Positions 1 to 34,065 of a stretch of 34,065 nt of DNA are shown here, in pieces. The notes under the pieces are model-generated. The model ran no database searches. It saw nothing but the letters and a program-made list of their open reading frames with translations, and was not told the origin of the DNA. Each line of letters starts with the position of its first letter. Within the stretch, counting starts at the first letter, position 1. The position numbers and the translations under genes were made by a program. Source of the DNA: an uncultured Armatimonadota bacterium (lineage in GTDB: Bacteria > Armatimonadota > Fimbriimonadia > Fimbriimonadales > Fimbriimonadaceae); NCBI GenBank assembly GCA_903927025.1, contig CAIYLG010000041.1, positions 1-34,065 on the forward strand, given 5' to 3'.

Positions 1-500
1 GGGCGCGTTGCGGTGCACCCTCTCCCCACCCTCTCCCTCACTGAGGGAGAGGGAATCGCTTCCGATCTGGTTGGCTTGGAGATTGATCGGGATTCCATGT
101 TCCGTGTCTGAGGTGGTTGGTTCTCCGGAAACGAGTCGTTGCAGCGGGAATCCTGAGAATGTGGGCACCTTGCTGAACCCATTTTCTTGCCGCGGGTTGG
201 TCTTTTGGTGAGGCGCCAGGGGCGCGTTGCGGTGCACCCTCTCCCCACCCTCTCCCTCACTGAGGGAGAGGGAATCGCTTCCGATCTGGTTGGCTTGGAG
301 ATTGATCGGGATTCCATGTTCCGTGTCTGAGGTGGTTGGTTCTCTGGGAATGAGTAGTTGCCGGGAAGCCGGAGAATGTGGGCGGCTTGAGTAACCTATT
401 TTCTGGCCGGGGGCTGGATTTTGTGAAGAGCCAGGGGCGCGTTGTTATGCACCCTCTCCCCACCCTCTCCCTCACTGAGGGCGAGGGAATCGCTTCTCCA
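1..500. repeat. Tandem GC-rich intergenic repeat (family A), 2.3 copies
   Basis: Copies begin at 1, 220 and 435, giving periods of 219 and 215 bp; the third copy is cut short near 495. Each begins GGGCGCGTTG and contains a near-perfect hairpin (29-53 in copy 1) with CCCTCTCCCTCA facing TGAGGGAGAGGG. Copies 1 and 2 align over their full length with scattered differences. The GCCAGGGGCGC core before copies 2 and 3 also occurs, in reverse orientation, in the family B repeats at 10525-11220 and 33530-34065, so A and B are probably related. I see no gene before 641; 501-640 holds nothing recognisable. Confidence 0.85.
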
Positions 501-640
501 ACTCATGGATGAATTCGGGAGGCCCTGAACCCAGGGTGGGCCGACGGATTGGCCAACCGTGGGCCATGCAGAGGCAACACGGTTGGTGTTGGGGATGGCA
601 TGACCATCGCCCGGGTGTAACATGGCGGGGCGGACCTGAT

Positions 641-1093
641 ATGGCCTACTCTAAGACGACCAAGCGGACGTTTCTCAACGTGGCCGAGGCGACGCGGCGG
701 ACGATGGCGGCTAACTCCAGTACGGAGACCAAGCCGGAGGTCAACTTGCGCAAGGCGCTTTGGGCGGCGGGGCTGCGGGGGTATCGCAAGAACGTGCGGA
801 AGCTGCCGGGCAAGCCGGATATTGTGTTTGGGCCGCGCAAGGTTGCCATCTTTATCGATGGCTGCTTTTGGCATGCCTGCCCCCATTGTGGGCGGTTTGT
901 GTATCCCAAAAAGAACGCCGACTACTGGCATGAAAAGATCGAATCCAACAAGCGGCGGGATGTGGAAGTGCGGGCCCAGTTGGAAAGGCAAGGGTACACC
1001 GTGCTCACGGTCTGGGAATGTGAAGTCAAGAAGCACCTGCAAGATTGCGTGATACGCGTCCGACAGGCCCTTGGCGCGCAAACCCAGGTGTAA
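641..1093 (+). CDS. vsr: Vsr-type very short patch repair endonuclease
   Basis: This 150-residue protein has the length and motifs of Vsr, the endonuclease that nicks 5' of the mismatched T in T:G mispairs formed by deamination of 5-methylcytosine. Visible landmarks are KPDIVF (Asp60), the core IFIDGCFWHACPHC (Asp73, Cys75, His78, Cys80, His82, Cys83), YWHEKI near 95-100 and LTVWECE near 122-128, which match the PD-(D/E)xK-like fold and its zinc ligands. The ATG at 641 gives the family's usual length; the open frame upstream to 509 encodes no conserved sequence. No strong ribosome-binding site is visible. Vsr genes usually adjoin a DNA cytosine methyltransferase gene, but none is present here; the next gene, 10 bp downstream, is a sugar transporter. 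Family assignment is firm. The physiological partner is unknown. Confidence 0.93.
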   Translation: MAYSKTTKRTFLNVAEATRRTMAANSSTETKPEVNLRKALWAAGLRGYRKNVRKLPGKPDIVFGPRKVAIFIDGCFWHACPHCGRFVYPKKNADYWHEKIESNKRRDVEVRAQLERQGYTVLTVWECEVKKHLQDCVIRVRQALGAQTQV

Positions 1094-1103
1094 GATGGAT
1101 TGA

Positions 1104-3503
1104 ATGAGTCTTCGGCTCAACTGGCAGCGTTGCCGGCGCATGGTGCTATCCACCTTATGCGTCCTTGGCTGCGCGTCTGCCCAGGCTGATATTTCCCTCC
1201 GCTTTGTGGTCTGGGATGGGGACGAGGCGATGAAGGTCATCACCTCCGAGGTCCACAACTTCGAGGTCGCCCACCCCGGCATCCACGTGAAGCTGGAGAC
1301 GGTGAACGCCAACTACCAGGAGAAGCTCCTGGCTCAGGTCGCCGCCAACGTCGCTCCCGACGTGGCGATGATGGACCCCGCCGACTTTCAGCGGTTCTCC
1401 ACCCGAGGCAAGCTTTACAGCCTCAACCAGTTCTTCAAGCTGACCCCGGAGTTCGACCTCTCCAAGTACTACAAAAACTTGGTCGACGCCCACTCGCTCA
1501 ACGGCGAGCTGTATGTGCTCCCCCGGGATATCGCGCCGTGCAGCGTGATCTATTACAACAAGAGGCTGTTTCGGGAGGCGGGGATTCCGTATCCGGACGG
1601 CACTTGGACGTGGGATTTTCAAGAGCGGCCGGACCTGAAGGATAAAGACTTCCTGTGGGTGATGCACCGCCTCACCAAGCCGGCAGCCAACGGCGGTCTG
1701 CCCGCGCAGTGGGGCTACTCGCCCGGCTGGAAAGAGCTGTTCCGGGACATGATCTACCTACAGATGGGGGCGAGGGCGCTGGATGACTATGCCAGCCCCA
1801 AGCGGATGCTGTACGACGACCCGCGCATCATCAAGGCCACCCAGTTCTCCGCCGACCTCGCGCTGGTGAACCACTGGATGCCCAGCGACACCGAGATCAC
1901 CAACGCTCTGCAGAGCAACGCCAGCCAACTGTTCACAGAGCAGAAGGTGGCGATGTTCCAAAGCGGCATCTGGGAAGTGCCCGGCCTTCGAAAGGAACTG
2001 ATCCCCGGCACCAAAGGGTATTTCGAGTGGGATATCGCCATCGCCCCTGTTTATGCCCACGGCGTGCGCGCCTACCCCACCGGCGGATCTGGCTACTGCA
2101 TCCTGAAGCAGACCCAGCACCCCAAAGAGGCGTGGCTGCTAACCCAGTGGATGGCAGGTCCCCACGGGATGCTTGCGATGGCACGCGCGGGCCTGGCCCA
2201 ACCGGGCATTCACGAACTGGCGATCTCCGAGCCCTGGATTCCGGGACCGCACACCCCGATCGACCAGCAGGTGCCCCACAACCGAATCATCACCGACCAA
2301 TCGGCCCCGTACGTGGTGTTCTCGCCGACCACGATCTACTGGTCCGAGATCAGCGGCATTGGCGGGCAGACCCACGAGCTGGTTTTCCGGGGCACCGCCA
2401 AAGCCCAGGATGTGATGCCCCCCGCCAACCTGCGCGCGCAAAAGCGGCTGGATGCGCTGATCCACGACGAGCGCCTTGTTCCGTTCGACTGGAAGCTCGG
2501 CGGAGTTGCCGGAGTGGTGCTGATGGGGATCCTGGGAGCATGGATCTACGCGCCGGAGCGGGGCAAGCGCCGCAGCACTCGGCAAAAGAAGGACAACCTC
2601 GCGGGCTACATGTTCATTCTGCCGTGGCTGCTGGGCACCATCCTGTTCACGGTGGGACCGATGGTGCTCAGCTTCCTGATGAGCTTTGCAGACTGGGACA
2701 TCATCCGGCCCGCCAAGTGGCGCGGAGCGGGCAACTACGTGGAGGCCGCCACTTTTGACCCCACGTTTTGGAAGGCGCTCAGCGTCACCCTGATGTACAC
2801 GGTGGCGGCGGTACCGCTGGGTGTGGCCGCCAGCTTGGGGCTCGCGATGCTCCTGAACACCAAGGTGTGGGGCATGCCGCTGTGGCGCACCTGCTACTAC
2901 CTTCCCTCCCTCGCCAGCGCGGTGGCCTCGGCGCTTATCTGGAAGAAGGTGTTCCAGGCGGATGGCGGCATCCTCAACGGGTTCATCTACAGCTCGTTTG
3001 GCCACCTCGCCGGGCTGGACAAATTCTTGGCCCCGTTTGCAGATGCCACCGGCAAGGTGAACTGGCTGGGAAGCGAGAAGACGGCGCTGTTCTCGCTGGT
3101 GCTGATGTCAGTTTGGGGGGCGGGCAGCGGCATGGTGATTCTGCTTGCCGGGCTGCAGAATGTGCCGCAGTACCTGTATGAGGCGGCGACTCTGGATGGT
3201 GCCGGGCACCTCAGTCGGTTCCGAAACGTGACGCTGCCGCTGGTATCTCCCACCCTGTTCTTCAGCCTGATCACCGGGTTTATCGGCAGCTTCCAGGTGT
3301 TCAGCAGCGCGCTTTTGATGACGGACGGAGGGCCGAATATGGCCACCACCTTCTTTATGCTCCACCTGTACAAGCAGGCGTTCCTCAGCCTGCGCATGGG
3401 TTACGCCTCGGCGCTGGCGTGGGTGCTGTTTGCGGTGATCCTGGTGTTCACCGTGGCTCAGCTTCGGATGAGCAAATGGGTCTATTACGAGGGGGGCAAA
3501 TGA
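1104..3503 (+). CDS. Sugar ABC importer: solute-binding protein fused to a MalF/UgpA-type permease
   Basis: A 799-residue fusion. Residues 1-30 are a secretion signal: VLGC could be a lipobox, or ASAQA a type I site. Residues about 30-440 are a family 1 extracellular solute-binding domain (RFVVWDGDE start, PDVAMMDPADF, YNKRLFREAGI). Residues about 465-484 form a hydrophobic segment that brings the chain back through the membrane, followed by a basic stretch (ERGKRRSTRQKK). Residues about 500-799 are a complete CUT1 permease with the EAA loop YEAATLDGAG...TLPLVSP near 692-720, where the ATPase docks. The extra transmembrane segment is what the topology needs: binding domain outside, permease N-terminus inside. 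The gene starts 10 bp after vsr with GGA 6 nt before ATG, and overlaps the second permease gene by 4 bp. Binding-protein/permease fusions are well known in amino-acid and betaine importers but unusual in CUT1 systems. The substrate is probably a carbohydrate. Confidence 0.92.
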   Translation: MSLRLNWQRCRRMVLSTLCVLGCASAQADISLRFVVWDGDEAMKVITSEVHNFEVAHPGIHVKLETVNANYQEKLLAQVAANVAPDVAMMDPADFQRFSTRGKLYSLNQFFKLTPEFDLSKYYKNLVDAHSLNGELYVLPRDIAPCSVIYYNKRLFREAGIPYPDGTWTWDFQERPDLKDKDFLWVMHRLTKPAANGGLPAQWGYSPGWKELFRDMIYLQMGARALDDYASPKRMLYDDPRIIKATQFSADLALVNHWMPSDTEITNALQSNASQLFTEQKVAMFQSGIWEVPGLRKELIPGTKGYFEWDIAIAPVYAHGVRAYPTGGSGYCILKQTQHPKEAWLLTQWMAGPHGMLAMARAGLAQPGIHELAISEPWIPGPHTPIDQQVPHNRIITDQSAPYVVFSPTTIYWSEISGIGGQTHELVFRGTAKAQDVMPPANLRAQKRLDALIHDERLVPFDWKLGGVAGVVLMGILGAWIYAPERGKRRSTRQKKDNLAGYMFILPWLLGTILFTVGPMVLSFLMSFADWDIIRPAKWRGAGNYVEAATFDPTFWKALSVTLMYTVAAVPLGVAASLGLAMLLNTKVWGMPLWRTCYYLPSLASAVASALIWKKVFQADGGILNGFIYSSFGHLAGLDKFLAPFADATGKVNWLGSEKTALFSLVLMSVWGAGSGMVILLAGLQNVPQYLYEAATLDGAGHLSRFRNVTLPLVSPTLFFSLITGFIGSFQVFSSALLMTDGGPNMATTFFMLHLYKQAFLSLRMGYASALAWVLFAVILVFTVAQLRMSKWVYYEGGK

Positions 3504-4384
3504 TCCGGCGCGGTTCGGGGGAGATCTCCAACAAGGCCGCCAATCGGGCGATCTGGCTGGAGCAGGGCGGCAAAGGCGTGGGTCTGGTCACGCTGCTGCT
3601 GGGCGTGGCCGTTTTCCTGCTGCCGTTCTACGTGATGCTGGCGATGGCGCTGAAGGATCAGAGCGAGGTGGCCACCACCAGCATGTGGAGCTGGCCGGTG
3701 CATCCCACGCTGGCCAACTTTGTGGAGGTGCTCACCAACCCCAACGTCAGCTTTGCCCTGTTCCTCAAGAACACCACGTTCATCGCGGTGACGTCCACCA
3801 TTGGGGTTGTCATCAGCAGCTCGATGGCGGCCTACGGGTTTGCGCGGGTGGAGTTTGCGGGACGAGATCGGCTGTTCCTGGTGCTGCTCGCCACGATGAT
3901 GCTGCCTGGCATCGTCACCATGATTCCCACCTACGTGATGTACGCCAGCATCGGGTGGGTGAACACGTTTAAGCCCCTGATCATCCCCGCCTTCTTTGGC
4001 GGCGGCGCGTTCAATATCTTTCTGCTAAGGCAGTTCTATCTGGGCATCCCCCGGGAGCTGGACGAGGCGGCGGTGCTGGACGGGGCCAACCACTGGACCA
4101 TCTACTGGAAGGTGCTGATGCCGCTGACCAAGCCCGCGCTGGTGACGGTGGGCGTCTTCAGCTTCATGGGTGCCTGGCGAGACTTCATGGGTCCCCTGCT
4201 GTACCTCAACGAGCCAGAGAAGCAGACCTTGGAAGTCGGTCTGCGCACCTACACCGCCCTTCGCGCCGAGAAGTGGCACCTCCTGATGGCCGGATCCGTC
4301 CTCGTCATCATCCCCATCCTCATCATCTTCTTCATCGGCCAAAGGTCGTTCATCAAAGGCATCGTGATGACCGGCGGCAAATAG
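3500..4384 (+). CDS. CUT1 sugar ABC transporter permease, MalG/UgpE type
   Basis: A 294-residue inner-membrane permease. It begins at the ATG overlapping the previous stop (ATGA, 3500-3503), preceded by GAGGGGGGC. The N-terminal helix near 35-55 is VTLLLGVAVFLLPFY. The ATPase-docking EAA loop LDEAAVLDGAN...LMPLTKP lies near residues 186-212. The C-terminus, FIKGIVMTGGK, is the characteristic end of this subfamily. It should pair with the permease half of the preceding fusion to form the channel. No ATPase gene lies in the cluster, so a shared ATPase of the MsmX/UgpC kind, encoded elsewhere, is inferred. Confidence 0.95.
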   Translation: MIRRGSGEISNKAANRAIWLEQGGKGVGLVTLLLGVAVFLLPFYVMLAMALKDQSEVATTSMWSWPVHPTLANFVEVLTNPNVSFALFLKNTTFIAVTSTIGVVISSSMAAYGFARVEFAGRDRLFLVLLATMMLPGIVTMIPTYVMYASIGWVNTFKPLIIPAFFGGGAFNIFLLRQFYLGIPRELDEAAVLDGANHWTIYWKVLMPLTKPALVTVGVFSFMGAWRDFMGPLLYLNEPEKQTLEVGLRTYTALRAEKWHLLMAGSVLVIIPILIIFFIGQRSFIKGIVMTGGK

Positions 4385-4402
4385 GGTTCGACCCGTTTCG
4401 AT

Positions 4403-4994
4403 CTACCCCGGCAGGGGTTGTGCAAACTAGCCACGGGTTGGCGCCAAAGGCGGCTACCCGTGGGCTCGGGTGCGTCGGCGTGAATCTCCGGACCTACCCC
4501 GGCAGGGGTTGTGCAAACTAGCCACGCGGTTGGCGCCGAAGGCGGCTACCCGTGGGCCCGGGTGCGTCGGCGTCCCAAATCCACGGGCCGCGGAGCGGCC
4601 CCCCGCAACGCGGCGAATGCATTTTGGTTTTTGGTCAAAACCGGGGACACGGGTTTTATCGCTGCGCGGGGGGACTTCGTCCCTCGGGTTTGTGACGCCA
4701 TCTCGTCGTTATCCACGGGTAGGCGCGGAGCGGCCAACCGCGTGGCTAGTTTGCTCAACCCCTGCCGGGGTAGACCGGAAAATGCTTTGTTCCTATTTAG
4801 GGGACGTCATCTCGTTGTTATCCACGGGTAGGCGCGGAGCGCCAACCGCGTGGCTAGTTTGCTCAACCCCTGCCGGGGTTGGCCGGAAAATGCTTTGTTC
4901 CTTTTTGGGGGACGCTATCTCGTCGTTATCCACGGGTAGGCGCGGAGCGCCAACCGCGTGGCTAGTTTGCACAACCCCTGCCGGGGTAGACCGG
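4403..4994. repeat. Composite palindromic repeat array 1 (REP-like)
   Basis: The array has the order F-F-core-R-R-R. Forward units lie at 4403-4463 and 4494-4555; inverted units lie at 4713-4778, 4822-4886 and 4930-4994 (109 and 108 bp periods). Each forward unit has a small hairpin (CCCC-GGCA-GGGG) followed by CAAACTAG and a larger stem closed by CCACG...CGTGG; R units are the reverse complement. The core (about 4575-4708) contains the hairpin GGGAC-TTC-GTCCC and GC-rich inverted repeats. The same organisation recurs at 6439-6899 and 7521-7914. This array fills the gap between the sugar permease and the PadR gene. No protein-coding gene is supported here. Confidence 0.92.
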
Positions 4995-5010
4995 AGGGTG
5001 ACCTTGCGTG

Positions 5011-5060
5011 AATATATATTTTCTCTATGCATAACTCATAATTTGATATATACTCATCAT
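5011..5060 (+). promoter_or_regulatory. AT-rich putative promoter/operator of the PadR gene
   Basis: A sharply AT-rich stretch in GC-rich surroundings. It contains the perfect palindrome AATATATATT (5011-5020) and a -10-like TATACT at 5049-5054, exactly 6 nt before the ATG at 5061. There is no Shine-Dalgarno sequence. This arrangement suggests leaderless transcription starting at or next to the ATG. PadR regulators commonly repress their own operons through AT-rich dyads, so the palindrome is a candidate operator. Confidence 0.45.
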
Positions 5061-5390
5061 ATGGCATATAAACCGGAGATCGAGGCGTTGGTTTTGGGGG
5101 CGCTGCGAGAGGGGCCGCTTCATGGGTACCGGATTGCGGCGGCGATTAAGGCAAAGAGCGAGGGGGTGCTGAAGCTGGGGGACAACCAGATCTACCCGAT
5201 CCTTCATCGCCTCGAGGAAGAGGGGCTGGTCAGTGCGGAGTGGCAGACCCAGTTGGGCAAACCAGCCCGCAAGGTGTACGCCCTCACCGCCTCCGGAAGC
5301 GGCCGGCTGGAGACCCATAAGAAGAATTGGCTGGAGTACGTGTCCACGTTCTCCTCGGTGATTGGAGCAGAAGGTGTCGGAAATGTTTGA
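5061..5390 (+). CDS. PadR-family transcriptional regulator
   Basis: 109 residues, the usual size of a short (subfamily-2) PadR protein. Visible are the winged-helix signature VLGALREGPLHGYRIAAAI, then LGDNQIYPILHRLEEEGLV with its YP-LHRLE recognition region, and the wing KPARKVYALTASG, followed by a short dimerisation helix. The start at 5061 was chosen because all conserved sequence begins there; the frame extends far upstream only through repeat DNA. The last 8 bases overlap the following membrane-protein gene, so the two are probably translationally coupled. PadR genes coupled to a membrane protein with an N-terminal HAAS-type domain are a common pair in which the membrane protein is the regulated partner. 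The trigger is unknown. Confidence 0.93.
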   Translation: MAYKPEIEALVLGALREGPLHGYRIAAAIKAKSEGVLKLGDNQIYPILHRLEEEGLVSAEWQTQLGKPARKVYALTASGSGRLETHKKNWLEYVSTFSSVIGAEGVGNV

Positions 5391-6432
5391 GCAAAACGTC
5401 CAGTTCGAAATCGACCTCTACATAAGGAACCTCGGCCAAGAGCTGGATGTCCAGGGCTTATCCCCCAACCGGATCGAAGAGATCGTGCGAGAAGCCCGAT
5501 GTCACCTGGACGAGGCGATGGAATGTGCCGGCGCCAAGAACGCGACAGACGCCAGGCGAGTCCTGGCTGAATTCGGCAAAGCCAAGCGGATGGCGGCTCA
5601 GCACGGAGCAGAGATGAATCGGCCCAGGAAGGAGAAGTTCTTGTGGCCAGCGGCGGTGCTGCTGTTCCTGATGACCTTTCATGAGGGGTTCTGGACTACC
5701 CACATTTGGTACTACGTCACCGTATCGCTGTGGGTCGGAAGCGCCCTGTTCTTCTGGTTTGGGTTCCGGGGCCGCAAACCGATTGTGAGCCAGTTCGTCG
5801 TATGCATGGTCGCGTTTGTGGCTGTTCAGACGGCCTGGAACACAGCGCTGACGGTTCCCACGGTGTTCACCAGCGGCGAGATTTTGCCGGTGGGCATTCG
5901 TGAAGTGGAGCATGAAACGGCTCTGCTCCAGCAGACTCAGACGAAGCTTGAGGCTGGAGTCACAGAGATACAGCAGGGTATGCGCCTGTTCACTGAGTCG
6001 AATAAGGATAGGGCGGTGCCCAGCACCTTCCGCTATGGCACTGGCTACTGGGTGCCCGAGGGGATCCGGGAACTTCAACTGTCCATCCCAGCGTCCGAAC
6101 TCCATCCTTCTCTTCATGTGGGAACGTGGGAAGAGGCGGTGAAGGAGTGGACTGGCAAGGGCAACTTTGCTGGCCCCGTCGATGCCATCCGCATCAGCCG
6201 CGCAGATCAGTCGATGATCCGTTCCGGGTTTGAGAATCTCGCTTGGATCCAGCACCAGCCGATCACGGTTCGCGCCGCCATCGCCTACATCGCAAGCCTC
6301 CGCCGGGCAGGCGTCTATCTCGCCCTAGCCCTCGTCACCGCCAACTCCGGCTGGCTGTTCTGGCAACTCACCTACCTCCTTCGCGTCAGTCGACGCCGAA
6401 GGGGTATCCAAGCCAGATTCGAAATCGGGTAA
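5383..6432 (+). CDS. PadR-coupled membrane protein with N-terminal HAAS-like domain
   Basis: 349 residues from ATG 5383, which has AAGGTG 6 nt upstream; a TTG at 5362 is a weaker alternative. Residues 1-75 are helical (LYIRNLGQELD, EEIVREARCHLDEAM), resembling the cytoplasmic HAAS/permease-prefix domains found beside PadR regulators. Three hydrophobic segments follow at about 86-106, 108-128 and 134-156, then an extracytoplasmic part of roughly 150 residues with no recognised domain, and a final helix near 309-335 followed by a basic tail (RRRRG). The function of the extracytoplasmic part is unknown. It overlaps the PadR gene by 8 bp, and the pair is bracketed by composite repeat arrays 1 and 2. 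Confidence 0.85.
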   Translation: MFEQNVQFEIDLYIRNLGQELDVQGLSPNRIEEIVREARCHLDEAMECAGAKNATDARRVLAEFGKAKRMAAQHGAEMNRPRKEKFLWPAAVLLFLMTFHEGFWTTHIWYYVTVSLWVGSALFFWFGFRGRKPIVSQFVVCMVAFVAVQTAWNTALTVPTVFTSGEILPVGIREVEHETALLQQTQTKLEAGVTEIQQGMRLFTESNKDRAVPSTFRYGTGYWVPEGIRELQLSIPASELHPSLHVGTWEEAVKEWTGKGNFAGPVDAIRISRADQSMIRSGFENLAWIQHQPITVRAAIAYIASLRRAGVYLALALVTANSGWLFWQLTYLLRVSRRRRGIQARFEIG

Positions 6433-6438
6433 TTCCGG

Positions 6439-6899
6439 CTACCCCGGCAGGGGTTGAGCAAACTAGCCACGCGGTTGGCCGCTCCGGCCGCTTACCCGTG
6501 GATTCCGGCGTATTGACGTCCGGTCTACCCCGGCAGGGGTTGTGCAAACTAGCCACGCGGTTGGCGCCGAAGGCGGCTACCCGTGGGCTCGGGTGCGTCG
6601 GCGTGAATCTTCGGACCTACCCCGGCAGGGGTTGTGCAAACTAGCCACGGGTTGGCGCCGAAGGCGGCTACCCGTGGGCCCGGGTGCATCACCGTCCCAA
6701 ATCCACGGGCCGCGCCGCGGCCCCCCGCAACGCGGCTAAAACATTTTGGGCTTTGGCAAAACCGGGGGTTGCGGGTGTTATCGCTTCGCGGGGGGACTTC
6801 GTCCCTCGGGTTTTTGACGCCATCCCATCGTTATCCACGGGTAGGCGCGGAGCGCCAACCGCGTGGCTAGTTTCCTCAACCCCTGCCGGGGTAGACCGG
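6439..6899. repeat. Composite palindromic repeat array 2 (REP-like)
   Basis: Order F-F-F-core-R, with forward units at 6439-6501, 6525-6586 and 6617-6677 and one inverted unit at 6835-6899. The core at about 6690-6829 repeats that of array 1, including the GGGAC-TTC-GTCCC hairpin. The first forward unit carries a different inner stem (GGCCG-CTC-CGGCC in place of GCGCC-GAA-GGCGG), so base pairing is kept although the bases differ. The array ends 40 bp before the stop codon of the RAYT gene. No protein gene is supported inside it. Confidence 0.92.
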
Positions 6900-6939
6900 G
6901 AAGAATGCTCTTCATCCATGGTTGGCGCCGCGGCCCCCC

Positions 6940-7395
6940 TCACTCCCAAATATATCGCTCCTCGCATTCCATTCCGTGCTCCCTAAAGAGATCCCGGAAT
7001 TCCTCTTGAAACGAAATCGCGTGGTGGTGCCTTTCTTGGTTTTCAATGTAATGCCGAACCGCCTCCACGCCCCGACCGTCAACCGAAAAGATTCCGTACC
7101 CGCCCTGCCAGGCGAAGTTGGCGAGGTCCGGCTGGCGGTCCTTGATCCAAAGACTCGACACCCTCTTAAGCTCTTTCACGTAATCAGACTGCGAGGTGGT
7201 CTTACCGAGGCTACAGAGAATGTGGACGTGATCGCTCACGCCGCCGATGGCCCACGTCTGGCAACCCAACTGATTGGATACAGCTCCGAGAAAGCCATGA
7301 ACCTCAAGGCGAAATGTCCGCTCACCGAGGAATGGGCGTCGGTCTTTCGTTGAGAAAACGAGGTGGACATTGACGGCAGAAAATGATCTGGGCAC
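6940..7395 (-). CDS. REP-associated tyrosine transposase (RAYT, IS200-like Y1 transposase)
   Basis: 151 residues from a GTG at 7395 that opens the family-type start PRSFSAVNVHLVFSTKDRRP. The HUH metal-binding pair is His56-Val-His58 in GGVSDHVHIL. The nucleophile candidate is Tyr116 in RHYIENQERHH, with Gln120 one turn away, and WQGGYGIFSV near 96-105 is also typical. These enzymes are single-strand DNA endonucleases that cut and join REP hairpins. Composite REP-like arrays flank the gene on both sides (6439-6899 and 7521-7914), as expected for a REPtron. The frame stays open upstream through array 3, but that sequence is only translated repeat. No lysine/glutamine-rich extension, terminal repeats or second gene of a full IS200/605 element are seen. 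Confidence 0.92.
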   Translation of the reverse strand: MPRSFSAVNVHLVFSTKDRRPFLGERTFRLEVHGFLGAVSNQLGCQTWAIGGVSDHVHILCSLGKTTSQSDYVKELKRVSSLWIKDRQPDLANFAWQGGYGIFSVDGRGVEAVRHYIENQERHHHAISFQEEFRDLFREHGMECEERYIWE

Positions 7396-7401
7396 GGTAA
7401 T

Positions 7402-7417
7402 TGTTCCAGGTGGAACA
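7402..7417. promoter_or_regulatory. 16-bp palindrome upstream of RAYT, parS-like
   Basis: TGTTCCAGGTGGAACA is an inverted repeat of two 7-bp arms around GG, 6 nt upstream of the RAYT start codon. It matches the known ParB-binding consensus TGTTTCACGTGAAACA at 13 of 16 positions; the central CG is replaced by GG. It could be a repressor site or a leader hairpin controlling RAYT. A parS role is only a possibility, since it is a single copy with a changed centre. Confidence 0.4.
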
Positions 7418-7520
7418 TTGGCACAAATTGGGGCGAATTTGTTCGCGTCGCTTTCGAAAATGTTTGGGGAATCAGGGAGATTTTGCCGCGTTGGGGAACC
7501 ACGGCGCCCCAATTCCGGAT

Positions 7521-7914
7521 CTACCCCGGCAGGGGTTGTGCAAACTAGCCACGGGTTGGCGCCGAAGGTGGCTACCCGTGGGCCCGGGTGCGTCGGCGTC
7601 CCAAATCCACGGGCCGCGTCGCGGCCCTCCCGCAACGCGGCTAAAACATTTTGGGCTTTGGCAAAACCGGGGATTGCGGGTGTTATCGCTTCGCGGGGGG
7701 ACTGCGTCCCCTCGGGTTTGTGACGCCATCTCGTCGTTATCCACGGGTAGGCGCGGAGCGCCAACCGCGTGGCTAGTTTGCTCAACCCCTGCCGGGGTAG
7801 GCCGGAAAATGCTTTGTTCCTTTTTGGCGGACGCTATACCCGTCGTTATCCACGGGTAGGCGCGGGGCGCCAACCACGTGGCTCGTTTGCACAACCCCTG
7901 CCGGGGTAGGCCGG
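7521..7914. repeat. Composite palindromic repeat array 3 (REP-like)
   Basis: Order F-core-R-R, with a forward unit at 7521-7581 and inverted units at 7741-7805 and 7850-7914 (109 bp period). The core at about 7600-7740 matches those of arrays 1 and 2. Its hairpin reads GGGGAC-TGC-GTCCCC here, so the stem is kept and the loop is altered. The array lies between the RAYT promoter side and the 3' end of the ABC permease gene. The 125 bp at 7396-7520 between RAYT and the array holds the palindrome listed separately and nothing else I recognise. Confidence 0.92.
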
Positions 7915-7933
7915 ACGGATTGGCTATATCGAC

Positions 7934-9592
7934 CTAGTCGTAGGTGCGCCAGCCGCGTTTTAGGGTTAGGCGGTGCATTAGGACGCAGGCGATGGCGGAG
8001 ACGATGGCTTCGATGACCCAGAAGACGGGGAGGAGGCCGAGGGAGGCGAAGAGGGTTGCGCCGCCTGCTACGCCGATGGAGCCGAAGATCGAGAGCATCA
8101 TCACCGGCATGTTGTTCAGACTCTTTGCCTCCTCGATCGGATTGGAAAGCGGAGCGGCGTTCTCAAAGGCCCCCGGGATCATGGCGTAGATCGGGAGCGC
8201 GAACAGCCCGGACAAAACCATACCCAGGCTCGAAATGCCCCGGGTCGCCACGAAGAAAATCGAGAGCGCCACCATCATCGGCAGGGTGAGGAAGAACACC
8301 ACCGCGACCCGGGCACCCTGCATGAGCGGAGCCGGCCCAGGAAGCGGGGCGGCGATGAACACGTCGCTGGCGCGGTACTGCTGGGAGAACTTAAGCAGGT
8401 TCAGCGCGGAGAGCGGAACCAGGCAGACATAGGTCGCGCTCATCGCGGAGAAGAAGCCGCCGAGACTATCGGACACAGTCGAATCCATGGGCCCCTTCGA
8501 GATCCCCTGGTTGCCAATCAGCAGCATGATCGGCATGATCATCATCGGCGCGACGCCCGGATACAGCCTCAGCTTGGTGTCCCGGTCTCGAAACATGTAG
8601 GCGGATACCAATTGGAAGCCAGCTTTGGAGACCGGAGTGCGAAGGAACCAGCTCAATGGGGCAGATTCGGATAGGACCTTGAGGGTGCGGTAGCGCCGCG
8701 TCTGATTGGCAGAGGGTTTCGCGGCCTCATTCAGCGTCTGCATCCCCGCTTCATAAACTGCCGCCAGCTTGGTGAACCCGAGCCACAAAATCACTCCGGT
8801 GACCAAAACGCCGACCCCGGCAAGCATCCAGGAGGATTGGCTGTGGCTTCCGGCTACGGCATCGTCCAGACTCGCGAACCAGGCCGGAGGCAAAACCTTA
8901 AACCACCAGGCATCCAGGCTCACCTTGCCGAGATTGCCGTGACCGATCGCCCTTGGAAGGATCTGGCTGCCCATGGTGATGCTGATGATCAGCAGCACCT
9001 GCATCGTGGTCATGATGCCTTCCAGCCGCTCCCGACCCAGCCACTTGAGGCAGAGCTGGTACATCAGCACCACCGCACCGATGCTGAACAGCGCCTCTTC
9101 AGCAGTGGAGACGAGGTGAACCAACGGAAACAGGATCCCGCCGTCGTTGGCGGTCATTCCCACAAAGAAACCGATCGCGTTAAGCGCCAGCGCCACCGAA
9201 AACCCAATCTGCAGAAGCACGGCGGACTTCGCCCGCAGCAGCATCTGCGAGGTCACCGGACGGTGCATGAGGATCTCGGACTCCTCCTTGTTGAACAGCG
9301 CCTCGCCAGCGGAGGCGGAGATGAACATCCCCAGTGCCAAAAAGGTAAGCGAGTGAAGCGAAACCGAAATCAGCAGCACCGATTGGCGGATGAGGGCAAG
9401 CGATGACAGCCCGAACAGGCCATAGATCAGGAACATCATGCCCATCTTCTGGGTGAAGCTCTTGGCAACGGTCTGCTTGGTGATTCCGCGCGCCGATTGG
9501 CCCCGGACGAAGACGGTGAGGAACAGCCGCCGAAGCGTCTTCTCAGGCGATGGCGCCTTCATTTCCGGCCGGACGGGTGGGGCGGCGCTCAT
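7934..9592 (-). CDS. ABC-2 type exporter permease
   Basis: 552 residues with many hydrophobic segments (for example MGMMFLIYGLFGLSSLALI near 50-70, LLQIGFSVALALNAIGFFVG near 130-150, and a C-terminal cluster ending IEAIVSAIACVLMHRL). There is no ATP-binding motif. Its start codon overlaps the stop of the ATPase gene by 4 bp (9589-9592), so it is the membrane partner of that ATPase. The sequence LFNKEESEILMHRPVT resembles the cytoplasmic loop of large ABC-2 permeases of the putative exporter class. The substrate cannot be told from sequence. The first 20 residues are Pro-rich, and a start at the internal Met11 is possible. Confidence 0.85.
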   Translation of the reverse strand: MSAAPPVRPEMKAPSPEKTLRRLFLTVFVRGQSARGITKQTVAKSFTQKMGMMFLIYGLFGLSSLALIRQSVLLISVSLHSLTFLALGMFISASAGEALFNKEESEILMHRPVTSQMLLRAKSAVLLQIGFSVALALNAIGFFVGMTANDGGILFPLVHLVSTAEEALFSIGAVVLMYQLCLKWLGRERLEGIMTTMQVLLIISITMGSQILPRAIGHGNLGKVSLDAWWFKVLPPAWFASLDDAVAGSHSQSSWMLAGVGVLVTGVILWLGFTKLAAVYEAGMQTLNEAAKPSANQTRRYRTLKVLSESAPLSWFLRTPVSKAGFQLVSAYMFRDRDTKLRLYPGVAPMMIMPIMLLIGNQGISKGPMDSTVSDSLGGFFSAMSATYVCLVPLSALNLLKFSQQYRASDVFIAAPLPGPAPLMQGARVAVVFFLTLPMMVALSIFFVATRGISSLGMVLSGLFALPIYAMIPGAFENAAPLSNPIEEAKSLNNMPVMMLSIFGSIGVAGGATLFASLGLLPVFWVIEAIVSAIACVLMHRLTLKRGWRTYD

Positions 9593-10371
9593 GGAAGAAA
9601 GGTCTTGGCAAACGTCTCCGCCCTCTGCTCTAGCTCCTGCCCGCCCGTCACGCTTGTGAAGAGCTTTTCCAGGGTGCCAGAACCGTGCTGGGCCACCAGG
9701 TCATCGGGTCGGCCATCCAAAAGCGCGCGCCCCTTGTCGATGATAATCACGCGGTCACAAACCCGCTCCACCACGTCCAGAATGTGGGAGCTGTAAACAA
9801 TCGCCTTGCCCTCTCGCGCCAGAGACTGGATCAGCGCCTTGAAGCCGACGGACGCATTCGCATCCAGACCCTCGAGCGGCTCATCAAAGAACACCACCGG
9901 TGGGTTGTGAAGCAGCGCGGCGGTGATCACCACCTTTCGCCGCATTCCCTTGGAATAGGCGCCCAGCATCTTGGAGGACAGGGTGTCCATGCTGAGGTCG
10001 AAAAAGGAGATGAACTGCTCAATTCGTGGCCGAGCTACCTTCTCTGGGATACCGTACAGAGCGGCGACCATCTCAAGGTGCTCAAGGCCGGTAAGCGACT
10101 CAAATACTGCACCCGAATCGGGGACAAAGCCGATGTGTCGCTTCACCTCTAGCGGTTCTTTAAGGAGGTCAAAGCCACAAATCGTCGCGGTCCCGCTCGA
10201 AGGCTGGGTCATGCCGGTCAGCATTCTCAGAGTCGTTGTCTTCCCGGCTCCGTTGGGACCGAGGAAACCAAGGATCTCGCCACCGGGCACATCAAAGGTC
10301 AACTGATCTACCGCAACCTGGTTGCCAAACACTTTCGTGAGCTGTTGAAGGGATACCATAGGGCGGCTCAT
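9589..10371 (-). CDS. ABC exporter ATP-binding protein
   Basis: 260 residues from ATG 10371. Walker A is GFLGPNGAGKTTT near 38-50, the signature is the drug/ABC-2 variant YSKGMRRK near 137-144, Walker B is PPVVFFDEPLEGLD, and the switch His lies in IVYSSHILD. The set is complete, so the enzyme should hydrolyse ATP to drive the permease encoded downstream, with which it overlaps by ATGA. A longer frame begins at 10410, but the -10-like TATACT on this strand (10392-10397) lies inside that extension, which argues for 10371. No good ribosome-binding site precedes either start. Confidence 0.93.
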   Translation of the reverse strand: MSRPMVSLQQLTKVFGNQVAVDQLTFDVPGGEILGFLGPNGAGKTTTLRMLTGMTQPSSGTATICGFDLLKEPLEVKRHIGFVPDSGAVFESLTGLEHLEMVAALYGIPEKVARPRIEQFISFFDLSMDTLSSKMLGAYSKGMRRKVVITAALLHNPPVVFFDEPLEGLDANASVGFKALIQSLAREGKAIVYSSHILDVVERVCDRVIIIDKGRALLDGRPDDLVAQHGSGTLEKLFTSVTGGQELEQRAETFAKTFLP

Positions 10372-10391
10372 TCGGTAGAACTCTGACGCAC

Positions 10392-10397
10392 AGTATA
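10392..10397 (-). promoter_or_regulatory. Putative -10 element of the ABC exporter operon
   Basis: Reads TATACT on the minus strand, 20 nt upstream of the chosen ATG at 10371. No convincing -35 box is visible. Confidence 0.35.
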
Positions 10398-10524
10398 CGT
10401 GCGTTTCCATGCACCGTTTCGCCAGACGAATTGGAGCGCTCAGAAGTCGCGTGCCCTTGGTAATTCAGGTTCATGGTGGCTAGTCGTTGCCAGGATCGGT
10501 TCAGCCTGGCGCAATCATTCCTTT

Positions 10525-11220
10525 GGCGGTGGCGAGAGCCGATTGACGGCGTTCTGGCTAGCCAGAAGTACCAGAAACCGCGAGCGCTAAGGCCCTGCTT
10601 CAAGCCCGCCAGACGCCAATTCAGGTTCCCTCAACCGCCATCGTGGCGGGTGGAGGGCTCAGGGAGGGGGTGGCGGACTGAAAATGCGCCCCTGGCACCG
10701 AGTTGATTTCCAGCTACAAATCACGATTAGCAAGGACCCCGGCAAAGCCGGGAGCGCCAAGGCCCTGCTTCACGCCGAAGAGCTTGTAATCCAGGTTCCC
10801 TCTACCGCCATCGTGGCGGGTGGAGGGCTCAGGGAGGGGGTGGCGGACCAAAAACGCGCCCCTGGCACCGAGTTGATTTCCAGCTACAAATCACGATTAG
10901 CAAGGACCCCGGCAAAGCCTGGAGCGCCAACGTTCGCCACCCCCTCCCCGCCCTCCAGCCCGCCACTTATGGCGGTGGAGGGAGCCGATTTACGGTGCCT
11001 TGGCTTGGCCAGGAGTGGAAAGCACTCTTCAAATTCAAGCACTTTGTTCTCGCCAAAAAGGCGGTAATCCAGGTTCCCTCAACCGCCATCGTGGCGGGTG
11101 GAGGGCTCAGGGAGGGGGTGGTGGACTGAAAATGCGCCCCTGGCACCTTATCAAATACCAGCTACAAATCACGAGGAATGTGGACCCCGGCGGAGCCGAT
11201 TTACAGCGCTTTGCCTCGAC
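10525..11220. repeat. Intergenic GC-rich repeat cluster (family B)
   Basis: Three main copies share AGGTTCCCTC(A/T)ACCGCC, starting at 10623, 10793 and 11071. Each continues through a G-rich tract (GGGAGGGGGTGG), GCGCCCCTGGCACC and CAGCTACAAATCACGA. A C-rich counterpart at about 10929-10985 (GCCACCCCCTCCCCGCCCTC) is the reverse complement of the G-rich tract, so the cluster can fold on itself. Degenerate pieces extend back to about 10525. The same family closes the window at 33530-34065. Nothing between 10372 and 11273 looks coding. Confidence 0.88.
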
Positions 11221-11273
11221 CAAAATTTACTGGAGTTCTGAATTTTTGAGGCATGATCTAGCTTCTGGTGCCC

Positions 11274-12395
11274 CTATCTGGAACCCTTTAGACCATCAGC
11301 AGCCTCGTCTGCCTTTCCATCCAGGATTTGCCGAACGGCGATATCGAGTGGTAACGGATTCTTATGAGCCTTTCGAGACTCGTAGATCTCATCAGGCAAC
11401 CTGAGGTGACTTGGCTTATAAGGAAAGGCAGGATCTGCCTTTCGGCGATGCGCTTGGATCACCTCAAGGTCTCGATAGCCAAACTCGAGGGACGGTTCAA
11501 TTTGGGTTCCTTCACCCCAGTCGTTCCAGGTGGCTACCTGAATGAACGGCGCGCCGGATGCTTCTGCCATTTCGAGCGTTCGCTTGAAAGTGGCTCCCTT
11601 GTCGTCCCGAATCTCTCCGTAGCCGGGCCCTACTCCCGCTTCCTTATAGATGTCGTCAAAGCGCGGATAGGCCACCGGCACGGAGGCTTTCCACTCCTTG
11701 GCACGAGCGTAGAACGACTGGAGCTGGAGCCAGCTTTTGTCGTTGTCCACCTGTGGCTCTGGCCATCCGAACGCACCCACCGCCGGCCCCTTCTTGCCGA
11801 GCAGTGAGAAGAACGCGATATCGCCACCAAAGTGCCGATTCAGTTCCGCTTCCTTGTAGTACTGGGGGCCAAACATCATGACGACTGGTTTGCCGTTCCA
11901 CTTGAGATAGCCGGACATGCCGAACCAACTGGCTTTCATGGATGCAACCGCTGACGCTGCGAACTCATCTGGGGTGGATTTGCCCGCTTTCACCAGTTGC
12001 GGCACCACCTGATCTTCCATCACGATGGCGAACTTTAGACCAGCGCGGACGCAGGCGTCGATCATCTTTTGGGTGTTCGCGTGGATCTGCCGGTAGTCAT
12101 TCAGGTCCTTGGTGCCGTACCAATCAATGAGGACACCGTCAATGCCGGCGGTCTTCATCTGAAGGGTCTGACACTCCAGCACGGCGGCATCTCCCGAATC
12201 GTAGGCGCCGATGCGAGGGCGGTATTTGGATGCCAGTAGCTGACGCCCACCGCTTCCCGGCTGATCTGGGTTGAAGTGGTTCATCGTCCAATGCCATCCC
12301 CACTGCCCCCCAACTGACTTGCTCTGATACCAGGGCATGTAGTGAGCCAGGATCAGCGGCCGGGAAAGGACGGCAGCAGCAAGAAGAGCGATCAT
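11274..12395 (-). CDS. Secreted GH99/WbsX-like glycoside hydrolase
   Basis: 373 residues with a short N-terminal signal (MIALLAAAVLSRP). The opening LILAHYMPWYQS, the mid-region AGIDGVLIDWYG near residues 80-91 and the late motif VATWNDWGEGTQIEPS are typical of the TIM-barrel GH99/GH71-like and WbsX-type proteins that act on mannose-rich or bacterial surface glycans. The Glu residues in the last motif are catalytic candidates. It is the last gene of a minus-strand operon and overlaps the preceding lipoprotein gene by ATGA. Enzymatic specificity cannot be assigned. The LacI-family regulator at the head of the cluster suggests sugar-dependent control. Confidence 0.87.
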   Translation of the reverse strand: MIALLAAAVLSRPLILAHYMPWYQSKSVGGQWGWHWTMNHFNPDQPGSGGRQLLASKYRPRIGAYDSGDAAVLECQTLQMKTAGIDGVLIDWYGTKDLNDYRQIHANTQKMIDACVRAGLKFAIVMEDQVVPQLVKAGKSTPDEFAASAVASMKASWFGMSGYLKWNGKPVVMMFGPQYYKEAELNRHFGGDIAFFSLLGKKGPAVGAFGWPEPQVDNDKSWLQLQSFYARAKEWKASVPVAYPRFDDIYKEAGVGPGYGEIRDDKGATFKRTLEMAEASGAPFIQVATWNDWGEGTQIEPSLEFGYRDLEVIQAHRRKADPAFPYKPSHLRLPDEIYESRKAHKNPLPLDIAVRQILDGKADEAADGLKGSR

Positions 12396-12808
12396 GACTT
12401 CTTCTTGTAAACCATCTTGCGCTTCGCACCCTCCTGAACTAGGGTCAGCGAGCTTCCGGATACGGTGGCACCGTACTTCAAAACGGTTTGCGGCTGAGAG
12501 CCCACGGTGTACTGAAACATCAGCGAGGTGCTATCCACCAGCCACTTCCCAGTGATGTGGGAGACGCTCTTGCCCGCAACGGAGCGGGTGACAGAGTCGA
12601 TTTTCAGAGTTCCGTCCTTTTGGATATCGAGGGTGGAGCTGCCGTCGCTTGCGACCCAAGTGCCACTGTAAACGGGATCAAGTTTGCCTTGAAACGTATA
12701 AGTTTTCGGCACGAAAGCTGGTGCAAATTCGTCATCAGCCTTCTTGCACCCGGCCACCAGGATGGCGGCGGCGAAAGCCGCTCCCATCCCAAATGAAGCA
12801 AGTTTCAC
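12392..12808 (-). CDS. Small lipoprotein of unknown function
   Basis: 138 residues with a lipoprotein signal ending in the lipobox LVAGC (Cys21). The mature part contains YSGTWVASDGSSTLDIQKDG, then ITGKWLVDSTSL and SGSSLTLVQEG. This pattern of short beta strands with G-W and S-L-T turns resembles lipocalin-like or META-like small beta-barrel domains, but I cannot name the family. It overlaps its neighbours on both sides by 4 bp, so it is co-translated with the prepilin and glycosidase genes. Confidence 0.8.
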   Translation of the reverse strand: MKLASFGMGAAFAAAILVAGCKKADDEFAPAFVPKTYTFQGKLDPVYSGTWVASDGSSTLDIQKDGTLKIDSVTRSVAGKSVSHITGKWLVDSTSLMFQYTVGSQPQTVLKYGATVSGSSLTLVQEGAKRKMVYKKKS

Positions 12809-13056
12809 TTTCCTGCCTTGGCCCTCGCTGCCGCCATTGCCGCCGCATCCTTTTCTCGCTGCGCGTTCATCGCACTTCCAGTCTGGGACATCTTCGAGGC
12901 ATAGGCGGCCTGGTCACTCGTCTGTGGTTTGCCCGACGGGTTCATCGCCGTGCCGTTGCCCGGCTTTACGGTTCCCTCGTCGGCAGGGGCAGACGAACCG
13001 CACCCCGCGAGCAGCAGCGAACCCGCTGCTGCTGCGCAAAGGAGGATGCGCCTCAA
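12805..13056 (-). CDS. Very small Ala-rich lipoprotein
   Basis: 83 residues with signal [19 protein letters not shown] and a clear lipobox (LAGC). The mature region is about 64 residues: a Pro/Gly/Thr-rich linker followed by an Ala-rich helix ([19 protein letters not shown]). Similar tiny lipoproteins often accompany prepilin-like genes in this kind of genome. It overlaps the prepilin gene and the next lipoprotein gene by ATGA. Function unknown. Confidence 0.78.
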
Positions 13057-14003
13057 TTTTGCGGATACCCCGCACAGGCTTGACCCGCGTTGAACGCGTA
13101 GCCATCATCCCAGGCACCTGGCGCATAAGGGTCCACGAAGCCGCCGGACACGTGCATATCCGTGCACCAGCTCAAGGCGCCCTTGTGCTTGGCCTTGGCA
13201 TGGCCATCGGACCAGGCGATATTCACAGATGGGCCCGCCCACCGGAATCGAGGCAGTGAGGAGTAGGGCCCCACGCCGTTCAGGTTGCCGTCGTACTGAT
13301 CGTGCACAGCGGAGTCGGTGTCCCAGTTCGGTGGAATCGTCGCGCCCTTGATGGTTGCGCTGGCGCCTTGCCACCACCACACTCCGCTCTGAAGCACCAC
13401 GTTGCCGGAATCGTAGAAGCTGGTGTCCACACCCTGGTTCACCACCATGAGAGTGTTCGCGGGTCCAGGCAGACCGGTCTGGGACACGGACGGCACGGGT
13501 GCCTTTCCGGTCGGGTAGCCGTTTGGATCCTGGTCCGAGTACTGCGTGTTCCCGCTGTAGTTCCACAGGTTCCATGTGTTGCCGGAAGGCATGATGAACT
13601 GGTTTGCGCCGTAGTCGTACCGAATGTTGCTGGGGACGGTTGGGCTCTCCCAAATGGCGTTGTCTGCCAGCGGCATGCTGGTTCCGTTGGTGGAAACCCA
13701 GGTGTAATTGTCGATGCCGTTCTTGATGTAGGGCCCGGTTGCCTCGCGATACGTGAAGGGCGCCCACTGCTGCCGAGTCGGAATGATGTAGTCGTTCCGA
13801 GGGAAGAAGTCGTCGAAATCGTTGCAGTACATCATCGCGCCCAAGCCGATCTGCTTGAGGTTGGAGAGGTCAGAGGTCTTCTTCGCGGCGAGCTTTGCCT
13901 GAGCAAAGACCGGGAAGAGGATGGCGGCAAGAATCGCGATGATCGCGATGACGACGAGCAGCTCGATGAGGGTGAAGGCTTTTGACTTTGGATTCAAATG
14001 CAT
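13053..14003 (-). CDS. Prepilin-type N-terminal cleavage/methylation protein (DUF1559-like)
   Basis: 316 residues. The type IV prepilin motif [20 protein letters not shown] (Phe10 and Glu14 after a short basic leader) is followed by [20 protein letters not shown] and a DDFFPRNDY region, and near the C-terminus by [15 protein letters not shown], the DGH motif of the DUF1559/H-X9-DG family. It should be inserted in the inner membrane, processed by a prepilin peptidase and built into a pseudopilus or shown at the surface. The ribosome-binding site TAGGAG lies 7 nt before ATG 14003 and is partly mirrored by an upstream CTCC that could pair with it. The 147 bp to the upstream LacI gene contain only small hairpins. 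Confidence 0.92.
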
Positions 14004-14150
14004 GAGAGATCTCCTAACCTTGGAGAGACCGCCGCGAACTGCTTAGGTCGCGAGGGTCCAGTGGATGAATGTCGGAGCCGCCCGAAGCGGCAGTGGTGAT
14101 AAGAGAGAATTGGCCGTTGCGGCCACGGGATGAAAGACTAAAGGTGGGCA

Positions 14151-15245
14151 TCACGCACCCTCCTGGATCGACTCGAAGGAGGTCCCAAGCGGACCGGGCA
14201 CCTGAACCCAGAGTGACTTCGCCTGGGTGAGATCTGGACGGAAGCGATGGATGCGCTCTCCCTCCTTGGATTTAGCGAGTGCCCGAATCAGGGCAGGTGT
14301 GACAAAACGGGCCAGGTTGTCAATCTCGATTCCCTGGTAAGCCAGCGCATCGCCAAACATCAACGTGAAGGGGCTGGAAGTGATTCCGGCGGCAGAGCAG
14401 CTTCCTGGGTTATCAGAGAGCCTTAGTCCAAGTTCGGCGAGGCACACCTCGACCGCCTGCCACGCCTTGTTCCCCGCTCCCATTACAAATGCGGTTGGCC
14501 TCTCGGAAGCGGGCAGCTTCAGCCAGCGGCGAACCTTTTCGACGTTAGGGACCACGTCATCGTCAAACTCTCCCAACATCGCGGGCTCCGGCGTTTTGCC
14601 AAGGAGTTGCTCATGGGCGGTGAAATAGCCGCGGCGGAGGCTCTGAACGAATCCATCGGAGTGGGGAAAGCCAAGATACGCCACCCGCTGGTGGCCCAGT
14701 CTAACCAGATGCTCGAGCGCTTGAGCGGTCATCAGCTCGTGGTCAAAGTCGACCTGATGCCAATGGGGGTGAGAAACTTCGTGACGCCCCTTCACCACGA
14801 AAGGCATATTCAGGGACTCGAGCAACTCGGCCTGAGGCTCAGTGTCTTCCTCTCTTCCCCACAGCACCACCGCGTCGCAGGCATGAGAGCTCGCCAGCTT
14901 TTGCAGGTGGGCCATCACCTCGTTTTGGGTGGCGAAGTTGGCCACTGTGAGATCGTAGCCAGCCGCCTGAAGTTCGGAGGAGAGCGCATCCATCAAGCCG
15001 CTGTACGCCAGCCGATACGCCGCTCCTGGCAATCGCTTGTAGGCAAACACGATTGCATCGGTTGTCCCTCGGCTGAGCGCTTGGGCAGCCGCGCTCGGGT
15101 GGTAGTTGAGCTCGAGAGCCGCTTCCAGGATCCGGGCCCGGGTTTCCTCCGACGCCCAGATATGCGGGCGGTTGTTTAAAACGCCGGAAACAAGGGCGGG
15201 TGACAGGTTCACCTTCGCCGCAACATCTTTAAGTCTCGTTCTCAT
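14151..15245 (-). CDS. LacI-family transcriptional regulator
   Basis: 364 residues. The helix-turn-helix is at residues 1-26 (TRLKDVAAKVNLSPALVSGVLNN), the hinge is LNYHPSAAAQALSRG near 47-61, and a periplasmic-binding-protein-like sensor follows to the end, for example HLVRLGHQRVAYLGFPHSD near 183-201. It is the first gene of a minus-strand run with the prepilin, lipoprotein and glycosidase genes and is divergent from the secreted protein gene at 15402. Three phased operator-like palindromes fill the divergent region, so it very probably represses itself and/or the divergent gene until a sugar is bound. The ligand is unknown. Confidence 0.93.
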   Translation of the reverse strand: MRTRLKDVAAKVNLSPALVSGVLNNRPHIWASEETRARILEAALELNYHPSAAAQALSRGTTDAIVFAYKRLPGAAYRLAYSGLMDALSSELQAAGYDLTVANFATQNEVMAHLQKLASSHACDAVVLWGREEDTEPQAELLESLNMPFVVKGRHEVSHPHWHQVDFDHELMTAQALEHLVRLGHQRVAYLGFPHSDGFVQSLRRGYFTAHEQLLGKTPEPAMLGEFDDDVVPNVEKVRRWLKLPASERPTAFVMGAGNKAWQAVEVCLAELGLRLSDNPGSCSAAGITSSPFTLMFGDALAYQGIEIDNLARFVTPALIRALAKSKEGERIHRFRPDLTQAKSLWVQVPGPLGTSFESIQEGA

Positions 15246-15257
15246 CTCAACACCGAC

Positions 15258-15315
15258 ATGAAACGCTTGATACGTCTATATGAAGCGATTCATATCCTAA
15301 CATAAACCGGTTCAT
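15258..15315. promoter_or_regulatory. Three phased LacI-type operator-like palindromes
   Basis: ATGAAACGCTTGAT (15258-15271), ATGAAGCGATTCAT (15280-15293) and ATAAACCGGTTCAT (15302-15315) fit the pattern ATgAA-NCGN-TTcAT. Their starts are exactly 22 bp apart, about two helical turns, so all three face the same side of the DNA. The central CG is typical of LacI-family operators. They lie between the LacI-family gene (start 15245) and the divergent gene; a possible -10 (TACTTT, 15324-15329) follows the third copy. Binding by the adjacent regulator is inferred. Confidence 0.75.
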
Positions 15316-15401
15316 ATGCCAAATACTTTCTGCATTTTATGCTGAGATCTTTTCGCGACTCCTTGAACCAACCGCGGGATGGGTCAAGTCAGACTGTTGT
15401 G

Positions 15402-16658
15402 ATGAGATCGCAATTGGCTGGCGCTTGGAGGGCATTGGTGCTTGGTGTGGCGATCTTTTCCCTCGGGTGCAAACCCTCAACCCCTCCTGTGATTCCCTCC
15501 GCTGTACCTGCGCCCGCTAACTACTTCGTCACGGAGCAACCGGTTCGAGGATCGCATGCTCAGGGAGATTCTTGGGGGCAGCTTAAGGTGCTGCTGCCCA
15601 AAAGTGCCATGGATGCCTATCAGTCAAGACCGGCCAACGCCCCTCTGCTGAAGATAGGCCGTGCGACCGTTGTGGATGCCGCAGGGCACCGCCTTGAACT
15701 CGGCAAACTGTACGCACCCGTTGCCAAGCAGACCCAAATCAGTTTCAGCATTCCCCGAGGATACGAATGGCATTGGGATAAGCCGTTGCTCAAGCTCGAA
15801 TTCGATGACCATCACACGGTGACACTCAAACTGAAGGACCTTCCCGATGGCGAAACAGTTGTTCTATGCACCCCCAGTGTTTCGTCTCGAGTCCAATGCC
15901 AGGCAATTCCGAACCTGCAGACAGCGGGATTATACGGATCAGGCTATGGCAAGCCGGGTCCAGATGCGCCCGGGTTTTTGGTCAAATTTGATCCACCGCT
16001 TCCAAAATCCACCCGTGAAGAGAACTATGCCGCTGGGTTGATGGATACCAATGCCGCCTCCCATGTGGGGGGTTGGCTCTTCGAGACAGCCCCGGACGCG
16101 AAGGCGGCTCCCGGGAGCCGATTCGCTGTGTTTCCGCTTGCTGAATCAACCAAGTTGGTGCGCATCGCCCTCCGCCATGTGAAGTGCAGTCCGGTGGAAG
16201 ACTTCTTGGAGTTTCCTGGCTGCCGCATCGTCTCCAAGTTCGGCGGGACCGGTTTCCAGGTGGATGCCGATAGGGTCCGCAAGACCCGAAGCGGGTGGGA
16301 GATCACGTTGCCGCGCCAGTACTCTGGCCCTCAGCGCACAGTGAAGCGAGACTCGAGATCGATTGATATCAGGGTCTCCACCAAGCGAACAACCGGTCCC
16401 TCAAAGTTGCCTGCCTGCCTGCGTACCAACATGGAATTCTCCACTGAGAACGGATGTGGAGTCGGGCTCGCCTCTCCGGCGACGGATGAACTTGGCCTGG
16501 CCTCCATCCAGCTCGGGACGCAGCAGTCGAAGAACACCACCGGCGCGAGGCTCGTGAAATATGGGACTTTCACCCTAAGGCTTCGAGTGACCACCACATT
16601 GACTCAGGAGCTTGGAATGGAGACGTTTGTGGTTCCCGTGAAGCTAGCCTCACGGTAG
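15402..16658 (+). CDS. Secreted lipoprotein, unknown three-member family (paralogue 1)
   Basis: 418 residues from ATG 15402, chosen because it gives a normal lipoprotein signal ending in FSLGC (about 22 residues before Cys); an upstream ATG at 15339 adds 21 residues and may be the true start if transcription begins near 15336. I do not recognise the family. Shared landmarks with the proteins at 16722 and 21111 are DSWGQLKVLLP, PRGYEWHWDKPLLKLE, LKDLPDGE, FPGCRIVSKFGGTGFQVD, LPRQYSGPQRTVKRDSRSID and a C-terminal LVKYGTFTLRLRV. The predicted make-up is mostly beta strand, so one or two beta-sandwich domains on the cell surface are plausible. It is divergent from the LacI gene, with operator-like sites in its promoter region. 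Function unknown. Confidence 0.85.
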   Translation: MRSQLAGAWRALVLGVAIFSLGCKPSTPPVIPSAVPAPANYFVTEQPVRGSHAQGDSWGQLKVLLPKSAMDAYQSRPANAPLLKIGRATVVDAAGHRLELGKLYAPVAKQTQISFSIPRGYEWHWDKPLLKLEFDDHHTVTLKLKDLPDGETVVLCTPSVSSRVQCQAIPNLQTAGLYGSGYGKPGPDAPGFLVKFDPPLPKSTREENYAAGLMDTNAASHVGGWLFETAPDAKAAPGSRFAVFPLAESTKLVRIALRHVKCSPVEDFLEFPGCRIVSKFGGTGFQVDADRVRKTRSGWEITLPRQYSGPQRTVKRDSRSIDIRVSTKRTTGPSKLPACLRTNMEFSTENGCGVGLASPATDELGLASIQLGTQQSKNTTGARLVKYGTFTLRLRVTTTLTQELGMETFVVPVKLASR

Positions 16659-16721
16659 GCGCGGTTCAGGGACCAATAAGGTCCGAACGAAATTGGAGCT
16701 GGATCGTGTCATCCAATTGTC

Positions 16722-17957
16722 ATGAACTCGCTTTTGCTTCCAATCGCCCTCATTTGTTCGGCAGGTCTTGGCAACCCAGCTTCGACCGTCCAGTCGGGCT
16801 TTAAAGTGGTTCACCAGCCCGATCGCCAGTCAAAGCCGGAGGGCGATACCTGGGGGCGGATTGACGTTCAGATTCCGGCAGCGATGCAGTTTGTGGCCTC
16901 AGATTCGCCATCGCGCCAATGGACACCGACAAAGATCGGCTCCGCGTATCTTTCCGATGCTGACGGCCATCGGGTTCTTCTTGGACTCTTGTACCAGCCG
17001 ATGCCAGGTCAGACGTCTTACGGCTTCTCGCTCAATCGCGGCTACGGCTGGCATTGGACGCATCCCAGGCTTGAGTTGGAAATCACGGATCGGCCAACCG
17101 AGACGCTGAAGCTCAGGGACTTGCCGGAGAGAGAGTCCGCAAATCTTCCTGAGGCGCTCGTCTCAGCCAACTTCACGCTGGAGGCGGTTCATGACCTTCA
17201 AAAGGCTGGTCTTGGAGAAGACGAGCATCATCAGCCGTTGCCCTCCGTGCCTGGCTTCGTCTTGAGTCCCACCCAACCCCTCACACTGGGTCCGGGTGAA
17301 ACGGTAGAAGCCGCTCTCAGTGCAACCGACTCAGCTCCAGGTCTGGCTTCGCTGATGTTTCAAACCATCATCGGGCCTTCAGACAAGCCAGGAAAGATGT
17401 TCATTCCCTATGCCTATGCGGAAAGCACCAAGGTAGGCCGGATCGCGATCCGGCGCATCAAGAAGGGTCCCACTAGCTTTGAAGTGGAGGTGCCTGGCTG
17501 TCGCCTCGTCTCCCGCTTTGGCGGATCTGGATTTGAGCTGGACCATGACGCCACTGTGCATCTTCCCAATGGCTGGAAAGTCACCGTCCCCCGCCAGTAC
17601 TCGGGCCCGTTCCGGGATGTGAAGCGAGATTTGAAGCGGATCGACATCCGCTGCGATGTGATCACATCATTTGCCTTGAGATCCACCGGGACGTACGACG
17701 ATCAGGCGTACGAGCAGATTCGACGTTGGGACGCCGATCAGTCCAGCCGTGAATGGGGAGTTTCACTCGTCTCCCCAACCCCATCCGATCTCGGCCTCAG
17801 CTGGGTGCAGATTCGCGGCAACCACTTCACCGGATCTGAGTCCGACGCACCCGTGAAATACGGAGACTTCACCCTGAAGCTAAAAGTCACCGCCCTCGTG
17901 ACCCAGGAGCTAAGCCTGGAAGGCTACACGGTCAAGGTCACGCCAGCTAAACAGTAA
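16722..17957 (+). CDS. Secreted protein, unknown three-member family (paralogue 2)
   Basis: 411 residues with a signal peptide (MNSLLLPIALICSAGLG) but no proper lipobox, so it may be released rather than lipid-anchored. It aligns along its length with the flanking paralogues: GDTWGRIDVQIP, NRGYGWHWTHPRLELE, LKLRDLPERE, VPGCRLVSRFGGSGFELD, VPRQYSGPFRDVKRD, and PVKYGDFTLKLKVTALVTQE at the end. It starts 63 bp after paralogue 1 and could be in the same transcript. An inserted loop near residue 320-345 (TYDDQAYEQIRRWD) is absent from paralogue 1. No catalytic motif is recognised. A tandem duplication of its neighbour is the simplest origin. Confidence 0.85.
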   Translation: MNSLLLPIALICSAGLGNPASTVQSGFKVVHQPDRQSKPEGDTWGRIDVQIPAAMQFVASDSPSRQWTPTKIGSAYLSDADGHRVLLGLLYQPMPGQTSYGFSLNRGYGWHWTHPRLELEITDRPTETLKLRDLPERESANLPEALVSANFTLEAVHDLQKAGLGEDEHHQPLPSVPGFVLSPTQPLTLGPGETVEAALSATDSAPGLASLMFQTIIGPSDKPGKMFIPYAYAESTKVGRIAIRRIKKGPTSFEVEVPGCRLVSRFGGSGFELDHDATVHLPNGWKVTVPRQYSGPFRDVKRDLKRIDIRCDVITSFALRSTGTYDDQAYEQIRRWDADQSSREWGVSLVSPTPSDLGLSWVQIRGNHFTGSESDAPVKYGDFTLKLKVTALVTQELSLEGYTVKVTPAKQ

Positions 17958-17963
17958 CGGAGC

Positions 17964-17982
17964 GTCCCGACGGAGTCGGGAC
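17964..17982. terminator. Hairpin just after paralogue 2
   Basis: A perfect 8-bp stem GTCCCGAC/GTCGGGAC with loop GGA begins 6 bp after the stop codon. No T-run follows, so it may be a 3' stabilising or REP-like hairpin rather than a classical terminator. The rest of 17983-18219 has no gene or other structure I can support. Confidence 0.5.
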
Positions 17983-18219
17983 ACCTCGGCCGTGGCTTCA
18001 GCAGGCTTCCCCGGGGCCGGTTGGCGCGCGGGCACTTAGCCTAATTCCATCTAGTTTGAGATTCGAGCGACCCGGTAGGCCCTCCATTTGCTTTCAAGCA
18101 ACAAGATTTTGGGATCGGTCCCCTCGCCTGCCCGCGGCGGGAGAATGAGTCGCTCCCGAAAACTGGGTCGCTTGAATCTAAGATGTGAATCGCGCAGGTC
18201 GAGATGTAAAGCTTCATAT

Positions 18220-18275
18220 CCACGGGTAGGCGCATTGCGCCAACCCGTGGCTAGTTTACGTAACGTCTGCGACGT
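18220..18275. repeat. Solo inverted unit of the REP-like family, diverged but structure-conserving
   Basis: The large stem at 18220-18250 pairs CCACGGGT with ACCCGTGG and GGCGCA with TGCGCC. After CTAGTTT comes the small hairpin ACGTC-TGC-GACGT (18263-18275), where the array copies have ACCCC-TGCC-GGGGT. The small stem therefore has different bases but keeps its pairing. The unit lies 15 bp beyond the stop of the 18290-20920 gene and may protect or terminate that transcript. It is 10 kb from the RAYT gene. Confidence 0.88.
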
Positions 18276-18289
18276 ATTTCGGAACTATC

Positions 18290-20920
18290 CTAGTGCTGGC
18301 CTTGGGCTCGCTGCTCCATGAACTTGATGAAGTTCGGGTCGTCCATTACCATTCCGGGTTTGCCGCGTCGCTTTTTGAACTTGGGATCGGCGGGGTCGAA
18401 GGTGGCTTCTGGCTTGAAAACTCTGGGGTCGGATTGGATTGCCTTGTATGGGGTGAAGTCCGGCTTGTCCGTGAACATGTCGTCCAGAGGAGTCGCGAGG
18501 GCGTCGAAGAGGTTGTTGGGGCCCAGGCCGAAGATGTCGTAGATCGACCGGATGACGCTCATGATGCTGGTGTGGTCATGGCTCACGTAGTGGTGCTTGC
18601 AATACGGACCAATCGCGAGCACGAAGCTGCGGCATCGGTCCACGTGGTCGTTGTCTCCGCCCGGATCGTCCTCAGTGACAAATACCGCCATGCTCTTCCA
18701 CTCAGGGGTGTGAGACAGGTACTCGATGGTCTGGCCGAGGGCTAGGTCATTGTCTGCCATGTAGCTTGCCACGTACGGATACCCTTCTTTGGGGCGGGGG
18801 CCGGTGCCGTGGTCGTTGCAGTACGCGATGTTCAGGAAGCTAGGGATGGACTTCTTCTTGGAGCGGAACTGCTTCTCCAAGTCCTCTTTGAACCAGTCGA
18901 ACCGGGCGACGTCGGGGATGTTGGTGTTGAAGATTGGGAAGTCCCAGCACGTGTTGTCAAACAGCACCTTGGGAACCGGGAAGTTGATCGGTTCGACCGC
19001 GCCGGTCTTGGAGAACGGACCGTCCTCGTCCACACCGGGAAACTCGAACCCTTCTCCGTAGTTGCGGAAGCTGACGTGGCCACGATCCAGACCTTCCCAC
19101 ACGGAGCCGTTCTCCAGGTAGTCCTCCGGAATCTGCGAACCGTTGGACTCAAAGGACACATAGCGGCCTTTCGCATTTCCGGTTCCGAAGTGCCATCCCG
19201 CGTAATACAGTCGAGAGGTCCAGATGCTGGCGTAGACGCCGACCAGCCATCGGTGACCGTCTCCGCTCGCGCCGGGTTCCATGTAGAAGTTGTCGCTGAT
19301 TCCAAACTGCTTGGCAAGCGCCACATGGTTCGGCATGATCGGCACACGCTCGGTGCGGCCCTTCTCGCTGATCCACCCCTGGTCGCCATATTCGCTGTAC
19401 TTGGGTTCACCATCCGCACCGGGGACGGTGCCAAAAATGCCGTCGTAGGTGTGGTTTTCCTTAGTGATAAACACCACGTGCTTGATCTCTTTGGGGAAAT
19501 GCACGGTGCGCGTCAACGGACCGGTGAGGCCGTTGTTTTCCAAAACCTTCGCAGTCAATGAACTCAGCGAGCCCAAATGGTTGAGGTCGATGCGCTGAAT
19601 CAGGCCCGGACACTCGGCCGATCTTGGACGGTCATCGGTCTCGGACCGCTTGGTAAGGTAGCCACGAGGGCCGTAGCCAAGGCCGAACTGACTGCCTACC
19701 GACAAGGTGGCGTCGTCATCGGACAGCCTTGCCATTACGGGGTAGTAGCCAGCGGGGATGTGGCCAAGAACCTTGCCGGCCTTCGGATCGATCACGGCAA
19801 CCGCCTCAAGGCCGCTTTCGCAAACGTAGAGCCGAGATCCATCCTTGCTGATGGCGAGGCCGGTGGGAATCACGCCGCGAAGGCGCTCCACAAGCGGGGT
19901 TGGCGCAAGCTTGATGGTTTTGAGAAGCTTGAGGTTGGCGGCGTCGAAGACGGAGACGGTGTCGCTGTTGGCGTTGCTCACGTACAGCTTTCCGCCGTGA
20001 ACCACCAAGGCGTTTGGAGCGCTGCCGCCAACGGCCTTGCCGTGGTCGGCGGGGGCGTGGATCAGCATTCCGCTGATTGCCTTCTTAACCACGGTGGGGT
20101 TCGAAGGGGTTGAGACGTCGTAGCTCCAAACTGACTGCGCGTCCGGGGTGCCCGGCTTGCCGATACCCGGCACAAAGCGTCCCTCGAACTGCATTCCCTT
20201 TTCCGATTCCTTGGACGGAAACGCAAATGCGGGTCGGGTCAGGCCAGGGAGTCCGCCCTTTACTGGGGTGATCGCCGAGTAGTCAAACAGGCCGATGTTG
20301 GCCACATACACTCGGTGGGCAGCTTCATCGTAGGCAATCGCGTACGGTTCGCGGCCCGCTTTCACATGGCTGACAAGCTTCCGCGCTTCCAAGTCCACCA
20401 CGTCCAGCTCCTGGTTGGTGACGTCGACACCGTACAGGTATTTGCCGTCCGAGCGGATCGCGAGATCGTTGATGTACGAATCTTTGTCCTTTCCGGTATT
20501 GATCGCGATATCCCCGGGTCGCTTTTCCCAGGTTGCGGTATCGTACGCGCCGATCTCACCCTCATCTCCTTCGCTGACGTAGAGTGTTTTGCCGTCGGGA
20601 GAGAACACGGCGGCGGGGCTCCACTCCTTCTCTGAGATCATTTTGTGGCCGTTGGGGCTAAAAACGTGGATCTGCCGCTGGCTCATTCCAATCGTCGTCT
20701 TTCCGTCTGGACTGACGATGACGTTGAATAGGTCCTCACCCGTGTAGCTGCGCTCACCGATTGGGGTCACAAATCTGCCGTTGGGCAGGATCGTTCGTCC
20801 TCCTGGAGCCACATGGGCGGCGCGAATTCCAGCCGGGGCACCGAGGTGAGCCAATTGGGCGCTTAGGGCGGCGCGGTCTTGGGAAGCTACTGCCGCGAGA
20901 ATGAGCGAGACACAGATCAC
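18290..20920 (-). CDS. Secreted bifunctional YncE-type beta-propeller / phosphoesterase
   Basis: 876 residues. A short signal (MICVSLILAAVASQ) is followed by a YncE-like seven-bladed propeller to about residue 430, seen as repeats such as VIVSPDGKTTIGMS, AVFSPDGKTLYVSEGDEGEIG and GLAISKDGSRLYVCESGLEA. A phosphoesterase (AcpA/phospholipase C-like, alkaline-phosphatase fold) domain follows, with VVFITKENHTYDGIFG near 475-490, FGISDNFYMEPGASGDGHRW and AVFVTEDDPGGDNDHVD, which hold the expected Asn, Asp and His metal ligands. This fused architecture is a known family, usually periplasmic or extracellular, and probably acts on phosphate esters. The start is a GTG with AATAAT 6 nt upstream. It is divergent from paralogue 3. 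Confidence 0.93.
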   Translation of the reverse strand: MICVSLILAAVASQDRAALSAQLAHLGAPAGIRAAHVAPGGRTILPNGRFVTPIGERSYTGEDLFNVIVSPDGKTTIGMSQRQIHVFSPNGHKMISEKEWSPAAVFSPDGKTLYVSEGDEGEIGAYDTATWEKRPGDIAINTGKDKDSYINDLAIRSDGKYLYGVDVTNQELDVVDLEARKLVSHVKAGREPYAIAYDEAAHRVYVANIGLFDYSAITPVKGGLPGLTRPAFAFPSKESEKGMQFEGRFVPGIGKPGTPDAQSVWSYDVSTPSNPTVVKKAISGMLIHAPADHGKAVGGSAPNALVVHGGKLYVSNANSDTVSVFDAANLKLLKTIKLAPTPLVERLRGVIPTGLAISKDGSRLYVCESGLEAVAVIDPKAGKVLGHIPAGYYPVMARLSDDDATLSVGSQFGLGYGPRGYLTKRSETDDRPRSAECPGLIQRIDLNHLGSLSSLTAKVLENNGLTGPLTRTVHFPKEIKHVVFITKENHTYDGIFGTVPGADGEPKYSEYGDQGWISEKGRTERVPIMPNHVALAKQFGISDNFYMEPGASGDGHRWLVGVYASIWTSRLYYAGWHFGTGNAKGRYVSFESNGSQIPEDYLENGSVWEGLDRGHVSFRNYGEGFEFPGVDEDGPFSKTGAVEPINFPVPKVLFDNTCWDFPIFNTNIPDVARFDWFKEDLEKQFRSKKKSIPSFLNIAYCNDHGTGPRPKEGYPYVASYMADNDLALGQTIEYLSHTPEWKSMAVFVTEDDPGGDNDHVDRCRSFVLAIGPYCKHHYVSHDHTSIMSVIRSIYDIFGLGPNNLFDALATPLDDMFTDKPDFTPYKAIQSDPRVFKPEATFDPADPKFKKRRGKPGMVMDDPNFIKFMEQRAQGQH

Positions 20921-20926
20921 GCCGCT

Positions 20927-20932
20927 ATTATT
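20927..20932 (-). promoter_or_regulatory. Putative leaderless -10 element of the phosphoesterase gene
   Basis: AATAAT on the minus strand, 6 nt before GTG 20920; no Shine-Dalgarno sequence is present. The spacing equals that at the PadR gene and at the ribbon-helix-helix antitoxin gene. Confidence 0.4.
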
Positions 20933-21022
20933 TCAGCCCACGGGCACCAGACGACGACGTCTGAACCTAACCTTTACATTCCCCAAACAATCGACGCGAA
21001 ATCACCATGGAATTGCCAGTAA

Positions 21023-21052
21023 TTCTGTATGGAGGGCCAAACGCGCTAAAAT
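21023..21052 (+). promoter_or_regulatory. Possible promoter of paralogue 3
   Basis: TTCTGT (21023-21028) and TAAAAT (21047-21052) are separated by 18 bp. A leader of about 50 nt would precede ATG 21111. Weak match at -35. Confidence 0.3.
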
Positions 21053-21110
21053 GCGTGTGATCGTTGTTTTTGGGGCCGAATTTGGGCCTCATAGGGGTCC
21101 TTCAAAAAAT

Positions 21111-22418
21111 ATGAAACGCTTCTCAGGCCGGCTTGCATTTGGCGGAGCCATTGGAATTTCACTCTTGATGGCAGGTTGCCAGGCTAAAGAACCTGACGTC
21201 GTTGCCACTCTTCCGCCTCCTGCGGCACCCAAGCCAAAGGCCAAGACATACACCGAGTTCACGATCGTGAAGCAGCCAGACGAAAAGGCAACTCCACGCC
21301 GGGGCGCCTACGACCCAATCGTCGTTGGCGTTCCTCAATCGCTGATCGTTGCCCCCGATCCCAAAGCGACGGCACTCGTGAGCATGGGAACCGCACGCAT
21401 CGTTGACGATGCCGGACACTCTGCAAACCTTGGCAGTATCGACCAGCCAGGAAAGGATGAGACTGAGACCACCTTTTACATCACCCGAGGATTTTCTTGG
21501 AAGTGGTCGCATCCCAAGCTGGAGCTCACGCTGACCGGTAAAGCGCCTCAATTGCTTCCTTTGAAGGACCTTCCCGAACCGGAAGTGGTCGAGCTCACCG
21601 GCTCCCCCGCCCCCGCTGGCGTCAGCTGCGTCAGCGTGCCGGACCTTTCAAAGGCTGGCATCACGGCTTCCGATGACCGCGCGCCACTCACCGAACCAGG
21701 CATCGTTCTCAAGGGCGGCACCGCGTTTGGCGGAGAGTCCGATGGCGGCATCTCCTGCCAGGTTGTGCTGCTGGACACCCAAAGCGCCAAGGGGCTCGGC
21801 TTCGGCTTCCGAGATGCCGCAGCGCCTGCTGGCACCAAGTTTGTGCCCTTCCGATTTGCGGAGGCCACCTCAAAGATCCGCGCGGCGGTTCGAAAGACGA
21901 ACAGTATCGTGGAAGTCCAGGACGTTCAGTTCCCCGGATGCAAACTGGTTCAGAAGTTCAATGCAACCGGATTCCAGGTGGATAAGGACATCACCGTAAA
22001 GGGCACCAACGGCTGGTCGTTCACACTTCCTGCCCAGTACGACGGACCGAAGCGAGAGCCACGAAAGGACTCGCGCTCCATCGGGATCAATGTCATCGTC
22101 AACCCGCCAAAGGCGGACGCTCCTGCCGAAGAAGAAGGCGGCGGTGGCGGCGGACGACGAGGCAACCGAGCCCTCGCCGGTCTCCGACGACGCGACGTCG
22201 ACCGAATGAAGGGCTCCCCCACGTTCGAACTGGTCACTCCCAAGCCAGAAGAGTTCGGCCTGAGAAACGTGTTTGTGGGCGGCCACAACTACGTGAACCC
22301 AAAGGCAGACGGCCCCGTGAAGTACGGTGACTTCACCCTCCACCTCAAGGTCACGACGACGACGATCAAGGAAGTCTCAACCGACAACATCGTCATCCCG
22401 GTGACGAAGAGCAAGTAG
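21111..22418 (+). CDS. Secreted lipoprotein, unknown three-member family (paralogue 3)
   Basis: 435 residues from ATG 21111; the open frame reaches back to 20901, but only this start gives a lipoprotein signal (MKRFSGRLAFGGAIGISLLMAGC, quoted in part: lipobox LMAGC). Family landmarks are ITRGFSWKWSHPKLELTL, LKDLPEPE, FPGCKLVQKFNATGFQVDKD, LPAQYDGPKREPRKDSRSI, FGLRNVFVGGHNY and PVKYGDFTLHLKVTTTT. It differs from the other two by a Gly-rich insertion (EEEGGGGGGRRGNR) near residue 340. It is separated from paralogues 1 and 2 by the phosphoesterase gene, with which it is divergent. Function unknown; surface location inferred from the lipobox. Confidence 0.85.
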   Translation: MKRFSGRLAFGGAIGISLLMAGCQAKEPDVVATLPPPAAPKPKAKTYTEFTIVKQPDEKATPRRGAYDPIVVGVPQSLIVAPDPKATALVSMGTARIVDDAGHSANLGSIDQPGKDETETTFYITRGFSWKWSHPKLELTLTGKAPQLLPLKDLPEPEVVELTGSPAPAGVSCVSVPDLSKAGITASDDRAPLTEPGIVLKGGTAFGGESDGGISCQVVLLDTQSAKGLGFGFRDAAAPAGTKFVPFRFAEATSKIRAAVRKTNSIVEVQDVQFPGCKLVQKFNATGFQVDKDITVKGTNGWSFTLPAQYDGPKREPRKDSRSIGINVIVNPPKADAPAEEEGGGGGGRRGNRALAGLRRRDVDRMKGSPTFELVTPKPEEFGLRNVFVGGHNYVNPKADGPVKYGDFTLHLKVTTTTIKEVSTDNIVIPVTKSK

Positions 22419-22439
22419 CTAGGCACCTCGGTTGCAGTC

Positions 22440-22471
22440 AGCGTTCCTTTGCATTGAGAGGGAGGAACGCT
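22440..22471. terminator. Bidirectional hairpin between convergent genes
   Basis: AGCGTTCCT (22440-22448) pairs perfectly with AGGAACGCT (22463-22471) across a 14-nt loop. It lies between the convergent ends of paralogue 3 (22418) and the nuclease-helicase gene (22589). No clear T-run is seen. Confidence 0.5.
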
Positions 22472-22490
22472 GGCATCCGCCGGCGCGCGC

Positions 22491-22554
22491 CGTGATGCTT
22501 CAGCACACGGCCCTGGGATTCGGAATTGCTGGGGCATTTCTCGCGGGCTAAAGC
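22491..22554. repeat. Intergenic repeat family C, copy 1
   Basis: CGTGATGCTTCAGCACACGG and the following segment to CATTTCTCGCGGGCTAAAG match the segment at 30884-30946 with about a dozen differences. Both copies lie in intergenic DNA. The origin is unknown. Confidence 0.7.
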
Positions 22555-22588
22555 CGCGCTCGGCGTGCCGTCTGAAGACAGCGTTCCC

Positions 22589-25500
22589 TTATTTAAAATC
22601 TGCGCTCCGGCCGTGGGATCGGATTTTGCAGAAGAGGTTGATCAGGACCATCTCTTCCAACCCGCTCGCTGGGCCATGGGCAATTCTTGGGTCGCCGACG
22701 ACGATCGCCAGACACTTGGCGCGGCTGATGGCTACGTTAATGCGGTTCCGGTCGAGGATGAAACCCAGGCCACGGCTGCCGTACTCGCCGTAGCTGGAGC
22801 AGAGGCTGAGGATGCAGATGGGGGCTTCTTGGCCCTGGAACTTGTCCACGCTTCCGACTTTGGCTCCGGGCGGCAGCGCCGCCTTTAGGCCCGCGACCTG
22901 GGAGTTGTAGGGCGAGATGAACACGAAGTCATCCAAGGTCAGCGCCTGCGTCATCCCGGTTTTGTCCTGATACGGAATCCCATCCAGCTTTTCAAACAGG
23001 CCGACCGCTGCCTGGATTTCCGCGTCGCTGCGCTGGACGTCCCCGTCGTGCTCCACCCCCACGAAGACGATGCCCGCCTCCTTCCCCACCGCGTTGGCCT
23101 GCAGCGTCTGAAGGGCGCAGTCCGCCGCCGATTGCAGACGGCCCTCGTAGATGCTCTCCGAAATGAACTCGCACACCGCCGGGTGCATTCGCCGAGATTC
23201 ACCGAGGAACAGACCCAGGTTCTCCGGAACCACCGCATGAAACACGGGGGCATCAGGCAGGCTCGCCTTGGTGTCTTTGAGGGCGTACTGCAGAACCGAG
23301 AGCCCGGAATCGCCAGGATGGGTGCCCTGAATCGGCTGCTCAAGCTGCATCTGATCGCCGAGCAAAACCAGATTTTGGGTGGACCGCGCCATCGCCACCG
23401 CGTTTGCCATGGAGACCTGGCCCGCCTCATCGATGAACAGGAAGTCGAGCTGATCCGCCATGTCTCCCAGCGCAAACAGCCATGCCGTCCCTCCAAGAAT
23501 CCCGCCCTTGTAGGTCGTGGAAGCCGCGCCGTTCGCTGCAGGCTTGATGCCGGGATAGTCGTCGAAGATCGGGTCCTTGGCATCGCCGCCCGCCTTCACC
23601 CCCTGAATCTCTTCGCCCGCCTCCTTCATGGCGCGACCACACTCCCGCATCAGGTTGAGAATCGCCTTGTGGCTGTTGGAGGCGATTCCCACTCGCTTGC
23701 CGCTCGCCACCAGGTGGGTGATCATCCGCGCCGCGGTGTAGGTTTTCCCGGTGCCAGGCGGGCCCTGCACCAGCAGACAGCCGCCCGTCATTCCGGTGGC
23801 GACTCGCTTCCCCGCCTCCAGCAGCGTTTCACCAGGAAGCCGCATCATGGGCGCCGCGGGGATGCGATGAAGCAGCGCTTGGATGCAGGGTCGCATCTCG
23901 CCCGCCATGAGGGCCAGTCCGGTCGCTTCCAGACACCCTTCCATCGGCTCGGTGCCAACGATCTCGTACGGAATGAGGCAGCCCGCCTCGGGGAACTTTC
24001 CACCATTGTTCTTGTCGAGGGAAGCCTGGGTCGCCTTAAGCTGAAACTTGCCCGCCTTTGCGTCGAGGCCGATCAGCGATAGCTTCCAGTTACGCAGCCC
24101 CTGGAACATCACGGTGGGCTCCCCGGAGAGCTTGCACTCTTGGTCGGGATCAAATTGGTAGGTCTGGGCAAACGACTTCTTCTCGGGAACCGGCTCACCC
24201 ACCGCGGTGACGTCGGCGATGCAGGCGGGGTCGTCTCGCAGCTCCTCCGTCGTCGCCGCATCGCGGTCGAACATCCGCCAGTAGACCGGCTTGGCTTCTC
24301 GCACGTGAAAGTTCACCAGCTCCCCCATCAGCTCGGCGGTGGCATCCCCCTTGGATCTAAGGTCCTCGGCAAGGGCGGCTCGGCGCACGCGGTCTTCCTT
24401 AGGCTCCCTCGTCTCCTCCGGTTTTGGGTCAGCATCGGGCGGCGGAGCGTCGTCAGGGGATCTCAGCGACCAGAGCCAGTCCAGAAGCTCGGCGGTGGAT
24501 TTGCAGTCGTCTTCGTTGTAGTCGCGGATGTCCTGCAGAATCGAGCTCTCCTGCCAGGATGGGGACTGGCGCGACTCGATCCAGCGGGAGTACTGGATGA
24601 TGCTGTCGACGGCGGTGGCAACTTCGGTTTTGCGCTTTTGCCGGTACAGGCGCTCCACCCGTTTGATGGAGTAGCTGTCCTCCCCGATTCTCAGGCTGTG
24701 CCGAATGGTTTGGTACAGGTCCACAAACACGCGGTTGCGCAGGAGGTCGTCCACCTCATCCTGCCGGGTGGCGTGCCGAGTGCTTAACCTGCGGACGGCA
24801 CTGACCTCGTAGGCGGCGTAGTGGTAGAGGTGCATGTCCGGGTGTGCCTTCCAGCGGGCGTAGGCCCAGTCGATAAAGCCTTCAAAGGCGGCCTTCTCCG
24901 ATGCTCGATCGTGGGCCCACCAATCCAGGAACGGCGGCTCCGCGTCCAGAATCCAGACTCCAAACAGATACTCCAGCCCACCTGGCGTCAGCGGGTAACC
25001 CTCCATGTCAAAGAACACGTCCTGCGCGCACCGCTTGGGCAGGTTGAAAAGGCCCTTCCCGGTTTCGTCCGCCATCTTCTCGAACTCGGGCGGGGCATCG
25101 GGTTGTTCCAGGCGCTTCAGCTTGGTGGCGTGCTGTAGCCGGGCCTGGGCCGCCAGCTTGGCCAGCGACTCCTCCGCCATGCGCGGCACCTTTTCTCCCT
25201 CGACGTTGGCAAGTTGGGCCAGGGTTTCGATGCCGGCTGCCCTCAGCTTTTTGATCTGCCCGGAGGTGATGCCGGCGACCTGGGTGAGATGGTCGGTCTC
25301 TAAAAAGTACGCCTTGGCGTGGGAATCCCACCGGCCATGGTCGGCACTGGGCAGCGGTTCCGGACGGCTGCCCAACGCGGAGTCGAACTGCGCCTGCATC
25401 GCCAGGAAATCCGCCCGGAGCTGGCGATAGAAGTAGATGAAGTCTTCGGTCCGGAATTCGACACGCTCTTGGGTCCCGAGAATGATGCCGAACTTCTCGG

Positions 25501-25975
25501 CGAGCGGCTCTTGCAGAATCCCCGCCAGCATGTCGGTGTAGCAGCTCAGTTGGATGGCGTAATACGGCTTGGGCGATCGGGCGAGCTTGGCATCCCAAAC
25601 CTGATACCGGCCGTCTTCGTTGAGGATAAGGAAGTCGGCGCGTCCGGCAAAGGCCTCATCGTCCAGGTACGGCTGATAGATTGCGGGGACCCGCCGGGCG
25701 AGCGCATCCAGGGTTTGGGTCCGGGCAGCTTCTGGGCTCGCGGGGTCGATGCAGACGAGGTCTGGGAATTCCTGTCGAATCTCCTCCAACACCGTGCGCT
25801 CGTGCTGTTCGCCAAGGGCGATGATCAGCTTCTGATCTTCCGACGCCTCATCCGGCTGAAGGGAGGACGGGTCTTCCAAAAACAGACGATCCATCCAAGA
25901 TGCAAACGGCGACTCCGAGAACCGAATCAGGTCCGATGGAGAGTAAAGAATCCGCCCAGCCGCCATCCGCTTCAT
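22589..25975 (-). CDS. TM0106-type RecB-like nuclease fused to an SF1 helicase
   Basis: 1128 residues from ATG 25975, which has TGGAA 5 nt upstream; the frame opens earlier, with ATGs at 25987 and 25984 and a TTG at 26032. Domains in order: a Cas4/RecB-like nuclease near 20-230 (GRADFLIL, then YQVWDAKLARSPKPY and IQLSCYTDML), a helix-hairpin-helix-like stretch (LTQVAGITSGQIKKLRAAGI), an RNase H-like exonuclease domain from about 320 (DVFFDMEGYP) to 495 (DYNEDDCKST), and a Dna2/Upf1-like SF1 helicase with Walker A QGPPGTGKT near 735, Walker B FLFIDEAG near 848, and late motifs KFQGQE and VAISRAK. A role in DNA repair, processing ends or R-loops, is inferred. It stands alone on its strand. No Cas genes are nearby. 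Confidence 0.9.
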   Translation of the reverse strand: MKRMAAGRILYSPSDLIRFSESPFASWMDRLFLEDPSSLQPDEASEDQKLIIALGEQHERTVLEEIRQEFPDLVCIDPASPEAARTQTLDALARRVPAIYQPYLDDEAFAGRADFLILNEDGRYQVWDAKLARSPKPYYAIQLSCYTDMLAGILQEPLAEKFGIILGTQERVEFRTEDFIYFYRQLRADFLAMQAQFDSALGSRPEPLPSADHGRWDSHAKAYFLETDHLTQVAGITSGQIKKLRAAGIETLAQLANVEGEKVPRMAEESLAKLAAQARLQHATKLKRLEQPDAPPEFEKMADETGKGLFNLPKRCAQDVFFDMEGYPLTPGGLEYLFGVWILDAEPPFLDWWAHDRASEKAAFEGFIDWAYARWKAHPDMHLYHYAAYEVSAVRRLSTRHATRQDEVDDLLRNRVFVDLYQTIRHSLRIGEDSYSIKRVERLYRQKRKTEVATAVDSIIQYSRWIESRQSPSWQESSILQDIRDYNEDDCKSTAELLDWLWSLRSPDDAPPPDADPKPEETREPKEDRVRRAALAEDLRSKGDATAELMGELVNFHVREAKPVYWRMFDRDAATTEELRDDPACIADVTAVGEPVPEKKSFAQTYQFDPDQECKLSGEPTVMFQGLRNWKLSLIGLDAKAGKFQLKATQASLDKNNGGKFPEAGCLIPYEIVGTEPMEGCLEATGLALMAGEMRPCIQALLHRIPAAPMMRLPGETLLEAGKRVATGMTGGCLLVQGPPGTGKTYTAARMITHLVASGKRVGIASNSHKAILNLMRECGRAMKEAGEEIQGVKAGGDAKDPIFDDYPGIKPAANGAASTTYKGGILGGTAWLFALGDMADQLDFLFIDEAGQVSMANAVAMARSTQNLVLLGDQMQLEQPIQGTHPGDSGLSVLQYALKDTKASLPDAPVFHAVVPENLGLFLGESRRMHPAVCEFISESIYEGRLQSAADCALQTLQANAVGKEAGIVFVGVEHDGDVQRSDAEIQAAVGLFEKLDGIPYQDKTGMTQALTLDDFVFISPYNSQVAGLKAALPPGAKVGSVDKFQGQEAPICILSLCSSYGEYGSRGLGFILDRNRINVAISRAKCLAIVVGDPRIAHGPASGLEEMVLINLFCKIRSHGRSADFK

Positions 25976-26225
25976 GGATTCCATCATGCAACATCGGCGC
26001 TGGTTGGGTTCAGAGAACTTGCAGGCGGCCAAATTCGGATTTCATTGAGCAGGAGAATCAAGGATGTTCGCTCAATTCGACGCAGGGTAAGAGCCGTTCA
26101 TTCTCCAGTGCAGATCAAAACTGCTCATTCAGAATTGAGCCATTATCACTGCGTTCCAAACCATTCCGTCACTTAGGAGGACTCATATCTGCAAATCAGT
26201 CCATGTCGTAGCGAAACAACTTTGT

Positions 26226-26939
26226 GTGTCTGTGTCTCTGTTCTCACTTGTATCGCATTCTCATGGCGCGTTGCAACAACACAGCTCGCTCCAACCTGTG
26301 CAGAAATTGAGATACAAAATCACTGTGTTCAACGCGCAGGGGCCGAAATCGACGGTTTTGACGGTAATTGCAGGTAGAGATTGGGGTTACTGCAAAATAG
26401 GAACTAGATTGCTTTGTGAATGGGATATGCGCTTGTCGCGGGTCCTTATGCGCAACAGTCTTGTTCCAACAGAATTTGAAGACGGTTTAAATAGCTTTGT
26501 CATGACATCAAATCCGCCGCCAGTGAAAACAATCGTCTGTGATCAGTTGCTGATTACAGCTGAATCCCTCGGGAGCAACAAAGCAAGCGGTATTGCTGTT
26601 CGAGAAGCCGTATGCCAAAGATTTTCCACTGCCCGAAGCCCGCTTAAGGTTCCTGTTATGGTACGTGAGATGAAGGTTAAAAGGTTGTCACCCTCCGGAA
26701 ACCGCAATTCTCCATTCAGGCAGCTTGATCTGGAAATTGCTGGTGAATCAGATGTGCTTTTCGCCTCGATAAGCCAGGTGGACGAAAGGGGTCTGAAGTA
26801 CTCACCAAAGATCCACTTGGACAGTTCGATCAAAATCGATGTCGAATACTCAGAGGCTGCGATGACCATGCTAGGCTTCAAAGGCGGAAAGGTCATCGAG
26901 CAAATGACAAACTCAGAAACATCATCGAATTCAAAATAG
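26226..26939 (+). CDS. Hypothetical protein
   Basis: 237 residues from a GTG at 26226; I do not recognise the family. The N-terminus (VSLFSLVSHSHGALQQ) could be a weak secretion signal, and the body is mixed alpha/beta with several beta-like stretches (KLRYKITVFNAQG, KIHLDSSIKIDVEYSE). A perfect Shine-Dalgarno (TTAGGAGG, 26173-26180) lies upstream, but no ATG, GTG or TTG in this frame follows at a normal distance; the ATG at 26203 is in another frame and stops after two codons. The true start is therefore uncertain, and a frameshift or a rare start codon is possible. Base composition is less GC-rich than in the neighbours, so recent acquisition is plausible. Confidence 0.55.
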   Translation: MSVSLFSLVSHSHGALQQHSSLQPVQKLRYKITVFNAQGPKSTVLTVIAGRDWGYCKIGTRLLCEWDMRLSRVLMRNSLVPTEFEDGLNSFVMTSNPPPVKTIVCDQLLITAESLGSNKASGIAVREAVCQRFSTARSPLKVPVMVREMKVKRLSPSGNRNSPFRQLDLEIAGESDVLFASISQVDERGLKYSPKIHLDSSIKIDVEYSEAAMTMLGFKGGKVIEQMTNSETSSNSK

Positions 26940-27402
26940 TTGACCTATATCACAATCGCCAAAATGCCGACTGGTGCTAAAGCAGATAGGTGAGGTGCCT
27001 AAAGAACGTAGCAACGGACTCTACGGCCCAAGAATCTACTGCCGGCGCCGTTGACGAGGCAACAAGATCCATTACAGACCTGCGAGCGAAGAGAAGGTTG
27101 ATCGATTATGCAGGCCAGTTCGATATGACCGCTCGCCAGAGTCGATGTGCTCGTGCTGGACGACTGGGGTGTTGCAATAGCAGCTGATATTATAGTAGCG
27201 ATAGCAACAGTGATGGGTTTGATTCTAAGCGGTTGGTGGGGCGCTTGCTATTTCTTTGTTCCCAAGAATCCCACGTGGATCTCTCTAACTGGAAATCTGA
27301 TTCTTAATATTAGTGGCGTCGGGCCTCCATTTTATTCAGATTTGATTCAAGGGTGTTGCTGATGTTGTTGGCAGCTAGTGCATTTAATGAGGGCTGGAAG
27401 AT
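26940..27402. other. Gene-poor, AT-richer stretch
   Basis: No convincing gene is seen. A 71-codon frame from GTG 27147 contains a hydrophobic segment (IIVAIATVMGLILSGWWGA) and could be a remnant membrane protein, but it has no ribosome-binding site and unusual composition. No repeats or RNA structures were recognised. Confidence 0.4.
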
Positions 27403-27609
27403 ATGAGAAATCGAAAGCTAACAAGGCGCGTCAAATATTACATCTTCCTCTGGGTTTTGTATCTGCCGTTGGGTCTGCAGGGGCTTGCCTATTTTGGGTC
27501 GGATTCGGCAGTCCCAATTGTTCATAAGTTTGCACCTTTGATGATAGCGATGGGATTGCTTCAACCGCTGTTATTCTTAATGGGCTTCCTTATTAGCAAT
27601 GAGCGTTAG
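27403..27609 (+). CDS. Small two-helix membrane protein, hypothetical
   Basis: 68 residues: a basic N-terminus (MRNRKLTRRVKYY), a hydrophobic helix (IFLWVLYLPLGLQGLAYFG), a short loop and a second helix (PLMIAMGLLQPLLFLMGFLI). The ATG is preceded by GGAAG at short spacing. Length and topology resemble many orphan small membrane proteins, and no family can be named. It stands in a gene-poor island. It could be a remnant of a larger gene. Confidence 0.45.
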   Translation: MRNRKLTRRVKYYIFLWVLYLPLGLQGLAYFGSDSAVPIVHKFAPLMIAMGLLQPLLFLMGFLISNER

Positions 27610-28173
27610 GCAGTTAGCGGGCTTCGGCATACCGTTACCCGGTCAAGCGGTAGTTGCAAGTGTAGCCGCAGTTACATGAGCGTGTCACAATGGGCTCAAC
27701 AAACCGACTGATTCTAAGATGTTATGCCGGTCGAATTGTGAAAATGCGGGTACCTGGTGCAAATATGGTATGACTTGGAATTGAGGTGTGAATCTGCATA
27801 ACCCTAGTCGGGTACTGCGGCACAGATTCTTTCCTGCGAAGATCAGAACCACTAAGATCGATGGGCGGGTCATCATCGTAAAATAGGCCAGCACCACGAA
27901 AAGTAGCCTTAATCTGACGCGGATGCCGTTATCACCTGTGTTCGTTCGTTCTGATCGTTCCGTAAGGCTCGTCTTTTCGAATTTCCAGCAACGACCCTCA
28001 ACAGATCCTCACACGGTTGCGGAACCGTTATGTTTCCTATTCCCCGCGCAATTTTAGGGTTGCATTCCCGCCTATCTGTGGGATGTGCAGAGCCTCAGGC
28101 ATTGGGTTGGCACGAGTGTAACTATCTCCGAGACGATCAGCTTGGATTCGGTGAGGTGCCGCTCGGCTAAACT
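27610..28173. other. Intergenic region without recognised features
   Basis: About 560 bp of mixed composition. A 70-codon minus-strand frame (27685-27897) has no support. Just before the reductase gene there is TAAACT (28168-28173), a possible -10 element. Confidence 0.4.
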
Positions 28174-28185
28174 TTGTTCACCACC

Positions 28186-29103
28186 ATGAAAAAGCTGAAC
28201 ATCGGTACGTCGGGTCTGGAAGTTTCTGAGGTTTCTCTGGGATGCATGCGCATCGGGGGGATGGAGGATGCGGCGCTGGACAAGCTGATCTCCACCTCGA
28301 TGGATTTGGGGATCGACTTTTATGACCATGCCGACATCTACGGCGGCGGGAAGTGCGAGGAAGTGTTTGCGAAGTCGGTCAAGCGTCTTGGAATCGACCG
28401 ATCCAAGCTGATTCTTCAGAGCAAGTGCGGCATTCGCAAGGGGTTCTTTGACTTTAGCAAGAAACACATCCTGGATTCGGCCGACCGAATCCTGCAGCGG
28501 CTGGATACCGACTACCTGGACATCCTGCTGCTCCACCGGCCAGACACCCTGATCGAGCCGGAAGAGGTCGCGGAGGCGTTCAATATCCTTCACGATGCCG
28601 GCAAGGTGCGCAACTTTGGGGTGAGCAACTTCAACCCGGGCCAGGTGGAGCTGCTTCAGGCAAGCCTGCCGATGAAGCTGCACGTGAACCAGCTCCAGTT
28701 CAGCATCACCAACACCGGCATGATCGACCGCGGGCTCACCGTGAACATGGCCCACGAAAACAGCGTGGACCGAGACGGGGGCATACTGGACTACTGTCGG
28801 CTGAAGAAGATCACGATTCAGGCATGGTCGCCGTTCCAGTACGGATTCTTTGAGGGCGTATTCATCGATAGCCCCAAGTTCCCCGAGCTCAACAAGGTTC
28901 TGGACGAGCAGTGCGCCAAGTACGGCGTCACCAAGACCGGCATGGCGATTGCATGGATCCAGCGGCACCCCGCCAAAATCCAGTCCGTCCTGGGCACCAC
29001 CAGTCCGGATCGCGTCACCCAAGTCGCCGAGGCATGCAAGATCGAGCTCTCAAGGCCCGATTGGTACGAGATTTACCGCGCCGCGGGCAATATTCTTCCG
29101 TAG
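28186..29103 (+). CDS. Aldo/keto reductase (YdhF-like)
   Basis: 305 residues from ATG 28186; a TTG at 28174 is possible but less likely. The catalytic tetrad is visible: Asp47 and Tyr52 in DFYDHADIYGGG, Lys80 in LQSKCGI, and His117 in LDILLLHRPD. The phosphate-binding end of the cofactor site is GTTSPDRV near the C-terminus, and the family opening is LNIGTSGLEVSEVSLGCMRI. It should be a cytosolic NAD(P)H-dependent reductase of carbonyl compounds on a TIM barrel. Neighbours give no hint of the substrate. It appears monocistronic. Confidence 0.95.
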   Translation: MKKLNIGTSGLEVSEVSLGCMRIGGMEDAALDKLISTSMDLGIDFYDHADIYGGGKCEEVFAKSVKRLGIDRSKLILQSKCGIRKGFFDFSKKHILDSADRILQRLDTDYLDILLLHRPDTLIEPEEVAEAFNILHDAGKVRNFGVSNFNPGQVELLQASLPMKLHVNQLQFSITNTGMIDRGLTVNMAHENSVDRDGGILDYCRLKKITIQAWSPFQYGFFEGVFIDSPKFPELNKVLDEQCAKYGVTKTGMAIAWIQRHPAKIQSVLGTTSPDRVTQVAEACKIELSRPDWYEIYRAAGNILP

Positions 29104-29113
29104 GGCGGGGTTG

Positions 29114-29229
29114 AAATTCCCCTCCCGCGGAGGGGTGCCCGAAGGGCGGGGGGGGTGGTTTCTGTGGGCCGAACTGGCGCAACCACCCCGTCCAGCTTCG
29201 CTGTCCACCCCTCCGTGGGAGGGGAATTT
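29114..29229. repeat. Fold-back inverted repeat after the reductase gene
   Basis: The left arm at 29114-29137 and the right arm at 29206-29229 are 24 bp each with a single mismatch (AAATTCCCCTCCC... facing ...GGGAGGGGAATTT). An inner pair GGGGGTGGTT/AACCACCCC (29151-29160 and 29181-29189) gives a long, interrupted hairpin of about 116 bp. It begins 10 bp after the reductase stop codon. It may act as a terminator or be a MITE-like insertion; no target duplication is obvious. The 29230-29417 stretch has no recognised feature. Confidence 0.85.
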
Positions 29230-29417
29230 GGCCCGGGGAATTTCTGGGCTGGGTGATATCGGTGGCACCCTGGAATACAAGAACTACAAGCCAACATAGA
29301 CCCAAACCGCGTACTTCATCCCCAATACACGCAATTTTACTTCGGAAACTCAGAATGTTGTCGTATCCTCAGTGAGACTCTGATGTGAGGAGTCTTCTTG
29401 CCTGCAGGTGATCAAAG

Positions 29418-30164
29418 GTGACCCTAGCTGTTGTGTATTCAAATTTCTGCGGAATGGTGGTCAGCGAGACGCGCAACGGTGTCGAAAGCGACTACGTTTG
29501 CGATGCCCAGGGTTCGACGATTGGGCTCCTGGATGCAAGCGGCGCTATGACAGACCGGTGGGAATATTGGCCCTATGGTGAAGTGATCACTCACACCGGC
29601 TCAAGTGTCACTCCGCTAACATTCCTCGGGGTCATTGGATATTTTCGAGATGTGTTGGGGAAGCTGCAGTACGTCAGAGCGCGACACCTGCGGACAGATT
29701 TGGCAAGGTGGCTCACGGTAGACCCGCTTTGGCCAATCCAGCTGGCTTATGGGTACGCAAGGAGTTCGCCAGCAACTAGGACAGATCCGTCGGGTCGGAA
29801 CCCGGTCTGCCTTGGTGCCTGCGCAGGGTGCGCTTCTTGTGCGATTGATCTCTTAATTGTTTGTCCTCCAGGAATGGATAACTGGGCTCAGTGCGCGTCG
29901 GACGTCCTCAGTAACTTACCGTCCTGGTTACAGTGGCTCTGCGGGGGTGCGTGCGCGGGCTGTGCGGCCTGCTTAGCGGTTGTGGCTGCAAAGGCAGTGA
30001 TCCCTCCGCCAGTTGTTACCATAGGGCCGATCTTGGCTGGAAATCAAGTAATTTGCACGCTCTACGCTAACTCGTACTGCCGCTTTCTGATCGACCTGCC
30101 ACCGCTGTATTACGACTGCATTGCCGAAGCGATTCCAGCATGTATGCTTGCCCTGTCGCCTTAG
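29418..30164 (+). CDS. Orphan RHS-repeat core tip with Cys-rich C-terminal tail (fragment)
   Basis: 248 residues from a GTG at 29418. Residues about 13-120 are the RHS-associated core: DYVCDAQGSTIGLLDASGA, WEYWPYGEV, YVRARHLRTDLARWLTVDPL and ARSSPATRTDPSGRNP. After the DPSGRNP junction comes a variable tail of about 125 residues, hydrophobic and Cys-rich, with the doublet CLGACAGCASC and CGGACAGCAACL. Full RHS proteins exceed 1000 residues, and the long repeat shell is missing here, so this is either a decayed fragment or an orphan tip cassette that could be recombined into a complete RHS gene. The tail occupies the position of a polymorphic toxin, but I recognise no toxin fold. It is followed 22 bp later by an unknown gene. 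Confidence 0.8.
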   Translation: MTLAVVYSNFCGMVVSETRNGVESDYVCDAQGSTIGLLDASGAMTDRWEYWPYGEVITHTGSSVTPLTFLGVIGYFRDVLGKLQYVRARHLRTDLARWLTVDPLWPIQLAYGYARSSPATRTDPSGRNPVCLGACAGCASCAIDLLIVCPPGMDNWAQCASDVLSNLPSWLQWLCGGACAGCAACLAVVAAKAVIPPPVVTIGPILAGNQVICTLYANSYCRFLIDLPPLYYDCIAEAIPACMLALSP

Positions 30165-30186
30165 GAAAAGGCCCCAAAAGGTCCAG

Positions 30187-30813
30187 ATGGTAAATCAGTC
30201 CATTCCAGAGATATTGGCGCTGTACGATCGCGGCGCCTACGATGATGCAGCGGCTAGATTTGAGTCTTTGGCGACACTGGAGGCTCTGCCCTATAAGGTG
30301 CTGCTACCAGTGCAGACCTTGGGTGCCTTGCTGAGGCAATTCTTGGAGATGTCTCATCGTGGCGAAGCTCCCACACCTGCATTTGAAATCTGCGCCATCG
30401 ACCTTGAAATTGGGATCGGGAAATACGGCGAGGCACTGGCAAGAAGCTCGGGGCTGATTCGGGAAGCTAGCCTAACGCGGAGCAACCTGCACCAGCTTAT
30501 GATCTCCCTTTGCAATCTCTATGAATTTAGCGGATGCCCCGTGGAATCGTCCCTGTTCGCGACGAAGATTCTTCAGCGCTTAACGCAAGAAGCAAACCAG
30601 ACTCTCTCCCTGCATCCCACTTATCAGAAGTACATCTTTGCATGTGAGCATGCGCTTGGTCAGAAGGACTGTGACCCTGTTTGGATTGAGCTAAGCGAGC
30701 ACTATCTCTCGCAGCAACAGTTCCCTAACCCAATTGCAGACGAACTCTGTCGACTGCTGATTCTTCGTGGCCGTGATCCCGTGCCGGCGTACCTACAAGA
30801 TCTTAGGTCGTAA
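30187..30813 (+). CDS. Unknown all-alpha protein following the RHS tip, possible immunity protein
   Basis: 208 residues from ATG 30187, which has AAAGG 6 nt upstream; the frame also opens at a TTG at 30121. The sequence is strongly helical with a TPR-like start (ILALYDRGAYDDAAARFESL) and further helix pairs (KYGEALARSSGLIREASLT, LHPTYQKYIFACEHALGQ). No signal peptide or membrane segment is seen, so it is cytoplasmic. Its place directly after an RHS tip with a variable tail is where the cognate immunity protein normally sits, which is the only basis for that idea. It could equally be a scaffold protein of unrelated function. Confidence 0.65.
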   Translation: MVNQSIPEILALYDRGAYDDAAARFESLATLEALPYKVLLPVQTLGALLRQFLEMSHRGEAPTPAFEICAIDLEIGIGKYGEALARSSGLIREASLTRSNLHQLMISLCNLYEFSGCPVESSLFATKILQRLTQEANQTLSLHPTYQKYIFACEHALGQKDCDPVWIELSEHYLSQQQFPNPIADELCRLLILRGRDPVPAYLQDLRS

Positions 30814-30883
30814 TCCATTCCTTCTCTCGGAAATGAGCGTGATGCGCATCGCATCGGGAATGCTGGATTCATCCGGCCTGCCG

Positions 30884-30946
30884 CGTGATGCTTTAGCGCA
30901 CGGCCCAAGGCCTTGGAATTGCCGAGGTATTTCTCGCGGGCTGAAG
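30884..30946. repeat. Intergenic repeat family C, copy 2
   Basis: CGTGATGCTTTAGCGCACGG through ATTTCTCGCGGGCTGAAG, matching 22491-22554. It lies between the unknown helical gene and the antitoxin gene. Confidence 0.7.
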
Positions 30947-30985
30947 ACGGCGCTCCAATTTCACCCGCAACCGCACGAGTTCGTG

Positions 30986-30991
30986 TACACT
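30986..30991 (+). promoter_or_regulatory. Putative leaderless -10 element of the antitoxin gene
   Basis: TACACT is 6 nt before GTG 30998, with no Shine-Dalgarno sequence, repeating the spacing seen at 5049-5061 and 20920-20932. Confidence 0.4.
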
Positions 30992-30997
30992 ACATTC

Positions 30998-31228
30998 GTG
31001 AAGAATGTCACGATTTCGCTTCCGGATGGGGTTTTGGAGAAGCTTCGGGATCGGGCAGCGGCGGAGAAGAAGTCTTTGAATCAGTGGCTGCGGGAGCTGC
31101 TCAGCAAGGAGACTGAGGAGGACGACGGCTGGTCTCGGACTCTGCTGGAGCTGTCCGACGAGATTTCTGCCAACCAGGGTCCAAGGGTCTGGAATCGTGA
31201 GGATGCGTATGCCGACCGTCTTCGTTGA
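30998..31228 (+). CDS. Ribbon-helix-helix antitoxin
   Basis: 76 residues from GTG 30998. The N-terminal KNVTISLPDGVLEKLRDRAA is the beta strand and first helix of a CopG/Arc-type ribbon-helix-helix DNA-binding domain, followed by SLNQWLRELLSKE. The C-terminal part (DDGWSRTLLELSDEI, VWNREDAYADRLR) is the toxin-wrapping tail usual in VapB-like antitoxins. It overlaps the PIN toxin gene by 20 bp, the standard order for such modules, and probably represses its own promoter. The GTG start is fixed by the motif beginning right after it. Confidence 0.88.
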   Translation: MKNVTISLPDGVLEKLRDRAAAEKKSLNQWLRELLSKETEEDDGWSRTLLELSDEISANQGPRVWNREDAYADRLR

Positions 31229-31613
31229 TACCAACATCTTTCTTTACTGCTTCGACCTCTCGGCACCGGCGAAACGCGATATTGCTTTGGCGAGAATCTC
31301 GGCGTTGGAAGAGTCCCTGGTCACCTCCACCCAGGTGTTGCAGGAGTTCTATTGGAATGCGACCAAGAAGCTTGGGATGACGCCGGCGGAGGCAAGACGA
31401 GCCGTCGAGCACTTGTCTAAGCGCAAGATAGTCCAGGTTGGGGCACCCCTCGTCTTGAGCGCGATCGACACCTCGGAGCGGTACCGGATCACCTTTTGGG
31501 GTGCGCTGATTGTTGAGGCAGCTGCGCTCGCGAAGGCAGATGTCCTCCTCTCGGAGGACCTTAACCCTGGTCAAGTGATACGGGGGATGAAGGTAGATAA
31601 TCCGTTTTCGTAG
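31209..31613 (+). CDS. PIN-domain toxin (VapC-like), one catalytic Asp apparently missing
   Basis: 134 residues from ATG 31209, with GTGAGG 6 nt upstream; ATG 31203 and GTG 31197 are alternatives. The PIN acidic residues visible are Asp7 (VFVDTNIFLY), Glu46 (VLQEFYW), and Glu116/Asp117 in LLSEDLNPGQ. The usual third acidic residue, in the family's WDALI motif, is Gly98 here (FWGALIVEAA, codon GGT). Such toxins are Mg-dependent ribonucleases that cut tRNA or other RNAs, and the loss predicts a weak or inactive enzyme unless Glu103 substitutes. It is co-translated with the overlapping antitoxin gene. Confidence 0.88.
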   Translation: MPTVFVDTNIFLYCFDLSAPAKRDIALARISALEESLVTSTQVLQEFYWNATKKLGMTPAEARRAVEHLSKRKIVQVGAPLVLSAIDTSERYRITFWGALIVEAAALAKADVLLSEDLNPGQVIRGMKVDNPFS

Positions 31614-31634
31614 AGGGTGGTCTTTGCGGCGCGG

Positions 31635-33506
31635 ATGGAGCGCGATTGTGGAATCATCTTGGGGATGAACGCGGATGGGTTGGCTGGGATGGGGGCACAG
31701 CATTTGCGGGCAGGGCGGCCTCGGGAGGCGGAGGGGGTTTTGCGGGGGGCGGTTTTGGCGGAGCCTGGGCACCCGGAGGCGAACTTTCTTTTGGGGATGA
31801 TCCTCTGCCGGACTGGCCGATGGGCAGAAGCGGTTCCCTCGCTCGAGGTCGTCGTCGCCGCGCAGCCGACTCGGGATGAAGCGCTGTTTTGGCTGGCGGT
31901 GGCCAAGAAGAATTTGGGCGAACCGAAGGCTGCGGCGGAGCTGTGTCGACGAGCGCTGGCCATAAACCCGGACAACCCGATCGTGCTGAACGAGTTGGGC
32001 GTCTGCTGCCTTATGGTGGGCGAAGCGGCGGAGGCGGAGAAGGCGCTTCAGAAAGCGTGCCGACTACAACCGCAATCTGGCACCTATGTGTTCAACCTTG
32101 GCATGGCGCTCTCCCGGCTGGACCGAATCTACCGGGCGCTGGAGGCATTTCGACAGTCGGCTCAGCTTGACCCAAACCGGGCCGAGGCGTTTCTGGAAGC
32201 AGCGCGAATCCTGGAGATCCTCAACCAGCGCGACGAGGTGCTGAAGGTGATGCATCAGGCGGCGAAGCACCACCCCCAAAACCCCCAGGTGCGGCTGGCC
32301 CTGGCGTCGGCAATGGCGGCGACCGGGGACAAGGAGAACGGGGAGCGGCTTTACCGCGAAGTGTCGTCGGACCATCCGGACCTGGCGGGCTCCTACGGGC
32401 TGTGGCTCCAGAAAGAGGGGCGATTTAGCGAATCGATTGCCACCTTTGCCGATTCGCTGAAGGCAGACCCGGTTCAGGGGCTTCCCTACTTTGGCCTTGC
32501 AGAAGCGAAGACGTTTGAGCTGAACGGAGAACGGTGGCACTCGGCGGCCAAGGCGGTGCTGGATGCCCCCGAGCTTGACCTAAAGGGCAAGACCTACCTT
32601 GCCTACGCCCTTGCCCGATCTGCCGAGCGGGCCAAAGATTATGAAGAGGCGATGCAGTTCTACACCCTGGCGAATGCCTCCGCGTATCAGCTTTACAACG
32701 CGGGAAGACCCTTTGACCGGGCGCACCTGCGTGAGTTGACGGATGAAGCGATAAGCACCTATGACCAGCCAACCGTTCGGCGGCCGCTTCCGGGTGCCAG
32801 CGAGACGGACTGCCCGATCTTCATCGTGGGCATGATTCGGTCTGGCACCACGCTTCTGGACCAGGTGATCGCGAGCCACCGAGACGTGCAATCGGCGGGC
32901 GAGCCGGTATTTTGGCTTCGAGAGGCGGACAAGGTTCGCCGGTTGCCAGCGGCCTCGGTGACGGCAAATCTCATCTCCGGCCTTGCTGAACGGTACCTCT
33001 CAAGCCTTCGGGTGACCGCCGGGGAATCTCGTCGCATTACGGACAAGATGCCGCTGAACTACGCCCATCTTGGCCTGATCCACCGCACCTTCCCAAAGGC
33101 GAAGATCATTCACATGCGGCGGCAGCCGCTGGACACCTGCTTCTCGATCTTCACCACCTTCCTAGGCCTGGGACCGGTGTTTTCCTATCATCCCTCCAAC
33201 ATCATCTTCAGCTACCTGGAGTACCTGCGGCTGATGGAGCATTGGCGCCATGTGCTGCCCAGCGAGAACTTTATCGAGGTGGACTATGAAGCGCTGGTGG
33301 AGGACCGAGAGCCGATCGTGCGCGACCTGCTCGCCTTCTGCAACCTGGACTGGGATGAAGCATGCCTCCACCACGACCAGCGAGAATCGACCATCTCAAC
33401 CCCCAGCAAGTGGCAAGCCAGGCAGCCCGTCTACAAAAGCTCCGTGGAGAGGTGGCGGCCGTACGAGGCCTGGCTCGGGGAGTTCATGGAGCTTTATCCG
33501 ACTTAA
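31635..33506 (+). CDS. TPR-repeat sulfotransferase
   Basis: 623 residues from ATG 31635; ATG 31665 directly before the first TPR is an equally possible start. Residues about 12-350 are tetratricopeptide repeats (for example LNELGVCCLMVGEAAEAEKA, YVFNLGMALSRLDRIYRALE). The C-terminal part is a sulfotransferase domain with the PAPS-binding loop IFIVGMIRSGTTLLDQVIAS near 395-415, RITDKMPLNYAHLGLI near 474, and the 3'-phosphate-binding stretch KAKIIHMRRQPLDTCFS near 494. The enzyme moves sulfate from PAPS to a hydroxyl or tyrosine. No signal peptide is seen. It follows the toxin gene by 21 bp, but a functional link is doubtful. Confidence 0.92.
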   Translation: MERDCGIILGMNADGLAGMGAQHLRAGRPREAEGVLRGAVLAEPGHPEANFLLGMILCRTGRWAEAVPSLEVVVAAQPTRDEALFWLAVAKKNLGEPKAAAELCRRALAINPDNPIVLNELGVCCLMVGEAAEAEKALQKACRLQPQSGTYVFNLGMALSRLDRIYRALEAFRQSAQLDPNRAEAFLEAARILEILNQRDEVLKVMHQAAKHHPQNPQVRLALASAMAATGDKENGERLYREVSSDHPDLAGSYGLWLQKEGRFSESIATFADSLKADPVQGLPYFGLAEAKTFELNGERWHSAAKAVLDAPELDLKGKTYLAYALARSAERAKDYEEAMQFYTLANASAYQLYNAGRPFDRAHLRELTDEAISTYDQPTVRRPLPGASETDCPIFIVGMIRSGTTLLDQVIASHRDVQSAGEPVFWLREADKVRRLPAASVTANLISGLAERYLSSLRVTAGESRRITDKMPLNYAHLGLIHRTFPKAKIIHMRRQPLDTCFSIFTTFLGLGPVFSYHPSNIIFSYLEYLRLMEHWRHVLPSENFIEVDYEALVEDREPIVRDLLAFCNLDWDEACLHHDQRESTISTPSKWQARQPVYKSSVERWRPYEAWLGEFMELYPT

Positions 33507-33529
33507 GGTTAGCGTGGCTCGGCAAGGCG

Positions 33530-34065
33530 ATCTGCAGCGCCTTGGCTTGGCCAGAAGTGAATGACACCACGATCGTGAAAGCCCTGATTCATGCCAAAAA
33601 GGCGGTAATCCAGGTTCCCTCAACCGCCATTCGTGGCGGGCGGAGGGCTCAGGGAGGGGGTGGCGGACTGAAAATGCGCCCCTGGCGCCGAGTTTATTTC
33701 CAGCTACAAATCACGAAGAATGTGGACCCCGGCAAAGCCGGGAGCGCCAACGTTCGCCACCCCCTCCCCACCCTCCAGCCCGCCACGGAAGGCGGGAGAG
33801 GGAGCCGATCTGCAGGGCCTTGGCTAAACCAGGAGCAGGCTAACTGCCCCAGTTATCTATGCGCTGATTCATGCCAGCAAGGCGGTCATCCAGGTTCCCT
33901 CTACCGCCATTCGTGGCGGGCGGAGGGCCAGGGAGGGGGTGGCGGACTGAAGACGCGCCCCTGGCACCTTATCCAATACCAGCTACAAATTACGAAGAAT
34001 GTGGACCCCGGCGGAGCCGGGAGCGTTGACGTTCGCCACCCCCTCCCCACCCTCCAGCCCGCCAC
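33530..34065. repeat. Intergenic GC-rich repeat cluster (family B), running off the window
   Basis: Two main copies share AGGTTCCCTC(A/T)ACCGCC at 33612 and 33892, separated by 280 bp. Each continues through GGGAGGGGGTGGCGGACTGA, GCGCCCCTGGC and CAGCTACAAAT. The C-rich counterpart GCCACCCCCTCCCCACCCTC follows at about 33755 and again at 34036, where the window ends mid-copy. They match the cluster at 10525-11220. No gene is supported after 33506. Confidence 0.88.

Follow-up and report, generated by a model that had tools for sequence, protein, structure and literature searches.

The repeated hairpin unit found in a 34,065-nucleotide stretch of DNA from an uncultured Armatimonadota bacterium (this whole stretch is hereafter called the window) is, when all of the evidence is taken together, very probably a REP-like element, formed of DNA hairpins, whose cognate enzyme is the Y1/HUH transposase encoded between two of its three arrays. 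The element apparently depends on the single-strand-DNA transposase gene that it surrounds. In its workings the system resembles a REPIN/RAYT pair, yet it lacks the features that define canonical RAYTs and REPs.

A composite hairpin unit in three arrays and a solo copy

Each unit consists, in order, of a small hairpin, a linker of 9 to 12 nt, the dinucleotide AG, and a large hairpin in which a T.T mismatch is conserved. The window contains 13 copies, all of them intergenic: six per orientation distributed across three arrays, plus a single solo copy (Table 1). In some array copies, folding is no stronger than in their shuffles (z from -0.1 to -1.4); the DNA folding of the solo copy (z = -6.5) was equalled in 0 of 200 shuffles. 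A PadR regulator and a HAAS-domain protein are encoded between arrays 1 and 2 (window 5060-6432).

Table 1. Units, arrays, and transposase gene of the window
Feature	Position	Strand	Remarks
Array 1	4403-4989		Units 4405-4463(+), 4496-4555(+), centre, 4713-4771(-), 4822-4880(-), 4930-4987(-)
Array 2	6439-6894		Units 6441-6501(+), 6527-6586(+), 6619-6677(+), centre, 6835-6892(-)
Y1/HUH transposase gene	6940-7395	-	151 aa, GTG start; Pfam Y1_Tnp, E 7e-24; NCBIfam IS200/IS605
Array 3	7521-7909		Units 7523-7581(+), centre, 7741-7798(-), 7850-7907(-)
GGGGAC-TGC-GTCCCC in array 3 centre	about 7696-7710		Lies outside the unit
Solo unit	18220-18275	-	Recovered by covariance model at exactly this position
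Solo large hairpin	18220-18250	-	One A.A/T.T mismatch
Solo AG foot	18251-18252	read on -	Linker lies between it and the small hairpin
Solo small hairpin	18263-18275	-	Separated from the AG foot by the linker

The solo unit is matched (E = 5.4e-11) by covariance model R2, whose 35 training rows derive almost entirely from other bacteria and include one window copy but exclude the solo itself. The solo copy spans 18218-18283 and lies between the stop codons of two convergent genes (16722-17957 on the plus strand and 18290-20920 on the minus strand). Its plus strand reads ATCCACGGGTAGGCGC-ATT-GCGCCAACCCGTGG-CTAGTTTACGTA-ACGTC-TGC-GACGT, and its large stem (CCACGGGT/ACCCGTGG together with GGCGC/GCGCC) is paired throughout save for one A.A (T.T on the opposite strand). 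The first-pass annotation had described this stem as perfect with a different inner arm: the pairing holds apart from that one mismatch, but the GGCGC/GCGCC arm is shared with the forward array copies, and only the reverse copies have another. Immediately upstream of the solo copy (window 18060-18180), there is an inverted pair, GATTCGAGCGACCC ... GGGTCGCTTGAATC, whose members are ~90 nt apart.

Two of the four cases that had been offered as compensatory change prove to be indels or one-sided changes and not true compensation. The small stem of the solo copy stands: ACGTC-TGC-GACGT replaces the ACCCC/GGGGT of array copies, with two pairs altered on both sides. In array 2, GGCCG-CTC-CGGCC (6471-6492) is of indel origin and does not align in register with the outer stem, and GCGCC-GAA-GGCGG, which had been named as its counterpart pairing, contains a G.G mismatch; in array 3, GGGGAC-TGC-GTCCCC (outside the unit) differs from the GGGAC-TTC-GTCCC of arrays 1 and 2 only in having one extra C and another loop.

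The same annotation had proposed testing covariation statistically on genomic copies, and both-side changes do exceed chance. We aligned 23 copies from this genome, picked by DNA similarity alone: pairing holds in 96.6% of cells, both-side changes occur in 11 cells (versus 2.5 +/- 1.2 in shuffles) and in 4 of 18 pairs, and the covariation score was reached in 0 of 500 shuffles. Covariation within the genome is real but modest because 7 of the 13 pairs in the large stem are invariant among these copies.

The transposase and the polarity of its flanks

The protein encoded between arrays 2 and 3 carries the HUH motif DHVH, a WQ motif, and the Y motif YIENQERHH. Its predicted structure (pLDDT 91) best matches hairpin-bound TnpA (Z 14 for ISDra2 and about Z 13 for IS608), with a lower match to the TnpA-REP structure 4er8 (Z 9.2). 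The NP(L/V)(R/K)xG motif that RAYTs have beside the catalytic tyrosine is absent (YIENQERHH stands in its place), and the protein has no match to NF047646 at the curated NCBIfam cut-off, which two other genes of this genome pass; the missing motif and the missing match rule out a canonical RAYT. By its motifs (DH[IV]H, WQ, and Y...Q..HH, in about 148 aa), and not by reclustering with the published set, we assign the protein to TnpA-Y1 subclass 1.2.

The gene sits between two whole inverted composites, and flanking by REP-like palindromes in inverted orientation is a mark of RAYT genes in REPtrons; the nearest half-units on either side, however, point away from the gene. Related arrangements recur around many of its homologues, about 100 of which (in a sample from one contig scan that may leave out near relatives) come from Verrucomicrobiota, Planctomycetota, and other phyla, with Y...Q..HH present in 97 of 101. 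Many of their flanks hold inverted copies of a small hairpin, 9 to 12 nt, AG, and a large hairpin, often with a second small hairpin after the large one. Counted on the same 93 loci on which it had first been noticed, the strict layout (small hairpin, gap, AGC, and large hairpin in the expected inverted orientation) is present on at least one side of 55 loci and on both sides of 30. Four flank searches (two sides, two strands) recovered 46, 39, 21, and 10 of these 93 loci, the first two counts being those of the expected strands, versus 0 to 2 in dinucleotide shuffles. These shuffles took the place of a swapped-partner null for inverted flanks, which could not be used, since the element family is common to unrelated loci. 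The strict layout is missing from about 40% of loci, some of which have diverged hairpin types or truncated contigs.

The outside test of this layout comes from six related genomes whose loci are absent from the model, five of them belonging to the same genus or family: the nearest unit always has its small hairpin outward, at 50 to 75 nt from the gene in five genomes and 206 nt in the sixth, whereas the window gene lies between whole composites. Elsewhere, two related transposase genes (loci L082 and L083, in genomes G013 and G014) have another hairpin at their flanks, CCAGGCATTGAAAATGCCTGG, which is perfect and has a true GTAG foot; the model matches this hairpin poorly, and further element types therefore exist.

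Dispersal of the element and its association with the gene

Model matches number 86 in this genome (E <= 0.1) and 5 to 148 in each of 12 other genomes, all of which were selected for carrying the transposase gene. In Ereboglobus (8 copies read) and in a Planctomycetaceae genome, the element occurs as inverted pairs of about 220 to 240 bp at different sites, and dispersed copies show compensated differences (such as CCCGGGG/CCCCGGG and CCCAGGG/CCCTGGG). Dispersed intergenic copies, often in inverted doublets, are a mark of REPs and REPINs that this element shares, the intergenic position here being that checked in the window only.

It is very unlikely that an ordinary autonomous IS200/IS605 element has the unit as its terminal structure and has left the dispersed copies as its decayed remains (MITEs). 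The transposase does have the Y1 fold with HUH and tyrosine, the catalytic motifs, and the NCBIfam match of IS200/IS605 (IS608 and ISDra2 among them), and single-strand hairpin recognition is its likely mode. The ends of IS200/IS605 elements are dissimilar subterminal hairpins (as in IS608), whereas the flanks here are inverted copies of one unit. Furthermore, IS200/IS605 is characterized by high-copy, near-identical transposase genes with subterminal hairpins, which is not the pattern here: the gene has few and diverged copies in this genome (two homologues, mutually 50% identical) against 86 elements, many copies, including inverted pairs, are dispersed without it, and no tnpB was noticed beside the window gene.

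Presence of the REP-like element goes with presence of the gene. Within the genus, the element was found in 11 of 14 gene-positive genomes versus 1 of 6 gene-negative ones (p = 0.018, Spearman 0.67), and in a phylum sample of 151 genomes, co-occurrence has p = 2e-7 with strong gene matches and p = 5e-5 with all matches, these p values being confounded by kinship, which inflates significance. Gene-positive genomes of the phylum with no model match amount to 8 of 18 (strong gene matches) or 38 of 51 (all matches), and three genomes possess elements without the gene, reflecting either gene loss or another enzyme acting. Element distance also follows protein distance (rho = 0.78, 0 of 2000 permutations, n = 48), which argues against a casual association; common descent alone could also give this congruence.

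Pairing is conserved at the level of DNA

Covariation also holds across lineages. Among 35 loci, both-side changes affect 11 of 17 pairs and 67 cells (versus 15 +/- 2.9 in shuffles), in rows selected for paired stems, such that the percentage paired is biased. A selection-free test, which took the structure solely from the upstream copy and found the downstream one by sequence (30 loci), gave 66 double changes versus 23 expected, 45 of which restore a pair, against 11 to 14 in slid controls. Mapped on the protein tree, the changes require no fewer than 46 independent Watson-Crick-to-Watson-Crick replacements, as compared with 10 non-Watson-Crick cells, in rows that were likewise chosen for paired stems. 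The central claim of the first-pass annotation, that pairing and not sequence is being conserved, is supported by these counts.

That claim had been taken to point to selection on a folded single-stranded DNA or RNA, and the kinds of pairs that occur narrow this to DNA. The 2466 cells of 149 distinct model matches comprise 2375 Watson-Crick, 10 G.T, 11 A.C, and 70 other combinations, with no strand bias. A constraint on RNA from one strand is expected to favour G.U over A.C; because G.T shows no excess over A.C, we place the selection on DNA and not RNA. The polarity and spacing of the unit relative to the transposase gene, the congruence of element and protein, and the absence from the window of any match to Rfam families at gathering score further argue against the hairpins having been selected as RNA (as terminators, mRNA stabilizers, or small structured RNAs) with an incidental link to the transposase, a reading that we regard as very unlikely despite the intergenic position of all 13 window copies, the convergent genes on either side of the solo copy, and the possibility that REPs elsewhere act as RNA elements (PMC3733652).

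Two features of the unit are nearly fixed among the 149 model matches: AG precedes the stem in 148 to 149, and the mismatch is T.T in 134 and C.C in 6. The canonical REP foot, GT[AG]G, is not the one found, which is NNAG (CTAG, AAAG, CCAG, or TTAG), with GTAG in only a few matches. Of the GTAG bases, the last two matter most for cleavage in the REPtron of S. maltophilia and, with one of two substrates, show the strongest selection in that of Marinomonas (PMC8266576), which suggests, by analogy, that the AG foot plays their role here.

Relation to known repeat-transposase systems

The element resembles the REPs, REPINs, and BIMEs that accompany RAYTs (TnpA-REP; the REPtrons of E. coli, Pseudomonas, and Stenotrophomonas) in being a short imperfect palindrome with a conserved unpaired 5' foot, in forming inverted pairs and clusters, in flanking a low-copy Y1/HUH transposase gene with inverted copies, and in co-evolving with the enzyme (PMC2817692, PMC3116915); a conserved stem mismatch is also shared with the REPs of E. 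coli. It differs in its foot, in the extra small hairpin (often also a third) of each unit, and in its enzyme, which is of class 1 and lacks both the NP motif and the NF047646 match. It is scarcely credible that the elements are those of the canonical RAYTs of this genome (NF047646 type, on contigs C66 and C58), with mere clustering near the subclass 1.2 gene: the genome does have both RAYT types, but the C66 gene is flanked by a different inverted repeat, GGAACGCTGGCTTCAGCCGG, and the C58 gene by another, ending GCTTCAGC, and across phyla, it is the subclass 1.2 gene that has the unit at its flanks, and the subclass 1.2 protein that the sequence of the unit follows.

The window also contains other repeats. 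One family, GGAACGCTGGCNTC..GCCGGCGCG (window 22464-22556 and 30857-30949), flanks the NF047646-type gene at C66 in inverted orientation, the C58 gene having its own inverted flank, and a second REP-RAYT pair seems to coexist in the genome. A palindrome-rich family with 205-nt copies (GGTTCCCTCAACCGCCATCGTGGCGGG...) occupies 10575-11244 and 33525-34065, in tandem at 170 and 278 nt and also at the contig end; two repeat copies, with CCCTCTCCC..CACTGAGGGAGAGGG, lie ~217 nt apart within 1-496; and a 21-bp tandem repeat (23006-23048) falls within a long open frame (22589-26032 on the minus strand). The assembly probably breaks where it does because both contig ends are repeats.

TnpA-Y1 subclass 1.2 was tabulated by Quentin et al. 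(2018) without REPs and generally without IS200 end structures, and was reported mostly from Cyanobacteria and Bacteroidetes (PMC6006769). The enzymes considered here share with the published subclass the DHVH, WQ, and Y...Q..HH motifs, a size of about 150 aa, and low copy number, but elements flank the gene, and they do so in Verrucomicrobiota, Planctomycetota, and other phyla. The association of REP-like elements with a subclass 1.2 transposase is a new observation: text searches of the literature, whose coverage mostly excludes subscription journals and for which absence is no proof, returned no report of REPs for this subclass, and searches with the core sequences of the element returned unrelated papers only. 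TIRYT/TIRtron systems (PMC3733652) also have Y1 transposase genes with flanking inverted repeats, self-complementary and repeated in some cases, but their enzymes are mostly of class 2.1 with C-terminal domains, and many of their repeats carry GGGGWSAS.

A possible mechanism and its implications

From the behavior of IS608/ISDra2 and TnpA-REP, we infer how such a system might operate. The strand that reads 5'-small hairpin-linker-AG-large mismatched hairpin would become single-stranded, for example, on the lagging-strand template, and a transposase dimer would recognize the T.T mismatch and the invariant AG foot as it binds the large hairpin. The catalytic tyrosine would cut near the outer small hairpin and rejoin the strand elsewhere, by which inverted unit pairs (REPIN- or BIME-like) and, rarely, the gene with its flanks would be copied or moved. 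The elements may be mobile at present, and this gene, as opposed to another, would be their mover. Compensatory changes would build up if the enzyme needs the fold and the mismatch more than most of the stem sequence, and they may also arise from co-evolution of element and enzyme.

We lean toward the broader view that a branch of IS200-like HUH transposases, catalogued without REPs, runs its own cross-phylum REPIN system, built of composite multi-hairpin units (small-large-small, in an inverted pair) with an NNAG foot. If true, RAYT-REP would have here a counterpart, either independently derived or ancestral, that is closer to IS200 than those already known. For the origin of REPs and domesticated transposases from IS200-type elements, a possible intermediate, or a second origin, may be at hand: the enzyme of this REPIN-like system is closer to IS200 than RAYTs are, and the system is spread over several poorly studied phyla. 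The proposed system yields concrete predictions (the T.T mismatch, the AG foot, and a cut near the outer small hairpin) and gives a name to a class of palindromic repeats that is abundant in some genomes of Verrucomicrobiota and Planctomycetota.
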